A stretch of 64,000 nucleotides of DNA from assembly GCA_022402465.1 (NCBI GenBank), contig JAKRSH010000043.1, positions 62,001 through 126,000 on the forward strand. The letters run 5' to 3'. Position numbers and translations under genes: made by a program. The DNA comes from Leptospiraceae bacterium. GTDB lineage: Bacteria > Spirochaetota > Leptospiria > Leptospirales > Leptospiraceae. Positions 1 through 64,000 of the stretch are shown one piece after another; the first letter of the stretch is position 1, and each line of letters begins with the position of its first letter. Below the pieces are notes generated by a model. It was not told the origin of the DNA. It ran no database searches and was given only the letters and a program-made list of their open reading frames with translations.

Positions 1-891
1 CTTGCTATAGGATTAATCTTAATGATGTATCCACCTTTAGCTAAGGTGAAGTACAAGCAAATGGTCAAAGTTGTAGATAATAAAAAGCAAATTCTTTTAT
101 CACTGGTATTGAATTGGATCATAGGGCCCATGCTTATGTTTCTACTTGCTGTAATTTTTCTAAGAGACCAACCAGAATACTTTGCAGGACTGATCTTAAT
201 TGGAATTGCAAGATGTATAGCTATGGTTTTGGTTTGGAATGATCTCGCCTTGGGAAACAAAGAATATGCAGCAGGTTTAGTTGCCTTAAATTCATTATTT
301 CAAATATTCTTTTATTCGATACTAGCATACTTTTATCTATATCTATTACCTAATTTTTTCAATTTAAGTTTCTTTGAAGTAGAGATCTCCTTCTTTCAAA
401 TAGCGGAAAGTGTATTGATTTATTTAGGTATTCCATTTCTTCTTGGATTCCTATCCCGCACTTTCCTTACAAAATTCTTTTCGACGGAATGGTATGAACA
501 AAAGTTCCTTCCGAAAATAAGTCCTATAACTTTAATAGCTCTTTTACTAACAATAGTCTTGATGTTTAGCTTTAAAGGTGATTTAATCTTTTCATTACCC
601 TTGGATGTTATGAAAGTATCCATTCCATTAATAATTTATTTTGGAATTATGTTTCTATTGAGCTTTTATATTGCCAAATATCTGGGAGCTAGTTATGAAA
701 AAAATGTTAGTATCTCATTTACTGCCTCTGGCAATAATTTTGAATTAGCGATTGCTGTTGCCATAGCATCCTTCGGAATCAATTCAGGACAGGCTTTTGT
801 AGGTGTGATAGGACCCTTAGTAGAAGTTCCTGCACTCATACTCTTAGTAAACTTCAGTCTTTATCTAAAGAAAAAATATTATACTACTTGA
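1..891 (+). CDS. acr3: ACR3-family arsenite efflux permease (5'-truncated)
   Basis: The reading frame is open from base 1, so the N-terminus lies outside the window. It encodes an inner-membrane carrier with about eight hydrophobic segments in the visible part. Family marks: [11 protein letters not shown] near the start, [14 protein letters not shown] with the TM4 cysteine that ACR3 proteins need for arsenite transport, and a conserved acidic residue in [10 protein letters not shown] near the end. ACR3 extrudes trivalent arsenite (and sometimes antimonite) using the proton gradient. The phosphatase-type arsenate reductase follows 20 bp downstream on the same strand, which supports arsenic detoxification. 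An ArsR-type regulator would be expected upstream, outside the window. Function follows from the family and is not tested here. Confidence 0.9.
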
Positions 892-911
892 TTCCTAGGG
901 AAAATGAATAA

Positions 912-1592
912 ATGATACCAGAACCCAAACCAGACATTCAAAGTACCATTCTACCTAAATTGCATAATTCGATTGTTCAAAAGATTCTACCTAATTTAAA
1001 TACCATTTCGAAAGATCGATTTTCCATTCTAAATAGCATAGCTTATGAATTAAAGAATATGGTAGGCAACCTAGGAGTTGCTAAGATAAATTTTATCTGT
1101 ACACATAATTCAAGAAGATCTCATCTTTCTCAGATTCTATTCCATACTGCCTTGGTATTTTATAAAATGGATCATATTTCAACTTACAGCGGTGGAACAG
1201 AAGCAACAGCACTCAATGATAGAGTAGTTATAGCCTTAGAAGATTTTGGTTACAGGTTAGAGAAAGTTCAACCAAATCAATTCAATCAATCTCACAATTT
1301 CCAAGAAAATCCAGTCTATGAAATTTATCTTTCGAAAATTACCAAGCCTATTCTTGCATTTTCCAAAAAATACCAAGATGATCCCAATCCTAAATCTGAT
1401 TTCCTTGCAATCATGACCTGCGATCATGCTTCTGAAAATTGTCCTGTGGTATTTGGAGCAAGTTCAAAAATTAATTTAAACTACACAGACCCTAAGGCAA
1501 GTGATGGAAACCCAGATGAGAAGCTAGTCTATACTAATAAATTAATAGAGATAGGAATAGAAATGTTCGCTCTGGGAAAATTATTAAGCTAA
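912..1592 (+). CDS. arsC: Low-molecular-weight tyrosine-phosphatase-like arsenate reductase
   Basis: Cytoplasmic protein of 226 residues with the low-Mr phosphatase P-loop CTHNSRRS (Cys63 to Arg69, CX5R) preceded by a hydrophobic strand and followed by a Ser-Gly-Gly-Thr-Glu stretch typical of the fold. A further Asp-Pro-Lys loop near residue 195 is in the position of the general acid. An N-terminal extension of about 55 residues precedes the fold; it resembles the longer form often paired with ACR3. It lies 20 bp after the ACR3 gene, so the likely role is arsenate to arsenite reduction for export. A protein-tyrosine phosphatase role is the alternative; context favours arsenate. The start is the ATG at 912; the ribosome binding site is weak. 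Confidence 0.82.
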   Translation: MIPEPKPDIQSTILPKLHNSIVQKILPNLNTISKDRFSILNSIAYELKNMVGNLGVAKINFICTHNSRRSHLSQILFHTALVFYKMDHISTYSGGTEATALNDRVVIALEDFGYRLEKVQPNQFNQSHNFQENPVYEIYLSKITKPILAFSKKYQDDPNPKSDFLAIMTCDHASENCPVVFGASSKINLNYTDPKASDGNPDEKLVYTNKLIEIGIEMFALGKLLS

Positions 1593-1655
1593 ATTTCTAA
1601 TACAATAGGAACTAGAACATTTTATGCTGAACTTAAGGAAAATAAACTCCTTAAA

Positions 1656-4001
1656 TCACCATGACTTGTTTCTTAAAAAAGCTAGCTGTTCCTTAGACTC
1701 AACAGCTCTTTGTGATCTATGCTCTCTAACTGTTGCTATAGCTTGCTCAGCTTGCAATTGAAATTTATCCATCAAATAGGCAGCGGCGACTGTACCAGAT
1801 CGTCCTAGTCCACCAACACAATGTAAGATGACAGAACCATCTCTGCTAAGTTCTTCATCAATAGCTTTTAGTAGATTAGGCAGTGTAGCCGAATCTGGAA
1901 TACCTTGGTCTAAGATAGGATAGGAAATAAGTTCTAAACCAGCATCTTTGTAGGCTTGTTTAAGTCCCTTCACGCCATATTCTGTATATTCCTGTTCAGT
2001 GATAAGACTGACTATAGCAGTAGCACCATCTTCTTTAAGACTGCTGATGTCTTTGTCCATATTGCGGCCTCTATCCATACGACCAGGTAAGATGGTTAAT
2101 CCCAGCCTTCCCTTATTATTAGGAATGGGGATATAGTCGACTCTCAATCTTTGAGATAGTCTTAGGTTGGATTGAATTTTTTTAGCAAGCAAACATCCCG
2201 TACGAAGTGCCCACTTTTTCTGGAGTTCACTGCATTCATCAAAGGATAAGGTATGCATAGCATAACGCAATAGCCCAACCTGCATTTGGTAAGGATCTCT
2301 ATCTAACTCTATAAGTTTAGGATAGAAGGATCGTAATTTACAAGCCGTTAAATAGGCACTTTGTATCTTGGTAGAATTAAATTCTGAGACTAAAGATGCA
2401 TCCATAGGAATTCCAAGATCCGATTGGTTGATCAAAAGCTCCGTTAGCTTGCATGCATCCCTCCAATCCGTTTCAACAATTTTAGTGAAGATATACAAAA
2501 GATCGTTTTCTAATTTCAGTAAGTCTTTGATGACATGCCCACGGTGGGTATGGAAAAAATCTATCAACCAAACATTATTTTGTGCATCTAAGATCATGTT
2601 CTTACCATTCAAATCTCCATGTATGTAAGAAACATAGTGAGAACTAGAGGAAAGTTCTTTAAGTTCGAGTAGATCCTTTTCGTAGAATAAACAAACATTG
2701 TAAAGCTCAAGCTTTGATTTAGAATCAATCCCTAATTCACTCTCAAGGAAAAATTCCCTCTCTTCCAGTGGTATCCCAACCAAGGCTTCTACTTTGGATC
2801 TTACAGACTTGGAATACTTAGCTTGAAAGTCATAATAATCTAGAAGATTGAGTTTCTCAAGATCCTTGGCGTCATAGAGCCTTCCTAATTGTTTGGTGAA
2901 GACTGTTTCAAGAATAGGGAAAATTCTCTCAAGTGATTCTCCACTTTCATATCTATCTTGGAAGACTTCGGTCTTACCATCTATCATTGCCGCATAACGA
3001 TATTTAATTCCTCCTCTTTCACCAAGCTCAGCAAAATCAACTATCCTTGGTGCATTATTACCTAAGACTTCTTCGATTCTCTCAAAAGATGTTCTCTCTT
3101 TGGCGATTAAATCTCTTGGTCCAATCTTGATTACAGTTGGCACCTGGTTATGACCTATGGAGTCTATACTTTTGGCACGAAGAACTACATTTCCTGAAAA
3201 ACCTCCATCCAAACATATAAACTCAACTGACTTACAATCTCTATACAAATAGTACAATATATCTTCATCTGAAGAGAGAAGCTTCATTTCTTGGTTGAAG
3301 CTCATAGCAACTCTATCCCTATTCTTAGTTCCACCTGGAAGCAGTTGAATTTTTTCTCCCGACAAGAATTCACTAAATCCTCCAATAGATGGAAAGATTT
3401 TGATACCCAGAATATTTTTTAAGTGATCCAGAGAAATAAAATGCATATGGCGAGATGAGCTTGCTGTTAATGCAGAACATATTCCAATTTCAAAATTTGG
3501 ATATCTTGTAGACAATTCATAACTCAAGAAGGAAATCTTAGCCTCGGTCCAAACTCCAACTAATCCAACTCGAATGCTTTCTTTAGATTTTTCATAGGAT
3601 TTTAATTTATCTTCTAAATCTGTTTTATGAAAATCATTCAAACCACTTGCATCAACAATATTATGTTTGGTGGATTTATCTTTTAAGAGTAAAGATTCAT
3701 ACACAAATTTGGCTCCATGGGAGCCAGCAATGCAATGAGCTCCAAACTGTTTCAAATGTTCTACTTGCTCTTCATCTTTTGGATTATGCCAGTCTCTAAT
3801 ATGAATGATATCTAAATCTTCCTTCCGCTCTAGTGCCCATTCCATAAATGCAATGACAGCACCCTCTGCTGGATTCTCGCCCATCAGTCGCTTAGATTCA
3901 GAATATCCAACATGAAGAAGATTCGGTATTGGATCATATTTCTGAATTGGTTCTACAAAATCATTTTGCAGACATTGGGTTATGAGTATTGCCTTCTTCA
4001 T
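1656..4001 (-). CDS. Three-domain fusion: isochorismatase-like, APH/TCAD9-like kinase and dual-specificity phosphatase
   Basis: Residues 1-210 have the isochorismatase/nicotinamidase fold: Asp14 sits in LQNDF, a Lys near 112 follows, but the nucleophile position in GVWTEAK is Lys155 rather than Cys, so this domain is probably not a hydrolase. Residues about 255-600 resemble APH-type small-molecule kinases: a Gly-rich loop (DGGFSGN), HGDLNGKN with His461 and Asp463, and IDFFH with Asp481. Residues 620-781 form a dual-specificity phosphatase with HCVGGLGRSG (His727, Cys728, Arg734). It is the last gene of an operon with NAD-kinase-like and SPFH genes, 5 bp after the former, with a good ribosome binding site (AAAGGTAG). 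A kinase and a phosphatase in one chain suggests reversible phosphorylation of a metabolite or nucleotide; the substrate is unknown. Confidence 0.85.
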   Translation of the reverse strand: MKKAILITQCLQNDFVEPIQKYDPIPNLLHVGYSESKRLMGENPAEGAVIAFMEWALERKEDLDIIHIRDWHNPKDEEQVEHLKQFGAHCIAGSHGAKFVYESLLLKDKSTKHNIVDASGLNDFHKTDLEDKLKSYEKSKESIRVGLVGVWTEAKISFLSYELSTRYPNFEIGICSALTASSSRHMHFISLDHLKNILGIKIFPSIGGFSEFLSGEKIQLLPGGTKNRDRVAMSFNQEMKLLSSDEDILYYLYRDCKSVEFICLDGGFSGNVVLRAKSIDSIGHNQVPTVIKIGPRDLIAKERTSFERIEEVLGNNAPRIVDFAELGERGGIKYRYAAMIDGKTEVFQDRYESGESLERIFPILETVFTKQLGRLYDAKDLEKLNLLDYYDFQAKYSKSVRSKVEALVGIPLEEREFFLESELGIDSKSKLELYNVCLFYEKDLLELKELSSSSHYVSYIHGDLNGKNMILDAQNNVWLIDFFHTHRGHVIKDLLKLENDLLYIFTKIVETDWRDACKLTELLINQSDLGIPMDASLVSEFNSTKIQSAYLTACKLRSFYPKLIELDRDPYQMQVGLLRYAMHTLSFDECSELQKKWALRTGCLLAKKIQSNLRLSQRLRVDYIPIPNNKGRLGLTILPGRMDRGRNMDKDISSLKEDGATAIVSLITEQEYTEYGVKGLKQAYKDAGLELISYPILDQGIPDSATLPNLLKAIDEELSRDGSVILHCVGGLGRSGTVAAAYLMDKFQLQAEQAIATVREHRSQRAVESKEQLAFLRNKSW

Positions 4002-4006
4002 AGTTT

Positions 4007-5050
4007 CTACCTTTTAGATTTTGTTTGAGTATTGTTTTCTTGGTTTTGCTTGGAAATAATTTTCTTCTTGGGTGATTTCACTTTGGAATCATTAGACTCA
4101 GAATTTTTATCAATAAAGGCTGAAACCAAATTTGTAGTCTTCTGTGCAAGTTGTATCTTAGCTGTAGTTCCTGATGAAAAATCTAAATAATCAGAATCCA
4201 TACCATCAGAAAAGATTATCCCGTTTTCAGGCATATGGGATTCTAAGATAAGCTCCATGCCTTCTTGTATGGTTCCTGCTACAAGACTTGCTCCTGACCA
4301 CTTGGATGCAAATGGCTCCCTGACTGCGAACAGAAGCATTCTCTCTTCCCAAGCAATATTTCTAAGAGTACATTTAACTTCGGATTTTGCATAGGCATTG
4401 ATCCCATTTGTCATATTAAAAACAGAACTAAACCAACCTGTAGATCCTGCAGGTGTTGATACAATGATTCCACTGGAAATTTGGCGTTCAGTTGCCTTAT
4501 TGAAATTTATCGTATAACGAGCAGAAGACTGTGTTCTTGGTCCTATAAAAAAGTCGTTGAAAGCAAGTAATGATTGGCTGTCTCCAAGCTTAACTTCTGC
4601 CATGGTGATCTTGTGATGAGAGAATTTTTCATTTAATACTTTCTCTAGCTTAATGCTTAGACTTTCCACTTGGAAGGGCATAAGAACTCCATCAAATCTT
4701 GCTGGATCGGGATTCACTGCAAAAATTGGTTGCCCATTCAGATACTTTGCTGTATTTACGACTAGTCCATCTTGTCCTAAGGTAAGAATCAAATCATTCG
4801 GTCCGAACATATAGTTCGGAAGATAGGAACGGTCTATCAAATGAAACTTGACACCAGGTTCAATAGCTTGGATAACTGCATCCTTGGCTCTTGAATAGTT
4901 ATCATATTCTAATTCATAATCTTCAAAAGACTGGCCTCTATTTGTTATATAAAACTTTGCCTGCCCCTTCGTATTGAACCTGCGAATTGTTTCTTCTAGA
5001 CGAGTCTGCCTGGTAACTATAACAATCTTATCAAACATAAGATGTCTCAT
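4007..5050 (-). CDS. NAD(+) kinase-like protein
   Basis: About 347 residues with the NAD/diacylglycerol kinase fold. Motif 1 is LTLGQDGL (residues 91-97), a variant of GGDGT with the second Gly replaced by Gln. Motif 2 is AFNDFFIGP (Asn166, Asp167), matching the NAD-kinase NE/ND motif, and motif 3 is STPAGSTGW (199-207), matching TPTGST. The C-terminal 35 residues are Lys/Ser-rich and probably disordered. The start could be TTG 5053, ATG 5050 or ATG 5038; 5050 is used. It lies between the SPFH gene (34-37 bp upstream) and the three-domain gene (5 bp downstream), so it may act with them on a nucleotide rather than being the housekeeping NAD kinase. No other NAD kinase gene is seen in the window. 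Confidence 0.8.
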   Translation of the reverse strand: MRHLMFDKIVIVTRQTRLEETIRRFNTKGQAKFYITNRGQSFEDYELEYDNYSRAKDAVIQAIEPGVKFHLIDRSYLPNYMFGPNDLILTLGQDGLVVNTAKYLNGQPIFAVNPDPARFDGVLMPFQVESLSIKLEKVLNEKFSHHKITMAEVKLGDSQSLLAFNDFFIGPRTQSSARYTINFNKATERQISSGIIVSTPAGSTGWFSSVFNMTNGINAYAKSEVKCTLRNIAWEERMLLFAVREPFASKWSGASLVAGTIQEGMELILESHMPENGIIFSDGMDSDYLDFSSGTTAKIQLAQKTTNLVSAFIDKNSESNDSKVKSPKKKIISKQNQENNTQTKSKR

Positions 5051-5086
5051 CAAAAAGAAAGAACATTGAATTCAACATGATAGGAA

Positions 5087-6220
5087 TTAAGATTCTCTTT
5101 GGTTCAGAATATTATTCTCATTTATAAAATTCGATTGACTCCCTAAAAGAGACTTAGAATTAACATCTATTAAAGATTGGAGCAAGTCTGGGCTAATATT
5201 TAGGTTACCTATCTTTTCAGAATTTTTTGCAAGGTCACGAAAGGCACGAGCTATCAGTTCTGAACTATTCATTTGGTTTAAGGAGAGAGCTTCTAGAATT
5301 TCAGCAGATAATTCTTTCAAGGGTGCAATTTCTTGGCTCAAGGATTGAGCCTTAGCCTTAGAATATTCTACCATGTTCTTAGCCTGAGAGCTAACAAGTT
5401 CAGACTTTTTCTTTTCTTGCTCAATCATAGAATCTAATTTCAGTTTTGCGATATCAGAATTTTTAGATTCGACAGCAAGCTTAGCATCCATCTTTGCAAT
5501 TTCGACTAGCTTTTGTTTTTCTTGAACAGAAATCTCTGCATTCATTTTCGTTTCGCGAATGGTTCGGTTTTTTTCTTCTACTGCGATTTGAGTCTGTAGT
5601 TCGTTTTCTTTGATCTTTCGCTCTTGTTCTACTGCAAAATTTCTTCTCTGAAATACAGCCTCATCCGATTGCTGTAAGAATACTTCCCTTGTTGTGGATT
5701 CTAAAGCTCTCGCCATTTCTGGTGCTGGTGAAATTTTCAAAATGCTAAAATCCAATACGTCAATACCAAGTTCAACTAAGGTTGTAGAATTCTTCAATCG
5801 ATCCAATACAGGTTGGTACAATTCTGCTGCCGCTGTCAAGGCTTCTGTGAGTTCTAAAGATCTAAATTTTTCTCGAACTGCGACTTGGATAAGATTTGTT
5901 ATGCGAAGGTTTAATTTTTCGATTCCATCTCCCACATATCTACCACTGGCATCAATAGTAAAATCAAGTAGAGAAGCAAGTTTAACAGCATCCTTGACCC
6001 TATAAGTGACCTGTCCTTGGATACTAATCTCTTGGTAGTCTTTGGTAATTTCCTGAAAGATAAAGGGAGCATCTCTAGTGTCTGCCGGAACTATCACCAA
6101 AGTAGATGAGGGTGCAAAATAAAAGAAACTAAGCCCAGCCCCTTGTTTCTTTATTCTACCAGATTTAAAATGAATGATAAAATCAATAGGACGGGTTTTT
6201 ATAAATCGAATTCCAAACAT
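5087..6220 (-). CDS. SPFH/band-7 (stomatin/flotillin-like) domain protein
   Basis: A 377-residue protein. Residues 20-190 match an SPFH domain (GQVTYRVKDAVKLASLL, then VREKFRSLEL and GIDVLDFSI). Residues 200-290 form a charged, Glu/Lys/Gln-rich coiled coil typical of flotillin-like scaffolds. There is no clear transmembrane helix, so it is probably a peripheral membrane or cytoplasmic oligomer. GGGAGTG precedes the ATG. It is the first gene of the three-gene operon with the NAD-kinase-like and three-domain genes. SPFH proteins build large ring assemblies and often accompany enzymes they recruit or enclose; that is the inferred role here. Confidence 0.85.
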   Translation of the reverse strand: MFGIRFIKTRPIDFIIHFKSGRIKKQGAGLSFFYFAPSSTLVIVPADTRDAPFIFQEITKDYQEISIQGQVTYRVKDAVKLASLLDFTIDASGRYVGDGIEKLNLRITNLIQVAVREKFRSLELTEALTAAAELYQPVLDRLKNSTTLVELGIDVLDFSILKISPAPEMARALESTTREVFLQQSDEAVFQRRNFAVEQERKIKENELQTQIAVEEKNRTIRETKMNAEISVQEKQKLVEIAKMDAKLAVESKNSDIAKLKLDSMIEQEKKKSELVSSQAKNMVEYSKAKAQSLSQEIAPLKELSAEILEALSLNQMNSSELIARAFRDLAKNSEKIGNLNISPDLLQSLIDVNSKSLLGSQSNFINENNILNQRES

Positions 6221-6334
6221 TATTACACTCCCAAAAAGATATCCCCAATTTTAGGATTGCAAATAATGTATGCAAGAAATTTTCTCTTCCCGTCCTTAGC
6301 TCGGATAGAAAGGGAAATAAATTATTCCCTTATT

Positions 6335-7639
6335 TCAACGAGTTCCTATAGAGAAATAAGTGATTCCCAATTTTTCCATATTTTGTGGTCTATATTGGTT
6401 TCTACCATCAAAGATAACTGGAGCTTTCATTAAGGATTTCACCTTATTGAAATCAGGCTCTCTAAATTCTCTCCACTCAGTTACAAGAAGCATGGCATCT
6501 ACACCCTTGATTGCCTCATACGGATTATCCTTGTAGTCCACTCTTCCTTGGAAGTAGTAATTGGATGTCTCCTTGGCAACTGGATCAAAGGCTTGTACCT
6601 TAGCACCACGTTTTATTAATTCTAAAATCAATGGAATGGAGGGAGCCTCTCTCATATCATCAGTCCCAGGCTTGAAGGCAAGTCCCCAGACGCCAAAGGT
6701 CATTCCTGAAAAATCTTCTTTCTTATAATAGGAAATAATTTTGTGAAGTAGTCGCACCTTCTGTGCTTCATTAACTTCTTCAACCATTTCTATAATGCGA
6801 ACTGGTGAACCTGCTTCTTTAGATGTGCTTATAAGTGCTTGTACATCTTTTGGGAAACAAGAGCCGCCATATCCTATTCCTGCATAAAGAAATTGTCTAC
6901 CGATTCTTGAATCCGTTCCCATTCCCTTACGAACGTCTTCGTAATTAGCTCCTACCGCATCACAGAGGTTAGCAATTTCATTAGAGAAAGATATCTTAGT
7001 TGCAAGGAAGGCATTGCAGGCATATTTTGTCAGCTCAGCGGATCGTATACTCATTCTTAGAATAGGATTGCCATTGAGAACAAAAGGATTGTAAAGTTCA
7101 GACATCATATCCAAGGCTTTGCTTGAATCTGCTCCAATCACAACTCTTTCTGGTTTCATAAAGTCGTCTATGGCGGCGCCTTCTTTCAGGAATTCTGGAT
7201 TGGATACTACGTCAAACGGATGTGATGTGTTCTCGGAAAGAATTCTTTTGACATCATCTGCCGTTCCAACTGGTACTGTTGACTTATCAACTACGATCTT
7301 ATAACCGTTCATAGCCTTACCGATTTCTTCTGCTACACCATGTACCATAGATAGGTCAGATGTGCCATCAGGTTTTGTAGGAGTTCCAACAGCTATAAAA
7401 ACAAATTCTGAGGCTTGTACACCTTCGGCGAGTGAGGTCGTGAAGTTCAATCTGTTCTCTTTGGTATTATTCAACACAAGTTCAGAAAGACCAGGTTCGT
7501 AAATGGGAATAATCCCTGCTTTTAGGTTTTCGATTTTCTTTGCATCTTTATCAACGCAGATAACATCATTGCCATATTCAGCAAAGCAAGTGCCTGCTAC
7601 TAATCCTACATACCCTGTTCCAATCACGCATACTTTCAT
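6335..7639 (-). CDS. ugd: UDP-glucose 6-dehydrogenase
   Basis: Cytoplasmic enzyme converting UDP-glucose to UDP-glucuronate with two NAD+. The N-terminal Rossmann motif is VIGTGYVGLVAG. The catalytic Cys lies in GYGGSCFPKD, STVPVGT is present, and the C-terminal region contains WGLAFKPGTDDMREAPS, all diagnostic of the family. About 434 residues, a normal length. The ATG at 7639 is preferred because family members begin MKVCVIGTGYVG; an in-frame ATG at 7657 lacks a better ribosome binding site. The product feeds polysaccharide or lipopolysaccharide synthesis. Gap to the next gene (SPFH) is 114 bp, so read-through into that operon is possible. Confidence 0.95.
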   Translation of the reverse strand: MKVCVIGTGYVGLVAGTCFAEYGNDVICVDKDAKKIENLKAGIIPIYEPGLSELVLNNTKENRLNFTTSLAEGVQASEFVFIAVGTPTKPDGTSDLSMVHGVAEEIGKAMNGYKIVVDKSTVPVGTADDVKRILSENTSHPFDVVSNPEFLKEGAAIDDFMKPERVVIGADSSKALDMMSELYNPFVLNGNPILRMSIRSAELTKYACNAFLATKISFSNEIANLCDAVGANYEDVRKGMGTDSRIGRQFLYAGIGYGGSCFPKDVQALISTSKEAGSPVRIIEMVEEVNEAQKVRLLHKIISYYKKEDFSGMTFGVWGLAFKPGTDDMREAPSIPLILELIKRGAKVQAFDPVAKETSNYYFQGRVDYKDNPYEAIKGVDAMLLVTEWREFREPDFNKVKSLMKAPVIFDGRNQYRPQNMEKLGITYFSIGTR

Positions 7640-7723
7640 GAATGCCAGTATTTGCATGAAAATTCATTTGGAAAGGAGAAAATCATGGAAAGTCTCTAGC
7701 CTGGCAGAGGAAGAATTGTTGAT

Positions 7724-8806
7724 TTAGGAATTTCTTCTTTTGCGAATAGCTGCAGCAAGTCTTTCGATTACAGGAACAGTATCTTCCCAAGCAAGACAGG
7801 CATCCGTGATGGACTTTCCGTATTCAATCTTGTCTAATGGAGCTTCCTTCTGGTTCCCTTCTTTCAGGTGGGATTCCATCATGATTCCAAAGATAGAACG
7901 ATTTCCTGATTCAATTTGCTTGGCTATATCCTCAGCTACCAATGGCTGGTTTTTAGGATTTTTCTTAGAATTCCCATGGCTGCAATCAATCATGATCTTC
8001 TCAACGAGCCCTGCTTCGTGAATTGCCTTCTCTGTTTCCTCTATAGCCTGGGAATCAAAATTCGGTCCCTTAGTAGAACCTCTCAGTATCACATGGCAGA
8101 AAGGATTGCCCGAAGTGGACACAATTGCAGCTACACCTTGTTTGGTGATTGATAAAAAATGATGAGGAAGCATTGCCGCATGTATAGCATCAATAGCAAT
8201 CTGAGCATTGCCATCTGTACCATTTTTAAAACCAACTGGCATAGATAAACCTGAGGCAAGCTCTCTGTGGATTTGGCTTTCTGTAGTTCTTGCTCCAATT
8301 GCACCCCAGGATACGCAATCACCAGTGAACTGGGGAGAAATGGTATCCAAAAATTCACAACCCACAGGAAGTCCTAAACCGATCAGATCTACTAGAACTT
8401 GTCTAGCTATTCTAAGACCTTTATTAATTTCAAATGAATTATTGATAAATGGATCATTGATCAGACCCTTCCAGCCAGTTCTTGTTCTAGGCTTCTCAAA
8501 ATAAACTCGCATAACAATAAGTATGTCATCTTTCACAGAATCAGCTAGCTTCTTTAATTTGCCCGCATACTCAAGGGCTGACTTAGGGTCATGGATAGAG
8601 CAAGGCCCAACTACAACGAGCAAACGATCGTCTTTGTTGCTGATTATGTCCTCAATTGCTTTTCTAGATTTGGATACAAGCTCAGAACCAGACTCGCTGA
8701 TAGGAATTTCCTCTATCAAAATGGCAGGAGGGATCAATGGTTTGAGTGCTTTAATGTGAATATCATCCGTCTGAAAGAACATGCTCCTATTTTGAAATTC
8801 ACCCAT
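7724..8806 (-). CDS. aroG: 3-deoxy-7-phosphoheptulonate synthase, class I (AroG type)
   Basis: First enzyme of the shikimate pathway, condensing phosphoenolpyruvate and erythrose 4-phosphate. The 360-residue protein has VVVGPCSIHDPKSALEYA, the PEP/E4P-binding KPRTRTGWKGL, GARTTESQIHRELASG and the metal-binding MIDCSHGNSKK, all typical of microbial class I-alpha enzymes. An N-terminal extension of about 40 residues contains the region used for feedback inhibition by aromatic amino acids in the E. coli paralogues; which amino acid acts here cannot be read. Length is normal. Confidence 0.95.
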   Translation of the reverse strand: MGEFQNRSMFFQTDDIHIKALKPLIPPAILIEEIPISESGSELVSKSRKAIEDIISNKDDRLLVVVGPCSIHDPKSALEYAGKLKKLADSVKDDILIVMRVYFEKPRTRTGWKGLINDPFINNSFEINKGLRIARQVLVDLIGLGLPVGCEFLDTISPQFTGDCVSWGAIGARTTESQIHRELASGLSMPVGFKNGTDGNAQIAIDAIHAAMLPHHFLSITKQGVAAIVSTSGNPFCHVILRGSTKGPNFDSQAIEETEKAIHEAGLVEKIMIDCSHGNSKKNPKNQPLVAEDIAKQIESGNRSIFGIMMESHLKEGNQKEAPLDKIEYGKSITDACLAWEDTVPVIERLAAAIRKRRNS

Positions 8807-9090
8807 TTGCAGTCTATTGATATTTTTAGATTCAGTCTTAAATTGAAGGAAAATCGAAACCGATATACAATGATAGTCGGATGTAGAAATAAATTTAAAA
8901 CTCGGTTGTCAAGGAATCTTGGGAAGGTTTACAAGCCTTGAAAGCTTGCTTATGTATCTTTGATGAACAAAAAATAATATAAGGAATCCTAGAATTCTTA
9001 ATTCTTGCTTGCAACTCAGGTGTCTCTTTTAAGATTAAACTAGTCGTATGAAATTAATTATTTCTCAAATGTCTAAACTAGAGTAGCCTT

Positions 9091-10074
9091 ATGGAAATAA
9101 ATTGCAAATTGTACTTTACTCTTAAATTTTTTCTTGGAATTTTTATTGCAATACTTTTCCAATGTATACCAACTTTAGAAAAAATCCCAGCTCACCAACT
9201 TTTATTATTAGAAACTGTTGCCTGCCTCTCACCTAGTGGTTGCCAAGCCAGAACAGAATCAACAACAGTAGCTACAACAGGAACAGGGAATCTATCTCCG
9301 TCTGGGCTGAGCTATTCACCTGCAAGTTCAAGTTTGGTAATTAACATTGCTATAACAAATCTTTCTCCAACAGTGACAGGTACTGTTGCATCCTATTCAA
9401 TCTCACCCACTTTGCCAACTGGTCTTGCTTTCAATACAACAACTGGTGTCATCTCTGGAACTCCAACAGTATTATCCGCATCCTCAAATTATACTGTAAC
9501 GGCTACGAATTCTTTTGGATCTGCGACCGTGGTCGTAACTATCCAAGTATTGAATGGTAAGAGAATATTTGTAACAGGTATTGGATATAAACCTGGATCC
9601 GTTGTAGGCAATGCATACAATTCAGCAACTACTGCTGATACAAAATGCAATTCTGATGCGTCTAGACCCGCAGGGCCTAATCCGTATAAGGCTATGTTAG
9701 TTGATTCTACTCGCAGAGCTAGCATTACACCCAATGCTGGAGATGGGCAATTGGATTGGGTATTCAAACCTAATATGTCTTATGAAAGACCAGATGGCAC
9801 AGCAATTGGAAATTCCAATGCGAATTCATTATTGCAATTTCCTCTAACAAATAGCATATTCACAGCAGCACAATACCATACTGGATTAAATTCAGATTGG
9901 ACTACACTAAATTTAGGGAATTGCTCGGACTGGACAGATGGTACATCCTTATTAAATGGATCAGGAGTCAGTGGTAGAGCAGAGTATACAACAACTGCCA
10001 TTCTCAACGGAGCAGCGGCTGTTAGCTGTGGAGCAAGCGCGACTGGACAACAATTGCTTTGTGTAGAACAGTGA
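9091..10074 (+). CDS. Secreted protein with putative Ig (He_PIG-like) repeat and Leptospira DUF1554 domain
   Basis: 327 residues. A hydrophobic signal (FFLGIFIAILFQC) contains a possible lipobox Cys, so it is probably a lipoprotein. Residues 65-150 match a single bacterial Ig-like unit (LPTGLAFNTTTGVISGTPT, then SNYTVTATNSFGSATV). Residues 155-327 match DUF1554: KRIFVT, DTKCNSDASRP, YKAMLVDSTRRA, LDWVFKPNMSY, DWTTLNLGNCSDWT and the C-terminal LLCVEQ. DUF1554 proteins are largely confined to Leptospira and are surface or secreted, with unknown function. This is the strongest taxonomic marker in the window. Confidence 0.85.
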   Translation: MEINCKLYFTLKFFLGIFIAILFQCIPTLEKIPAHQLLLLETVACLSPSGCQARTESTTVATTGTGNLSPSGLSYSPASSSLVINIAITNLSPTVTGTVASYSISPTLPTGLAFNTTTGVISGTPTVLSASSNYTVTATNSFGSATVVVTIQVLNGKRIFVTGIGYKPGSVVGNAYNSATTADTKCNSDASRPAGPNPYKAMLVDSTRRASITPNAGDGQLDWVFKPNMSYERPDGTAIGNSNANSLLQFPLTNSIFTAAQYHTGLNSDWTTLNLGNCSDWTDGTSLLNGSGVSGRAEYTTTAILNGAAAVSCGASATGQQLLCVEQ

Positions 10075-10111
10075 GAAACATTTCTGTTAACCGATTCATT
10101 CTTCTATTTTT

Positions 10112-10714
10112 TTAAAATCCTTCCATCCGTATAAAGCCTGGTATACTTTCAATAGATTTAAGCCATTCTGAAATCCTAGGGTAAGGTATTAAATCAAACC
10201 CTCCTTCATTTGCTACGTGTGTATAAGCAAACAAAGATATGTCGGCAACAGAAAAATGATTTCCTACGAGGAATTGTGTTCGTGAGAGTTGTTCCTCCAT
10301 AACTCTTAATGCTTTGTGACCACCCTCTTGCTTGGATTCAAATTCTACTCTTCTCTCTTCGGGTAAGCCTAAGTATTTATTGATAAATCGTGCTACTGCT
10401 ATATTTGGTTCATGACTGTACTGCTCAAAAAATTGCCACTCTTGGGTCTTAGCTAAATCGAAAGGATCTTGTGGAATCAACTCACTTTCTCGTGCCAAAA
10501 AATTTACAATAGCATTGGATTCAGATAAATTCCTTCCATCCGCAAGTTCTAATATAGGAATCTTTCCGTTTGGATTTTTTTGTAAGAATTCCAAAGTTCT
10601 CGTATCTCCCCTCAAGATATTCATACTTACCTTTTCCAATGGAATTCCTAAAATAGAAGCTACTAAGTTCACCTTATAGCAGTTACCAGACAAATTATCT
10701 CCATATAATTTCAT
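10112..10714 (-). CDS. Glutathione S-transferase family protein
   Basis: 200 residues with a thioredoxin-like N-terminal half containing NPNGKIPILEL and the glutathione-binding LSESNAI (residues 62-68), then an all-helical C-terminal half with the FSVADISLFAY N-capping motif. Length and order match cytosolic bacterial GSTs. Near the N-terminus Ser9 or Cys12 could be the thiol-activating residue. AAGGAT precedes the ATG. Substrate unknown; stress or detoxification role inferred from the family. Confidence 0.92.
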   Translation of the reverse strand: MKLYGDNLSGNCYKVNLVASILGIPLEKVSMNILRGDTRTLEFLQKNPNGKIPILELADGRNLSESNAIVNFLARESELIPQDPFDLAKTQEWQFFEQYSHEPNIAVARFINKYLGLPEERRVEFESKQEGGHKALRVMEEQLSRTQFLVGNHFSVADISLFAYTHVANEGGFDLIPYPRISEWLKSIESIPGFIRMEGF

Positions 10715-10820
10715 TCTGTTAATCCTTTTTAATTTCTTAGTTTTTTAAATATTCAATTTCGAATAGATTCCACGAAAAAAATGTTTTTATAATCTTCCTT
10801 AAACAAAGCTTCAAGCCTAT

Positions 10821-11225
10821 TCACACAAGATATTGGCGCATCTTCTCCGCAAGATCAACTGGCCAGGCTTGCAATCCCTTCGCATTTAGCTTAGCAAATC
10901 CATACAAAAATTCCATCTGGCATCTCTTTTGCTTATTGCAAGATGCCTTTATAGAAAGTAGAGCTGATTTAGATCTGAGTTGCATTACATTTAATGAAAA
11001 ATCCAAAGCATCACCTAACATAGATGGATTGTGAAATTTTGCAGTAATCTTCATGGCTGGGGTTCCAGAAGATTCAGCTCTTATCATTTTTGCATAGCCA
11101 TAATCCAAATCCTCGAACCAATCCTCAAGCACCTCAATACAAAGGTTGAAGTATTGAGGGGTAAAGACAAGGCCTGCTGGATCGCAGTGTTGGATTCTAA
11201 TTCTTTTGGATACCTGGAAATTCAT
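10821..11225 (-). CDS. Acyl-CoA thioesterase, 4-hydroxybenzoyl-CoA thioesterase (YbgC/FcbC) type
   Basis: 134-residue hotdog-fold protein. The N-terminal IRIQHCDPAGLVFTPQYF carries the Asp of the 4HBT family, D-P-A-G in the normal position, followed by a long central helix. The rest fits the strands of a single hotdog domain. Members hydrolyse acyl-CoA thioesters in the cytoplasm. It sits in a run of minus-strand genes with no clear pathway link; it is 38 bp upstream of nothing co-functional. Confidence 0.88.
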   Translation of the reverse strand: MNFQVSKRIRIQHCDPAGLVFTPQYFNLCIEVLEDWFEDLDYGYAKMIRAESSGTPAMKITAKFHNPSMLGDALDFSLNVMQLRSKSALLSIKASCNKQKRCQMEFLYGFAKLNAKGLQAWPVDLAEKMRQYLV

Positions 11226-11263
11226 TCCAAGATCTGGATTCGATGATCCAAAGAAATTCTCTC

Positions 11264-12373
11264 CTATTTAAAGAAGCCACTGATAGCGGCAGAAAATTCG
11301 CTTGGCTTTTCGATAAAAGGAAAATGCCCACAGTTTGCGATAGAATGTGTTGTTACAGAAGAAGATCCTGTAAGATTAGCCTGAACAGCAGGGTTAGCAC
11401 CTATCGTAAATGAAAGAGGGATAACATCATCGACTCCATGAATAATTTTAACAGGAGCAGTCACTGTTGCTAAAGCCGTTCTTATATCTAAATTACTAGT
11501 ACCAGCTCCACCCAGTGCGTATGCAGCTGTGTCTATTCTTAGATTTGCATTGATTAAAGCACCGACGGAAAGTCCATTTCGAATTGTCTTTTCTGTAGAA
11601 GAATTTAGATTCAAGGAAGCAAAATTAGCAGAGGTTCCATTCTGATTTCCTGTAGGAGTGAAGTCTGCGAAATAAAATTTAAAAAGGAAGCCATAGTAAT
11701 TCTTAAGTGCGACCAAGGTTGGAGCGTAGGAAGAACTATTTGGGTCGATTGGTTGTTGAAAGCCATTTAGAGTTGTAACTGCTGCTGCTCCGCCTGCTTT
11801 TGTAACCAAATTGTTTAAGAAAGTTCCATAGTAGCCATGCTGAGCCCCTGCACTTCCCACCAAGGCTAAGGATTTTACACGAGCTCGGTATCTTGTATCG
11901 GTAGCATATAACATGGCATAGAGTCCACCCCAGGAATGTCCGAGGATATTAATCTGCTCACCAAGATTGAGTCCAGTTCGGATCGCGTCCAAGTCTTCTA
12001 GGAATTTTGTCGTATTGATGAAGGAAGAATTGATCTGGCGAAAGCTTCCTTCCGAGAAACCAGTTCCTCTTTGGTCAAAGAAAATCAGTTGAATCCCAGA
12101 ACCCATGGTTGCCTTGAGTGGCTCCACGAGGTAGTTGTGGTCAAGACCTGGACCGCCGTGCAGCACTACTACTGGCACTCCCGTTCCCACCTTAGCATAG
12201 AAAATTTTGGTTCCATCGGCTGAAGAGACAAAACCCTCGGTAGCAGGATTAGCGATCACTGCAAGAAGTAGATTGTTCTCTCTATCCTCTTTGGCATTGT
12301 TATTGGGAGAACAGGACAAAAGGACAAGAAAGACAAAGGAAAGTAAGGTGGTGAAAAAAGATCTCAAAAGCAT
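11264..12373 (-). CDS. Alpha/beta-hydrolase lipoprotein, proline-iminopeptidase-like
   Basis: 369 residues. The signal sequence ends in FLVLLSC, a lipobox (Cys21), so it is envelope-anchored. The hydrolase domain has the oxyanion HGGPGLDHN, FFDQRGTGFS, the nucleophile elbow GHSWGG, a late Asp in IHGVDDVIPL and a final His in NCGHFPFIEKPSEF. HGGPG plus DQRG(T/C)G is the signature of the prolyl aminopeptidase/epoxide-hydrolase S33 branch. A Gly/Asn/Thr-rich cap occupies about residues 190-290. GGGAGG precedes the ATG. Peptidase or esterase activity in the periplasm or outer membrane is inferred. Confidence 0.88.
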   Translation of the reverse strand: MLLRSFFTTLLSFVFLVLLSCSPNNNAKEDRENNLLLAVIANPATEGFVSSADGTKIFYAKVGTGVPVVVLHGGPGLDHNYLVEPLKATMGSGIQLIFFDQRGTGFSEGSFRQINSSFINTTKFLEDLDAIRTGLNLGEQINILGHSWGGLYAMLYATDTRYRARVKSLALVGSAGAQHGYYGTFLNNLVTKAGGAAAVTTLNGFQQPIDPNSSSYAPTLVALKNYYGFLFKFYFADFTPTGNQNGTSANFASLNLNSSTEKTIRNGLSVGALINANLRIDTAAYALGGAGTSNLDIRTALATVTAPVKIIHGVDDVIPLSFTIGANPAVQANLTGSSSVTTHSIANCGHFPFIEKPSEFSAAISGFFK

Positions 12374-12455
12374 GAATTCCTCCCAGAAAAACTATGTTCG
12401 ACACTAAAGAGTGGAAATTCTAAGTCAATTCTTTTCTAAAAGATGGAAATAAAAT

Positions 12456-13244
12456 CTAAGCAGGTTTCTGGTAGAGTCTTACGGCATAGCTAAACTCAAG
12501 GATATTCAGCTTCTTTGACATATATGCTTCTAAGCAATGTCCATACAAATCACGAAGGTTAAGTAGCTGACCCATATGGGAAAGAAGAGACCATGCAGCC
12601 ATACGACCGACCAAAATGTTCGGATAACTGAGAACTGCCTCGTTATCGGAGCCTTTGGCAGATATAGAAAGATCATTGCTCGCAACTAGACTATAGCCTT
12701 TGTTTGCAAAATACTGCTCTTCGACATGGACCGATTCGGGATGTAGAGAAAGATGAGTGTAATAGGCTTGCATGAGATCTAGGATTGCTTGGTCAGCCTT
12801 GTTCTTCTCTGAAAGAGGTTCAATAAAGAAGACCAGTCCTCCTGGTTTCAGAACGCGGTCAATTTCGTGCAAAACGTCTAGTGGCTCAGGCAGATGGAGC
12901 AAAAAAAAAGAATGTTGTAAGAAAGAAAGGGAAGCATCATCCAAAGGAAGCTTCCTAGCATCAGCGAGCATCCATTGAATCTTAGGATTGGAAATCTGAG
13001 AGAACTGAATCATCTCCTTAGAACGATCTACTCCCGTAAATTTGGCATTCGGAAAGTTCTTAGCTATAAGTGAGGTTAGTATTCCAGGTCCTGAACCTAG
13101 GTCTACAATATTGTCTACGGAAACGGTATGATGGATATTGCGTTTGAGAAATTCTTCTAAGCCAAGATAGATTAATCTAGACTGACTTGCGAGTCTTGGC
13201 ATCTCTTCTTGCAGAGAAAGGGAATCCAAATATGGATCAGTCAT
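12456..13244 (-). CDS. Class I SAM-dependent methyltransferase
   Basis: 262 residues with motif I VDLGSGPGIL, an acidic end of strand 2 in FTGVDRSKEM, MLADARKLPL and a late HEIDRVLKPGGLVFFIEP, the order of methyltransferase-11 type enzymes. Cytoplasmic. It ends about 82 bp downstream of the hydrolase gene and starts 8 bp after the STAS gene stops, so co-transcription with the regulatory genes is possible. Substrate unknown. Confidence 0.9.
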   Translation of the reverse strand: MTDPYLDSLSLQEEMPRLASQSRLIYLGLEEFLKRNIHHTVSVDNIVDLGSGPGILTSLIAKNFPNAKFTGVDRSKEMIQFSQISNPKIQWMLADARKLPLDDASLSFLQHSFFLLHLPEPLDVLHEIDRVLKPGGLVFFIEPLSEKNKADQAILDLMQAYYTHLSLHPESVHVEEQYFANKGYSLVASNDLSISAKGSDNEAVLSYPNILVGRMAAWSLLSHMGQLLNLRDLYGHCLEAYMSKKLNILEFSYAVRLYQKPA

Positions 13245-13252
13245 TCAGAAGC

Positions 13253-13630
13253 CTATCCTTCAGGAAGATCGTCGTCAGGCCCTTTGTCTGGAAATTCCAA
13301 ACTAATATCATTCCAGAGTTTCTTAAAGTTGAGAACGGATTTGATCTGCCAAGCAATCTTGGCTGAGGCAATTACCTTCATTGGAGTACTTTTCTTATTT
13401 CTTGCTTCTATGATAAATAGGCTAAGCGTTGTTATGCCAGAGCTATTTAGAAAATTTAGATTTCGCAGATCAATTGTTAGCTTAGTGGAAGACTTATCTA
13501 AACCTTCCTTAAGGACATTTTTGATTTCCTCGTAGGAAGCAAGATTTTGCAACCTCATTGAACCTGTCATTACAACCGATTGTTGTTGTTCGTCAAAATA
13601 TGCCGCGTATTCTTCTGTTTTTACTTCCAT
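13253..13630 (-). CDS. STAS-domain anti-sigma-factor-antagonist-like protein
   Basis: 125 residues matching the STAS fold of slr1659/SpoIIAA-type regulators: strand-rich N-terminus, then LTIDLRNLNFLNSSGITTLSLFI where the phosphorylatable Ser lies in NSSG (about residues 62-65). The C-terminus is acidic (PDKGPDDDLPEG). The neighbour 15 bp upstream encodes a HATPase-like protein, its natural kinase partner. Together they suggest a partner-switching module; target unknown. Confidence 0.82.
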   Translation of the reverse strand: MEVKTEEYAAYFDEQQQSVVMTGSMRLQNLASYEEIKNVLKEGLDKSSTKLTIDLRNLNFLNSSGITTLSLFIIEARNKKSTPMKVIASAKIAWQIKSVLNFKKLWNDISLEFPDKGPDDDLPEG

Positions 13631-13645
13631 ATCCTATAGTCCTAA

Positions 13646-14200
13646 TCAATGTTCAATAATATTTAAATACGCTTCAACTGTGACTTCATGCTTATCACTT
13701 TCTAATCTTTTAAATTGGAATCCAAATCGTATTGGATAATCCTTATACATTAACAAATAACCTATGCCTGAAGTATCCGCTTTGCTAACCAAACTTTCTA
13801 GGTGATCAAAATACATCTTCTCTATATCACCTGTTAGAACTCGCTTGATGTGCATCTCGAAATTCCCACGCATTCTTTCTGATACAATATTTCTTACTTC
13901 TATCTTAATAAGAGAAGAATAGAACTTCAAATCCAAATCTATCAAGCCATTTCTTGGTTTCGCAAATTTCGCCGCATTTTCAACAAGCTCGTTTACAACT
14001 GTTGAGACGGAATTTTTTGTTAAATTACCAAGATTCTGGTGTTGACCAAAGAACTCAGCTGTAAAATCAGAAACCATACCTATCCTCTTCCACTGAGACA
14101 TCATATCTATCGGTTGAAGACGAAGGAACAGATGTGACTCTGGCGGAAGAATATCCGGTATCATTTTAAAATCCGAGTATTGAATGATTTCTGCGATCAT
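13646..14200 (-). CDS. HATPase-like regulator (slr1658-type anti-sigma kinase family)
   Basis: 184 residues with a short HATPase core: N-box VVNELVENAAKFA (Glu and Asn of the ATP-binding helix) and a G-like segment GIGYLLMYKDYP near 150. The start of the protein (LFLRLQPIDMMSQWKRIG) matches the N-terminus of its divergently transcribed relative at 14333. Such proteins phosphorylate or sequester STAS partners. It heads a possible three-gene unit with the STAS and methyltransferase genes. Cytoplasmic. Confidence 0.78.
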   Translation of the reverse strand: MIAEIIQYSDFKMIPDILPPESHLFLRLQPIDMMSQWKRIGMVSDFTAEFFGQHQNLGNLTKNSVSTVVNELVENAAKFAKPRNGLIDLDLKFYSSLIKIEVRNIVSERMRGNFEMHIKRVLTGDIEKMYFDHLESLVSKADTSGIGYLLMYKDYPIRFGFQFKRLESDKHEVTVEAYLNIIEH

Positions 14201-14332
14201 AATTTACTTTTGATTCAAAATAATTAAATAAATTTAAAAAATTTGTTAATTTCTTTGACTCATTTGATTCTAATTTAGACATACTAATTCTGGCAAGTTT
14301 TTACTAAAAAGAATTAAGGTGAGGCAAAGAAA

Positions 14333-14923
14333 TTGAAAGAAATTCTACTTGGTGATTATGGAAAGATAGTACCTCCCGATCGTAGCGCAGACAGCCATGT
14401 TCAAATCATCATCACCCCACTTGACCTAGTCACCTTCTGGAAGCGTGTAGGAACTCTTGCTGACTTTGTTGCTGGTTTTTACTCTTATTCTTTTGTAAAA
14501 CTCGATTCTTCCGTCAAAGACATCTCAGAAACCCCCGTATTTCATTCTATTTCCACTGTGTTCAACGAATTGATAGAAAATGCTGCCAAGTACTCTATGG
14601 ACAAGAAGGCAAATATTAGAATCGATTTGAACCAATTTGGCACTATTTTCAAGATGCAAGTCGAGAACTCAACCTCAGTGGAATCCGCAGAAAACTTCAA
14701 ACGAGTTATGTCGGAGGTATTTGCCTCCGATGATGTGGAGTCCCTGTACTTTCAGAAATTGGAACAGAATTCTGCTGATCCAAGTTCCGGACATTCGGGC
14801 ATAGGACTTATGATGATCCTCAAAGACTTTCCTTGTAAGATGGGAGTTCGTATCCGTGAGAAGGACGATGGGCTTGCCTATGTTCTCACAGAAGTCTACT
14901 ACGATACCACGGAATCCGTCTGA
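14333..14923 (+). CDS. HATPase-like regulator, divergent paralogue of the 13646 gene
   Basis: 196 residues resembling the neighbour: IIITPLDLVTFWKRVGTLADFVAGF at the start, N-box VFNELIENAAKYS and SGIGLMMILKDFPCKMG. Start is TTG at 14333 with GAGG about nine bases upstream; no ATG fits better. It is divergent from its paralogue across a 132-bp region, so the two may be co-regulated from one intergenic promoter region. Its STAS partner could be the same protein at 13253, giving two kinases for one antagonist. Confidence 0.78.
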   Translation: MKEILLGDYGKIVPPDRSADSHVQIIITPLDLVTFWKRVGTLADFVAGFYSYSFVKLDSSVKDISETPVFHSISTVFNELIENAAKYSMDKKANIRIDLNQFGTIFKMQVENSTSVESAENFKRVMSEVFASDDVESLYFQKLEQNSADPSSGHSGIGLMMILKDFPCKMGVRIREKDDGLAYVLTEVYYDTTESV

Positions 14924-15060
14924 GTGTAATTTATTTCGTTTTGAAGAAATAAATTCACAGTTCACCCACTACCCTCTCTCAAGCAATAGAGTCTTCTCAT
15001 TCTGAAATCTTTCTAGCTCATGGAAGCCTAGAGAGTCCATTTTTCTCTGATTTTTGATTT

Positions 15061-15087
15061 TTAGCACTCTATTCTTTCAAGTGCTTG
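15061..15087. promoter_or_regulatory. CIRCE element 1 (HrcA operator), degenerate
   Basis: Left arm TTAGCACTC (15061-15069) is a perfect CIRCE half-site; 9 bp later the right arm AAGTGCTTG differs from GAGTGCTAA at three positions. The right arm overlaps the -35 hexamer, so HrcA bound here would block RNA polymerase. Confidence 0.75.
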
Positions 15088-15113
15088 ACAATTTCACCCC
15101 TCCTAAAAATACT
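15085..15113 (+). promoter_or_regulatory. groESL sigma-70 promoter
   Basis: TTGACA (15085-15090), 17-bp spacer, AATACT (15108-15113). The predicted start near 15120 lies between two CIRCE elements, so a repressed housekeeping promoter is likely. Confidence 0.75.
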
Positions 15114-15124
15114 AGTCTTGAAGC

Positions 15125-15151
15125 TTAGCACTCTAAATTTCTGGGTGCTAA
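15125..15151. promoter_or_regulatory. CIRCE element 2 (HrcA operator)
   Basis: TTAGCACTC (15125-15133), 9-bp spacer, GGGTGCTAA (15143-15151), one mismatch from consensus. It begins about 5 bp after the predicted transcription start, in the groES leader. This is the classical HrcA site. Confidence 0.88.
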
Positions 15152-15193
15152 AATGAATTTTTCTCAAAAATATACATTAGGAGATATAGAGTT

Positions 15194-15475
15194 ATGAAAA
15201 TTAAACCTCTAGCAGACAGAGTTGTAGTAGAACCAAATACTACCGCTGAAGAAAAAATCGGAAGTATCTACGTACCAGATACTGCAAAAGAAAAACCCCA
15301 AGAAGGCAAAGTGGTTGCAGTTGGGTCAGGGCGTTATGAAGACGGAAAGCTTGTAGCTCCTGAAGTAAAAATCGGTGATTCCGTTCTTTATGGAAAATAT
15401 TCCGGAACAGAAATCAAGCACGGTGGCAAAGACTACCTTATCATTCGTGAAAGCGACATTCTCGCAATCGTATAA
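15194..15475 (+). CDS. groES: Co-chaperonin GroES
   Basis: 93 residues, full length. [13 protein letters not shown] at the start, the mobile loop [32 protein letters not shown] and [26 protein letters not shown] are all canonical. The heptameric lid of GroEL in the cytoplasm. AGGAG lies upstream of the ATG. Transcribed from the promoter at 15085 under double CIRCE control, followed 18 bp later by groEL. Confidence 0.99.
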
Positions 15476-17146
<1,671 letters not shown>

Positions 17147-17196
17147 TTAGAGTATTCTAATACACATTCTAGTCTCTAACACAGATTCTAGAAACC

Positions 17197-17228
17197 AAAA
17201 AGCTGTGGGCAACCACAGCTTTTTTTTT
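17197..17228 (+). terminator. Intrinsic terminator of groESL
   Basis: A perfect 12-bp stem (17197-17208 with 17213-17224) closed by a GCAA tetraloop, followed by an uninterrupted T-run (17221-17228). Confidence 0.95.
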
Positions 17229-17268
17229 GTATTATTTGGATTCTGCTTCGTCTATACTACCATTGCCT

Positions 17269-17706
17269 ATGAATATTTATGAATTTGTAACCAATTTAGA
17301 TTCTAGAATCTATCATTTGAATGAAATCGTTGCTGATGAATACATTGGTGATATAGAGAACAAACTGTATTTTATCTTGAAGGGAAAGGTTGAAGTAAGA
17401 AGATCTATGGAACCTGGTATTGAGTTAAAGACTGAATATCTCAATATGGGTGATTTCTTTGGTTTTGCAAGCTCGCCTAGTCACATCAAGATCCAATCCA
17501 TCTACAAATCCATAGATGTAAATACCAAAGTAGGCTTCCTGGACCACAAAGAAATCATACACATAGGCAAGGTGAATCCGCTTTTTTTCTTCACCTTGCT
17601 TAAATCTAGCATAGAAAGGTTGAGTATACTAGAAAGAGAGATCACTCATCTTTCAGAAAGTATAGATTCTCTTTGCGGACAGACTACAACGGAGAATACA
17701 ATATGA
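17269..17706 (+). CDS. Cyclic-nucleotide-binding-domain-like protein (degenerate motif)
   Basis: 145 residues from the ATG at 17269. A TTG at 17227 would extend it but lies inside the groEL terminator T-run and is rejected. The pattern of strands is that of a cNMP-binding beta-roll (LYFILKGKVEVRRS, then YLNMGDFFGFASS), but the phosphate-binding cassette FGEXAL...RXA is replaced by FFGFASSPSHIKIQS, so nucleotide binding is doubtful. It overlaps the next cNMP gene by ATGA, pointing to translational coupling. The distal helix is short, with no DNA-binding domain. Confidence 0.7.
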   Translation: MNIYEFVTNLDSRIYHLNEIVADEYIGDIENKLYFILKGKVEVRRSMEPGIELKTEYLNMGDFFGFASSPSHIKIQSIYKSIDVNTKVGFLDHKEIIHIGKVNPLFFFTLLKSSIERLSILEREITHLSESIDSLCGQTTTENTI

Positions 17707-18224
17707 ACCTAGAAAATCTTGCTAAAGGGATGGAAATTCGCAATTTAACCAAGAATCAAGTTGTATTCAAAGAAAAAGCTTTCGGAAACCAAGAAATGTT
17801 TTTTATCTTTTCTGGTGATGTATGTATCTCTAGATCTCTCTCAGGTATCGATGAAGAAATCAACCATTTGAAAGCTGGTTCTTTTTTTGGTGAGATTGCA
17901 TTGATACAAAATGTACCTAGAACGGCAAGTGCGACTGTAATTTCTGATACAGCCAAAATTGGAGTTATTTCTCGAAATCAGTTTATAGTTCTTTCTAAGA
18001 CCAATCCGGAATTCTTAGTTGTTCTCTTTAAGAAATTACAAGAAAGAATCCTTATAAGAACAGAAAATCGTGATCTACTTCATATTCAAGAACAAGAATT
18101 AAACGCAGCCTTGAGTAATGACATTTGGATCAAGATCAAAGAAGAAACGAAGCAGATTCCCTTAGAAGAGTCAACAGAAGATTTTAATTCTGAGGGTTCT
18201 GAATTATCTACTGAACAAGGATAA
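17703..18224 (+). CDS. Cyclic-nucleotide-binding domain protein
   Basis: 173 residues from the ATG at 17703, which shares ATGA with the previous gene's stop. The cNMP cassette is canonical: GSFFGEIALIQNVPRTASATVIS, with Glu and Arg of the phosphate-binding cassette. The last 40 residues are acidic, with no HTH, so it is a stand-alone sensor. A membrane adenylate/guanylate cyclase lies 2.5 kb downstream (20672), a possible source of ligand. Its 3' end overlaps the convergent patatin gene by 21 bp. Confidence 0.85.
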   Translation: MNLENLAKGMEIRNLTKNQVVFKEKAFGNQEMFFIFSGDVCISRSLSGIDEEINHLKAGSFFGEIALIQNVPRTASATVISDTAKIGVISRNQFIVLSKTNPEFLVVLFKKLQERILIRTENRDLLHIQEQELNAALSNDIWIKIKEETKQIPLEESTEDFNSEGSELSTEQG

Positions 18225-19148
18225 GATTTTATAGAATGGGTTTCTCATTCGCTTGTATTTGTGGAGAAACATCTCAGTATACAATATACCTTGCTCAATC
18301 AGAAATTCTTTTTCTTCTTTCTTAAGATCAAAATCCACAAAGGAAATTGAGCCTGTATCTATATCCACTGTTCGGCGGTAGTATTCTGGAGTTCTTCGAA
18401 TCATTTCAGATTGAGAGTCCGCAACTGTATCAATCAGACTTTTTACCCAATCCCGTATATTTCCAAAATCCAAATCCTTGGACATAGGAACGAGTTCGGT
18501 CTTTTGAAACTTGAAACCAAGAGTCCTGTCGTTCACACCGCCCTTATCGAAAGCCATAATGGGATAATTCAATAATGCTCCCCCATCCACATAGATATGG
18601 TCATTGGGCTCAGACTTAGAAAACTTAAATGCCTGGAAAAAGGCAGGAATAGACATAGATGCACAAATTGCTTCCGCTACCATAGTATTAGGAGTTGTCT
18701 TATACTGAAACTCAACTGCCTTCTTAGTATTTAGGTCGGTAGCATAAACCAAGAGATCCCTTGCCCCTCTTTCATGCAGCTGCAGAAATGTTTCTTCACC
18801 CGTCCAATCCATTTCTGGGTGAAAATTCATGCCGCATTTTTTTATAAGCTCTTTTAACCAATTTAACACTGGTTCGGTGCGAAACCATCCATACATTTTA
18901 GTGAACTCTAAGGGACGTGGCTCAGCCAAAAATTCTTCAAAGTTTGTAGAAACCAAAATTTCTTGAATTTGCTGAGCGTTGTATCTGAGAGCTAGAGCTA
19001 AGGCTGAGATTGCTCCAGCAGAAGTACCCGCAACTGCTCGAACATTCTTTAGTATTTCTTGTTCTTCCAGAACTTGAATGGCTCCAGAATAAGCTATACC
19101 AAGAACTCCTCCACCTTGAAAAACTAGATTTTTAAATTCATAAGCCAA
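18204..19148 (-). CDS. Patatin-like phospholipase
   Basis: 314 residues with the oxyanion QGGGVLGIAYSGA, the nucleophile elbow GTSAGA (Ser43-44 region) and the Asp of YVDGGALLNYP, the catalytic dyad of patatins. There is no signal peptide, so cytoplasmic lipid acyl hydrolase is expected. Start is TTG at 19148 with GAGG nine bases upstream; an upstream ATG is out of frame. Converges on the cNMP gene with a 21-bp overlap. Confidence 0.9.
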   Translation of the reverse strand: MAYEFKNLVFQGGGVLGIAYSGAIQVLEEQEILKNVRAVAGTSAGAISALALALRYNAQQIQEILVSTNFEEFLAEPRPLEFTKMYGWFRTEPVLNWLKELIKKCGMNFHPEMDWTGEETFLQLHERGARDLLVYATDLNTKKAVEFQYKTTPNTMVAEAICASMSIPAFFQAFKFSKSEPNDHIYVDGGALLNYPIMAFDKGGVNDRTLGFKFQKTELVPMSKDLDFGNIRDWVKSLIDTVADSQSEMIRRTPEYYRRTVDIDTGSISFVDFDLKKEEKEFLIEQGILYTEMFLHKYKRMRNPFYKILSLFSR

Positions 19149-19405
19149 ATCATTTTCCTCGTAAATCTATAAATAATTTCCCAAAAACAACACTATCACT
19201 TTTATCCTTTTACACTTTTCATGCGCAAGTATAACAAATATTGATCGCTTTAAAGTATATTGGTCAGTTTCGTTCAGTATTTATTATTTCTCTGAGCAAT
19301 CAAGCCTGATTCTCGCTTGTCTTTTCTCAAAATATGTTTTAACCTTGATCTAAGCTTTTGAGCCTATGAACAATAATAAGACTTGGAATATAAGGACAAT
19401 GCCTC

Positions 19406-20575
19406 ATGGAATGGACACAAGAATTCTTAGATACATTTAGAAACTTTTGCGAGAAAGAAATTAAACCACATGCTGAAGACTGGGATCAGAATGGAAGTTT
19501 GCCTAAAGAAATTTTCCCAGCACTTGCTAACATTGGCTACTTTGGATTGCTTGCACCAGAAGAATATGGTGGATCTAATCTGGGAGTGTTAGCTGGTGTT
19601 AAGTCTATGGAACTTCTTAGTGAGTACTGCGGTAGCACCTTCTTCTCGGCAAGTGCAAGCTTTGGCTTGTTTGGTGAACCTCTTCGCCATTTTGGAACAG
19701 AAGCCCAGAAACAAAAATACTATGTTCCTGTACTCGATGGAAAGAAAATCGGATGTATGGGGATCACCGAGCCCCAATCGGGATCTGATGTTTCCGCTAT
19801 CACTACAACAGCAAAGCAAAACAAAGATGGTACTATTTTGTTAAATGGTCAGAAGACTTATATAACCAATTCATCTATAGCAGATTTTGCTATCATCCTT
19901 GCAAGGTTCATAAATTCCGAGGGCGAAGACAAGGGATTGACACATTTTATACTCGAATTGGATAAACCTGGAATCAGTAGAGGCAAGCCTATGAAGAAGC
20001 TTGGACTGAGAGCCTCTGTTACTGGAGAATTATTCTTTGAACAAGCAAATATAGGTTCTTCCGAAAGCATCTTAGGAGGAATAGGAAAAGGCTTTCGACA
20101 AACCATGATGACCTTCAATGAGGAAAGACTTTCTATAGCTGCTTATTGTTTGGGTGTATTGAATGCATGCCTCAAGGAAGCAAGTTCTTTTGCAAGAACT
20201 CGCAAAAGCTTTGGATCTCCCATCTACCAACACCAGGCTGTTTCGGGAATGCTAGCAGAGCTTTATACGAAATTAGAAGCAGTAAAAAGTTTTACTTACC
20301 GCGTCGCTACAGAAATGGAAGAGGACCAGAAAAAGGCTAGGAAGGATCGAGATCCTGAGTTGGGAGCAAAATGCTCTGCACTCAAATTATTCGCTTCAGT
20401 CCAGGCAAGAGAAGGAGCCAATCTTGCGGTTCAAATCCATGGTGGTGCTGGTTTTATGGAAGAGTACAAAGTGTCTCGATTGTACAGAGATGTTCGCCTA
20501 GCTGAAATCGGAGGAGGAACAAGTGAAATCCAAAAGTCTATCATCACAAGTTCTATAATGAAGTGGAAATTATAA
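19406..20575 (+). CDS. Acyl-CoA dehydrogenase
   Basis: 389 residues, normal family length. GITEPQSGSDVSAITTTA is the FAD/substrate loop, FNEERLSIAAYCLG lies on the helix bundle, and YRDVRLAEIGGGTSEIQK is the C-terminal signature. Catalytic base position cannot be assigned with certainty by eye. Catalyses alpha,beta-dehydrogenation of acyl-CoA, passing electrons to electron-transfer flavoprotein. AAGGA precedes the ATG. Substrate chain length is unknown. Confidence 0.95.
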   Translation: MEWTQEFLDTFRNFCEKEIKPHAEDWDQNGSLPKEIFPALANIGYFGLLAPEEYGGSNLGVLAGVKSMELLSEYCGSTFFSASASFGLFGEPLRHFGTEAQKQKYYVPVLDGKKIGCMGITEPQSGSDVSAITTTAKQNKDGTILLNGQKTYITNSSIADFAIILARFINSEGEDKGLTHFILELDKPGISRGKPMKKLGLRASVTGELFFEQANIGSSESILGGIGKGFRQTMMTFNEERLSIAAYCLGVLNACLKEASSFARTRKSFGSPIYQHQAVSGMLAELYTKLEAVKSFTYRVATEMEEDQKKARKDRDPELGAKCSALKLFASVQAREGANLAVQIHGGAGFMEEYKVSRLYRDVRLAEIGGGTSEIQKSIITSSIMKWKL

Positions 20576-20610
20576 TCAGAAAATAATTCTATAAAATCGA
20601 AGGCTAATAA

Positions 20611-20644
20611 TTCTCAAGTAGTTTCAGAATTTTCTGCTTGAGAA
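20611..20644 (+). terminator. Possible hairpin between the dehydrogenase and cyclase genes
   Basis: An 11-bp stem (TTCTCAAG with CTTGAGAA, one U-G pair toward the loop), 12-nt loop, no T-run after it. May be a weak terminator or an mRNA end-stabilising structure. Confidence 0.35.
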
Positions 20645-20671
20645 TCTAATGTACATACTTAAAGCTTGGTT

Positions 20672-23572
20672 ATGGCACTCTTACTTTTGAAATTAAAAAA
20701 TTTTTACATCAATCAAATTCTTCCCAAAATATCCAAATTATATTTAATTATAGTTAATTTCTTGAAAAAGAGCAATTCAAAATTTCATCCTCTCCTCCAC
20801 AAATTCTCTCACTATAATACTCTAATTTATAAGAAGTCAGGTCTCTCTTTTCTAATTTCTAAATCTATTGAATTCATTAAAATACTTCTTTCAGGGATAC
20901 GAGCAAAACTTGCTCTATTCACGGGAAGTCTTATAGCCTTGACCATTTTGTTCTTAAGTTGGATTACAGTCCAACAACAAACATCAATCTTAACAGAGTC
21001 ATATGAGAAGCAAGCCTATATATCTAGAAAATATATTGCAAACCTAGTCACCAATCTTGATAACATCACCCAGAATCTTATCCGAATTGAAAAATTTCGA
21101 ACTCAAATTGAATTACAGAGTAAATCTAGGAGAAAGTACAAAACGTCACAAGTTTTACAAATAGAGAAGAAAGTAGATTTCTTTGGCTTTAAGACGGATC
21201 TCTTTGGTGCTATGGGTAAAGAAAACATTTATAGATCCAAGGACACTTTTTACTCTCAGTATTTAACCAAGTCTGACATAGAGACCTTAGAAAAAAAGAT
21301 CAAGGCTGAGATGGATCTTGCTGCTAATCGAGAGATTACAGATAAAGAATGGAAGGATCTCTTATCCTTTGCACGTAAATACACAGAGCTAGAAGCTGAT
21401 GAAAAAGAAAAAGAATCAAAGGATACAACACTAACTAAACTACGCTCTGAATTAGAACATAAGGTTGCGAGTTTCATTATTTCTTCTAAGAAGAAAAATA
21501 TCGAAGAACTTGGATTAGATACACATAGATTTCGCATGCAGACTTTTCCACTTTCTAAAATAAATTTAGATACAGGAATTGAGCCCTCCTTTGATACAAA
21601 AGTTTTCAACGAAGAATCTGAACTTGCTAAGCTAAATGAGTCTTCCGAAATGAAAAGTAGTTTAGAATATGCAATTCAATCTGTCTTAGAAAAACCCGAA
21701 TCCAATTTTCTAAATTACTATGAAAGCCTCAATTTACAAGAGCTAGACATACAATTATTATATTCCCCTCTTTTTAAATATCCAGAGTCAACCAAGAGAG
21801 CATACAAGCTCTTAGATTTTGAATCTTCCCTTAGTCAATATAAGGATTTCCTTGAAGTAGATAGAAATATCTCAGCAAAAATCAAAGAAATTCATCCAAA
21901 GATCAAAGCGCGTATAGATTTCCTGAAAACTCGTAAACCACCTATTCCACCTAATCGTGATAAGATTTTTATTAATCTTTATAAAGACTACAATTTGGAA
22001 ATTGCAAATCGTGATGCTGCTTTCAATGAGCTTCTGGAGAAATTTTCCATAACTGAAGATCAGTTTTTAGGAGCAGATTCTCTAAGAAGTCTTCGTGAAT
22101 CCGCATGGGAAGATGAGATACTATTACGTTACAGACCAGATACTAGCAATTTAGATCGTTATGTAGCAGAGCCTGAATTTCGAGAGCAATATAAGAAAAG
22201 ATGGTCTGAGCTTAGGGCTTGGGTTAGCGAAGCTAAATCAGAATTACCAAGTGAGAGTCTTCGTAAAATCATACCCGATGCAACTATAGGTAAATCCCGA
22301 TCGGAAGCAGAAGAACTACTTTGGGACTTAGATTCCACTGCACTTTATCCTATCGCAGGAGATTCTTTGGCAAAGACTATTCTCTCAAGAAATTTAACGG
22401 GTATTATTCGAACTATAGTAGATAGGACAGATGGTATCCAAAAAATACGAGAGAATAGGAATAAAGCGATACTAAGTGCACTTATCATAGGACTTCTTTC
22501 TATTTTTCTTGCAATATTCATATCTGGAATAGTTGTCCAAAAAATCAAAAGAATTATTAAGAGTGCAGAAACTGTAGGTTCTGGAGATTTAGAAGTTACT
22601 TTCGAACATGGTGGTGAAGATGAATTTGGTAATCTAACTATAGCCCTGAACCAGATGGTTTCTGGTTTGCGTGAACGAGAAAAAATCAAAGGAATTTTAG
22701 GTTCCATGATTGATCCAGTTGTGGTCAGTGAGGCAATGAAGGATCTACAAGCCTTGAAGCGTGGTTCTGAAAAAAATATCACAGCATTCTTCTCAGATAT
22801 TGCTTCCTTTTCTGCTATCTCAGAAAAACTAAGCTCACCGCAACTAGCTGATTTGCTCAACGAATACCTTTCAGCAATGACCATCATACTAAAGAATTAT
22901 GATGGAGTCTTAGACAAATACATTGGTGATGCTATCGTAGGAATTTTTAATTCACCCATAGATGTAGAAGATCATGTATACAAAGCAAGTTTAGCTGCAC
23001 TAGACATGCAATTTAAGTTAGGTGAACTTAAGAAAGAATGGAGTCGAACGAATAAATATATTCCAGAAGCGCGCAATATGACCTTTCGCATAGGTCTAAA
23101 TACAGGTCTTGCAAAAGTCGGATTCATGGGAACCGATGCCCTTGCTTCTTATACTATGATGGGTGATACAGTCAATCTAGCTGCTAGATTAGAAGCAGCA
23201 GGCAAAGATTATGGTGTGGATATACTTGCTTCCGATTCAGTATACAAAGAGATACAAGATAGAATCTATGCAAGAAAATTAGATGTAGTTCGAGTCAAGG
23301 GAAAGACAGAGCCAGTAGTTTTGTATGAATTGCTTGCTCGCAAAGGTGAGGAATCTACTCATATTCATACTGCAAATCAAATCTATGAAGATGGTTTCCA
23401 ACTTTATCTCGATAGAAAGTGGGATCTTGCAATTCATGCCTTCCATGAGTATTCTAAATCCAAGGGAATAGATGATAAATCCTCTAAGCTTCTAATTGAA
23501 AGATGTGAAACTTACAAAAAGTCACCTCCACCTAGTGATTGGGACGGAGTGTTCACACGGACAACGAAATAG
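20672..23572 (+). CDS. Membrane class III adenylate/guanylate cyclase with HAMP
   Basis: About 966 residues. TM1 is near residues 78-100 (LALFTGSLIALTILFLSW), then a periplasmic region of about 500 residues with long charged helices that resembles no sensor fold I know, TM2 near 610 (ALIIGLLSIFLAIFISGIVV), a HAMP linker (ETVGSGDLEV ... DEFGNLTIALNQM) and a cyclase domain from about 700. Metal-binding aspartates lie in FFSDIASF (near 707) and GDAIVGIF (near 753), and the transition-state Asn/Arg in MGDTVNLAARLE (near 831). The Lys in LDKYIGD fits adenylate cyclase specificity, but ATP versus GTP cannot be fixed by eye. A C-terminal segment (residues 895-966) follows. Start is ATG 20672; TTG 20666 also possible. 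Confidence 0.9.
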   Translation: MALLLLKLKNFYINQILPKISKLYLIIVNFLKKSNSKFHPLLHKFSHYNTLIYKKSGLSFLISKSIEFIKILLSGIRAKLALFTGSLIALTILFLSWITVQQQTSILTESYEKQAYISRKYIANLVTNLDNITQNLIRIEKFRTQIELQSKSRRKYKTSQVLQIEKKVDFFGFKTDLFGAMGKENIYRSKDTFYSQYLTKSDIETLEKKIKAEMDLAANREITDKEWKDLLSFARKYTELEADEKEKESKDTTLTKLRSELEHKVASFIISSKKKNIEELGLDTHRFRMQTFPLSKINLDTGIEPSFDTKVFNEESELAKLNESSEMKSSLEYAIQSVLEKPESNFLNYYESLNLQELDIQLLYSPLFKYPESTKRAYKLLDFESSLSQYKDFLEVDRNISAKIKEIHPKIKARIDFLKTRKPPIPPNRDKIFINLYKDYNLEIANRDAAFNELLEKFSITEDQFLGADSLRSLRESAWEDEILLRYRPDTSNLDRYVAEPEFREQYKKRWSELRAWVSEAKSELPSESLRKIIPDATIGKSRSEAEELLWDLDSTALYPIAGDSLAKTILSRNLTGIIRTIVDRTDGIQKIRENRNKAILSALIIGLLSIFLAIFISGIVVQKIKRIIKSAETVGSGDLEVTFEHGGEDEFGNLTIALNQMVSGLREREKIKGILGSMIDPVVVSEAMKDLQALKRGSEKNITAFFSDIASFSAISEKLSSPQLADLLNEYLSAMTIILKNYDGVLDKYIGDAIVGIFNSPIDVEDHVYKASLAALDMQFKLGELKKEWSRTNKYIPEARNMTFRIGLNTGLAKVGFMGTDALASYTMMGDTVNLAARLEAAGKDYGVDILASDSVYKEIQDRIYARKLDVVRVKGKTEPVVLYELLARKGEESTHIHTANQIYEDGFQLYLDRKWDLAIHAFHEYSKSKGIDDKSSKLLIERCETYKKSPPPSDWDGVFTRTTK

Positions 23573-24221
23573 ATTATTACAAAGACAATTATCGACATGT
23601 ATCTTTGATTATCGTGGGCGCCTTTTCAAGCAGAGAATTGACTCTCTTCCCCTGTCAGGATGATATTGAAACAGATTCTATCTATTTTATAATAACTTAT
23701 CACATTATACATGTTATATCGTAATTGTAGCAGATCTGGCACGACTCGTGCCAAATTTATCAGATATTGGAAGGAGTTTGCACTAACAGAGGTTTATGGC
23801 AAGTTCTAAGGAGAAGAAACCATTCCATCTGAGTATATTTTTGGGCAGCTAGTGAAAAGATGCGAATCATTCTCAAAGCCGTGGGATTGAATCCCACATT
23901 TCACTGAGTTTCCAAAACCACAACTCCAATGCATAATGAAAGAAAATTTTAGGATAAAAATTCTGTAATTGAATCAAAATAAGCTTTTATAAAGATAATT
24001 AAATAACAGGTTAATTTTATACTTTGTATTAATATATATATAAAAAGACTCACACGAAGTTATTGAACTGCCCTTCCCATTTCTTCAATTCAATCAAAAA
24101 CAACTCTAATTGATTTGATACTAAGTGATCATGAATTCGCCAAAAAGAAAATAAGTTTACATAATTATCCTCTTTAAACACTCTATAAGTGCAAAACATA
24201 ATTCAGAAGGAGTTGTATAGA
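23573..24221. other. 649-bp gene-free region with two 17-bp inverted repeats
   Basis: No convincing coding sequence. It is AT-rich apart from TGGCACGACTCGTGCCA (23737-23753) and GTGGGATTGAATCCCAC (23881-23897), both perfect 8+1+8 inverted repeats. Neither is followed by a T-run. The DUF4386 gene begins after the AAGGAG at 24207-24212. Confidence 0.6.
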
Positions 24222-24848
24222 ATGAAACCATGGAATAATAGAACACTTGCCCTCATAGCTGGATTCAGCTATTTAGCTATCTTCTTTTTAGCAATTTTTG
24301 CCAATTTTTTCGCCCTTGAGTCAATCATACAACATCCTTTGGAGACTATCTCACAAAACGGACAAATTGTACGACTAGGAGTAATCGCCTTCATTCTTGC
24401 AGCTATATTTGATACAATAGTTGCAATCGCATTTTTTCATTTAAATCCTGAGCATCCTTTGACCTTGAGTAGTTTCTGCTTTCGTACCATCCATGCAATC
24501 TTGATGGCGATAGGTACATTTGCAATGTTTATGACATTGCATCAAAAGACAGCTGAAGATATTCTAAGAATGATTGAAATCTTCAATACGATTTGGTTGA
24601 TTGGTCTCATTTTTTTCGGTATTCATTTAATTCTTTTAGCGAAAATTCTACCAATTCCTAAATTGATATCGATATTTCTTACAATAGCGGGGATTGTTTA
24701 TATTTTGGATACAGGTCTCCATATTACTTTAGAGAATTATAAATTGTATGAAGATCTATTCTTAGCTATGGTTGCAATACCAAGTATTATCGGAGAGATG
24801 TCTCTATCAATTTGGTTGCTATGGATGGGCGGAAAATCATCCAACTAA
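24222..24848 (+). CDS. DUF4386-type membrane protein
   Basis: 208 residues from the ATG at 24222, preceded by AAGGAG (24207-24212); an upstream GTG at 24189 has no better signal. About six transmembrane helices (LIAGFSYLAIFFLAIFANFF, then GVIAFILAAIFDTIVAIAFF, ICFR-like segment and so on) match DUF4386, small membrane proteins of unknown function. It does not overlap a neighbour gene; the downstream barrel gene is on the other strand. Confidence 0.75.
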   Translation: MKPWNNRTLALIAGFSYLAIFFLAIFANFFALESIIQHPLETISQNGQIVRLGVIAFILAAIFDTIVAIAFFHLNPEHPLTLSSFCFRTIHAILMAIGTFAMFMTLHQKTAEDILRMIEIFNTIWLIGLIFFGIHLILLAKILPIPKLISIFLTIAGIVYILDTGLHITLENYKLYEDLFLAMVAIPSIIGEMSLSIWLLWMGGKSSN

Positions 24849-25011
24849 TGCTATCCGCCTGTTAGGCTCCAGTCAGACTCTCGCCGACTATCCCATTGGC
24901 GAACAATCTGTTCTATTACAGAAGAATTCTTTCGGCTTTCTTACGAAAGCTTTAGAAGAAATAAAAAATGCCAACTGGCAAATTTTATTTAAGGAATGAA
25001 TCAGAAATTTT

Positions 25012-26352
25012 TCAAAAATAATATTGAATTTCAGTAAAGACACCCGAGTTCCTTCGTAATAAACCAAAAAAGGAATCATCTTTAGGTCCAGAATACAATT
25101 CCCCACCTAATATGAAGTATGTCATATCATTGATAGAATATTTCAATTTAGGTCTCGTCAAAGAATCTGCTCGGTTAAAATAAATTACATAAGTTATTTC
25201 CCCTTCAAGAGTTTCATTCAACCATTTGTAAGATACTCTGAAAGATGCACCGTGTAAGTGGCTGTTTAATTGATTTGCGATTGTTTGACCTGTTAATGCT
25301 ATGGAGCGTTCATATGGATCTAGGAATTGATTTAAATCTTGGAGATAAAATGTTCGTTTGAATATATATTGAATATTAATATTCAAATATTCAAAGAAGG
25401 TTCTATCACCTCCTATGACCGATTGAAAGTTGGGATTCTTAATAAATAAATTTCTACCAGATGTATCAGCTGTTTGAGTAAATGCCGCTTCTCCCCTTAA
25501 AGAATATTTACCTATAACTGTGGATACATCTCCACCATAAACATGAACTCTATTGAAAGATGCTGTGGTTTGTGTGGAGTAACTTTCAATTACTTTTGGA
25601 TTATCTATATAATAATAAGGATACAGATCCACATAAGTAGCAATATCTTGGTTTAACAAAATTCTTGGAACCTTTCGAATTCCTAAATCTGGATTAAGGT
25701 CATTTCCTTGAAAATAAGATAAAGACCAATCCCAATCTCCTCCAGAGTGCTCCCATTTAATAGCGAAATGATTTTGAACACCACCGTCTTTTTGTATTTT
25801 AGTGTTAAAAGGAAAGCCTTGGCTGGGAATAGGGACAGTATTTCCTATGAAATAAGGGATAGAAATTAATTGAAATGAATGCTTGCCTTTATAAATTTTC
25901 GCTGATAAGGAATATGAACCATTTCTTTGGTCAGAATCTTGGGGCATTAACAAGGTAAAATTACGAGGTGATAAATTATCCGTTGGATTGATGCCATCAG
26001 CTCTTCCCCATAAAAATAATTTGCGTCCTGCAGAAAACTCCCAATCACCCCAAGAAGATTGTATATAAGCTTCGCGCAAGCTACCCCGAGTAGCTGGTGA
26101 TGGTTGGGATCCTTCTTTTTGAACCCAACCATCTACTACGATTTTAGAATTTTCAGATAACTCCATTTTTGAATCAATCCAGACACTTGGTAATCCAATA
26201 TTAGCCCTATTGTCCAAAGTCCTAGAAGAGGACCAAGCTCCAAAACGTAGTGATCCATTTGTGCTTAGAATTGATTCATCGGCTTTGAAATTTGAGATGG
26301 GTAAACAAAAAACAAGAACAGTTATCATATTTTTGAATATTCTAATTTTCAT
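25012..26352 (-). CDS. Outer-membrane beta-barrel protein of an RND/MMPL export locus
   Basis: 446 residues. A signal peptide (MITVLVFCLPISNFKADE) is followed by alternating beta-strand-like sequence with Gly/aromatic turns, and the chain ends in QYYF, with a C-terminal aromatic residue typical of Bam substrates. Resembles DUF1302-type barrels found with MMPL exporters and LolA-like proteins. It is the last gene of the operon after the RND gene and the LolA-like gene (19-bp gap). Role: probable outer-membrane component for lipid or hydrophobe export; not tested. Confidence 0.72.
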   Translation of the reverse strand: MKIRIFKNMITVLVFCLPISNFKADESILSTNGSLRFGAWSSSRTLDNRANIGLPSVWIDSKMELSENSKIVVDGWVQKEGSQPSPATRGSLREAYIQSSWGDWEFSAGRKLFLWGRADGINPTDNLSPRNFTLLMPQDSDQRNGSYSLSAKIYKGKHSFQLISIPYFIGNTVPIPSQGFPFNTKIQKDGGVQNHFAIKWEHSGGDWDWSLSYFQGNDLNPDLGIRKVPRILLNQDIATYVDLYPYYYIDNPKVIESYSTQTTASFNRVHVYGGDVSTVIGKYSLRGEAAFTQTADTSGRNLFIKNPNFQSVIGGDRTFFEYLNINIQYIFKRTFYLQDLNQFLDPYERSIALTGQTIANQLNSHLHGASFRVSYKWLNETLEGEITYVIYFNRADSLTRPKLKYSINDMTYFILGGELYSGPKDDSFFGLLRRNSGVFTEIQYYF

Positions 26353-26370
26353 AGTTTCCCCTAAATGCGA

Positions 26371-27192
26371 TTACTCTTTTTCTAAAAATCGAGCCGTGAA
26401 ATATTTATCTTCAAGAGCTGGTTCTAAATTAAATTTATCTGTTAGAATTGTTGTCTTATGACCAGTTTGTATATTTCTGGCTTCTGCTTTCATAGACATC
26501 CACCGGTTCTTTGATGCTTCCACCAGTTGATAGTCTGAAAAAGAAAATTGTTTAAGCAGATCACCATTCTCATCGTAAGCTTCTGAAGCCAGGGTAGTAA
26601 ATGTATCTTTTTGGATTTTTAAAATTCGTTTGGAATAACCTGTATCTTGAATCACCTTATTCGAATTAGGTGTAGCTTCAATTACTATACAATTTTTTCC
26701 TGATATTACTGCATCTCCTAGATTTTTATATTCCCAATCATTAGTTCGAAATCCGACTACATCAGCATAAGAAAAATCTGTACCGACAAAACTATCTTTC
26801 TTTCCTCCTGCGGCAATTTTGCGAACTTTCTTAAGTGCAGGAAGGTAAATAGAAATATCATCATCTCCACTCTGATTTTCGATTAATAATATTCCTGTCC
26901 CTTTAGCATCTGCTGGTGAAAGAAATTTGGTAGTTCGAGTATTATCGATACCATTATTTGAAAGCTTTGTGTATGAAATAGTCTTTCGCTTACGCTCTTT
27001 TCCATTCTTATCCACCAGAATGAACTGAGATTCACTAATAGAACCAGATACTTTTAGAACTTGTTTACTTTTTTCAACAATGTTGCTCAAGTCAATTTTC
27101 TCTTGTGCCATAGTGCTATCTAGGCACAACCAAAACCATACGCTACCCATGAGAATATGCGCCTTATCAATTTTTAATGTAGTAGATTTCAT
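26371..27192 (-). CDS. Outer-membrane lipoprotein-sorting (LolA-like) protein
   Basis: 273 residues from the ATG at 27192, which has AAGGAG before it (the longer ATG at 27264 lacks one). A signal peptide ends in STMAQ/EK. The body is a half-barrel-like domain with GTDFSYADVVGF, DDISIYLPALKKVRKIA and GILLIENQSGDDD, typical of LolA_like proteins encoded beside MMPL exporters. Probably a periplasmic carrier between the RND pump and the outer-membrane protein. Gap to the RND gene is 25 bp. Confidence 0.85.
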   Translation of the reverse strand: MKSTTLKIDKAHILMGSVWFWLCLDSTMAQEKIDLSNIVEKSKQVLKVSGSISESQFILVDKNGKERKRKTISYTKLSNNGIDNTRTTKFLSPADAKGTGILLIENQSGDDDISIYLPALKKVRKIAAGGKKDSFVGTDFSYADVVGFRTNDWEYKNLGDAVISGKNCIVIEATPNSNKVIQDTGYSKRILKIQKDTFTTLASEAYDENGDLLKQFSFSDYQLVEASKNRWMSMKAEARNIQTGHKTTILTDKFNLEPALEDKYFTARFLEKE

Positions 27193-27217
27193 AATCTTAC
27201 TCCTTATTATTATTTTC

Positions 27218-29560
27218 TTAACTATTTTTAAATTGCGAATAAATGAACTTTGGTTTGAAATCATGTATAATAGCAGTTAGTACAATAAGTGCTGACAGCG
27301 AACTAGTAATAATCGCTAGCGGAATAAAGATTCCCAAATACACGTGAGTGTAGAAACCAAAGGAAAAAATCAAAATCGAATATCCACCAGCGAGAGCTGT
27401 TGCAACAAAAAGAATTGCCTTGCCTGCTGATTTCAATGCTACCCGAATTGCAATTTCATGATCTTGGTTTTTAATAATTTCTTCTCGTATTCTAAATAAC
27501 AAATAGATAGAGAAATCAGCACCAACCCCTACAACTAAAGCTGAGATTAAAGACGTTGTGATGTTCAATGGAACACCAAACAAACCCATCACTCCGAAAT
27601 TTAGTGATAAGGAAAAAATTAAAGGAATTACTGCCAATAGACCAGCAAGAGGAGAACGAAACACTAAACTAGTAACCAAGATTACAACACTTATGATCTG
27701 AATGATGTTAATGACTTTACCTTCTACCATAACCTCATTCAAAGCAGCACTCGTTGCATTTGAACCACCAATTGATACTTTTATAGATTTAGGTGAATTA
27801 GCTGCTATAAATTTTTGGATTTTCTCAACTAATGCTTGTGTAGTAATACTGCTATCAGTCTTCATAAAGACTGTTATATTAGCCATACTATAATCATAAT
27901 TCACATAGCTATCAAAATCACCTGGATCACCTGAGATAGAGTACAATAGAAGATATTGTGAAATTAATTCTTGGTCTTTAGGTATAGAATAATATTCAGG
28001 TTTATTGGCATTCATTGCTTGGTTGATTTTCATAACCAAATCAACAATAGATATTGATTTCCCTACTCCCTCACTTGATTCGACTAAGGATTGTAGATCC
28101 TTCATGAAAACAAGTATTTCAGGATTTTTGATTGAATCCTCATTTCCTTGGATGAGTAGATTCAAAGTGTTAGTACCAGCGAGCCTTTGATTTAGAAATA
28201 AATCTTGGGTTATTGCTGGTCTACTTTTTGAAATAGTTCCATCTGCACTATTTTCAACTACTAAAAGACGGCTAAAACTAAAGCCAAAGATTAAAATAGC
28301 AATTGTTATTCCATAAAGTAGCTTTCGATTAGTATTTATAACCAGATTGGAGATTCTTTGAATGATATAATCCCAAATTCTCTTATCAGCTTCTTTATGA
28401 ATTTCTGTAGCCTTAGGTGGAGACAATAGTGATCTTAGAGATGGAATCAAAGTCATCTCGATTAATAGAGCGCTAAAGATTCCTAGTGCAGAAAAAATTC
28501 CAAAAGTACGAATCGTTGTTATTTTGAAGAAAAGTAAAGATAGAAAACCTAAACAAGCAACAAAACAAGCTACTATCATAACAGGTCCAACTTTAGTAAG
28601 TGAATTAATTACTGCTTCTTTGTTTGCTTCTTGATCAGTAAGACTTCCTTTAGTTTTTAGTATTCCATATTCTTCATAATAGCGTTTTAAAATTTGTACA
28701 GCATGACCAGCCGCAACAGCTAAAATCAATATTGGAGTAGTAGCATTGAAAACATCTAAGGGAATCCCTGTAAGGCTGATCATTCCTAATCCCCAGACAA
28801 CTGCAAAGATAGCGGTTATTAGTGGGAGAATTAATCCTTGGTGAGTCCTAAATGCTTCATAATGAAGAATGCCAATTATTAATAGAGCAATCGGAAAAAA
28901 TATTCCCATTCTTGCTGAGTATCTTTCCAACCAAGATAAAAAGAAAGGAAGACCTCCTAAATTAAATTCAATGGATTCTGTTTCATATTTTTTTAAAATA
29001 GCTTCAACCTGACTTACAATAGGTTCAAACTGTTTAGTATTACTATCAATTTCCAAATTAATAGATGTTGTTTTCTGATCTTCAGAAACCAAAACATTCG
29101 CATAAATAGGATTAGTTGAAACAGCAAAACGAAGCTGTTCCTGGTTTGATTTTTGTGTATAATCCAAACTTGGGTCTATCAAGGATTTTACAGAAAGTCC
29201 AGACTCATTGCCTTGGATATTCTTCGCTTTTTTAGCAGCTAGGCCTATAGAATTTGCAGAATTGATACCAGGAATTCGATTCAACTCTTTTGTAAGATTG
29301 ATAATTCTATCAATAACAACTTTTTGATAGATATCCCCTTCCCGAGCAGTAATACCAACTGAAAGTATAAAATTGGAACCGAATACTTTTTTAACAGTAT
29401 TCGAAGTTATAATAAACGGATGGTCTTGGGGAAGATTTTTGTCTGGATCTAATTCAATTGTGAGGTTTTTAATTTGAAACCCTAAAAATAAAGTAATAAC
29501 TATGCATAGACCAAATACCCAACGATTGTTCCTAACAACCCACTCTAGATACACTTTCAT
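27218..29560 (-). CDS. RND/MMPL-family transporter
   Basis: 780 residues from the ATG at 29560 with AGGAG upstream (TTG at 29581 rejected). Two repeats, each with one TM, a periplasmic loop of about 170 residues and five or six TMs, as in MMPL/HpnN-type exporters. Acidic residues in VVGVGADFSIYLLFRIREE of the second half and the matching DVFNATTPILILAVAAGHAVQ in the first half mark the proton-relay region. Divergent from the TetR gene; first of a three-gene operon. Lipid or hydrophobic substrate likely; identity unknown. Confidence 0.9.
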   Translation of the reverse strand: MKVYLEWVVRNNRWVFGLCIVITLFLGFQIKNLTIELDPDKNLPQDHPFIITSNTVKKVFGSNFILSVGITAREGDIYQKVVIDRIINLTKELNRIPGINSANSIGLAAKKAKNIQGNESGLSVKSLIDPSLDYTQKSNQEQLRFAVSTNPIYANVLVSEDQKTTSINLEIDSNTKQFEPIVSQVEAILKKYETESIEFNLGGLPFFLSWLERYSARMGIFFPIALLIIGILHYEAFRTHQGLILPLITAIFAVVWGLGMISLTGIPLDVFNATTPILILAVAAGHAVQILKRYYEEYGILKTKGSLTDQEANKEAVINSLTKVGPVMIVACFVACLGFLSLLFFKITTIRTFGIFSALGIFSALLIEMTLIPSLRSLLSPPKATEIHKEADKRIWDYIIQRISNLVINTNRKLLYGITIAILIFGFSFSRLLVVENSADGTISKSRPAITQDLFLNQRLAGTNTLNLLIQGNEDSIKNPEILVFMKDLQSLVESSEGVGKSISIVDLVMKINQAMNANKPEYYSIPKDQELISQYLLLYSISGDPGDFDSYVNYDYSMANITVFMKTDSSITTQALVEKIQKFIAANSPKSIKVSIGGSNATSAALNEVMVEGKVINIIQIISVVILVTSLVFRSPLAGLLAVIPLIFSLSLNFGVMGLFGVPLNITTSLISALVVGVGADFSIYLLFRIREEIIKNQDHEIAIRVALKSAGKAILFVATALAGGYSILIFSFGFYTHVYLGIFIPLAIITSSLSALIVLTAIIHDFKPKFIYSQFKNS

Positions 29561-29581
29561 TTGTTCTCCTTCTTGTATCAA

Positions 29582-29598
29582 TGCTCTTTATTTGAGCA
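29582..29598. promoter_or_regulatory. Candidate TetR operator
   Basis: Inverted repeat TGCTC-N7-GAGCA in the divergent intergenic region between the RND operon and the TetR gene, 22 bp before the RND ATG. Position fits a local repressor site; no footprint is known. Confidence 0.45.
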
Positions 29599-29685
29599 GT
29601 GATCAATTTTATACCACCGTTTTCATTTTATGAATTTATGTCAAGAAAAAGATTGATTTCTCAGAACATTGGGTAAAAATAAAGC

Positions 29686-30297
29686 ATGGCAATTCAAGAT
29701 CGCAAACTTAGGGAAAAAGAGGAAAAACGACGACTAATCTTAGATACAGCTATGAAACTATTTGTCTCAGAGGGATTTGCAAATGTTTCAACACGAAAGA
29801 TTGGCCAAAGAATTGAATTTAGTCCGACTTTGATTTATTTTTATTTTAAAAGCAAGGAAGATATTCTTCATACATTATACATCGAAGGATTTCAAAAGCT
29901 TTTTGAAATTTTGGAAGAGACAAAAAAAATTAACAATCCCCTCAAGAGACTAGAAGAAGCGATTAGAGTTTCTATAGATTTTTCTATTGAACAACCAGAA
30001 TATTTATATCTTATGCTTTCTATACGACCAGATAGCCAGGCCTCTGATTTCAAATGGGATCAAAGCATACGAGTGAAAGAATTTTTTGGAAAAATTACAA
30101 AAGAAGCAGCAGACCAAGGATATATAGAAGCAAAAGATTTAGAACTTTTGAATCTGACATCTTGGGCTTACAACCATGGAATCTCATCCTTGTACACAAT
30201 GGCACGCAACAATGACTTTCCTTATGCCTTAGATAGAGAAATACTTCACCAATCAGTTAAATTCTTTATAAAACTCATTGCGAAAAAGAAGAAATAA
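29686..30297 (+). CDS. TetR/AcrR-family transcriptional regulator
   Basis: 203 residues. The N-terminal HTH is canonical: RRLILDTAMKLFVSEGFANVSTRKIGQRIEFSPTLIYFYFKSKEDIL. The C-terminal helices form a ligand pocket (LNLTSWAYNHGISSLYTMAR). Divergent from the RND/LolA-like/barrel operon, with an inverted repeat between them, so it likely represses that operon and responds to the exported compound or to a lipid. The stop codon overlaps the bidirectional terminator of 5S copy 1. Confidence 0.92.
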   Translation: MAIQDRKLREKEEKRRLILDTAMKLFVSEGFANVSTRKIGQRIEFSPTLIYFYFKSKEDILHTLYIEGFQKLFEILEETKKINNPLKRLEEAIRVSIDFSIEQPEYLYLMLSIRPDSQASDFKWDQSIRVKEFFGKITKEAADQGYIEAKDLELLNLTSWAYNHGISSLYTMARNNDFPYALDREILHQSVKFFIKLIAKKKK

Positions 30298-30322
30298 AAA
30301 AAGCCAACTTACGTTGGCTTCT
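30296..30322 (-). terminator. Terminator of 5S copy 1
   Basis: On the minus strand AAGCCAAC, GUAA tetraloop, GUUGGCUU, then a U-run. Also serves the TetR gene from the other side. Confidence 0.85.
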
Positions 30323-30350
30323 TTATAATTGCAGATTGTATGATAGCAAC

Positions 30351-30464
30351 CTGGCAGCGTCCTACTCTCCCATAAAGCGAACCTTATAGTACCATTGGCG
30401 ATGAGGGTCTTGACTTCCGTGTTCGGGATGGGAACGGGTATTACCCCCTCTCTAAAACCACCAG
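30351..30464 (-). rRNA. rrf: 5S ribosomal RNA, copy 1
   Basis: 114 bp identical to the copy at 32667-32780. The minus strand has the conserved core of bacterial 5S (CCCATCCCGAACACGGAAGTCAAG, shown only in part) with loop E and the terminal helix. No 16S or 23S gene is near, as is usual in Leptospira, which scatters rRNA genes. Mature ends may differ by a few bases. Followed by a GNRA-loop terminator. Confidence 0.95.
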
Positions 30465-30470
30465 AATTCC

Positions 30471-30498
30471 ATTGTTTGGCTTCTCTCTTTACTGGCAA
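30471..30498 (-). promoter_or_regulatory. Promoter of 5S copy 1
   Basis: -35 TTGCCA (30493-30498), 16-bp spacer, -10 AACAAT (30471-30476); start predicted near 30464, the 5S 5' end. The second 5S has the same arrangement with ACTTGCC before it. Confidence 0.5.
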
Positions 30499-30792
30499 GT
30501 TTTTTATGGATTATTAGAAGAGATTTTATGAGAAAATATATTTAAATTTAAGACCGAAGAGCTTTTTTCATTATCCCTTATCGCCTTCTTTGAATAGGGG
30601 ATTATTTAAGTAGCATCTCCAAATGAATTAATCTACAGCCTAAGTAACATCTCTCCTTTTATCTCGAATTCATTTCGGATAGCAGAGGTTGTTATGAATA
30701 AGGCTCATTTATTTTGTTTAGTAGATCGTTTATTAATTTTGAGTTCTCTCTTTTCTGAGAATATAAACAAATCTTGATTTGGCATCTTGGTT

Positions 30793-30821
30793 TTGGAAAA
30801 TCATGAGCAATTTCCTATATA
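30793..30821 (+). promoter_or_regulatory. Promoter of the OlsF-like gene, giving a near-leaderless mRNA
   Basis: TTGGAA (30793-30798), 17-bp spacer, TATATA (30816-30821). Transcription would begin near 30828, about 4 bases before the ATG. The rest of 30499-30792 is AT-rich with no feature I could support. Confidence 0.5.
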
Positions 30822-30831
30822 AAAGAAGTCC

Positions 30832-32595
30832 ATGTCATTAAACATAAGTCTATACAACTTAGTCCCTAAGAGCAAAAAGAATTTTTTTACAAAAGTTCTT
30901 CTATTTGTGTTAGATAGAATTTTAGGAATCCATCATCTCGATTCTTTATACAAAAAGAATCAATTATGTGGCTTGGAAAAACATCATTTTTCTGATGGCT
31001 TGATCAAGGCGCTTAATTTGCAGATAACAGGTATAGATGAATTAATCTCCAAAATCCCAGAGAAAGGACCACTCGTAATTGCTAGTAACCATCCTTATGG
31101 TGGGATAGAGGGTGTTGTTTTAGCTTCAAGCCTTGAACGGCTTAGACCCGATATTAAGGTTTTGGCAAATAAAGGACTTAAAATATTTCCTGAATTAAGG
31201 GACTACTTTATTTTTACCAATCCTCTAGTTGAAAATGATCCTATAAATGCAAAGTCAATCCGGGACTGTCTTAAGCACCTAAGCCAAGGAGGAGCTTTGT
31301 TAATCTTCCCTGCTGGACGAGTGAGTTATTTTCACAAAGATACCAAACGTATAGCGGATCATTCATGGCATAGACTCCTTGCTAGTTTGGTGAATCGTAG
31401 TGGTGCAAAAGTAGTTTCGGTTTTTGTATCTGGCCAAAATAGTCCCTTGTTTTATCAATTGGGTCGAATTTATTACCGATTTAGATTATTGATGTTAGCT
31501 AGGGAACTTGCAAATAAAAGCAATTCGAAAATTCAAGTCGCAGCAAGTACTGCAATTGATAGTAAATCTTATAAATTTGTAAAAGATTTAAACTTACAAA
31601 CGCAGCTCATGCGTGTACAAAGTTATTTGATGGATCCAAGTTATCGAAAACCTTGGCCGAAAGATCCCATCACTGAAATGAAACCAGTTCACCCTGCTAT
31701 AAAAGGTTCAATAATCTTACAAGAAGTAGCTCATTTACCAAAAGAACAACATCTACTCGATTTCAATAATCTAGCAGTTTACTATGGATATAAAAATCAG
31801 ATTCCTGCAATCGTTATTGAAATAACTAGATTGCGTGAATTGGTATTTAGGCAACACAATGAAGGAAGTGGCGAAGCACTCGATACTGACATATATGATG
31901 AATCCTACACTCATTTATTTGTGATGAACAGAGAATCAGGACAAATCATTGGCGCATATAGAATGGGACAAACTGACCGATTGTTGTCTGAAGGTGATTT
32001 GAATAAACTATATTTGAATCGAATGTTTGAGTTTGGCCCTGACTTTGTAAACCAGAAAGAAGCCTGCTTAGAAATGGGACGCTCATTTTTGATACCAGAA
32101 TACCAACGTAATTTTCAAGGACTTTATTTATTGTGGCGAGGAATAGGAGCTTTTGTATGTAAATATCCACATTATCGTACCCTTTACGGCACTGTTTCTA
32201 TAAGTAAACTTTATGATCAACGCAGTGTTGCTTTAATTGAAACAGCCTTGGTAAGCCCAACAGATAGTGTTAAACCAAGAGCTAACTTTAGTTATAATCT
32301 GCACCCAGAAGTGCTTGATTTTGCCCAAAATCATGAGCTAAAAAATCATCTAACAACTCTTCTAAGGGGCATTGAAAGCGACGGTAAGGATCTTCCGATA
32401 TTACTCAAACAATATCAAAAAATGGGAGCGCAATTTCATTGTTTAGGCATCGACAAAAGCTTCAATGACACGCCTGGTCTTTTACTTACTGTTGATCTTC
32501 CTGCAGCGCCAGAGAAGTATCTCAAACTCTACTTAGCTGATGATTGGGAAAATTTTGTTCATGAGGAAGATTCTAGATACTTTCTTAGCAATTAA
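30832..32595 (+). CDS. Bifunctional acyltransferase, OlsF-like (ornithine-lipid synthase candidate)
   Basis: 587 residues. N-terminal half (about 60-290) is a PlsC-type O-acyltransferase: ASNHPYGGIEG at residues 84-94 and FPAGRVSYF near 155. C-terminal half (about 310-520) is a GNAT-type hemolysin/OlsB domain: ITRLRELVFRQHNEGSGEALDTDIYD, GAYRMGQTD, LEMGRSFLIPEYQ. The same two-domain order is known for OlsF, which makes ornithine lipid from ornithine by N- then O-acylation. That assignment is by domain architecture only; a polyketide- or acyl-carrier-linked role is possible. The gene sits alone between the two 5S repeats with its own promoter. Confidence 0.82.
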   Translation: MSLNISLYNLVPKSKKNFFTKVLLFVLDRILGIHHLDSLYKKNQLCGLEKHHFSDGLIKALNLQITGIDELISKIPEKGPLVIASNHPYGGIEGVVLASSLERLRPDIKVLANKGLKIFPELRDYFIFTNPLVENDPINAKSIRDCLKHLSQGGALLIFPAGRVSYFHKDTKRIADHSWHRLLASLVNRSGAKVVSVFVSGQNSPLFYQLGRIYYRFRLLMLARELANKSNSKIQVAASTAIDSKSYKFVKDLNLQTQLMRVQSYLMDPSYRKPWPKDPITEMKPVHPAIKGSIILQEVAHLPKEQHLLDFNNLAVYYGYKNQIPAIVIEITRLRELVFRQHNEGSGEALDTDIYDESYTHLFVMNRESGQIIGAYRMGQTDRLLSEGDLNKLYLNRMFEFGPDFVNQKEACLEMGRSFLIPEYQRNFQGLYLLWRGIGAFVCKYPHYRTLYGTVSISKLYDQRSVALIETALVSPTDSVKPRANFSYNLHPEVLDFAQNHELKNHLTTLLRGIESDGKDLPILLKQYQKMGAQFHCLGIDKSFNDTPGLLLTVDLPAAPEKYLKLYLADDWENFVHEEDSRYFLSN

Positions 32596-32611
32596 TAGAG
32601 GAAGAAATAAT

Positions 32612-32636
32612 AAAAAAAGCCAACTTTCGCTGGCTT
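32612..32636 (-). terminator. Terminator of 5S copy 2
   Basis: On the minus strand GCCAGC, GAAA tetraloop, GUUGGC (one G-U pair), then U-run. It differs from copy 1 by a pairing-preserving change, evidence that the minus-strand RNA structure is selected. Confidence 0.85.
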
Positions 32637-32666
32637 CTTTAAAATTGTAGATTGGATGATAGCAAC

Positions 32667-32780
32667 CTGGCAGCGTCCTACTCTCCCATAAAGCGAACCT
32701 TATAGTACCATTGGCGATGAGGGTCTTGACTTCCGTGTTCGGGATGGGAACGGGTATTACCCCCTCTCTAAAACCACCAG
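32667..32780 (-). rRNA. rrf: 5S ribosomal RNA, copy 2
   Basis: 114 bp identical to copy 1 (30351-30464). Same promoter spacing and same terminator fold. The 55 bp between the 5S 3' end and the terminator poly-A are nearly identical too, so the repeat unit is about 176 bp (30296-30471 and 32612-32787). Confidence 0.95.
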
Positions 32781-32786
32781 AATTCC

Positions 32787-32814
32787 AGTATTTTTCAATC
32801 TGCTACCAAGGCAA
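32787..32814 (-). promoter_or_regulatory. Promoter of 5S copy 2
   Basis: -35 TTGCCT (32809-32814), 16-bp spacer, -10 AATACT (32787-32792). ACTTGCC at this distance is shared with copy 1. Confidence 0.55.
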
Positions 32815-32862
32815 GTAATTATCATAGAAATTACTCTGGTTTTTTAATAAAAAAAAATTAAT

Positions 32863-33657
32863 TCATCCACCCAGAATTTCCAATTTCTTGCGCCCCTGCG
32901 TGTAGGTCACTCTACAAAGCATAAGCCAAAAACCAATCTGCCCCATATAAGTTAACAAAAGATAGTTGGTACCCTCTAAATTCTCTCTATTCATAAGAAT
33001 GGATGTTGGGTAATAGAAGAAATAAGGAAAGGGAGTATAGACAGTAATTGTCTTTAGCAGTTCTGGAAAGAGATCAACCGGTATGATAGCACCAGAAAAT
33101 AAGGTTGTACAGGCATAATAGAGAAGGTAGAAACCAAAGACATCGGTAAAGAAAAATGCCATGGATCCCAAAACATAGCCAACCAAAAGATACAAAATGT
33201 ATCCTAGGCTATAAAATAGGATAAACAGGGCTAAATTCGGTAAATATTCTACCAAAGAAATTCCATAAAGGAATAAAGAAATTAAGAGAAGTGGAATTGC
33301 TTTTGCGAAAACTTGGAAGATAGATCCTCCTATGCTATCAAAGGCATAAGCCAAAGGATAGGAATAAGGCTTTAGAAAATCAAAGATAATATCTCCATTT
33401 CGAATTTTATTAGGAATCATTTGATCATTGCGACTCATACACACTTTTACTATGGTTGTAAGTATCGCATAACTAATTAGAGTCGATCCAGTCCAGGTAC
33501 CTAGATTATCGGGAGATTCACTTGAGACAGTTGCCCAAACTGATGTGAAAATAAAAATATATAAAAAGGAAGTTGTTAGACTAACAAAATACTCCAATCG
33601 GTAAGCTAGTGCTTTCTGAAAGGACATAGAAGTAAAACGAAAATATACATTCATCAA
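32863..33657 (-). CDS. ABC-2 type transporter permease
   Basis: 264 residues with six predicted TM helices and NKIRNGDIIFDFLKPYSYPLAYAFDSIGGS, the loop shared by COG4587-type permeases. Partner of the ATPase encoded 24 bp upstream. These exporters usually use two different permeases, but only one gene is present before the 5S repeat begins. Substrate unknown. Confidence 0.85.
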   Translation of the reverse strand: MMNVYFRFTSMSFQKALAYRLEYFVSLTTSFLYIFIFTSVWATVSSESPDNLGTWTGSTLISYAILTTIVKVCMSRNDQMIPNKIRNGDIIFDFLKPYSYPLAYAFDSIGGSIFQVFAKAIPLLLISLFLYGISLVEYLPNLALFILFYSLGYILYLLVGYVLGSMAFFFTDVFGFYLLYYACTTLFSGAIIPVDLFPELLKTITVYTPFPYFFYYPTSILMNRENLEGTNYLLLTYMGQIGFWLMLCRVTYTQGRKKLEILGG

Positions 33658-33681
33658 TTTATTCCTTGCTTCCCCATGATC

Positions 33682-34506
33682 TCAAGACTTTGCTTTTTGT
33701 CTGTACAAAGCCTTGATTACCATAGATAGATCCTTTTTTTCTAACTCATTTAAATTATGACCATCACCTAGAATGGAATGAAAAGAATCTATTTCCCCAT
33801 CGAATTGAATACGACCTGAATCAAGCAAGAGGATTCGTGAAGCCAAGGCTTCTATATCACCGACATCATGGGTTGTTAGTAGTATGGTAACCTTGTTCTT
33901 TTGATTGATGAACTTTATGAATTCTCGAACTTTTTCTTTGACCAAAATATCCAAACCTATAGTTGGTTCATCTAGAAATAAAACCTTAGGATTGTGAAGA
34001 AGACTCGCTGCAAGGTCCGCTTTCATTCTTTGCCCAAGTGATAATTTGCGAGCTGGTGTTTTTAAAATATCTTTCATATCAAGAATTTCTATAAAATGTT
34101 CTAGGTTCTCTTTGTACATACTGTCCGAAATTTTATAGATAGATCGAATTAAAAGAAAGGATTCTATCACTGGAAGATCCCACCATAGTTGAGTTCTCTG
34201 TCCAAAGACAGCTCCTATTTGGTAGGCATTTTTCTTGCGTTCTCTGGATGGATTCAATCCTCCCACAAAAATTTTTCCTGAATCTGGAGTAAGAATTCCG
34301 GTTAATAATTTGATGGTAGTCGATTTGCCTGCTCCATTCTGTCCTATGTAGCCAACCAACTCACCTTCACCGATCTGAAAGCTTACCTCATCCACTGCCT
34401 TGTGGATTCTATACTTTGGAAAGAAAAGGGAAGACACAGAGGAAAGAATCCCTGGATTTCGCTCACGAGATTTAAAATTCTTCACAACATTTTCCATTTC
34501 GATCAT
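33682..34506 (-). CDS. ABC transporter ATP-binding protein
   Basis: 274 residues: Walker A GQNGAGKST, Q-loop region GAVFGQRTQLWWDL, signature LSLGQRMKADLAASLL, Walker B KVLFLDEPT and switch His in TTHD. It is the COG4586 type, which pairs with COG4587/COG3694 permeases. First of a two-gene operon; the divergent neighbour is an RNA methyltransferase. Confidence 0.92.
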   Translation of the reverse strand: MIEMENVVKNFKSRERNPGILSSVSSLFFPKYRIHKAVDEVSFQIGEGELVGYIGQNGAGKSTTIKLLTGILTPDSGKIFVGGLNPSRERKKNAYQIGAVFGQRTQLWWDLPVIESFLLIRSIYKISDSMYKENLEHFIEILDMKDILKTPARKLSLGQRMKADLAASLLHNPKVLFLDEPTIGLDILVKEKVREFIKFINQKNKVTILLTTHDVGDIEALASRILLLDSGRIQFDGEIDSFHSILGDGHNLNELEKKDLSMVIKALYRQKAKS

Positions 34507-34550
34507 GTTTTGACTTTAAATCGGTAGTTTCTATCTTGGAAAGTACGAAA

Positions 34551-35927
34551 ATGGAAAATCCACCGAACATAGCATTCATACATAAAGTTGCCTCTGATTT
34601 AACTGGAAAGACTACAGTCCAAGGTCGAACTCATTCTTTTCGTTGCCTCAAAGAAGGGGATGAGGTTCATTTCTGGTACTTAGGTAGAGGAAAGAGACGC
34701 TACAATAAAATTGATCAGGTATTTATACACTCAGACCATTCCTCTATCCAATGCCAATATTTTGGAGTCTGTGGTGGATGCAGTGGGCAACACATTCCGT
34801 ACGAAGAACAGTTTAAATACAAAACAAAACAATTGGCTGAACAGTACAAGGACACCTGGGAAGTGGAAACTGAACTCATTCCGGCACAAACTTCTTATAA
34901 GTATAGAAATCGCATGGATTTTGCAATCTTTCCTGGCAAATCAGGGCTTAGGGAATCAGGTAACTTTCGTAAAATTGTAGATATAGAATCATGTTTGATT
35001 CAATCAGAATGGGCTGACAAGGAATGGAAGCTTATTCGTTCCTATATCAGCCAACACCCTGAGATTCCACTCAACCGAAAATCAGAAGAAGGCTTTCTAA
35101 AATATGTAACCATACGTTATAGTTTCAGTACGGATGATTCCATGCTTATCTTTACTATTGACAAGGCTTTAGAAGGCTGCGAAGCAGAGAAGGAATTAGA
35201 AGCTTGGACTCTTGCCAATAGCTCAGCCAAAAATATTATCTTTTGTTATAACCCAAGACAATCGGAAGTCTCAGCATTTGGTTCTTTTAGGCTTGCTAAG
35301 GGAAATTCTAGCTATCTGGAAACGATCTTAGATACCAGACTCCAAGTCCCTTTTGATTCTTTTTTCCAACCTAACCCCAAACAGTTTGAATCTATACTTC
35401 ATGAAATCCAAAAATGGATCTTAGAATGGAAGGCTGACAATCTGATTGATTTATTCTGCGGTGGAGGTTTCTTCTCTATACTATTTGGAAAATACTTTGA
35501 GAAAATAGTAGGCTATGAGGTTAACAAGGCATCCATTGCAGCAGCCAAAGAAATTGTAGGAAATCTCTATCCTAAGATAGAATCGAGTTTTGAAAGTATT
35601 GATTTATTCCAAAAGAAATTTATACCTCAATTTCTTGAATCCCTTGAAAATAAACAATTGGATCCAACAAAGACCGTACTGATCTTAGATCCTCCTAGAA
35701 ATGGCGCTGGGAGTTTTATGCTAGATTGGATAGAAAATTCTAATATAAAATACATCGCATATGTTTCATGCAATCCAAAAGGCCAGTGGGATGAAATTAT
35801 GAATCATATAGGAAAGAACTACAATCCTATAAAGGTTTTAATCACTGACCCCTACCCTCAGACTCCCCACTTAGAATCTTTAGTGATTTTAGAAAGAAAG
35901 AAGACTGTGATAGATTTTAAATTTTAG
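34551..35927 (+). CDS. 23S rRNA/tRNA uracil-C5-methyltransferase (TrmA/RlmCD family)
   Basis: About 458 residues from the ATG at 34551 (TTG 34536 not needed). N-terminal [4Fe-4S] cysteines lie in CQYFGVCGGCSGQHI. The methyltransferase core has LIDLFCGGGFFS, LILDPPRNGAG and the catalytic Cys in AYVSCNPKGQW, with the conserved FFQPN before it. It methylates uridine at C5 in RNA; whether the target is tRNA U54 or 23S rRNA is not clear. Its stop overlaps the HATPase-HDOD gene by 4 bp convergently. Confidence 0.9.
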   Translation: MENPPNIAFIHKVASDLTGKTTVQGRTHSFRCLKEGDEVHFWYLGRGKRRYNKIDQVFIHSDHSSIQCQYFGVCGGCSGQHIPYEEQFKYKTKQLAEQYKDTWEVETELIPAQTSYKYRNRMDFAIFPGKSGLRESGNFRKIVDIESCLIQSEWADKEWKLIRSYISQHPEIPLNRKSEEGFLKYVTIRYSFSTDDSMLIFTIDKALEGCEAEKELEAWTLANSSAKNIIFCYNPRQSEVSAFGSFRLAKGNSSYLETILDTRLQVPFDSFFQPNPKQFESILHEIQKWILEWKADNLIDLFCGGGFFSILFGKYFEKIVGYEVNKASIAAAKEIVGNLYPKIESSFESIDLFQKKFIPQFLESLENKQLDPTKTVLILDPPRNGAGSFMLDWIENSNIKYIAYVSCNPKGQWDEIMNHIGKNYNPIKVLITDPYPQTPHLESLVILERKKTVIDFKF

Positions 35928-37360
35928 AGAGATTGCTCAAATTTAGATCTTAGTTCATCATGAATTCTTGCTAATTCTTCTCGGTCTTTGATGCCTATAT
36001 GCGCCAAAGCAAAAATATCAAGAAAGACAAACTTGTCTCGCTTCATTTCAGAGCGTATCATATAATCGGAGACATGGAGAATAGAGGCTTCCAATTTCAT
36101 CTCAAGCGGGCTTGTCATAGGTCTGGTATAATTTTTTATTAAGGAAACCAAATTAAATGAATAACCCCATTTTTCGGCAACCAAGGATCCTATCTGTGCA
36201 TGTGAGACACCTAACTCAATTTCTTCTATGGTTGTATTGATTAAGGAATGATTGAGTTCAGGTTCTAAGGAAAAGATAATTAATTTGCCCAGGTTATGAA
36301 ACATACCTGCAAGATACAGACGCTCGTAAGAAACATTTTGATTCAAAATATTTGCCAGTCCTCTTGCGTAGAAGGCACATTTTTTTGAAATATTCCAGAA
36401 TTTATGAAAATCACTGTACCTAGATTGGAGAATTTTTCTAGTTGAACAGGATGTTATAGCTTGGTAAAGTCCGTCCTTGCCTATTTCCTTAATAGCAAGC
36501 GTTAGCGTATCAAATTGTCCTTGCTTGCCTAAACTCGAATTTGCTTCTTTGAGGATTTCAGATACTAGACCTGTATCTTTTTCTAGAATTTTAATAATTT
36601 CGTCTTCTTTATAGTCATCGTTTTGTATTCTCTTGATTATATCTTGAATGTCATTTGAGAAAACCGGAATCCCAGTTATCTCTTTCATAACACGATTGTA
36701 AATGGATTCTAAATTATCAGATTTTTTAATCTTATAAGGAATTTTAATTTGAGATGTAGTTGTTCCATCTTTTGAATCGATTCGAAAATTCTCACTATCG
36801 ATACCTGCATTCTTCATGAGTTGAATATTCAAAACAATACCAAGACCTGCGCCTTCTTCGTCTGATGCAAAAAGATCAAAGGCTTCAGACATATTCTTTA
36901 ATTTGCTGGCATTTTCTAATCTTACCCTCGAGCGAACTTTCTCTTCTTCTGTCATTTCCACATTATTTGAAATAGAAAGCAGAATCCCATCGTCCAGAAG
37001 ATCGATTTGAAAGCAAATTTTCATGTCTTCTTGCTCTAGAAGAGAATGGTATTCCTTGATTCTAACAACAGCATCGTCTTTGAAAGAATGAATGAGATTT
37101 AGGTATTCTTCTTTATTGTTGATGTCTTTTGTAAATTTGTTAAAGTAAACACGCTTAAGATTTGCCTTACTTGCATTGTTGATCATCTCATTCAGGACAG
37201 TTGCAATAACGTTTTCTAAGTAATCTAATTCATAATCTGCAAGTGCCAGACCTACAAGCGTGAGAATCTGCTCTTCGTGACTTGAATCGAAGGAAACAAA
37301 GGAGATTTCGGCGTGTTGAGTCTCTTTCAAAGTTCGAGTTATTTCTAGCAAATCCGCCAT
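35924..37360 (-). CDS. HATPase-HDOD fusion regulator
   Basis: 478 residues. The first 210 residues hold a HATPase-like ATP-binding module (ATVLNEMINNASKANL N-box, DDGILLSISNN, EGAGLGIVLN G-box), without a dimerization histidine. Residues about 230-478 match HDOD: EIIKILEKDTGLVSEILKEANSS, LYLAGMFHNLGKLIIF and GVSHAQIGSLVAEKWG. HDOD proteins act in bacterial signalling, often with second messengers, without known phosphodiesterase activity. The combination is uncommon. Converges by 4 bp on the methyltransferase gene; divergent from the SpoIID-like gene. Confidence 0.8.
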   Translation of the reverse strand: MADLLEITRTLKETQHAEISFVSFDSSHEEQILTLVGLALADYELDYLENVIATVLNEMINNASKANLKRVYFNKFTKDINNKEEYLNLIHSFKDDAVVRIKEYHSLLEQEDMKICFQIDLLDDGILLSISNNVEMTEEEKVRSRVRLENASKLKNMSEAFDLFASDEEGAGLGIVLNIQLMKNAGIDSENFRIDSKDGTTTSQIKIPYKIKKSDNLESIYNRVMKEITGIPVFSNDIQDIIKRIQNDDYKEDEIIKILEKDTGLVSEILKEANSSLGKQGQFDTLTLAIKEIGKDGLYQAITSCSTRKILQSRYSDFHKFWNISKKCAFYARGLANILNQNVSYERLYLAGMFHNLGKLIIFSLEPELNHSLINTTIEEIELGVSHAQIGSLVAEKWGYSFNLVSLIKNYTRPMTSPLEMKLEASILHVSDYMIRSEMKRDKFVFLDIFALAHIGIKDREELARIHDELRSKFEQSL

Positions 37361-37433
37361 TATCCACTAAGTTATTTCTTCCCACTTAGATAAAAATTAA
37401 AAAAAAATTTTAATTTACCCCGAAAATGAAAGT

Positions 37434-38555
37434 ATGAGGCGATTTACTTTTTTCCCATTGATTTTCCTATCTTTACTTTTTTCCAGTTGTATCGGATTTG
37501 TTACCGAAACGTGGAAACCGCCTTCAACGATTCATGAATCAATGATAGTTAGGGTGTATTTGGGCAAACCAGACACAGAACTTAAGGTAACAACGAATGG
37601 AATCTTTCAAGTTTTCGATGTTAACGATTTGATGATTAAAAAGAATATCGATATTCTACAATTGAATCCTTTCTCACTCAAAGCAAGAATTCGCATTGTT
37701 CCTGAGAGTGGAATTTTTTCGTATAATGGCAATAGGTATAGAGGTGAAATTTCCATAGAGCCAACCTCTAAGGGACCTATAGTGTTAAACTTAGTCCCTC
37801 TTGAGAAATATCTTCTGGCGGTTGTTCCTTCCGAGATGCCAAACTCCTGGCCTGAAGAAGCTCTAAAGGCACAGGCTATTTGTGCTAGAACCTATGTTAT
37901 ACGTGAAATGCTCAACAAGGTAAACCAAGCCTATGACGTTGATGTAAGTACAGCGAGTCAAGTCTATGGAGGAGTTGATAAAGAACATCCCAGAACGACC
38001 AAAGCAGTAGAAGAAACAGAAGGTACTCTTATGCTTTATGGAAATGAACCCATACATGCTTTCTTTCATTCCAATGCAGGAGGCATGACAGAGAAACCCG
38101 AAAATGTTTGGGGTGGCAAAAGTCTACCTTACTTAGATCACATTGAGTCTGAGTATGACAAGTATGCTACGAATTATTCATGGAATGATAAAATTAAATT
38201 CTCTGATGCGGACAGATTGTTCGAGAAAGAAGGTGTAGGTAAAATTGAATCCATACTTGTTTTGGGAAGAAATCTATCTCAAAGAGTAGATTTAGTTGAA
38301 ATCATTGGTGAGAAAGGCAGTAGAAAAATGAAAGGTCCTGATTTCAGAAAAATTGTTGGAAATACAAAATTGAAATCATTGAAATTTGGCATCAAAAAAG
38401 AAGCGGATGGATTTTTTATAAAAGGTTTGGGTAATGGGCATGGAGTAGGTCTTAGCCAGTGGGGTGCTCACGGCATGGCGGAAGATAATTTCAACTACAG
38501 GAAGATACTAAAGCATTATTATCCTGGGATGGAACTTGCAAATATGGTACGCTAA
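37434..38555 (+). CDS. SpoIID/LytB-domain lipoprotein
   Basis: 373 residues; LLFSSC at the end of the signal is a lipobox. The SpoIID core is clear: LVPLEKYLLAVVPSEMPNSWP, EALKAQAICARTYV, STASQVYGGVDKE, HAFFHSNAGGMTE and a C-terminal GNGHGVGLSQWGAHGMA. SpoIID cleaves or activates cleavage of peptidoglycan during envelope remodelling (in Bacillus, engulfment); here likely septal or wall turnover. Followed 35 bp later by a GH25 lysozyme, a second peptidoglycan enzyme, so the pair looks functional together. Confidence 0.92.
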   Translation: MRRFTFFPLIFLSLLFSSCIGFVTETWKPPSTIHESMIVRVYLGKPDTELKVTTNGIFQVFDVNDLMIKKNIDILQLNPFSLKARIRIVPESGIFSYNGNRYRGEISIEPTSKGPIVLNLVPLEKYLLAVVPSEMPNSWPEEALKAQAICARTYVIREMLNKVNQAYDVDVSTASQVYGGVDKEHPRTTKAVEETEGTLMLYGNEPIHAFFHSNAGGMTEKPENVWGGKSLPYLDHIESEYDKYATNYSWNDKIKFSDADRLFEKEGVGKIESILVLGRNLSQRVDLVEIIGEKGSRKMKGPDFRKIVGNTKLKSLKFGIKKEADGFFIKGLGNGHGVGLSQWGAHGMAEDNFNYRKILKHYYPGMELANMVR

Positions 38556-38590
38556 GAGGGATTTAAGATCAGAGACGGTAAAATAAATTG

Positions 38591-39310
38591 ATGAAAACAA
38601 AAATTTTAATATCAATTGGAATTTTAATCACATCTTTTTTATTAATTTATAAAGCATTAGATCTAGGTTTAATTTGGTTTGTTTATCCTTCAAAAACCCA
38701 ATATCCGGTTAGAGGAATTGACGTATCTAATCATCAAGGAAAAGTAAATTGGAGTTTAGTTCCAAAAAAAGACATCTCTTTTGTGTATATTAAGGCAACT
38801 GAAGGTGGGGATTTTAAAGATAAATCATTCATGTATAATTGGGATGAAGCTAAGAAACATGGTTTTAAAGTTGGTGCATACCATTTTTTTACCTTATGTA
38901 AAACAGGATCCGAACAAGCAGAAAATTTTATTCAAAGTGTTCCAAAGCAATTTGATTCACTACCTCCTGTCATAGATTTAGAATTTGTCGGAAATTGCAA
39001 AGAAAGACCTAATATTGAAAATGTCCAAAAAGAAATTTCTATTTATCTCGAATTAATTGATAATCACTATCAAACAAAAACGATATTATATTTAACAAAT
39101 GAGTTTATTGAAACTTATTTAGAGGATAATTTTTTTAACCACCCTATTTGGATTAGAAATATATTTTTTCATCCAAATACATTTTCAAAGATTGAATGGT
39201 TAATGTGGCAATATAAGAGTACAGAACGTGTCGAAGGAATTTCTGGTCCAGTTGATATTAATGTTTTGAATAGAAATTTAGAAAGTCTTACTAAGTTAAA
39301 CAACCTTTAG
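38591..39310 (+). CDS. GH25 family lysozyme-like hydrolase
   Basis: About 239 residues with a membrane-proximal hydrophobic start (signal or anchor, ILISIGILITSFLLIY) and a GH25 catalytic barrel: RGIDVSNHQGKVNW, FVYIKATEGG, GAYHFFT, PPVIDLEF and WQYKSTERVEGISGPVDIN. The Asp of GIDVSNHQG and the Asp/Glu pair in VIDLEF match GH25 catalytic positions. Preceded closely by the SpoIID-like gene. Probable N-acetylmuramidase; the rest of the cell wall function is inferred. Confidence 0.9.
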   Translation: MKTKILISIGILITSFLLIYKALDLGLIWFVYPSKTQYPVRGIDVSNHQGKVNWSLVPKKDISFVYIKATEGGDFKDKSFMYNWDEAKKHGFKVGAYHFFTLCKTGSEQAENFIQSVPKQFDSLPPVIDLEFVGNCKERPNIENVQKEISIYLELIDNHYQTKTILYLTNEFIETYLEDNFFNHPIWIRNIFFHPNTFSKIEWLMWQYKSTERVEGISGPVDINVLNRNLESLTKLNNL

Positions 39311-39408
39311 TACAGTTGCCCCGTCTATGCGTATAACTACGGCTTACCGCTTCGTTCGGGTCAAATCCTCGCTTCGAGCTAAAGCCACATTCCTCTTTTC
39401 ATGATGCC
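39311..39408. other. GC-richer spacer with CGCTTCG direct repeats
   Basis: Compared with flanks this 98-bp interval is GC-rich and contains two CGCTTCG copies around GGGTCAAATCC. It holds no ORF or terminator-like stem that I can support. It may be a remnant of a small intergenic repeat. Confidence 0.3.
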
Positions 39409-41004
39409 TTAGACATCCAGTCGCTTAACAGATGTTACCTCTTCTGATGTTGCTTTTAAATTTCCCCATTTAAGAGCAATTTTTGCTCCAGATTTCATAG
39501 CATCTTCTTTAATTGAATCTATTATCTCCATTGAAGTATGATCTATGTACTTAGCCTCTGACATATCTATGACGATGTTTTTATTTCCATTATCAATGGA
39601 TTTCTGGACGCTATCATACATCTTAAAAGAATTTAAGAATAATATGGGTGAGGAAATTTTCCAAATACCATTTTTCTCATCGCCGCTTATATTGAGAGTC
39701 CAGTAGTCTTTCCATTTTACACCAGAGATCAATTGAATGAGCATTTTTACTGCAACTCCAGCAAGAATTCCCACCAAAAGATCTATAAAAATTGTAAACA
39801 CTATAGTTGTAAGAAAAACTATGAGCTGTTCTTTTCCTGTCTTATAGTGCTTAATAAATTCTTTGGGTGCAGCTAATCTAAATCCAATTAATATTAGAAT
39901 TGCCGCAAGGGCTGACATAGGTATTAATTTGAGAATTGCTGGAAAGAGTAATAAAAATAATAAAAGAAAAGATCCATGGAAGAAATTTGACCAAACAGAT
40001 TTGGCTCCATTTTCAATATTTGCCTTAGAACGAACAATCTCAGCTATGATAGGTAGACCACCAATGAATCCTAAGAGCATATTCGCAAGTCCCTTACCTA
40101 TCAACTCCTGATCCATATTTGTTGATCTTCTTAATGGATCAATTTTGTCAACAGCAGATGCACTTAACAAAGATTCAAGACTTGCTATAAAATAAATCAT
40201 CAGAGTGTGAAACCAAAATACAAATGTTCCTACTGATGAAAAATCAGGAAAAATAATCGCTTCTTTCATTGAAGAAGGAATTTGAACTAAGTAATGTGTA
40301 TCAGCAAGATATTCTTTACCAAAGAAGTTGTATTTGGAAGATACATTAATATTGAAATATTCTACTAAAGCAACGCCAGCAATTACTGCAAGTAGAGGTG
40401 CTGGAATCTTATTCAAATAAGGAATCTTGATAAATTGAAAAAAAAGCAAAATCCCAATTGCAACCAATCCAATAAGAAAAATTTCAGGATTCAAATCCAA
40501 AATACGTGATGGAAATTCTAAATACAATTCCCAGGGTGCTTTTGCAATTGGACTAACTCCAATTAATACAAATAACTGTTTAGAAATAATTATCAGTCCA
40601 ATAGAAGCCATCATTCCATGAACTACAGAAGATGGAAAAATTTTCCCTAAGAATCCTTTTCGAAATACTCCTGTAAAGAACTGAAAAACCCCAACAATAA
40701 CCATGGCAGCAAGAGTTCTTTTGAATCCTAGCATACTATCTCCATGGCCAAGTCCTTCAATCGAATCGATAATAATTACTATGAGTCCAGCTGCTGGACC
40801 ATTGATGGTAACAAATGAACCACCAAATATAGAAGCTATGACTCCACCTACAATACCAGCTAACAAACCAGCTGTGGGAGGTGCTCCACTTGCAACTGAG
40901 ATCCCCACACAAAGTGGTAAAGCGATTAGAAAAACAACAAAGCCAGACAAAACGTCCGTTTTCGCATACTTCTTCCAATCTTTTTGAATACTTCGAAACT
41001 CCAT
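39409..41004 (-). CDS. SulP-family anion transporter with C-terminal STAS domain
   Basis: 531 residues: about 12 TM segments, with the SulP fold signatures VFLIALPLCVGISVASGAPPTAGLLAGIVGG (split here), KGLANMLLGFIGGLPIIAEIVRSKANIENGAKS, then a cytoplasmic STAS domain (about 440-531, VIDMSEAKYIDHTSMEIIDSI). SulP members carry sulfate, bicarbonate or other anions. It is the last gene of the 7-gene operon, starting 3 bp after the NuoB-like gene stops. The STAS sequence lacks an evident phosphorylatable Ser at the D-hydroxyl pair (it has DHTS). Coupling with the hydrogenase-like complex points to bicarbonate or other anion uptake, an inference. Confidence 0.93.
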   Translation of the reverse strand: MEFRSIQKDWKKYAKTDVLSGFVVFLIALPLCVGISVASGAPPTAGLLAGIVGGVIASIFGGSFVTINGPAAGLIVIIIDSIEGLGHGDSMLGFKRTLAAMVIVGVFQFFTGVFRKGFLGKIFPSSVVHGMMASIGLIIISKQLFVLIGVSPIAKAPWELYLEFPSRILDLNPEIFLIGLVAIGILLFFQFIKIPYLNKIPAPLLAVIAGVALVEYFNINVSSKYNFFGKEYLADTHYLVQIPSSMKEAIIFPDFSSVGTFVFWFHTLMIYFIASLESLLSASAVDKIDPLRRSTNMDQELIGKGLANMLLGFIGGLPIIAEIVRSKANIENGAKSVWSNFFHGSFLLLFLLLFPAILKLIPMSALAAILILIGFRLAAPKEFIKHYKTGKEQLIVFLTTIVFTIFIDLLVGILAGVAVKMLIQLISGVKWKDYWTLNISGDEKNGIWKISSPILFLNSFKMYDSVQKSIDNGNKNIVIDMSEAKYIDHTSMEIIDSIKEDAMKSGAKIALKWGNLKATSEEVTSVKRLDV

Positions 41005-41007
41005 AAT

Positions 41008-41832
41008 CTATGTTCCTTGCTTGAGAAACTCAAGCCACTTAACCTTAAAATCAAAATCTCGTCTCCCCATAAATGTCAGAAAGGCTCTAACCATGACATC
41101 TGGCCTAGGTGGGTCACCAGCTATCCAAAATTTGGGAGTATCAGGGAAAATTCCATGCTTCCATAAACCACCAGAAACAGCTTCGGTCCCCATTGCTATG
41201 ATAGCTCTGGGTTTTGCCATAGAGTCCCAAGCAACATTTAAGCCATGATGCATATTTTCTGATATAGGTCCTGAGACCAACAAAATATCAGCGTGTTTGG
41301 GAGAGGCAACAACACGAACACCAATACTTTCCATATCAAAAACATTATTAAAAGAAGCTCCAATCTCCCATTCAACGCCTGTATTAGAACCGGCACATAC
41401 CTCTCGAAAATTGAATCCGTTTTTATGGACTAGCTTATAAATAGTATCCTCCTTTAAGGTTCCTATAGCTTGTGGAAGATCTTTGCTTGATTCTAGGATA
41501 CCTGAAGAGTTATAATTTACTTTCAAATCATCTCTACTAGCTGAATAAACATCAACAAAGCCTGACTCAAATATTGAATTATTTTCACAAATATCTGAAC
41601 AAAGAGAACATTGCAAGCAGGCACCATAATCAAAACTTATCTTCTCAGATTGAACTTCTATGCAATGAGTTGGGCAAATTGCTTCACAGCTCTTACATTC
41701 AACACATATGGATATATCTCCTTTATAAGCAGGGATTCCTCTTGCCTTTGCTGAGAGACCATTGTGTTTACTTAAATCTAAGGTTACATGTGGTTTAAAA
41801 AGATTAAAAATCTCTTGGAGGAAACCTATCAT
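41008..41832 (-). CDS. Ferredoxin/NuoB-like fusion subunit of an NDH/hydrogenase-related complex (cluster cysteines lost)
   Basis: 274 residues. Residues 40-85 hold two intact ferredoxin [4Fe-4S] motifs: Cys43/46/49/53 and Cys72/75/78/82 (HyfH/NuoI-type). Residues 125-274 are NuoB/HyfI-like, but the usual GSCNGC is GSNTGV (Asn150, Val153), the third cysteine is Glu217 (MGTEAVSGG) and the fourth is Asp240 (GDPPRP). All four ligands of the proximal N2-type cluster are therefore missing. These two subunits are normally separate genes. Overlaps the upstream gene by 4 bp. Peripheral arm protein. Confidence 0.86.
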   Translation of the reverse strand: MIGFLQEIFNLFKPHVTLDLSKHNGLSAKARGIPAYKGDISICVECKSCEAICPTHCIEVQSEKISFDYGACLQCSLCSDICENNSIFESGFVDVYSASRDDLKVNYNSSGILESSKDLPQAIGTLKEDTIYKLVHKNGFNFREVCAGSNTGVEWEIGASFNNVFDMESIGVRVVASPKHADILLVSGPISENMHHGLNVAWDSMAKPRAIIAMGTEAVSGGLWKHGIFPDTPKFWIAGDPPRPDVMVRAFLTFMGRRDFDFKVKWLEFLKQGT

Positions 41833-43241
41833 AAGTCTACTCCTGCATATGAGTGATTGAAGGATTTATTTAATAAAGGAAAATCTCCTATCAACATTTC
41901 CCTAGCTGCAAGTTCTAGAGAATGCCAATTCAGTACAGAAGGATCGCGGTAGTAAATCTTATCGATTTGATTATCTACTCCCCATTTAAAAGCAACCAAA
42001 AGCCCACCTCGCCATGCTTCAGCAAGTCCATACGTGATTTCCTCATCTGATGCTTTCCTGGAATCTAAGTCATAAAGCTTCCATTTTGTCATTAAATCTG
42101 TCCATTCTATTTGATTGGATGCAGCCTGGATAATAGTTACGCATTTTTGAATATCATAATACCTTAATAAGAATCTGGACCAAGAATCTCCTATAAGTTT
42201 ATGATTTGTTGGATTCTGGAAAAAATTAGAATCTAATTCTTCATACAATGGTTCAGATTTTCTAATGTCAATTTTTGAAAGACTAGATCGTGCAGTATGT
42301 CCACTAAATCCATACTTCCAAGATTGATCGCTTGAAATGGTACCTACATTTTGCATACGTTCACGAAGAGTACTAGATGCGATTGCTCTTTCAATATGAA
42401 ACTTGAGATTCTTTAACCATGAATCAAATCTCTTTAAGTATTTTTGAATATCGTCTAGGCTTGTTTTAGAATTAAATCTAGATTGAAAAGGCATAAGAGC
42501 AAATCTACCAAAACGTGAGCCAGTTAATAATTCCATCCATCCTAAAGGAAAACCTCGTTCTGTTGAACAAACACCCAGCAATGGATAAAATCCAACATCT
42601 CCTGCTATCCCTCCTAAATCTCCTACATAAACGGCAAGTCGTTCCGTTTCTAGCAGAATTAATCTATACAGTTCTTCTGATTTTGAAATCTTTGAAGGGA
42701 ATTTTGATTCAATCGCTCGTGTTATAGCCAAGCTATTCGCTATGCTAGTATCTATTGTTGATGAAGAAAGCAAGTTAGCAATTTCAAAAACTGATTTACC
42801 CACACAAGCATTTAATATATTTCTTCTTTGAAATCCTAGTCGTATACTCAAGTGGCGAATTTCTTCTCCTCTAACAGAGAAGCGGAAGTGGCCAGGTTCT
42901 ATCACGCCAGCATGGATGGGACCTACTGCATGGGAATAATCTAGATTCGTTAATGGAACTTCTAATTTAGTATAATCGAATCCTCTTATACCCTTGGACG
43001 AATTATACAAATAGTTCAATTGATCCATTCTATGTGTTGAAAGATACCTCTCTTCAGATAGCAAGGAGTAATCTTCATCCCAAGTTAATCCAAAATTATA
43101 ACGTAGTAAGGAAATAGGAATACTTGGATCATTTAAATTTGCTTTGAAATCAGCATTGTTGACCTCAGAAATTATAGAGGAACCGGTATGGTAAAATTTT
43201 AAATTTTCAAATAGTCCAGTAACTACTTTTCTAGATTCCAT
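41829..43241 (-). CDS. NuoCD/HyfG-like large subunit without NiFe cysteines
   Basis: 470 residues. Starts with a NuoC-like segment, then AVGPIHAGVIEPGHFRFSVRGEEIRHLSIRLGFQRRN, the fold of group 4 hydrogenase/NuoD large subunits. Where hydrogenases have RICGIC, this protein has TIDTSI: Thr162 and Thr165 replace CxxC. The C-terminus (FNHSYAGVDL) lacks the second cysteine pair. It thus cannot hold a NiFe centre of the known kind. AGGAG precedes the ATG; overlaps neighbours by 11 and 4 bp. Belongs to the Ehr-like (energy-converting hydrogenase related) group. Confidence 0.86.
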   Translation of the reverse strand: MESRKVVTGLFENLKFYHTGSSIISEVNNADFKANLNDPSIPISLLRYNFGLTWDEDYSLLSEERYLSTHRMDQLNYLYNSSKGIRGFDYTKLEVPLTNLDYSHAVGPIHAGVIEPGHFRFSVRGEEIRHLSIRLGFQRRNILNACVGKSVFEIANLLSSSTIDTSIANSLAITRAIESKFPSKISKSEELYRLILLETERLAVYVGDLGGIAGDVGFYPLLGVCSTERGFPLGWMELLTGSRFGRFALMPFQSRFNSKTSLDDIQKYLKRFDSWLKNLKFHIERAIASSTLRERMQNVGTISSDQSWKYGFSGHTARSSLSKIDIRKSEPLYEELDSNFFQNPTNHKLIGDSWSRFLLRYYDIQKCVTIIQAASNQIEWTDLMTKWKLYDLDSRKASDEEITYGLAEAWRGGLLVAFKWGVDNQIDKIYYRDPSVLNWHSLELAAREMLIGDFPLLNKSFNHSYAGVDL

Positions 43242-44454
43242 AAAGTTCTCCTACTAGTTCTAAATTCATAATCCCATAAATGCCCCATCCTATGATTAAT
43301 AAGAACAATATGCTAACTATTGCTAACCTTCCATTGATTAATTTATATTCTGAATATTTAATTTGTTTAGAATCTTCAATAGCCCAGATATTATAAACTT
43401 TTGAGACAAGTAAAGAAAAGAAAATTAAGCTTAAGAATGGAATCAATAAGTTTAAGTACATTTTGCTCTGAATGGAAAGTTTAATAATTAGAAAATCAGT
43501 CAAAAATGCAGGTGAAACTGGAAAAGCAAATGCAAAGAATAGACTACCAAAATATAATATTTTTACTTTTTTATTGATTTCTGAAAGACGAAAAATTTGA
43601 TCTAAATATTTACTTCCTGATTCTATTCTAAGAATACCCATAGTTAAAAATACTAAAGTCTTCAGAAGAACTGTCCCCACCAAAATATAAAGAAAGATTG
43701 AAAATGGGATCTCCATCCAAATGATCCAGGCTAAGGCACCAGTATGGAAAAGTGCAATTTTAGCAGCTATTCGCCTAATATCATTTCTTTGGTAAAGCAT
43801 CCAGATTGAATGTAAGCATGTGGCTGAGCCTAAGACTGGCAACAATAGTCTTGCCGAGAATATAGATGGATTCCAAATTCTATCTATGGCAACTAATTCA
43901 CGTAATACTAAGGCAACTGTAACTGGAATCAAGGAAGCAATCAAGGAGGAGACTTGTGTTGGACTTTCTCCATAGGTATCACCAACCCAAAAATGATTGG
44001 GCCATAAACCCATCTTCGCTGTGTATCCATAGATTGCTAATGTTAAGCCCAAGTTAACAATAGGGCCTGTAGAGGATTGAACCTGCTTCAATGCATAAAT
44101 ATTCAAAGAACCATCTGAGCCGCCAGAGAAGGAAACCAGTATGAGTCCCAGGAAAGAAATTCCTAAACCATAGGAGTTGATTACAAGAAATTTCCACGCT
44201 ATCCTAGAAGATTTTACAGTACCTGAACTTGAGATCAATAAGGCTCCGAAGAGAGTTGAGGCTTCAATGAATACCCAAGATGCTGCAAAATTTTCAGTAA
44301 ACCATGATAAGGCTAAGCTCAAGAAAAATAGTGTAGTTGCTGTTAGCCAAATCCATCTTCTGGGCAATTTATGAGTTGGGAAGAAAATCCAAATAATCAT
44401 AACTGCAAAATAACTTATAAAACCAGAAATCAATAAGGGTAAAAATTCCATCAT
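43231..44454 (-). CDS. NuoN/HyfF-like antiporter-type membrane subunit
   Basis: 407 residues, about 11-12 TM helices. The antiporter core is recognisable: LAIYGYTAKMGLWPNHFWVGDTYGESPTQVSSLIASLIPV, with the TM7 Lys (TAK), but the second conserved Lys after the HXW loop is not in its usual place. Shorter than NuoN of complex I. Part of the proton/ion translocating membrane arm. Overlaps HyfE-like and HyfG-like genes by 4 and 11 bp. Confidence 0.82.
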   Translation of the reverse strand: MMEFLPLLISGFISYFAVMIIWIFFPTHKLPRRWIWLTATTLFFLSLALSWFTENFAASWVFIEASTLFGALLISSSGTVKSSRIAWKFLVINSYGLGISFLGLILVSFSGGSDGSLNIYALKQVQSSTGPIVNLGLTLAIYGYTAKMGLWPNHFWVGDTYGESPTQVSSLIASLIPVTVALVLRELVAIDRIWNPSIFSARLLLPVLGSATCLHSIWMLYQRNDIRRIAAKIALFHTGALAWIIWMEIPFSIFLYILVGTVLLKTLVFLTMGILRIESGSKYLDQIFRLSEINKKVKILYFGSLFFAFAFPVSPAFLTDFLIIKLSIQSKMYLNLLIPFLSLIFFSLLVSKVYNIWAIEDSKQIKYSEYKLINGRLAIVSILFLLIIGWGIYGIMNLELVGELYGI

Positions 44455-45056
44455 CCTTTCTCCTGTAAACTCAAAGGATTGAGTTTAAGCACAACGGCAG
44501 CAACAATCACAAGTACGGCGTCAAGAAAGGTTCCAAATTCTAAACCAATGGGAAGTCCTTTATCTAAAACCATCGTTAGAGCAAAGATCCCATTTTCAAA
44601 GACAACAAATCCAGCAATCAAAGCCATCCAGTTCTTCTGAACTATAAAACCTAAAATTCCAACATAGATTACTAAAATTACATAAATAAGTCCAATTCTA
44701 TGGGTATCTAAGGGGAAAGATTGTATTCTTTCAGTTAGAAATATTGCTATTAAGATACCAAATACAAGAAAAAAGGCAGTAGCAAGATACCCAAACCTAG
44801 GAGTTGTTGATTCTTCAAGCCAAGCTTTTCTAGCAGTCCAAAACAAAATGTACGGGGTCAGGACAGCCTTAAATAGGATAACCATAGAAATTAAAATCCA
44901 AGTATGGCTTTCATGGATGGGATGAACCTTAAGAACTGTAGGAATTAGTAGAAAACCTTGAAAGGATAGCAAGGATATAAGTCTGGTTAAGCGATTTTCT
45001 ACCAAGACCATTAAGCCCGAAAGAAATAACAAAAGATATGCAAAATCAAATATCAT
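44451..45056 (-). CDS. HyfE/NuoK-like membrane subunit
   Basis: 201 residues with six TM helices. The C-terminal half (AGFVVFENGIFALTMVLDKGLPIGLEFGTFLDAVLVIVAAVVL, not quoted in full here) matches the HyfE/hydrogenase-4 component E pattern of Glu residues in TM helices. Small ion-translocating subunit of the complex. Overlaps its neighbours by 4 and 11 bp. Confidence 0.8.
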   Translation of the reverse strand: MIFDFAYLLLFLSGLMVLVENRLTRLISLLSFQGFLLIPTVLKVHPIHESHTWILISMVILFKAVLTPYILFWTARKAWLEESTTPRFGYLATAFFLVFGILIAIFLTERIQSFPLDTHRIGLIYVILVIYVGILGFIVQKNWMALIAGFVVFENGIFALTMVLDKGLPIGLEFGTFLDAVLVIVAAVVLKLNPLSLQEKG

Positions 45057-45918
45057 GTAATTTTACCAAAGTCCCAAGAAATAAAATCACTAAGAAAATC
45101 AATCCCATAAGTTCAGGAACCCAGGACCACTTTCGCCTAGCACAAAAAGCTTCCCAAATTCCTAAGCCTACAGCTGATAAAAGAACTGCTGGTATAACCC
45201 AAAAAGGAATCCAAGAAGGACTCAAATAATCATTCTTATGAAATTTTGTATGCTCCAAACCAAGTTTTACTAAAAGTGTAAGCATGGTTGCGGATTTGAT
45301 TTGGTAAGATATTTCAAACATAGCAAATTTTCTTCCCGAGGCTTCAAGCAACATTGCTTCATGAACCATAGTAAGTTCGAGATGAGTTCTTGGATCATCA
45401 AAGGGTGGCTTTGAGAGTTCCACTAAGACAGCATAGAAACATGCCACTAAGAATAAGGCTCCCATAGAAAACGAAGTTATGGATGCATCCATTTGGATAT
45501 GAGATTGAGCGACGAGTATCATTAGAAGCAAAGTAGGTTCAGTAGATATGGAAAGTAAGGTTTCTCTTGAAGAACCCATTCCACCGAAGGAGGTTCCATT
45601 TTCAGAAGCGAAACCAGTTAAAGCTACTCTTTCCAAAACCAAAAAAAAGACTATAAATACAAAGGATGTCCATTCAAAGGCAACAATGGACCAAGCTATC
45701 AAACTTCCCATAATAGCAATCATTGGAGCATATTCTATAAAAAAGCCTGGTTGCGAAGAGACAACTGCTTGCTTCTGAAGATTACGATAAATATCTCTTA
45801 AGACCTGAGTAATAAAGGGACCTTTTCTATTTTGAGCTTTAGATCTTATCTTTCGAATGATCCCTCCAACTAAGAGAGGTAAGAGTATAAAGCCTATGAG
45901 TTGAAATATTTCTTTCAT
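45046..45918 (-). CDS. NuoH/HyfC-like membrane subunit
   Basis: 290 residues, about eight TM helices. Diagnostic segments: ENGTSFGGMGSSRETLLS and ELSKPPFDDPRTHLELTMVHEAMLLEASGR, the amphipathic loop and Glu-rich helix of NuoH/HyfC, which links the peripheral arm to the antiporter subunits. Acidic residues are kept. Gap of 1 bp to the HyfB-like gene, overlap of 11 bp with the HyfE-like gene. Confidence 0.85.
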   Translation of the reverse strand: MKEIFQLIGFILLPLLVGGIIRKIRSKAQNRKGPFITQVLRDIYRNLQKQAVVSSQPGFFIEYAPMIAIMGSLIAWSIVAFEWTSFVFIVFFLVLERVALTGFASENGTSFGGMGSSRETLLSISTEPTLLLMILVAQSHIQMDASITSFSMGALFLVACFYAVLVELSKPPFDDPRTHLELTMVHEAMLLEASGRKFAMFEISYQIKSATMLTLLVKLGLEHTKFHKNDYLSPSWIPFWVIPAVLLSAVGLGIWEAFCARRKWSWVPELMGLIFLVILFLGTLVKLHDI

Positions 45919-45919
45919 C

Positions 45920-47497
45920 TTAGTATCCTAGAACATCTTTAATGAAGAATAAAAACAAAATCACTAAAACTCCACCACTCGAAATCGCCAGATAATTACT
46001 TAGATCTTCTTCATCTAACATTTGCTTTACTTTATACCAAGAAGGATTCAGCATAGTATGAATCGTTTTATAAACAAAATTGTCTAATCGTGATTCACCA
46101 TTTGATTTTACTAGGTATCTACCCAATGAGTTTCGAACCGGTAAGGAATATGTCTCGGCGGTAACAGATGTTCTGGTAATATCTGCTTTTGATCCACAAT
46201 CCCAGGTGATTTCTTCAGACTTTTTCTTGGATGAAAATACTAAAATTAAAACAATAAAACCTAAGCTAACAAAAGATAATAAACCGGAATCCCTTAACCA
46301 AATTCCCATATTTCCAGGAAAATAATTAAACCATAAAAAAGGAAGAATCAATGAAGGTAAAATTATTCCTGCTCCCAACCAATATAAATCTAAGTTGTTT
46401 TTGCTTCTTTCTATAGCAGGCTTAAATTCCATCTCCCCTGTTCTAATGGTAGATAAGAAAACTGTATAAAATAATCGTAAATGAGAAACACCACCCGTCA
46501 CTAGGCCTGTAAATACTAAAACTAATACTGGTAATACGGCTATTGAACGACCTGTAGGAATATCCAAGACCTGACTGCTTAGCAATAGATACATACTTTC
46601 AGATAAAAAACCAGAAGTTCCTGGGATTGCCATAAAGCTCATTGTTCCTATACCAGCAAGTGCAGTGGGTATACCGAGCAATCTACCCATACCACGAATA
46701 TTATTTAAATTATTAAGATAGGGTGATTTCCATATTCGACCTAAAAGTGAAAATTGAAAGACCTTAGAAATAGAATGTTGAACCAAACCAAAATAAAATA
46801 ATATTATAAATGGTTTCTCTAACACTTGAAAGCTCGCATCTGTGGTAGTCTTCGCTATTCCTCCAAGAGCAATGCACAACCATAGAAAATTGAGCTTCTC
46901 TATAGAGCTGTATGCAAGCAAAAGCGAAACCTTAGATTGAAAGTAGCTACTAACTCCACCTACAAAAACTCCTATACTTGCGATCGAGGCTAGTACCAAG
47001 AAAAAAATAGGCTCATTCCAAAGAGGGTAAACAAATTCCATAAAAAGGAAAAACGGAAAAATTGCCATAACGCCTGATGAGAAGGAATTGATTTCGGCAG
47101 TCCCATTCTCATAGGCGCTAGGCATCCAAAAGTGGAAGAGAAGAAGAGATGATTTAATGAAAACAGCAATAGATAGAAAATAAGTTCCAATAATTGAATG
47201 ATTAGGTAGGAAAATCCAAACAGATAAGAAAATAGCAGAAATACTTCCACTCACAATAAAAGACGAGATGCTTTTTCCTTGGTCTTTATGATCTCTAGGA
47301 TATAAAAAGAAATATATATAGCTTAGAGACTCTAAACTAATAACTGTTAGAAAATTCTTCTTAGTGTAAAAAGAGAAAAGTAAGAGTAGACATTGAAGTG
47401 CTATTAAGAAACGAGAATATTTACCCGATTGCTTGGCGAGTAAGAGACCAATGGTTACTATAATGCATAAAGCTAAATAGAGAATTGTTTCGTTCAA
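45920..47497 (-). CDS. NuoL/HyfB-like antiporter-type membrane subunit
   Basis: 525 residues with about 14 TM helices. The core SLLLFHFWMPSAYENGTAEINSFSSGVMAIFPFFLFMEF matches the HXWLP region of NuoL/M; Lys in VFIKSSLLLFHFW is kept, but the usual GVMIK Lys is GVMAI. A late segment (SEEITWDCGSK) is common in HyfB-like proteins. Start is TTG at 47497 with GGAAG upstream. First large gene of the operon, 40 bp after the small secreted ORF. Confidence 0.85.
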   Translation of the reverse strand: MNETILYLALCIIVTIGLLLAKQSGKYSRFLIALQCLLLLFSFYTKKNFLTVISLESLSYIYFFLYPRDHKDQGKSISSFIVSGSISAIFLSVWIFLPNHSIIGTYFLSIAVFIKSSLLLFHFWMPSAYENGTAEINSFSSGVMAIFPFFLFMEFVYPLWNEPIFFLVLASIASIGVFVGGVSSYFQSKVSLLLAYSSIEKLNFLWLCIALGGIAKTTTDASFQVLEKPFIILFYFGLVQHSISKVFQFSLLGRIWKSPYLNNLNNIRGMGRLLGIPTALAGIGTMSFMAIPGTSGFLSESMYLLLSSQVLDIPTGRSIAVLPVLVLVFTGLVTGGVSHLRLFYTVFLSTIRTGEMEFKPAIERSKNNLDLYWLGAGIILPSLILPFLWFNYFPGNMGIWLRDSGLLSFVSLGFIVLILVFSSKKKSEEITWDCGSKADITRTSVTAETYSLPVRNSLGRYLVKSNGESRLDNFVYKTIHTMLNPSWYKVKQMLDEEDLSNYLAISSGGVLVILFLFFIKDVLGY

Positions 47498-47537
47498 TGA
47501 ACTACTTCCTTAAAATTATTTTTAGAAAAAATAAAAT

Positions 47538-47858
47538 TTAAGAAATAGTAGGTGGGGGCTGAGAAAGATAATTAGGAATAGAATGAGAGAATGGAGATGG
47601 ATTAAATCGAATTGAGTCAGATAGCTTTAATAAAGATAAAGGAAAATGGGAAGAGGATTTGCCTTCAAAAAATTTCTCAAGATCTTCAATTTCATTGAGA
47701 GGCTGTTCTTCAAAGCTAGTAAGCCTTTCACTTGCATCAATTTTCTCTGAGTATTGGGATTGAAATTCAAAAGATGAATTTGGAATAATGGGCAAAGCTA
47801 TAGAAAATAACAAAACAAGCGATAATGCTTTAATTCTATTATTTATTTTGAATACCAT
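47538..47858 (-). CDS. Small secreted/anchored protein at the head of the hydrogenase-like operon
   Basis: 106 residues: hydrophobic N-terminal helix (ALSLVLLFSIALPIIP), then a charged, Pro-rich tail with EIEDLEKFFEGK. No recognised domain. It begins with ATG at 47858, about 2-3 bases after the predicted transcription start, and ends 40 bp before the NuoL/HyfB-like gene. It could be an accessory subunit or a translation-coupled leader; function unknown. Confidence 0.55.
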   Translation of the reverse strand: MVFKINNRIKALSLVLLFSIALPIIPNSSFEFQSQYSEKIDASERLTSFEEQPLNEIEDLEKFFEGKSSSHFPLSLLKLSDSIRFNPSPFSHSIPNYLSQPPPTIS

Positions 47859-47867
47859 TATGTTTAC

Positions 47868-47896
47868 ATTAAATTCCCTTTGATTTATGTTGTCAA
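47868..47896 (-). promoter_or_regulatory. Promoter of the hydrogenase-like/SulP operon
   Basis: On the minus strand -35 TTGACA (47891-47896), 17-bp spacer, -10 TTTAAT (47868-47873). Start is predicted near 47861, so the mRNA for the 106-residue ORF would be nearly leaderless. Divergent from the LolD-type gene. Confidence 0.7.
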
Positions 47897-47914
47897 CAAG
47901 AATGGTTTTTTCTT

Positions 47915-48586
47915 ATGATACGAATCCAGAATTTAGAAAAAAATTATAGAATTGGCAGTACTTCTGTAAATGCATTGAAGAATGTAAGTCTAGAAGTATC
48001 TGAATCACAATTTGTTACTTTGATGGGACCCTCTGGTTCAGGCAAATCCTCACTGCTCAACATACTTGCTTCCATAGACAAACCAGATAAGGGCTCAGTT
48101 GAAGTTTTCGGATTTGATCTAAATGCCCTTAGCCAGAAAGAATTGAACCACTATAGAAGATCAACGGTGGGAATCATTTTTCAATTTTTCAACCTACTCC
48201 CTTATCTATCTGCACTAGAAAATGTTAGCCTACCCTTATACTTAGCAGGTGTCCCTACGAATCTTGCTCATAAACGAGCTGCTCTTTGCTTAGAAATGGT
48301 AGGCTTGAAAGATAGGATGCTGCACAAACCTACAGAACTTTCAGGAGGCGAGCAACAAAGAGTCGCTATCGCAAGATCTATTGTTCACAATCCGAAACTA
48401 CTTCTTGCAGATGAACCAACAGGCAATCTTGATTCAGATACAAGTCATAAAATTATGGAATTGCTACTTCACCTCCGAAAGGAAAATGGTTTTACCCTTT
48501 GGATAGTAACTCACAATCCTGCCATTGGAAGTTTAGGTGACATTCAAATTCATTTGAAAGATGGTAAAATGCTGGATGAATCTTAA
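47915..48586 (+). CDS. ABC transporter ATP-binding protein, LolD/MacB type
   Basis: 223 residues. Walker A GPSGSGKSSLL, Q-loop GIIFQFFNLLP, signature LSGGEQQRVAIARS, Walker B LLLADEPTGNLDSDT, switch His in VTHNP. The length and GNLDS match LolD/MacB/FtsE-type ATPases for ABC systems with an FtsX-type permease. The permease start lies within its last codons (overlap), implying translational coupling. Confidence 0.93.
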   Translation: MIRIQNLEKNYRIGSTSVNALKNVSLEVSESQFVTLMGPSGSGKSSLLNILASIDKPDKGSVEVFGFDLNALSQKELNHYRRSTVGIIFQFFNLLPYLSALENVSLPLYLAGVPTNLAHKRAALCLEMVGLKDRMLHKPTELSGGEQQRVAIARSIVHNPKLLLADEPTGNLDSDTSHKIMELLLHLRKENGFTLWIVTHNPAIGSLGDIQIHLKDGKMLDES

Positions 48587-51020
48587 ATTATATTTTAATT
48601 TTCTCTTTGTTTACCTCTCCCAACAAAAGATACGAAATGCACTCATCCTAATTGGGATATCACTCGGTATTGCACTCTTTGTCTCGACTGGCTATAATGG
48701 AATGCGTGCTGAGAAATCCTTAATTGATTTTTCTTTAGGATTTAACAGTACAGATTTCCAATACAGAATCTCTGGATATAAAAATGACCTACCAGAAGAA
48801 ATCATAGGAGAAATCTTTTACAATCCAAGATTAGAGACCATTCGTAAAATCTCACCCAGTTTAAAAAAAGATATAAACATAGAACTTTCCAATGGAGATT
48901 CAATCTATTTACCAATTCTAGGTTTAAATCTTTTCGAGGAAGGAATCCCTGAATCAAGTTCAACTAACCAACAATACTCTATTTTATTTACAAGAGCTTT
49001 ATTCGAGAAGATTAAAAATGAATCTCAGATTAAAATTTTATTCGACAAAGATGAAATTACTTTTGATTTATCAGAGATTGGAATTCTAGAAAATGAAGGT
49101 GGTATGTATGCTGTTTTAGATTTAGAAATTCTTCAATCTTACCTTGGGGTGCAAGATAATATAAGTTTTATCTATCTCTATGCAAGCGAGCCTACACCAG
49201 CAATCGAAGAAGAAATAGTAAATGTTTTAAAAAAATACCCAAGTGCCAAATTAGAATCGAAACAGGATATCTTAAGACGTGCAGAAGGTGCTTTAAAATC
49301 CTTTCGCATGAATCTATTGGTCGTTTCTTTAATCTCTGTTTTAATTTCATTGTTTATGATTTCACAGAATCTATCAGGACTTTATTTTCAAAGAAGAAAG
49401 GAATTGGCAATCCTTAGAAGCATAGGAGCAAGTGCAAGAACTAGCTTTTTACTCTTTCTTTCCCAGGCTTTGGTTTTAGGGATTCCTGGAACTCTTTTAG
49501 GGATTTATTTGGGAATAGGATTCACTGAGTTATTTTCAATATCTGAGACAACTGTAACTAGTAGCGAACAAGTTCTTTCCTACAAACAATTGCCATGGAA
49601 TCTCATCTATCTTAGTCTCATAGTAGGAGTGTTTGGTTCTCTTCTTGCTGGAGTTCTTCCTTCTTTTCGAGCATCTAACACATCACCTATGGGCATTATT
49701 CGAGAAGCCAATTCTCAAAAGTTACCAACTAAATTTTATACGATTTTTCTTATTACAGGAATCAGTATGATACTTCCAAGCTATGCTTTGGCTTTCGGAT
49801 TTGAGAAAAATACTTTTACTGGATTTCTCGCGATAGGGATGTTGTTATTTGGACAGATCCTTTTATTTCCTCCCGTATTTAGATTTTTTGCAAGTATTGC
49901 TCCCAAAAATCTTCCAAGCTTCAAAATCGGAGTTGAGGAAATTCTTCAAAGACCCTTAGGCAACACCTTTGCTTCGGGCACTTTTATGCTATCCATATCT
50001 TTATTGCTCACGCTTTCTACTTTAACAGCAAGTTACAAGAAATCTTTGTTAGACTGGGTAGATAGGGAAAATCCTTTTGACTATTCCATTGTTAATTCCT
50101 ATCATTTAGAAAATGGAATCAGTGGCGGCGTGAGTAAAACAATCCTTGCGGATCTTAAGACAATGGATGAGATAGAGAGCATTGATCCGTTTATTATTAT
50201 TTCTCAATTTGAAATAGGATCCAAAGTTTATACCATCCATGCTCTTCCTTTTGCAGAAAATGAAACAAGAGAAAATTCTATTTTCATATCATCCAATCTT
50301 GCATTCTTAGAAAATCTTAAGAAGGGAGACTCTCTTTCTATACCAACCAAACTTTCAGGAAGTATTGACTTTACCATTTTAGGTGATAAAGAACATTTTT
50401 TTTCAGAACGAGGGACCATTCTCATGGATCTTGATCTTTATGAAAAATACTTTGGAATTGAATCCTTTAATTCCATTCGTATCAAACTTAGAAAGAATGT
50501 GGATCCTGATTTATTTCTTCAGAGCTTAAAGATGAAATTCACTAAGGAACCACAACTCGTTATTTTTGATTCAGAAGGTTTGAAAAATATATATCTTTCT
50601 GGCTTGGACAAAGTTTTTGGAACTCTAGAATCCTTAAAATGGACTGCACTTTTTATTTCAACGATTTCAATTTTTGCAGCCATTTTACATGGTTTATACG
50701 ACAAATTAAAGCTATTTGGTACACTTAGTATCCTTGGAGCTACGCAAAGACAGATTTTTGCAACCATGTTTTCAAGTGCTCTAAGCTTAACACTCTCTGG
50801 AGCCGTAGTTGGTATAATATCTGCATTGAGTTTGATTCCTGTAGTACTTTATGTAATCAATAAAAATGCCTTTGGTTGGACACTGCAATTTGAATTTCCT
50901 TGGATTAGCATACCAATCCTCCTTATCTCAGTTCCCCTGCTTTCTTTTTTTGCTAGTCTCTACCCTTTTTGGAAAATCCAGAGAGAATCTCTACGAAATA
51001 TATTTCATGATGAAGCATAA
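48576..51020 (+). CDS. FtsX-like ABC permease
   Basis: About 814 residues from the ATG at 48576 (48561 also possible). TM1 follows the N-terminus, then a large periplasmic region, three TMs (two FtsX-type blocks, LLVVSLISVLISLFMISQNLSGLYFQRRKELAILRSIGAS and its C-terminal counterpart FGTLSILGATQRQIFATMFSSAL), as in predicted lipoprotein-export or cell-wall ABC permeases with two FtsX domains. Partner of the upstream ATPase; possible lipoprotein-release or antibiotic-efflux type. No substrate can be read. Confidence 0.88.
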   Translation: MNLKLYFNFLFVYLSQQKIRNALILIGISLGIALFVSTGYNGMRAEKSLIDFSLGFNSTDFQYRISGYKNDLPEEIIGEIFYNPRLETIRKISPSLKKDINIELSNGDSIYLPILGLNLFEEGIPESSSTNQQYSILFTRALFEKIKNESQIKILFDKDEITFDLSEIGILENEGGMYAVLDLEILQSYLGVQDNISFIYLYASEPTPAIEEEIVNVLKKYPSAKLESKQDILRRAEGALKSFRMNLLVVSLISVLISLFMISQNLSGLYFQRRKELAILRSIGASARTSFLLFLSQALVLGIPGTLLGIYLGIGFTELFSISETTVTSSEQVLSYKQLPWNLIYLSLIVGVFGSLLAGVLPSFRASNTSPMGIIREANSQKLPTKFYTIFLITGISMILPSYALAFGFEKNTFTGFLAIGMLLFGQILLFPPVFRFFASIAPKNLPSFKIGVEEILQRPLGNTFASGTFMLSISLLLTLSTLTASYKKSLLDWVDRENPFDYSIVNSYHLENGISGGVSKTILADLKTMDEIESIDPFIIISQFEIGSKVYTIHALPFAENETRENSIFISSNLAFLENLKKGDSLSIPTKLSGSIDFTILGDKEHFFSERGTILMDLDLYEKYFGIESFNSIRIKLRKNVDPDLFLQSLKMKFTKEPQLVIFDSEGLKNIYLSGLDKVFGTLESLKWTALFISTISIFAAILHGLYDKLKLFGTLSILGATQRQIFATMFSSALSLTLSGAVVGIISALSLIPVVLYVINKNAFGWTLQFEFPWISIPILLISVPLLSFFASLYPFWKIQRESLRNIFHDEA

Positions 51021-51085
51021 ATGATAATAAAAAAATTTATTTGAAAAATACTTGCAAGTTCTAATCTCTAGCAGAAATATAAATT

Positions 51086-51970
51086 ATGGGTTCAAAGGTC
51101 AAAATTGGTTTAGAATTAGCAGAACTCATCAAAACTGAAAATCTAGGTGGGAAGGAACGTTTACCGAATACTGAGACCCACATGAAGCAATGGTGTGCTC
51201 ACTTTGCACTTGATGAAAAAGCATTGAGAGAGATTCTTACGAATCTAAGAGACGCACATTATATTTTTATTATTAATATCGTTCTACCAGATCCAAATCT
51301 CTATCTTCCTAGCATTGACTCTTATGCCTATGCAGATCCAAGTTTGCTTAATGATTTGAAGCGGTATTCAGAAAATCGATTAGAAAAAACTTACGAATCC
51401 ACTTTTTACAAAAAGAAATCACCATTCCAAATCACAAGAGAGCTCTTTCCTAAAATCAAAGAATTCAACAACAGTGCTATGGGCAAATGCTTAAATGAGT
51501 CTGTTATGTTAGACGAATTCATAAGAGTGTTAACTAACGTACCTTTTGAATTTGCTGATCAATGGAGAGCAGCTAAGCTCAGAGAAATTTATTCCGAAGA
51601 AGAAGAGGAAACACCTCATATTGAGGAAGAATTAGCAGCAAAAGCAAGAGCCATGGATCAACCTAGCGGAAAGGAATATATCGAGAATCCTAAATCTGCC
51701 TGGTCTAAGATAACTACTAATTTTTCTATAGAGTTTCTATTGCGAATTCACTTTAGAAAATATGAGTTCGATGTTGTTAAAAAATTAATCCTCAAAGGTA
51801 AAATCCAATCTGAAACAGATCTAAAATTTATACGTGATACTCTTCAATTAATGGAAAGTCGAACAAACCAAGATCCAATTTTAAAAAGACATATGAACGA
51901 AATGATAGAGCTAAGACGACTCGCTCAGACAAAATTAAATATCCTCAGAACATCCCCAAAGAGCTACTAA
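51086..51970 (+). CDS. Uncharacterised protein, 294 residues
   Basis: No domain recognised. Cytoplasmic-looking, helical, with an N-terminal segment that could be a winged-helix (KALREILTNLRDAHYIFIINIVLPD) and acidic linker EEEEETPHIEEE near 175. No signal or TM. Its last 26 bp overlap the convergent 51945 gene. Leptospira-type orphan is likely. Confidence 0.65.
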   Translation: MGSKVKIGLELAELIKTENLGGKERLPNTETHMKQWCAHFALDEKALREILTNLRDAHYIFIINIVLPDPNLYLPSIDSYAYADPSLLNDLKRYSENRLEKTYESTFYKKKSPFQITRELFPKIKEFNNSAMGKCLNESVMLDEFIRVLTNVPFEFADQWRAAKLREIYSEEEEETPHIEEELAAKARAMDQPSGKEYIENPKSAWSKITTNFSIEFLLRIHFRKYEFDVVKKLILKGKIQSETDLKFIRDTLQLMESRTNQDPILKRHMNEMIELRRLAQTKLNILRTSPKSY

Positions 51971-52688
51971 ACTCTATAAACACTTGGTAGAAGAAAATTG
52001 CCACCAGGATGAAAATAATTTTTCTTCTTGTTTGATAGATCCCTGTGTATTCTTGCTGTTTCTGGTCCACACCATACAAAAAATAAATCAACAAATTAAT
52101 GTTAATAAATAAAAATAAAGTCTTAAAATTTAGGAAGGGTATATTATTTTTATAAAGTAGCAAAAAACAAACTAAATAGATTAAACTAGGAAGTAGAAAG
52201 TAAAACATACGTTTTGTGAAAAAGTTGCCAGTTTGCTCATTCCATTCGTGCTTTAACTTTGATAGCTTTTCAATTAATCCAACAAATTCTTTGTGATCTT
52301 TTAAATTGATTAAAGATATCGCTCTTTCTTCCCATTCTAAGATAATCCGAGGAAAGGATTTGTATTCACCGACTTGGATTTTGACAAGTCCAGCTAGGTT
52401 CATTTCATTTACTTCAACCTTACCTTCGAATTGGATTAAATTCTTTCCTCGAATAACAAAGGCAGTTTCTGAAAGTAATTTGATTTGTTTTAGAAAATTT
52501 CTATAAAGAAAGATAGCAAGAAAAATGCTAAGTGGAATAAAAATTTTTAGAAAATCCATCCTAGCTTCCACTTCAACTTGAAAATAATTCCATACCAAAA
52601 AAGCTGTGAATGAAAGCAAAACAACTGCTAGACGAGTTAGGAGTTTTTTTCTGTAAAGTGTTACATCATAGCTAAAAATTCTTTCCAT
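51945..52688 (-). CDS. Uncharacterised membrane protein
   Basis: 247 residues from the Met at 52688 (the longer start at 52736 overlaps pyrE). Four TM helices, two near the N-terminus and two near the C-terminus; a middle soluble segment holds KIQVGEYKSFPRIILEWEERAISLI. No family recognised. Starts 4 bp after pyrE ends and probably is co-transcribed with pyrE and the GGDEF gene. Confidence 0.65.
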   Translation of the reverse strand: MERIFSYDVTLYRKKLLTRLAVVLLSFTAFLVWNYFQVEVEARMDFLKIFIPLSIFLAIFLYRNFLKQIKLLSETAFVIRGKNLIQFEGKVEVNEMNLAGLVKIQVGEYKSFPRIILEWEERAISLINLKDHKEFVGLIEKLSKLKHEWNEQTGNFFTKRMFYFLLPSLIYLVCFLLLYKNNIPFLNFKTLFLFININLLIYFLYGVDQKQQEYTGIYQTRRKIIFILVAIFFYQVFIEFSSSLGMF

Positions 52689-52692
52689 TCGA

Positions 52693-53244
52693 CTAGAAGA
52701 AATCCGATTTCTTAAATAAAGAGTACATACGAACACCTTTGGACTCTAAGAATTCGTACCCACCTTCCTCTCTATCCAAAATACAAATACCATCTGTAAT
52801 TTGAATTTCAGATTCTCGTAAAGCTTCGATGGCTTTCCAAGTAGAGCCACCTGTTGTAATTACATCATCCACAACCAAGCAAGATTTTACATTTTGGAAG
52901 AAACCTTCAATTTTTTTCTTAGTTCCATGGTCCTTAGTTTCTTTTCGAACCACCAAGGGATATACTAATTTATTTTGATTCGAATATTCTAATGCTATAC
53001 CATAAGAAATAGGATCAGCTCCTAATGTAAGCCCACCTACCGATTCAGGTTGCAAATTAGTTCGTATACTTGGGATCAAGCCTGATACAAAAACTTGGCA
53101 AAGCAATTTCAAACGGTCAGGGTGTAGTGTGATTTCCTTACAATTAAAATAATGGTTGGATTCTTTCCCTGAGGCCAATGTAAATGGAACATCTGCATAA
53201 CGATAAACATACTGTTTCATTATTTGAAAAAGTTCATTTTTCAT
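52693..53244 (-). CDS. pyrE: Orotate phosphoribosyltransferase
   Basis: 183 residues from the ATG at 53244 (TTG at 53268 rejected as it would overlap the GGDEF gene by 23 bp). The PRPP-binding signature SCLVVDDVITTGGSTWKA is complete, together with FTLASGKESNHYFNCKEI and GGLTLGADPISYGIA. Converts orotate and PRPP to orotidine monophosphate in pyrimidine synthesis. Normal length. It starts right after the GGDEF response regulator. Confidence 0.96.
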   Translation of the reverse strand: MKNELFQIMKQYVYRYADVPFTLASGKESNHYFNCKEITLHPDRLKLLCQVFVSGLIPSIRTNLQPESVGGLTLGADPISYGIALEYSNQNKLVYPLVVRKETKDHGTKKKIEGFFQNVKSCLVVDDVITTGGSTWKAIEALRESEIQITDGICILDREEGGYEFLESKGVRMYSLFKKSDFF

Positions 53245-53245
53245 T

Positions 53246-54241
53246 TCAATAGGATTCTTGGTAGACAATGGCTTGGTTCCTTCCTTTTTCTTTTGCTTTA
53301 TAAAGTGCTTTATCTGCCTTAAGAATTATCTCTTCTTGTTTATCTCTAAGCCAACTTTCCGTGTACTGAGTAGCTACTCCAATACTACAAGTGAGAAAAT
53401 TACTAAATGGAGAATGCTTATGCTGTATTTCAAGTGAGTAAATCTTCTTACAAATTTCATCTGCAATATGCTTGGCACCCTTTGAATTCGTTCGCGGTAG
53501 GATGATAGCAAATTCTTCTCCACCATAACGGGCAACAATATCCCGAGCCCGGGTAACTATTTCATTCAGCATATTTGAGAATTTCTTCAATGCAGAATCT
53601 CCAGCTTGGTGGCCATATTCATCATTGTAACTTTTGAAAAAGTCAATATCTATCATTAATAAACTAAGAGGCTCCTTAGACTTAGGAATATTCTTCCACT
53701 CAGATTCTAAGAATTGATCAAAGTATCGTCTATTATAAACATTAGTCAATGGATCATGAGAAGATATATTCTCTAAATAACGATTCATCATATTTAAAAT
53801 TCTAGTCGTCTCTAAGAGCTCTTCTTCTCTCTTCTTTCGCCTCTCCATTTCAGAGCCTAATCTCAAGGCAGCATTGACTCTAGCTATAAGCTCAGTTTGG
53901 CGTATTGGTGTGGTATTAATATAATCTGTAGCACCCGCATTAAATGCCATATCAATGAAGCTGTCATCGTTGGATGAGGTTATCATTAAGATGGGTAGAT
54001 CTTTGTATTTTTCATGAGCTCGAATGCGTTTGGTAACCTCAATTCCATTCATACCAGGAAGATTGATATCCATGAGAACTAAGTTGTATTCTAAAATTGG
54101 CTTGTTGGATTCTATTTTAAGTTTATCGAGGCAGGTTTCTGCGGAATTAACTATTTCTGTATCTATAGATAGATTCTTACTTAAGATCTTCTGTATAAGT
54201 TGAGCCTTAACTACAGAATCATCAACTATGAGCAGTCGCAT
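53246..54241 (-). CDS. Response regulator with GGDEF domain (diguanylate cyclase)
   Basis: 331 residues. REC domain 1-130: phosphoacceptor Asp in LVLMDINLPGMNG; the usual Lys of the last strand loop is replaced by Thr (NTTPIR). GGDEF domain 165-325: SHDPLTNVYNRRYFDQFL, MIDIDFFKSYNDEYGHQAGDSAL, active site GGEEF and I-site RARD five residues before it. Likely makes cyclic-di-GMP under control of phosphorylation, with product inhibition. Good ribosome binding site (GGAAGGG). Cognate histidine kinase not in the window. Confidence 0.93.
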   Translation of the reverse strand: MRLLIVDDSVVKAQLIQKILSKNLSIDTEIVNSAETCLDKLKIESNKPILEYNLVLMDINLPGMNGIEVTKRIRAHEKYKDLPILMITSSNDDSFIDMAFNAGATDYINTTPIRQTELIARVNAALRLGSEMERRKKREEELLETTRILNMMNRYLENISSHDPLTNVYNRRYFDQFLESEWKNIPKSKEPLSLLMIDIDFFKSYNDEYGHQAGDSALKKFSNMLNEIVTRARDIVARYGGEEFAIILPRTNSKGAKHIADEICKKIYSLEIQHKHSPFSNFLTCSIGVATQYTESWLRDKQEEIILKADKALYKAKEKGRNQAIVYQESY

Positions 54242-54289
54242 ATTCCCTTCCTAATTCTACAATTAAGGAAGGGAACCAAAGGTCAAGTA

Positions 54290-55264
54290 TTAGAGGCGGT
54301 TCTTATCAGAAAGAGCATTTAAAAATTTGGAAATTTTTTGAACTTCTTCTTCCGAAAAATCTTTACCAAGTTGGTGGTGACCCATTTTCTGAATCGCTTC
54401 TTCTAATGTCTTTACACTTCCATCGTGAAAATAGGGAGCAGTAAGAGCAACATTCTTGAGAGAAGAAACTTTGAACATATACTTATCTTCAGGCTTCTTA
54501 GTTAAAGCATAAACTCCTAAATCTTTAGTCTCATATGGGTTAACTTGTCCAAGCTTACGAAAACTATTTCCACCCAAAACTACTCCGTTGTGGCAGGAGT
54601 TACAACCACTATTTAAGAATAATTCTAAGCCTTCCTGCTCGGAAGAAGAAAGTGCAGAATGATCACCAGCAATAAAATCGGTTAGCTTGTCTTTGGTAAT
54701 TAAAGTTCTTTCGAAGGCAGCTATAGCCTCTGCTAGGTTATCATAAGTAATTGAATCCTTTCCAAATGCCTTAGTGAAAAGTTCTGGATATTCTGAACTC
54801 GCCTTAAGCCTTTCGATGACTGCGGCCTCTGATGGCATAGCCATTTCACCTGGGTTCAAGATTGGTCCTTTTGCTTGGGCTTTCAAATCCTCCGCACGGC
54901 CATCCCAAAACTGCTTCACATGAAATGCAGCATTTAAAACTGTTGGGGAATTTCTATCTCCGTTCTTACCAAATGCTCCAGGTGAGGTTGGTAGATTATC
55001 CACCCCAGCTGCCTTACCTTCCACATTGTGGCAGGAGTTACAGGACTGAGTTTTATTCTCAGAGAGAATAGTATCAAAATATAATTTTTTTCCTAATGCA
55101 ACTCTGTCTGCTGTATCTTTTTCTGAGCCAGGTGCAGTTTCAGGAAAAATGCCAAAGTTTAATTTAGCTTTTTTCTGAAGTTCAACTGTTTTCTCAGAAG
55201 GACCACATGCTACAGTAGCGATTGCAAAAGTTAATATGGCTAAGGTTGTTATTTTTCTGTTCAT
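54290..55264 (-). CDS. Dihaem cytochrome c peroxidase (MauG/CcpA family), lipoprotein
   Basis: 324 residues with a lipobox TVAC (Cys20). Two haem-binding CNSCH motifs, near residues 75-79 and 220-224, plus conserved PYFHDGSVKTLEEAI and RNSPTVLNAAF, diagnostic of bacterial di-haem peroxidases that reduce H2O2 to water with cytochrome electrons. The periplasmic face anchor follows from the lipobox. A 51-bp repeat lies just upstream of its start. Confidence 0.93.
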   Translation of the reverse strand: MNRKITTLAILTFAIATVACGPSEKTVELQKKAKLNFGIFPETAPGSEKDTADRVALGKKLYFDTILSENKTQSCNSCHNVEGKAAGVDNLPTSPGAFGKNGDRNSPTVLNAAFHVKQFWDGRAEDLKAQAKGPILNPGEMAMPSEAAVIERLKASSEYPELFTKAFGKDSITYDNLAEAIAAFERTLITKDKLTDFIAGDHSALSSSEQEGLELFLNSGCNSCHNGVVLGGNSFRKLGQVNPYETKDLGVYALTKKPEDKYMFKVSSLKNVALTAPYFHDGSVKTLEEAIQKMGHHQLGKDFSEEEVQKISKFLNALSDKNRL

Positions 55265-55360
55265 AGTTAAAACATTTCATGCAATTTTTAAGAATGCAAG
55301 TTTTTAATTTGTAAACTTAGATAAGAAATCACTATAAGGAAATAGGGAAAAGCTATAACC

Positions 55361-55411
55361 AGCCACCCCCTTAAGGAGGTGGCTCTTTAAAATCCAACTC
55401 CAAGAACAAAA
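55361..55411. repeat. 51-bp direct repeat, copy 1
   Basis: Begins AGCCACC, centre CCCTTAAGGA, then GGTGGCT, followed by CTTTAAAATCCAACTCCAAG. It forms a 10-bp stem with a TTAA loop. Identical to 57092-57142. Contains AAGGAGGTG, the complement of the 16S rRNA 3' end. Confidence 0.9.
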
Positions 55412-55427
55412 AAATCTATATCAAGGA

Positions 55428-56135
55428 TTATTTTTCAATAAGGAAAATACCTTTATTATAAGCTTCTTCCATAGCATTACGATAGGCGCCAGGAATTCGA
55501 TGAGTGTAAAAGGAATATTGGCTATTTTCATCAGTAAACAGCCATGGCAAAAAAACTAAATGTCTGTAGGTTGTTTCAGCATATTCAATTTTCATCTTTT
55601 CAGGAACTTTTGATTTAGGTGAGTAAATTTCAAATTCATTAGATACATAAACCGAATTCCAGGTAGGAATTAGAAAGAGACTAATTGATGTGATAAAATA
55701 AGCTAAAAAAGTTCTTCCTGGATTGTAATGATAACGAATTTTGGTTGAGATCACATTAGAATATTGCTTTCGAATTTCATCTATAGTCTCTCCATCCTTA
55801 ATGAGTACGTGTACAGTCTCAACGCACCGACATTTCACAATTTCAGAAATGATCATTCTTTTAAAATACTCTTGGTTTTGAGGTGGTATAAAGGCGGTTG
55901 AGTCTCTACTAGATCCTATAGGTTGGGCTTGGTCGAAATCTGAAAACTCATCCAATTCAGTTATCTTTTCAATGTAAACTAACACTTCTTTTACCTTCGG
56001 AACTTGTTTAGCAACGATTTTAGGATTGTAATTTAGCTCATATCCTTTATGGATTGATGTTATACAATTCCCAGATGACAAGGCAACGCTGGACAATAGA
56101 AATATTGTTTTTAGCTTATTGAAAACATATTGCAT
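55428..56135 (-). CDS. Uncharacterised lipoprotein, 235 residues
   Basis: Signal sequence with LLSSVALSSGNC, a probable lipobox around Cys24. A possible membrane segment near 145-165 (FLAYFITSISLFLIPTW). No domain recognised. Divergent from the next lipoprotein gene across 51 bp. The repeat copy at 55361 follows its stop. Confidence 0.68.
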   Translation of the reverse strand: MQYVFNKLKTIFLLSSVALSSGNCITSIHKGYELNYNPKIVAKQVPKVKEVLVYIEKITELDEFSDFDQAQPIGSSRDSTAFIPPQNQEYFKRMIISEIVKCRCVETVHVLIKDGETIDEIRKQYSNVISTKIRYHYNPGRTFLAYFITSISLFLIPTWNSVYVSNEFEIYSPKSKVPEKMKIEYAETTYRHLVFLPWLFTDENSQYSFYTHRIPGAYRNAMEEAYNKGIFLIEK

Positions 56136-56186
56136 AATTTAATACACTCGCTTTTAGTTGGTTAAAAACTTATAGGATTGTACATA

Positions 56187-57035
56187 ATGTCAACCATTTT
56201 GAGATTAAAACCAATTTTTTTATTACTATTTACAAGCTTTCTTGTAAATTGTACAACAAATGTTGTTAGAGTTCCCTCGCCTCTAACTGCAAACGAAAAG
56301 AAAAGTCATGGACTTGTAGGTTTAGGTATATTTGCCAACAATCCTAATCATGGAGTAGCAATGTCAGGCTTATTCGACATGGATTCGGGAAGCACATTTA
56401 CAAATGGGCAGGTTACTTTTTCTGAAGTGCTATCTAAAGATTTAAAAAACAATTCAGTAAAAATCAGCCCTTATGGTATAGAAGAACCAATTGCACTCGA
56501 AGAGGTTAACAAAATTCAATATTTAGAAGGGAAAGTGGGTTATTTAGCTCCTTTTTTCGTTGTCTTAACTTTGGATCCAAAGAAGGAATATATCATTTCT
56601 AATTTTACCTACACTTATACCGTCAATTGTGGCCAAAATTGTACAAGGACCGTTATACGAAACTTCGCCTTGGACCCGGTAAAATCCTACAAGGCTTTAC
56701 CCATAAGTGCCAAAGGTGGAGAATTAAAATTTTTGGGAGTTCACATGGGTACAATTGAAAGAACAACCAAAGAAAACCCTTATGGAATTGAAGATGATAA
56801 TAAGGGTATAACCGAACTTTTCTCTGAGATCAAAGTTGCAATGGAAATTGAAGATGCAGAATCCTTTATAAAAGCAAGGAAGAGTGATACCTTGAGAGAA
56901 GTATATTACAACAATTCTGAAGTAAAAAAACAAAATGCTGAAATTAAATTTTTAGATGCTGTGATTAAAGCGTATGATTCGAACAAAGGGTATTGGCATG
57001 AATTAGCTACAAAAAAGCGAGCTTCTATTCAATAG
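56187..57035 (+). CDS. Uncharacterised lipoprotein, about 282 residues
   Basis: Start is the ATG at 56187 (a TTG at 56178 is less likely). FLLLFTSFLVNC is a lipobox. The body is mostly beta with SHGLVGLGIFA and TYTYTVNCGQNCTRTV, then a helical C-terminal third. No family recognised. A repeat copy lies 56 bp after its stop. Confidence 0.68.
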   Translation: MSTILRLKPIFLLLFTSFLVNCTTNVVRVPSPLTANEKKSHGLVGLGIFANNPNHGVAMSGLFDMDSGSTFTNGQVTFSEVLSKDLKNNSVKISPYGIEEPIALEEVNKIQYLEGKVGYLAPFFVVLTLDPKKEYIISNFTYTYTVNCGQNCTRTVIRNFALDPVKSYKALPISAKGGELKFLGVHMGTIERTTKENPYGIEDDNKGITELFSEIKVAMEIEDAESFIKARKSDTLREVYYNNSEVKKQNAEIKFLDAVIKAYDSNKGYWHELATKKRASIQ

Positions 57036-57091
57036 TCGAATTCAAAATATATGAATATACTATCATAGGATGTTTGTATACTTTGCATCTT

Positions 57092-57142
57092 AGCCACCCC
57101 CTTAAGGAGGTGGCTCTTTAAAATCCAACTCCAAGAACAAAA
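57092..57142. repeat. 51-bp direct repeat, copy 2
   Basis: Identical 51 bp to 55361-55411, same orientation, 1.7 kb away, between two convergent genes. Minus-strand RNA folds with a G-U pair where the plus strand has C-A, so structure is better on the minus-strand transcript. Confidence 0.9.
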
Positions 57143-57184
57143 TTTTCTTTTTCTGGTCAAAAAGTAGCGATTTCCTTATTCACT

Positions 57185-57934
57185 TCAACGCCAAATTGGT
57201 ATAGTTTCTATTCCATCTTTGAATGGCTCATAACGATAAAGATTCCCACCACCATAGAATTGAATCAGATTCTCTTTTATTTCAAATCGATTGATGCGAA
57301 AATACAGTAAGGACAATTCTTGCATTTTTTGGTCAGGAAGGTAGATGCCTATGATTCGACGATCCGTCACTACAGCGGCCAATTCGTTCTTATTCGCCAC
57401 AGCAAGAATCCTTTCACCATCTAAAGAAAAATCTATCCATTGGTTGGTATAACCATTGAAAAGATAAAAGTCTCTTTCTGTGATTATAAAAGCTGCTGTA
57501 TTACCCGAAGTAGTTTTGAAAACTTCTTCATTGTAATAATCCCCCTTAGACCAAGCCGTTCCATAATTGCTGATGCCTAAGAAATTGCGATTGGTAATGG
57601 TATAGCAAATTTCGCCAGTGCATTTTTCAAAAATTTTTCGTTCTCCCTTGATCGAATAACGAACATGGGATCCGTCTTTCAAAAAGGCATCATAAAAATC
57701 ATAGCCTAGATTCTGTGATATATTTGTTTCAAAAGGTATATAAGATGTATTGTCTTTAACTATGTTGTAAAAGGTATAATCTCTCTCAGGATTTGGATGG
57801 TCGAGATCATGAAAAATAATTTCCTGCCGTAACACTCTGGATTTGTTAGCTTGCGCTTGCATAAGAATGGGAAATGCCAAAAGTATACCTAAAAGGAAGA
57901 GATAAATTTTAAATATACGGCTGTTTCTCGGCAT
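57185..57934 (-). CDS. Uncharacterised exported protein, 249 residues
   Basis: Signal peptide (IYLFLLGILLAFPILMQAQA, cleavage after AQA likely). Remainder rich in aromatic residues and strands with ICYTITNRNFLGI, possibly a beta-propeller-like module. No lipobox. GTAAGGATATG at the start. No family recognised. Confidence 0.65.
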   Translation of the reverse strand: MPRNSRIFKIYLFLLGILLAFPILMQAQANKSRVLRQEIIFHDLDHPNPERDYTFYNIVKDNTSYIPFETNISQNLGYDFYDAFLKDGSHVRYSIKGERKIFEKCTGEICYTITNRNFLGISNYGTAWSKGDYYNEEVFKTTSGNTAAFIITERDFYLFNGYTNQWIDFSLDGERILAVANKNELAAVVTDRRIIGIYLPDQKMQELSLLYFRINRFEIKENLIQFYGGGNLYRYEPFKDGIETIPIWR

Positions 57935-58149
57935 ATCCTTACAATACGTACTATCTGAAAAAATGCAAAGATTTTTTGGAATGAATGATTACAAAATCAA
58001 TCGAATTCTAAAAAACCAGCTTCTTTAATATCACAAGCCAAAGAAGTAGTAAGAAAGCTTTCTATAATATAACAAGGAATAACTTTTTGAAAAAATTTCA
58101 AGAACGGTATGTTCTGTTTTTGCAATTGTGAAGGAATAAAAATTGTAAT

Positions 58150-58878
58150 TTAGGCAGATTTTTCTTCAGCTTGGGCGAAGAAGGCCTTAATCTCATCTGC
58201 CGAATCCGTGAAGAAAACGGGTGAAGGAAGATCATTTCTAGAAGGAAGAAATACAACAGCCTCATCTAAGAAAACAATTTGCTTTAGATCTCTAGGCTCA
58301 TATGTAAAGGACTGATTTTTCACTTGAAAAATCAAACGGCCATTTTCTTCATTCAATACTCCCTCTCCGATTCTTTTCAAATCATCAAAGGAAGATTCAT
58401 TGAATTGCATTTCCTTAAAATGTTTTTCTTCAAAAGGAATCTTTCCTTTCACATCGGTAAAAAGCAATCCTTGTATGGATAGTCTTGATTCTGGTTGCGC
58501 TTGCAAATTTTGCCCTTGGGCCCCTAGAATCTCCACTGATTCGACTACTTCTGGTTTGGTAGTTTGAGTTTCCGAAACGGGATTTGTATAAATGACATCC
58601 ATCTCATCATATCTAGGTTGGCTAAAGCTACGTTCCGCAAGAATTCTTTCTTCCAATTCTTGGTTTATGGAAGAATGGTCTTTGGTATTCATGAGAATCT
58701 CTCTCTTTTGAGACTCTGCCATTAGATTTCTACGTCTGCCTGGTTGAGACTGGGAGCCATCCATATTTCCTGCAAAATTTGGATGCATGCCTTGTTTAGA
58801 ATCTTCACTGCCTGCAAAAGAAACATAGAGGAAGCAGAGAACTCCTACTAAAATCATAACAAAAGCAATATAAAGCAT
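58150..58878 (-). CDS. Uncharacterised single-TM membrane protein, 242 residues
   Basis: N-terminal TM (IAFVMILVGVLCFLYVSF), a long low-complexity linker with Arg/Ser/Gln residues (35-130), and a C-terminal domain (140-242) of alternating strands. Divergent from the PpiD-like gene across 99 bp. Function unknown; may be an envelope assembly protein. Confidence 0.65.
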   Translation of the reverse strand: MLYIAFVMILVGVLCFLYVSFAGSEDSKQGMHPNFAGNMDGSQSQPGRRRNLMAESQKREILMNTKDHSSINQELEERILAERSFSQPRYDEMDVIYTNPVSETQTTKPEVVESVEILGAQGQNLQAQPESRLSIQGLLFTDVKGKIPFEEKHFKEMQFNESSFDDLKRIGEGVLNEENGRLIFQVKNQSFTYEPRDLKQIVFLDEAVVFLPSRNDLPSPVFFTDSADEIKAFFAQAEEKSA

Positions 58879-58977
58879 CTTAGTTCTATTATCTATCTTT
58901 CAACTGCCAATCTGTAGTAGAATTTTCTTGGTTTACAGAAAAGACCCATAATTTTGAATTCAATGTAGGAAGTCAGA

Positions 58978-60213
58978 ATGCTTGAAGAAAAACCTACCTC
59001 TATAGGGCAGATTATATGGAGATCCATAATTGGATTGTTCCTTGCCGTACTTGTTTTAATGCTGATCGTTACTTTTTTACCAGGTGACCTTGAGAGCAAT
59101 TTAATTGACCAGGTGACTGGTAGAATGAGCACAACCGCAGGTACTGTGGGTGATCGTTCCATAGCTATGGATTATTTCAATTCAGCCAGAAAAGATTGTT
59201 ATTTCCGTTATAAAGACTACGCACCTCAACTTGCGGGCAATGAAGAAATGCTTTCTAATTGTGCATACGAAACGATACGAACGATTTATGTAGCGGAAGT
59301 ACTTGCAAAATCTTTTGGATACCAAGTTTCGGAATTAGCCATCAAAAGAGAGCTCTCCAGACAAGCAAGGGAATTGTACAAACAATCCTCCACCCAAGCT
59401 GGTTATGGGGAAGAGGATATTCGTTCTCCTGAAGAAATTTATAAAAATATACTTAGATCGGATCCTATGCACTTCCGAACTGAAAAAGCAACTGCACTCT
59501 CTGTTTTTGATAGCTTTCTAAGAGCAGAATACTACAAAACTGGATCTGACCAAGCTATCCAAAAAGAAGCAGAGAATACTAAACTATCTTTAAGAATTGT
59601 TAGTATTTCTGACCAAGATCTAAATACCTTAGTTGAGTCCTCCTTAACAATAAGTGACGAAGAAGCTAAGAAGGAATATGATAAAGAAACTAAGGCTGGG
59701 AATACTCCCAAGGATGCAGAAGGGAAACCTTTAAGTTTTGAAGCTCGTAAGAACATCCTGATCAGCAAGATGAGATTAGAGAAGAAAAATCGAGCAAGTG
59801 AAGACATTAAGACTAGCCTAAAATCTAAGCGAGAAAAAGGCGCAAGTCTAGATGAATTGGCAATTGAACTAAAAACCAAGCCTGTAGTTGTTTCGAATTT
59901 AAGTATACAAGATCTAAGTTCTATCAACAGCAATGGTCAGACTTATCGACTAACACAGGATAGTGCTTTCTTGCAAGATCTAAGCGGACTTGGATTCGGT
60001 TCTCAAAAAGTGGGTGGTCCTTACAAATCCAACGATAAGACAATTTTTGTGGAATTTACCGATCTAAAGATACCTGAAGCCAAAGTCGAACCTGCTAACC
60101 TGGAACCAAAATTAGATGAATCGAGAATGCTCTTTTCCTTTTTCCTTGAGATGAACCAATCTATTGGCAAAGAAAATCCATTGTCCCGTAATCTAAGAAC
60201 AGAGGCTCAGTGA
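58978..60213 (+). CDS. Membrane-anchored SurA/PpiD-like chaperone domain protein
   Basis: 411 residues: one N-terminal TM (IIGLFLAVLVLMLIVTFLPG), then long charged helices like SurA_N/PpiD (SFGYQVSELAIKRELSRQARELYKQ). No parvulin active-site motif seen, so probably a chaperone without isomerase activity. The last bases overlap the CheX start by one base. Role in envelope protein folding is inferred. Confidence 0.75.
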   Translation: MLEEKPTSIGQIIWRSIIGLFLAVLVLMLIVTFLPGDLESNLIDQVTGRMSTTAGTVGDRSIAMDYFNSARKDCYFRYKDYAPQLAGNEEMLSNCAYETIRTIYVAEVLAKSFGYQVSELAIKRELSRQARELYKQSSTQAGYGEEDIRSPEEIYKNILRSDPMHFRTEKATALSVFDSFLRAEYYKTGSDQAIQKEAENTKLSLRIVSISDQDLNTLVESSLTISDEEAKKEYDKETKAGNTPKDAEGKPLSFEARKNILISKMRLEKKNRASEDIKTSLKSKREKGASLDELAIELKTKPVVVSNLSIQDLSSINSNGQTYRLTQDSAFLQDLSGLGFGSQKVGGPYKSNDKTIFVEFTDLKIPEAKVEPANLEPKLDESRMLFSFFLEMNQSIGKENPLSRNLRTEAQ

Positions 60214-60677
60214 TGCAAATCAAAGCAGATTTCATCAATCCATTTCTAGAAGCAGCAACCATAGTGTTTCGAGATGTACTTCAATCTGATTTGATTCGTG
60301 GTAAGATTGGAATCAAAGATTCACCAGCACCCTCACATGAGTTAGCTATCATAGTCGGAGTCATTGGCTCTTTTAGTGGAGAAGTTGTTTATAGTATGAA
60401 TTACGACACAGCTTATAAAATATCAGGAAGACTGGTTCCAGGAATGAGCCTTTCTGATATTAAGAATGAATACAAGGATATGATGGGTGAGATTGCGAAC
60501 ATGACAACTGGTAATGCTATGAATATCTTTACATCAGCTGGTCAGTCTATTGAAATCACCACACCGAATATTGTTGAAGCAAGATCAACTACGATCAAAT
60601 TCAATAACAAACCCACTCTACAAATCAATCTTTATTCTAAATTTGGTAGAGTTGAGGTAAATGTGGCAATTGCCTAA
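60213..60677 (+). CDS. cheX: CheX-like chemotaxis phosphatase
   Basis: 154 residues from the ATG at 60213 (GTG 60210 possible). The CheX/CheC motif MGEIANMTTGNAMN with the ExxN pair near 95-98 is clear; CheX dephosphorylates CheY-P. Overlaps the previous gene by one base, so they are probably co-transcribed. A terminator follows at 60683. Confidence 0.9.
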   Translation: MQIKADFINPFLEAATIVFRDVLQSDLIRGKIGIKDSPAPSHELAIIVGVIGSFSGEVVYSMNYDTAYKISGRLVPGMSLSDIKNEYKDMMGEIANMTTGNAMNIFTSAGQSIEITTPNIVEARSTTIKFNNKPTLQINLYSKFGRVEVNVAIA

Positions 60678-60682
60678 GCAAT

Positions 60683-60719
60683 AAAAAAACCTTGGATCAT
60701 ATAGAACCAAGGTTTTTTT
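60683..60719 (+). terminator. Intrinsic terminator after cheX
   Basis: AAAAAAACCTTGG and CCAAGGTTTTTTT arms around an 11-nt loop, followed by the T-run; clearly bidirectional. Confidence 0.93.
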
Positions 60720-60811
60720 CTAGTAAGCCCCTGTTTCGAGGGCGACTTGCTTATTTTTAAAATGGAAGAGATTTAGCTGATTTGGAGGTTTCGCTTCCAG
60801 GAATCAAGAAA

Positions 60812-61039
60812 TCAGTCTTCTGAGTCTTCGAGAAGATTGTTCAGACTATCTACCAAAACTTCTACCTCGACGCCATAGCCCATACAAACTTGTTCAATAG
60901 TCTCTAGCTCATTGATAGAACAATGCGAACATCCACCTAAATGGTAGCTAGAGAAAACAATTCCAGCCTCTGGGTGGAGTGACATTGCCTCTCCTACTGT
61001 CATTTCTTTATAAAATTTTGTTTGCGTAGATTCTGTCAT
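60812..61039 (-). CDS. DUF1858-domain protein
   Basis: 75 residues from the Met at 61039. MTVGEAMSLHPEAGIVFSSYHLGGCSHC matches DUF1858, small proteins related to ScdA/RIC N-terminal domains, with a CSHC pair. Divergent from the pterin gene by 65 bp. Possible role in iron-sulfur repair or redox sensing is an inference from the family. Confidence 0.85.
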   Translation of the reverse strand: MTESTQTKFYKEMTVGEAMSLHPEAGIVFSSYHLGGCSHCSINELETIEQVCMGYGVEVEVLVDSLNNLLEDSED

Positions 61040-61104
61040 GTTACCACTCTTTCGAATTCTTTTTACTATACAATATTTAGACGACTTAGATAAAGTCAAG
61101 TACT

Positions 61105-61509
61105 ATGTTTCTTGAAGAAAAAGGCAATTTTTACATTCGTATTGAAGGTCGATTTGAATCCTCTCACTACCTCTATAAATACTTTGCAGATGGTAGCGAT
61201 GAACCACACCACGGACATTCCTGGAAAGTGGAAGTTTATCTGAGTGGAAAGAATGGCTTAAGAGAAGATGGAATCTCTTATGACTTCATGGATGCAAAGA
61301 AAAAGCTCCGTGAACTAGTGGATACCTTAGAGCATACCTTGATCAATGATCTTCCTGATTTCCAGGGAGTGAATCCAACTTCAGAAAATATTGCAAAATG
61401 GTTTTACCATGGATTGAAAGAAGAGGTTCAGAACACAGGCGGCATTGTAAGGAGAATCGTTATCCACGAAGGCCCAGAAAATCTCGCCTACTACGAGCCA
61501 TTGAATTAA
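61105..61509 (+). CDS. 6-pyruvoyltetrahydropterin synthase-like protein, PTPS-III type
   Basis: 134 residues. Zinc ligands: His21 (FESSHYL) and His36/His38 (HHGHSW). The catalytic Cys of PTPS/QueD is absent; instead Glu33-Pro-His-HGH fits the EXXHGH motif of PTPS-III, which releases 6-hydroxymethyldihydropterin and replaces FolB in folate synthesis. NPTSENIAKWFY and the terminal Glu in HEGPENLAYY complete the family. Substrate activity not shown here. ATG at 61105. Confidence 0.87.
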   Translation: MFLEEKGNFYIRIEGRFESSHYLYKYFADGSDEPHHGHSWKVEVYLSGKNGLREDGISYDFMDAKKKLRELVDTLEHTLINDLPDFQGVNPTSENIAKWFYHGLKEEVQNTGGIVRRIVIHEGPENLAYYEPLN

Positions 61510-61549
61510 GGTCTTGCCCTCTAAATCATAGAAGCGTATTCTAGCTCCT

Positions 61550-63376
61550 ATGATTGCTAAGTTAAGAATCTTTTTTTTACTTTCTATTCCCTTCCTTTCT
61601 GCGGCATGGATTACACTTTCTAGCGCAAATCTTGAATTTGAATCTGAGAACCTTGATAAAATATATGATAAATATACCCTATCGAAGCTTGAATCTACAA
61701 ATGATTCCAATCTTCTTCGAAGACTCTCTCTTTATCTAAGGGGAACCATACCCGATGGCAAGGAGTCCTTAGAATTTGCGAAAAACACTGATTCCGATAA
61801 GCTTCGTTTAACTAGCATTCAATATTTACAAAGTCCAGAATTTGCAGAATACTGGGCTACCAAACTAGGCTCCTTATTTCGTGAACAGACGAATAGAAGA
61901 GATGAAGTCTATGGTGGATTTTTCAAATACCTTGCAAATTCACTCCATGAAGACAAACCGTACGATGTTTTGGTTAGAGAAATGATTACCGCAGAAGGCG
62001 ATCTTGAGAAAAATCCAGCAGGCCATTTCTATGCTAGAGATTCTGCTGACCCCTTACAAGTTGCTGAGTATGTTGGTCGTGTATTCTATGCAAAGCGTGT
62101 AGGATGTGCTAGGTGCCACGATGATAAATTTGATAAATCGTTTACTCAAAGAGATTACTATGCAATTGCAGCTTTCTTCAGCCAACAGTTCTACCGCACA
62201 GGTTGGTGGGATGAGAAAAGATTCCAAGGGGAAGCTATACCCAACATCCCCAATGAAGATATAGAAAATCTCCCTCTGAAAGAACAGAAAATCGTTAAGG
62301 ATAGAAATAGAGAATGGGATCAAGCATATTGGAACAAAATGTCCAAAGAAGAAAGAGAAAAACATAAAAATAAACATTTATTGAAATTTGGGAAGTTATA
62401 TTATGAAGAAAAATTAGGGATTCGCTTTCCAATAAAAGATGATAAACCCGGAGGAGATTTAGTCCAAGCTAAATTTCCAGATGGAACAATTCCAGAAATT
62501 AAAGAGGGGTCTGATCGAAGGAAAATCTTTGTAGATTGGTTAGTTGCAAAAGAAAATCCCAGATTTAGGAAAGTTATTATCAATCGTATCTGGAGAGAGC
62601 TTATGGGTTGGGCGTTTTTCACTCCAGAAGATGATTGGAACAAAGATACCCTTATCCAAGCAGAAGATGTCTTGAATCACTTAGACCAAGTCTTCTTAGA
62701 AAAAAATCATTCTATCAAAGAACTAATTTTCTATATCGTTAATTCCCAAGCTTATGCAAGACGAACACCAGCAAATGAAGAAGAGAAATCAAACCGAATC
62801 CAATTTTTTCCATCTAGACGTATGGATCCGGACCAGTTGATGAATTCTATTGTAAAAGGAACTCTAGAAGTTGACCAACCAAAATGGTTGTTCAGCGAAC
62901 GAAGATTAACTCAATTTTTTCCAAAAAAAGTTAATTTCAAAGGAAAGGGAGATCTCAAGATTCCTGATAAAGATCAAAAAGATATTAAATTTGCATCTCA
63001 AATGGAAAGACCAGCAAGACCGAACCAATTTTTAGCGATCTTTGGTTCAGGCAATAGAACCGATGTTGAAGATGACCATACTGAAATAACAATAGACCAA
63101 GTCTTAACTCTTATGAATGGAAGATTAACTGGAAAGGCAGCCTGGGACTTTGGTGGAAAAGATTCTCAAAGTGTAAAAACATTTGAGGCAACAAAATCTA
63201 TGAGTTCCGTTGTTAATGATCCCTTTCTAATTCTTTTAGGTAGGGACATGACGGGAAAAGAAAAAGAATTATTAATCTCAAATCTCCCCAAAGGAGACGG
63301 ACACTTTGAACGCCAAATTCTTCAAGATTTTGTTTGGGCAATTATGAATAGCCAGGAGTTCCTTCATGTCAACTAA
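61550..63376 (+). CDS. DUF1549-domain protein (partner of DUF1501 protein)
   Basis: 608 residues. Signal-like N-terminus (IFFLLSIPFLSAAWI). DUF1549 features: RLSLYLRGTIPD, a haem-like CARCH (VGCARCHDDKFD) and RDYYAIAAFFSQQF, then DUF1553-like FRKVIINRIWRELMGWAFF. These proteins are abundant in Planctomycetes. The next gene (DUF1501) overlaps by 11 bp, the standard pair. Function unknown; the CARCH motif may bind haem. Confidence 0.85.
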   Translation: MIAKLRIFFLLSIPFLSAAWITLSSANLEFESENLDKIYDKYTLSKLESTNDSNLLRRLSLYLRGTIPDGKESLEFAKNTDSDKLRLTSIQYLQSPEFAEYWATKLGSLFREQTNRRDEVYGGFFKYLANSLHEDKPYDVLVREMITAEGDLEKNPAGHFYARDSADPLQVAEYVGRVFYAKRVGCARCHDDKFDKSFTQRDYYAIAAFFSQQFYRTGWWDEKRFQGEAIPNIPNEDIENLPLKEQKIVKDRNREWDQAYWNKMSKEEREKHKNKHLLKFGKLYYEEKLGIRFPIKDDKPGGDLVQAKFPDGTIPEIKEGSDRRKIFVDWLVAKENPRFRKVIINRIWRELMGWAFFTPEDDWNKDTLIQAEDVLNHLDQVFLEKNHSIKELIFYIVNSQAYARRTPANEEEKSNRIQFFPSRRMDPDQLMNSIVKGTLEVDQPKWLFSERRLTQFFPKKVNFKGKGDLKIPDKDQKDIKFASQMERPARPNQFLAIFGSGNRTDVEDDHTEITIDQVLTLMNGRLTGKAAWDFGGKDSQSVKTFEATKSMSSVVNDPFLILLGRDMTGKEKELLISNLPKGDGHFERQILQDFVWAIMNSQEFLHVN

Positions 63377-64000
63377 ATCATCTTTTAATCGAAAAGAATT
63401 CTTACAAGCATCAGCAGCCTTGCTTGCAGGATTTACAATTCCCAAATCAAATCTTTCTGCTTTCAGTATTGCAGATTTATTTTCAAGAGCTTATGATTCC
63501 AAAGATGACTTAAGTCTTCCGTCTCCGGTGAAGACAGTAATCTTTATAAATATGGAAGGTGGCATGAGCCATGTGGATACACTTGATCCTAAGAAGAATT
63601 CAGCCTTCGGCAAAGTAAGTTCATCAATAAGAAACCTTTCCGTTCTGGAACCTTTTCAGAAGACCGCCAAACACCTACACAAATTAACAGTTATTCGTTC
63701 TACTACTTCTGAAGATGGAGATCATGGCATGGCCCAACACCTTCTAAACACAGGTTACCGCCAAACAGAAACAGTAGGGATACCAGATCTTCCTCATATG
63801 GGTTCCATGATTTCTTACATCAAATCATTAAATACAAAACCTTCTTCTTATTTTCCTCGTTATATTACCATGGGTGGACGAAATGGCAAGATTGGAGACC
63901 CAGGATATTTGAGTGTTGAGCATGCAGGCTTTCATGTAGGAGACCCCAATAAACCACTCTCGAATATTACTCCTTCTTGGGGTAAGTATGAAAATGAACG
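63366..64000 (+). CDS. DUF1501-domain protein, 3'-truncated by the window end
   Basis: Open from ATG 63366 through base 64000. N-terminus is SFNRKEFLQASAALLAGFTIP, a Tat-like or Sec signal with SFNRKEFL. Then MEGGMSHVDTLDPK and HGMAQHLLNTGYRQT, the start of DUF1501, a sulfatase/alkaline-phosphatase-superfamily-like fold (metal ligands not visible yet). The C-terminus lies outside the window. Overlaps the DUF1549 gene by 11 bp. Confidence 0.87.
   Translation, partial: MSTKSSFNRKEFLQASAALLAGFTIPKSNLSAFSIADLFSRAYDSKDDLSLPSPVKTVIFINMEGGMSHVDTLDPKKNSAFGKVSSSIRNLSVLEPFQKTAKHLHKLTVIRSTTSEDGDHGMAQHLLNTGYRQTETVGIPDLPHMGSMISYIKSLNTKPSSYFPRYITMGGRNGKIGDPGYLSVEHAGFHVGDPNKPLSNITPSWGKYENE

Follow-up and report, generated by a model that had tools for sequence, protein, structure and literature searches.

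A putative bicarbonate uptake module in Leptospiraceae that joins an Ehr-type membrane complex to a SulP transporter

A seven-gene operon from a Leptospiraceae bacterium places an Ehr-type membrane complex, related to complex I, directly beside a SulP-STAS anion transporter. Comparative sequence evidence suggests that the operon is probably a module for the uptake of bicarbonate (dissolved inorganic carbon), in which the complex would act as the ion-translocating engine and SulP as the transporter. The preliminary description of this DNA had proposed that complex and transporter belong together, and this proposal is strengthened by the recurrence of the pairing across genera and in a second phylum, and by the refilling of the transporter slot with SbtA, a protein not homologous to SulP. 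Functional coupling of the two is thus likely.

The window, meaning the whole analyzed stretch of 64,000 nucleotides, belongs to a genome of 3.99 Mb in 45 contigs. Its open reading frames include seven intact minus-strand genes forming an operon of ~8.1 kb (39409-47497). Read 5' to 3' on that strand, they encode a HyfB/NuoL-like antiporter subunit (525 aa, TTG start; 45920..47497), a HyfC/NuoH-like subunit (290 aa; 45046..45918), a HyfE-like membrane subunit (201 aa; 44451..45056), a HyfF/NuoN-like antiporter subunit (407 aa; 43231..44454), a HyfG/NuoCD-like large subunit (470 aa; 41829..43241), a ferredoxin plus NuoB/HyfI-like small subunit (274 aa; 41008..41832), and the SulP-STAS anion transporter (531 aa; 39409..41004). 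As first described, the genes overlap or lie at most 3 bp apart, with a 1 bp gap, overlaps of 11, 4, 11, and 4 bp, and a 3 bp gap before SulP. The flanking genes (38588-39310 and 47915-48586) are on the opposite strand, which makes the block a closed, self-contained operon candidate. Sites resembling promoters or terminators were no more frequent than in shuffled sequence, so a single transcript of the seven genes is an inference. A conserved small leader ORF (106 aa; 47538..47858, minus strand) has a hydrophobic N-terminus and a C-terminal PPP; a counterpart is present in six of seven Leptospiraceae, and it has no Pfam match.

Scans with Pfam and NCBIfam bear out the identities originally assigned to the subunits and to SulP-STAS. 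Pfam recognizes NADHdh in the HyfC/NuoH-like protein (1e-21), Proton_antipo_M in the two antiporter-like subunits (2e-15 and 1e-14; NCBIfam agrees), Complex1_49kDa in HyfG (1.5e-20), Oxidored_q6 (5e-13) together with Fer4 in the ferredoxin-NuoB subunit, and both Sulfate_transp (5e-60) and STAS (3e-7) in the transporter. HyfE is identified through NCBIfam NF008556 at 5e-12, under the curated cut-off.

The six proteins preceding SulP have the features of an Ehr complex, namely HyfB, HyfC, HyfE, HyfF, HyfG, and a ferredoxin/NuoB protein encoded in one operon, and a large subunit without the [NiFe] CxxC motif. HyfG of the window, aligned to MbhL, lacks the [NiFe] ligand cysteines, and CxxC occurs in 0 of 114 HyfG sequences, which makes all sampled complexes Ehr and not hydrogenases. 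The absence of these cysteines, the ligands of group 4 [NiFe] hydrogenases, rules out a hydrogenase here. A respiratory complex I does not fit either, as the operon has no NuoEFG and the ligands of the N2-type cluster are absent; a separate canonical nuo operon, with the NuoB cysteines present, lies on contig C15 of the same genome. The N2-type cluster is kept in most sampled Ehr complexes, and the Ehr papers cited below do not state it as a defining feature. The complex was initially called hydrogenase-related, which falls short of the mark: it lacks the [NiFe] ligands, as all Ehr do, and the N2-type ligands as well. Given this double loss, electron delivery to an active site in the manner of complex I or a hydrogenase is unlikely.

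The loss of N2 is confined to specific positions. The N2 cysteines of ordinary Ehr are missing from the Leptospiraceae and from a clade centred on Bacteroidota. When NuoB-like subunits were compared column by column (54 ordinary, 26 Bacteroidota-type, and 7 Leptospiraceae), precisely three positions proved to be conserved in the ordinary sequences but in neither N2-less group. All three are N2 ligand columns, with Cys in 53-54 of the 54 ordinary sequences. They hold Asn, Glu, and Asp in Leptospiraceae (7/7 each) and mostly Asp, Asp, and Asn in the Bacteroidota type. In the window, the corresponding minus-strand codons are N150 (ligand column 1; 41383..41385), E217 (column 3; 41182..41184), and D240 (column 4; 41113..41115). 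Such consistent replacement of cysteine by acids and amides argues for a kept role and against decay.

Other parts of the complex are retained. The ferredoxin domain carries two 4Fe-4S motifs (C43, C46, C49, C53, C72, C75, C78, and C82; 41587..41706, minus strand) that are invariant in the seven Leptospiraceae. Four ferredoxin cysteines are near-invariant across all Ehr groups, including the N2-less ones, and many N2-less sequences from outside the family keep little beyond those four; the domain retains one cluster in Bacteroidota and two in Leptospiraceae. A specificity scan of HyfG and ferredoxin-NuoB found no new conserved His or Cys able to bind zinc. The AlphaFold model of the window NuoB-like subunit (pLDDT 72.5) matches subunit 7 of FHL, MbhJ, and NuoB of complex I; its confidence is low around the loop of the former cluster. 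The charged membrane residues Glu and Lys are conserved in HyfB and HyfF and, by analogy with complex I, indicate that these are the ion-translocating subunits. The complex is probably non-redox or only ferredoxin-gated.

Within the family, eight Leptospiraceae genomes were compared, seven of them with readable flanks. The HyfG-like subunit is present in all eight and absent, at E 1e-15 or better, from the other 40 genomes of the class. In all seven genomes with readable flanks, a transporter of the bicarbonate type directly follows the six genes of the complex. The slot is occupied by SulP alone in the window genome, G002, G004, and G006, by SulP-SbtA-PII in G003, by SbtA-PII-SulP in G007, and by SbtA without SulP in G005. 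In G001, the contig ends inside HyfG, and the sole detected SulP is elsewhere in the genome. The SbtA proteins of the slot are Sbt_1 members (PF05982, E 1e-112 to 1e-121), and Sbt_1 scores of 376-405 bits, against a Pfam cut-off of 27, are reached in L030, L031, and L032. One of the PII-like partners is a strong match (2e-16), and the other is under the Pfam cut-off.

Beyond the family, a single window protein used as query found no related loci, and an alignment-based query was needed. Scanning 84,980 species genomes with a profile gave 570 relatives; among the best 80 of the 570, the six-gene order is general and a transporter neighbor is not. One exception with SulP, a Cyclobacteriaceae MAG (L107), prompted a search of its order, the Cytophagales (Bacteroidota), in which 15 of 390 genomes have the ferredoxin-NuoB subunit. 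A transporter adjoins the complex in seven of these 15 loci (SulP in six, SbtA and PII in one) and is not next to it in eight; two more loci have SulP farther off on the same contig. The adjacent SulP is downstream in five cases and upstream of HyfB in one (L239). The SbtA of L245 was detected by a home-made HMM only (365 bits). A short ORF after SulP in L107 has a sub-threshold carbonic anhydrase-like match. Conservation of order and transporter in Leptospiraceae and Cytophagales rules out chance adjacency of the complex and SulP.

The preliminary description had asked whether the adjacency exists outside this one genome, in particular in spirochaetes and Deltaproteobacteria. It does recur in other Leptospiraceae genera and in a second phylum. 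Among spirochaetes, pairing with a bicarbonate-type transporter holds in the Leptospiraceae (7/7) but not in 20 other Spirochaetota loci, which have none apart from a weak partial SulP match on the opposite strand in L232. A deltaproteobacterial MAG (L062), with one ORF between complex and SulP, is the only ordinary Ehr near SulP among 73 ordinary loci. That count rules out a general rule that Ehr goes with SulP. Linkage to a transporter is found in 14 of 34 N2-less Ehr loci versus 1 of 73 ordinary loci (Fisher 1.4e-7, uncorrected for phylogeny, the loci being related), and the association of N2 loss with linkage amounts to just 2-3 independent contrasts on the tree. Since 20 N2-less loci have no transporter beside the complex, N2 loss does not require the pairing. 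In the HyfG tree, Leptospiraceae stand apart from the Bacteroidota N2-less clade on long branches, and an AU test does not reject one common clade (p 0.39). This tree fits both one N2 loss, or one ancient module, followed by transfer and two losses, or two independent assemblies, and convergence is not claimed.

The transporter itself is the single SulP of the window genome. SulP families carry many anions. In a tree of 31 SulP sequences, one clade (99/99) unites five of the six linked Leptospiraceae SulPs with all eight SulPs that are linked or nearby in Cytophagales, and leaves out the unlinked paralogues that these genomes also encode. Its sister clade holds three Leptospiraceae fusions of SulP to a beta-carbonic anhydrase, together with the SulP of G006, where the slot has been taken by a second SulP type. 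Like BicA and other SulP (SLC26) proteins, the operon SulP combines Sulfate_transp and STAS, and its PDB neighbors are SLC26Dg (5da0, 5e-29) and BicA (6ki1, 2e-23). It scores 138.5 bits against the NCBIfam BicA equivalog NF050096, whose cut-off is 880, and is thus a SulP but not a BicA orthologue; its best NCBIfam match is DauA-like, far under cut-off. In contrast to BicA and other SulPs, the Ehr-linked proteins form their own clade, and those of Cytophagales are extended at the C-terminus by an extra domain of ~200 aa. Comparison of this extension with the fused carbonic anhydrase domain by hhalign gave no match, so that a hidden carbonic anhydrase is unsupported.

In cyanobacteria, bicarbonate transport by SbtA and BicA is well established (PMC13144422, PMC10880623), and SbtA there is a Na+-dependent symporter (PMC13144422). 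The Sbt_1 proteins with PII-like neighbors in the slot of relatives resemble the SbtA/SbtB pair, but SbtA of Leptospiraceae is only a distant relative of cyanobacterial SbtA (Slr1512; E 3e-23 to 7cye) and here takes the place of SulP or joins it next to an Ehr complex. Bicarbonate is very likely the substrate of the slot transporters. Of the two anions named at the outset, bicarbonate or sulfate, bicarbonate appears much likelier because SbtA replaces or joins SulP and because the sister clade holds carbonic anhydrase fusions; on the same grounds, a sulfate permease is unlikely. Bicarbonate is the substrate that would explain all transporters found in the slot.

In the proposed mechanism, six genes would yield the Ehr-type complex and the seventh a SulP bicarbonate transporter. 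The complex would translocate H+ or Na+ and so maintain or gate a local ion gradient on which a bicarbonate importer coupled to Na+ or H+ would draw, either of the SulP/BicA type or SbtA with its PII-like partner. The preliminary description had proposed that the complex drives or gates the transporter, or that SulP supplies its ion; gene comparisons fit either direction of coupling, and the complex may power the importer through an H+/Na+ circuit or gate it by direct contact. An ion circuit is preferred because cyanobacterial SbtA is Na+-dependent, as is BicA, and because no zinc-site candidate was found. That the coupling runs through an ion pump or antiporter is put forward tentatively, at somewhat under an even chance. 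The acid and amide residues at the former N2 site may take over from the redox-linked protonation with which complex I begins its pumping stroke. A stricter version, in which carboxylates and amides replace N2, the complex is uncoupled from electron transfer, and H+ or Na+ flux is physically coupled to bicarbonate import via SulP or SbtA, is doubtful.

Two other readings also give the complex a part in carbon supply. In one, the complex itself makes bicarbonate by vectorial CO2 hydration, using ion flux or ferredoxin oxidation as in NDH-1MS (CupA/CupB) or DAB/MpsAB, and SulP or SbtA recaptures the product. Other NuoL-type complexes, NDH-1MS and DAC, have been turned to such use (PMC6981117, PMC13144422), cyanobacteria with NDH-1MS rely on BicA and SbtA too, and the operon complex retains its ferredoxin clusters and is kept with bicarbonate transporters. 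However, reading of the ORFs and a Pfam scan (with no CupA profile) found in the operon no CupA/CupB or DabA subunit with a zinc site, nor is an active carbonic anhydrase subunit encoded; no new zinc-capable His or Cys has appeared, what the groups share at the N2 site is a change from Cys to acid or amide, and the genome already has DabB-DabA elsewhere. In the other reading, which like CO2 hydration is decidedly unlikely, the complex is a ferredoxin-driven redox pump. The ferredoxin domain would take up electrons and, bypassing N2, pass them to an acceptor, soluble or in the membrane, close to the cluster that remains, and the pumped Na+ or H+ would serve bicarbonate import and other needs. 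Without N2, by the geometry of complex I, a large distance separates the last ferredoxin cluster from the quinone/NiFe cavity, and the operon encodes no acceptor-binding subunit. Conservation of the ferredoxin cysteines, four near-invariant in all sampled Ehr and eight invariant in Leptospiraceae, speaks for such a pump, as does the ferredoxin dependence of Mbx-type relatives (PMC6349859).

The remaining alternatives remove either the coupling or the bicarbonate. Unrelated membrane systems might share a promoter by history, with co-transcription and no functional coupling. Since a single clade holds the linked SulPs of both phyla, the adjacency could go back to one ancient joining followed by transfer, and eight of 15 Cytophagales loci have no adjacent transporter. 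Simple hitch-hiking does not, however, predict that different transporters sharing one substrate class come to occupy the slot (SulP or SbtA in both groups, another SulP type in G006) or that transporter position varies, as with the upstream SulP of L239; this explanation is quite improbable. Still less probable is a SulP that transports sulfate or some other anion, with a linkage rooted in sulfur or pH metabolism instead of inorganic carbon. The family is named after sulfate and includes dicarboxylate carriers, and the DauA-like NCBIfam match, far under cut-off as it is, would suit this view. Against it, SbtA (PF05982, down to 4e-121) with its PII-like partner replaces or joins SulP in both phyla, and the clade sister to the linked SulPs has fused beta-carbonic anhydrase.

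The bicarbonate uptake reading would give Ehr complexes a first testable role. We take Rv0082-Rv0087 of M. tuberculosis to be an Ehr complex. Ehr complexes are reported in several phyla, and the papers describe their function as unknown or uninvestigated, or link it tentatively to formate dehydrogenase (PMC6349859, PMC7894505, PMC10284858). Published examples, such as Geobacter sulfurreducens GSU0739-45 and that of Riflemargulisbacteria, have the same six subunits, ordered as in the relatives compared here, and no [NiFe] CxxC (PMC6349859, PMC7894505, PMC10284858); the operon complex differs in also lacking the N2-type ligands and in being joined to SulP or SbtA. A review of the inorganic-carbon toolkit names neither hydrogenases nor complex I (PMC10880623), and no published description of an Ehr-bicarbonate transporter pairing or of an N2-less Ehr was found in the open-licence literature, which is weak evidence. 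We propose the operon as an apparently undescribed Ehr variant with a putative carbon-uptake role. Ehr is widespread, and the conserved link to bicarbonate transporters in two phyla, with one transporter replacing another, makes this role concrete and cheap to test. The N2-less Ehr is also a natural experiment on coupling in complex I, as the pumping subunits are seemingly kept and the presumed trigger cluster is lost.

Among known carbon-uptake systems, cyanobacterial NDH-1MS likewise has a complex I-derived membrane module in a context with SulP-type BicA and SbtA (PMC6981117, PMC13144422), but it has a ferredoxin-to-quinone redox drive and the zinc subunit CupA, whereas the operon complex has neither CupA nor N2 ligands. 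The DAC family (DAB2/MpsAB; DabA PF10070 with NuoL-like DabB) also uses a NuoL-type subunit for inorganic carbon, in heterotrophs too. DAC consists of two subunits with a beta-carbonic anhydrase-like DabA, in contrast to the six Ehr subunits, separate transporter, and lack of DabA in the operon. The window genome has its own separate DabB-DabA pair, and no beta-carbonic anhydrase was found in it, in agreement with the report that DAB-type systems and carbonic anhydrase rarely coexist (PMC8567241); selection thus seems to act on the supply of inorganic carbon in this lineage. If the bicarbonate uptake reading is true, the operon would represent a third bacterial use of complex I parts for inorganic carbon, beside NDH-1MS and DAC.

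A small open reading frame precedes hyfB in six Leptospiraceae, the window's genome included. It occupies 47538-47858 of the minus strand in the window, and its counterparts, each before hyfB, lie in loci L028 (340-669), L029 (11308-11673), L030 (3501-3818), L033 (14680-15009), and L034 (212-559); none was seen in family genome G005. The six products share a hydrophobic N-terminus, a variable middle, and an invariant PPP at the C-terminus. Polyproline can cause ribosome stalling. Because of this, and because the ribosome-binding site of hyfB can pair with the leader's proline codons in several species, the reading frame may act as a translational-coupling or arrest-peptide leader.

A DabB-DabA pair (L255, 2224-6397, contig C35; DabA matching PF10070, E 6e-255) is present in the window's genome and absent from the other seven of the family, while beta-carbonic anhydrase is absent from the window's genome and present in six of those seven. 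Other Leptospiraceae carry a beta-carbonic anhydrase-SbtA-PII operon (L188, 3068-5083; L189, 2746-4693), in which the SbtA is of a second type and the anhydrase apparently bears a signal sequence. The window's genome has an SbtA-PII pair unlinked to Ehr (L186, 3799-5083, contig C38), about 215 kb from the window's Ehr operon on the same contig; in type it is close to the SbtA found linked to Ehr. In genome G007, an SbtA-PII-SulP-LysE block appears to be flanked by a pair of Ehr gene sets that face one another (L032, 1-8441), a provisional arrangement because the bin has 7% contamination.

Ehr-linked SulPs of Cytophagales (L239-L253; e.g., L107, 5998-8199) end in a conserved domain, some 200 aa long, which is missing in Leptospiraceae and gave no match in any comparison tried. 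The Ehr of L093, from a MAG titled Alphaproteobacteria, falls within the Bacteroidota clade lacking the N2-cluster cysteines; this MAG is probably misbinned. At two Spirochaetota loci outside Leptospiraceae, L227 and L236, the Ehr lacks N2, belongs to the Bacteroidota type, and has no transporter adjoining, which suggests transfer.

Follow-up and report, generated by a model that had tools for sequence, protein, structure and literature searches.

The window, a 64,000-nucleotide stretch of Leptospiraceae DNA, encodes a complex that is an Ehr-type variant without the proximal-cluster ligands of the Ehr family. This loss is a trait of a whole family of complexes with a parallel in a second clade, which makes the finding stronger than first stated in a sequence-only reading of the same DNA. 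Most of the functional information is carried by three features missing from that reading, namely a SulP gene, intact channel residues and the second N2-less clade.

On the minus strand, seven close-packed genes run from 47497 to 39409, from the HyfB-like gene through SulP, with gaps of +1, -11, -4, -11, -4 and +3 bases between successive genes. A small ORF just upstream is listed with them.

47538..47858, minus strand: small ORF, 106 aa, possible eighth member, just upstream of the HyfB-like gene
45920..47497, minus strand: HyfB/NuoL-like antiporter-like subunit, 525 aa, N-terminus shortened (PF00361, E = 9.6e-15, and hydrogenase-4 subunit B)
45046..45918, minus strand: HycD/NuoH-like subunit (PF00146, E = 9.6e-22; 7z0s_D, E = 4e-13)
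44451..45056, minus strand: HyfE-like (NuoK-type) membrane subunit (NCBIfam hydrogenase 4 membrane subunit, E = 4.5e-12)
43231..44454, minus strand: HyfF-like antiporter-like subunit, 407 aa, N-terminus shortened (PF00361, E = 1.8e-15; hydrogenase 4 subunit F, E = 8e-26)
41829..43241, minus strand: NuoD/HycE-like large subunit (PF00346, E = 1.5e-20; MbhL/HycE matches; HycE and NuoD-type chains in Foldseek)
41008..41832, minus strand: FdNuoB, a 2x[4Fe-4S] ferredoxin (NuoI-like) fused to a NuoB-like domain
39409..41004, minus strand: SulP-family anion transporter with STAS domain (PF00916, E = 4.8e-60; STAS, E = 2.6e-7)

The ORFs of FdNuoB and the large subunit were intact, with the same coordinates as in the sequence-only reading, and the GC content of the operon was 35% versus 36% for the window. 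The top solved relative of the HyfB-like subunit was 7z0s_C (formate hydrogenlyase subunit 3), and alignment revealed the motifs GTSFGGMGSSRE...EP and PPFDDPRTHLELTMVHEAML to be conserved in the HycD/NuoH-like subunit. A canonical NuoB is also present in the own genome, on contig C15, which implies that the operon is not the respiratory complex I of this genome. The 106-aa ORF, for which no Pfam match was obtained, has a hydrophobic N-terminus and a C-terminal PPP motif (LSQPPP in the own genome; 'SIPPP'-type ending); counterparts alike in position and motif were found in three relatives (L040, L035, L037), that is, in at least four family loci including the own one, and it may encode an eighth subunit or a secreted factor.

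Antiporter-like and NuoH-like subunits were found in the same operon as a large subunit without NiFe ligands, as is expected of an Ehr complex. The window complex resembles Ehr complexes in its subunit set, in the fused Fd-NuoB found phylum-wide and in the absence of NiFe ligands from the large subunit, which is a known Ehr character (PMC6349859), but Ehr relatives keep the four proximal cysteines, while the window family has none and adjoins bicarbonate-type transporters. For the HycC-, HycD- and HycG-like subunits, the best solved templates came from formate hydrogenlyase and hydrogenase-4 (HycB-G, HyfA-I; PDB 7z0s), which also ranked among the best for HycE; unlike these, the window complex has no NiFe site, proximal cluster or formate dehydrogenase gene, and its antiporter-like subunits are shortened.

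At the position of the first CxxC pair, the large subunit reads SSSTIDTSIAN, with T162 and T165 instead of cysteine, and its C-terminus reads NHSYAGVDL and holds no CxxC pair; the RxCGxC and C-terminal DPCxxC ligands of group 4 [NiFe] hydrogenases are absent. The motif columns thereby bore out the sequence-only reading, which had noted TIDTSI (Thr162, Thr165) for RICGIC and a missing C-terminal pair. That NiFe loss is known in Ehr complexes was likewise confirmed, with CxxC present in 0 of 30 tabulated relatives and the loss on record (PMC6349859). D164 of the large subunit was invariant across all Ehr rows. The predicted model of this subunit (pLDDT 61, pTM 0.71) confirmed the NuoD/HycE fold only, as judged by Foldseek.

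In FdNuoB, comparison with the HycG chain 7z0s_G and with N2-retaining relatives revealed the proximal-site columns to be occupied by N150, V153, E217 and D240, in agreement with the earlier claim that all four proximal cysteines are gone (GSCNGC to GSNTGV, Glu217, Asp240). GSNTGV and CNGC can also be matched with a shift of one residue, and the column alignment with relatives fixes Cys1 as N150 and Cys2 as V153. Absent are both the Cluster N2 ligands of respiratory complex I and the proximal [4Fe-4S] ligands that all other Ehr rows except one clade keep. N150, E217 and D240 were common to all seven complete family copies, which are 45-50% identical to the window protein, and 20 of 20 N2-retaining relatives carry four cysteines at the same columns as N150/V153/E217/D240; the replacement of the cysteines is therefore not due to chance. 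The columns were cysteine-free in all family relatives, the pattern proposed beforehand as the mark of a distinct clade, and the window family accordingly forms one. Substitute ligands at the same positions, which had been named as evidence against the loss, were half present, with conserved N, E and D on three of the four ligand columns; these residues could bind a metal in a non-FeS site or act as a polar plug.

All eight ferredoxin cysteines of the window FdNuoB (43, 46, 49, 53 and 72, 75, 78, 82) are present, as the sequence-only reading had it, and they were invariant across the seven complete family copies. Its further statement that the electron path is broken or new stood in its first part, for the stretch beyond the ferredoxin clusters and as far as the sequence tells, while nothing pointed to a new path. 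The invariant cysteines are hard to explain without a role, and one could propose that electrons enter the two ferredoxin clusters and exit to an unknown acceptor, or that oxygen and nitrogen ligands still hold a cluster at the proximal site. We consider such redox work by a new route improbable. To our knowledge, there is no precedent for a [4Fe-4S] cluster held without any cysteine, the operon contains no flavin, haem or extra redox gene, and the second N2-less clade has dropped its outer ferredoxin cluster too. Moreover, with N2 missing, the gap between the last ferredoxin cluster and the cavity is wider than the normal tunnelling range in known structures.

The complex was found in all eight family genomes (the own genome, G000, and G001-G007), those with named records being Leptospiraceae or Leptospirales MAGs; the copy in G004 is cut by the contig end. 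The fused Fd-NuoB is common in the wider phylum, and of the 24 rows from outside the family, 20 retain the four proximal cysteines. The view that losing N2 is more extreme than losing NiFe is thus upheld, NiFe loss being general in the surrounding Ehr group and N2 loss unusual. The literature searched yielded neither an account of an N2-less Ehr complex nor one of Ehr genes together with SulP/SbtA, which is weak evidence as key Ehr papers in subscription journals were not covered.

The second N2-less clade is family f23, represented by four loci (L076-L079), with D, A, D and N at the four columns (the last column is not covered in L079). Also missing from these loci are the cysteines matching 43, 46, 49 and 82, and with them the outer ferredoxin cluster, while those matching 53, 72, 75 and 78 are kept; this assignment to outer and inner cluster follows the known dicluster ferredoxin pattern. 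In each of the two N2-less clades, acids occupy two of the columns Cys1, Cys3 and Cys4 and an amide the third, and the Cys2 column is taken by a small or hydrophobic residue, a set that could represent a metal site, a hydrogen-bonded plug or simple cavity filling. The trees separated the two clades, with f23 adjoining an N2-retaining family (93/86; two-protein tree, motif columns removed). The best trees imply two losses of N2; a single loss was not rejected (AU p = 0.053 for the large subunit and 0.21 for the two proteins with motif columns removed). N2 was probably lost in the second clade separately from the Leptospiraceae loss.

Two further variants were observed. In L058, L071, L081 and L082, N2 and the inner ferredoxin cluster are kept and the outer one is lost (columns 43, 46, 49 and 82), which is another kind of electron-wire decay. 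L034:6314-8075 (G007:C427) holds a second, convergent copy of the complex with a large subunit and a HyfF-like subunit, cut by the contig end; no FdNuoB gene follows it, and the G007 genome gave one FdNuoB match only. This second copy may do without a NuoB subunit altogether.

In the membrane arm, E55 (TM5-type), K115 (TM7-type), K245 and E301 (TM12-type) of the HyfB-like subunit were kept in 12 of 12 aligned rows, as were E64, K147 and K265 of the HyfF-like subunit, with an acid at the position of D317 in 11 of 12. Such acid and lysine residues are thought to carry protons in NuoL/M/N. The NuoH-like subunit has retained its conserved acidic loops. Both antiporter-like subunits are shorter at the N-terminus than HycC/HyfF, and the family does not retain the TM8-type lysine, the latter being a point against ion translocation. 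With the channel residues kept and the N2 and NiFe ligands gone, the complex looks fit to move ions but not to pass electrons to its core.

The gene directly after FdNuoB encodes SulP in the own genome (where 3 bp separate it from the FdNuoB stop codon) and in G001, G002, G005 and G006, and SbtA in G003 and G007. The only SulP gene found in the own genome is the one adjoining the operon. No SulP gene was found in the whole G003 genome, where SbtA thus appears to replace it, and in G007 and G002 SulP and SbtA both lie within a few kilobases. SbtA was assigned by homology in three loci (Pfam Sbt_1, E down to 1e-121; solved SbtA, E = 3e-23), followed by an SbtB-like PII gene in two (L034, L037); the PII-like protein of L037 matches solved SbtB with E = 1.8e-7. 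Gene count alone puts the chance of SulP adjoining the operon at roughly 1 in a few thousand for each genome, with the reservation that the genera are related and the events not fully independent. SulP and SbtA were absent from ten stretches around N2-retaining, second-clade or hydrogenase-type complexes, a result in favour of the bicarbonate reading; their absence beside the second N2-less clade is a point against a bicarbonate function.

If HCO3- were not what SulP and SbtA have in common, the exchange of one for the other at a single site would be difficult to account for. The scores of the own SulP with BicA did not exceed those with DauA or generic SulP models, and Asp258, the Na+ ligand of BicA, corresponds to Glu277 (BicA site from PMC13249358). 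Both results are points against the bicarbonate reading, in which SulP is a candidate bicarbonate transporter. A link of the complex to sulfate or organic-anion transport would be compatible with SulP models that do not resolve the substrate, but other genomes have SbtA with an SbtB-like PII at this place, and the two transporters share no known substrate except bicarbonate, which makes such a link hardly probable.

RuBisCO was not found in any of the eight family genomes, and an autotrophic CCM, or autotrophy in general, was ruled out on this basis; any need served would be that of heterotrophs for inorganic carbon. Heterotrophs are known to obtain dissolved inorganic carbon by means of carbonic anhydrase or MpsAB (PMC8567241). 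A full-length DabA is encoded in the own genome outside the window (G000:C35:3899-6319) and was absent from the seven other family genomes searched, while a beta-carbonic anhydrase is present in six relatives and not in the own genome. No clear mutual exclusion of the complex with DabA or beta-carbonic anhydrase was seen, given that DabA and the complex occur together in the own genome and the complex and beta-carbonic anhydrase in six relatives. As most family genomes have beta-carbonic anhydrase and the own genome DabA, the need for a bicarbonate complex is not obvious. DabA in the own genome alone, together with the long branch of the own large subunit (1.9 changes per column), might indicate a relic under relaxed selection that is being lost in this lineage. 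This is very unlikely, since the seven genes are intact and overlapping in the own genome and in relatives at 30-55% identity, the channel and substituted-site residues are still invariant and none of the family genomes is without the complex.

What we infer from sequence for the function, and give about an even chance of being correct, is an Ehr complex that no longer takes part in electron transfer and has been retained for ion translocation in the service of bicarbonate uptake. Driven by the membrane gradient, the membrane arm would exchange H+ for Na+, or conduct H+, in an Mrp-like manner, and the neighbouring SulP/SbtA would import HCO3- driven by the Na+ gradient or local change of pH so produced, supplying a heterotroph with bicarbonate. 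The coupling would most likely be Na+/H+ exchange powering Na+/HCO3- symport. Precedents are the proposals that Na+/H+ antiporters located beside BicA-like SulP genes (PMC8115632) and Mrp/NhaS systems sustaining SbtA/BicA (PMC13249358) act in this way, and DAB2, where complex-I-type (NuoL-like) channel subunits drive carbon uptake without electron transfer (PMC13144422). Like Mrp, the window complex would exchange ions through NuoL/N-type subunits with no redox chemistry and thereby support Na+/HCO3- symport; unlike Mrp, it keeps a peripheral arm and the HycD/NuoH subunit, and the small subunits MrpB, C, E, F and G are absent. The role of two ferredoxin clusters without an electron exit is the main unexplained point of this ion-exchange reading: were ion exchange all, the peripheral arm and the eight invariant ferredoxin cysteines should not be so well kept. 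Our guess is that the retained ferredoxin domain is structural, or a redox or iron sensor.

The main rival to ion exchange is DAB-like CO2 hydration, in which the former N2/active-site cavity (N150, E217 and D240, possibly with Zn or another metal) would use proton flow for PMF-driven vectorial hydration as an independent analogue of DabAB or NDH-1MS. The window complex shares with DabAB/MpsAB and cyanobacterial NDH-1MS complex-I-type channel subunits for dissolved inorganic carbon (PMC13144422, PMC8567241, PMC6981117), and differs from them in having no DabA (PF10070) or CupA Zn carbonic anhydrase in the operon and in retaining NuoB/NuoD-type subunits. In its favour are the same genomic link to bicarbonate transporters, the example of DAB2, whose NuoL-like subunits can drive the hydration of CO2 with no need of electrons (PMC13144422), the coupling of a complex I to this reaction in NDH-1MS (PMC6981117), and the recurrence of two acids and one amide at the site in both clades. 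Nevertheless, we regard CO2 hydration as unlikely, since the site shows no newly conserved His or Cys, an all-oxygen site matches no known carbonic anhydrase, neither a CupA nor a DabA domain was detected among the operon proteins, and the AlphaFold2 model of FdNuoB, built from six rows, is poor (pLDDT 34) and lends the site geometry no support.

A more far-reaching reading, which we hold to be unlikely, is that the electron-wire site was rebuilt as a non-FeS acid/amide (perhaps metal) site and that the ion gradient alone accumulates bicarbonate. The complex would then be the third independent coupling of complex-I channels to inorganic carbon after DAB and NDH-1MS, with a whole peripheral arm turned from redox to non-redox use at least twice.

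An open question about complex I is by what means the redox chemistry of its arm powers the movement of ions in the membrane. A family that keeps arm and membrane part but not N2 and the active site offers a natural test of which arm features are needed for ion transport alone. The operon may also represent an inorganic-carbon supply system that has gone unrecognised in heterotrophic spirochaetes, and this link to bicarbonate is the most useful addition to the sequence-only reading. The finding also corrects the hydrogenase or formate hydrogenlyase annotation of operons of this kind.

Elsewhere in the window, the minus-strand gene at 1656-4001 encodes a 781-aa protein in which nicotinamidase-like, kinase-like and dual-specificity-phosphatase-like (HCVGGLGRSG) parts seem, by eye, to be joined in a single chain; next to it, at 4007-5053 and 5087-6220, lie an NAD-kinase-like and a band-7-like gene. 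On the plus strand, 61550-63376 encodes a 608-aa protein with a CxxCH motif that appears DUF1549/DUF1553-like by eye, a type known mainly from Planctomycetes.
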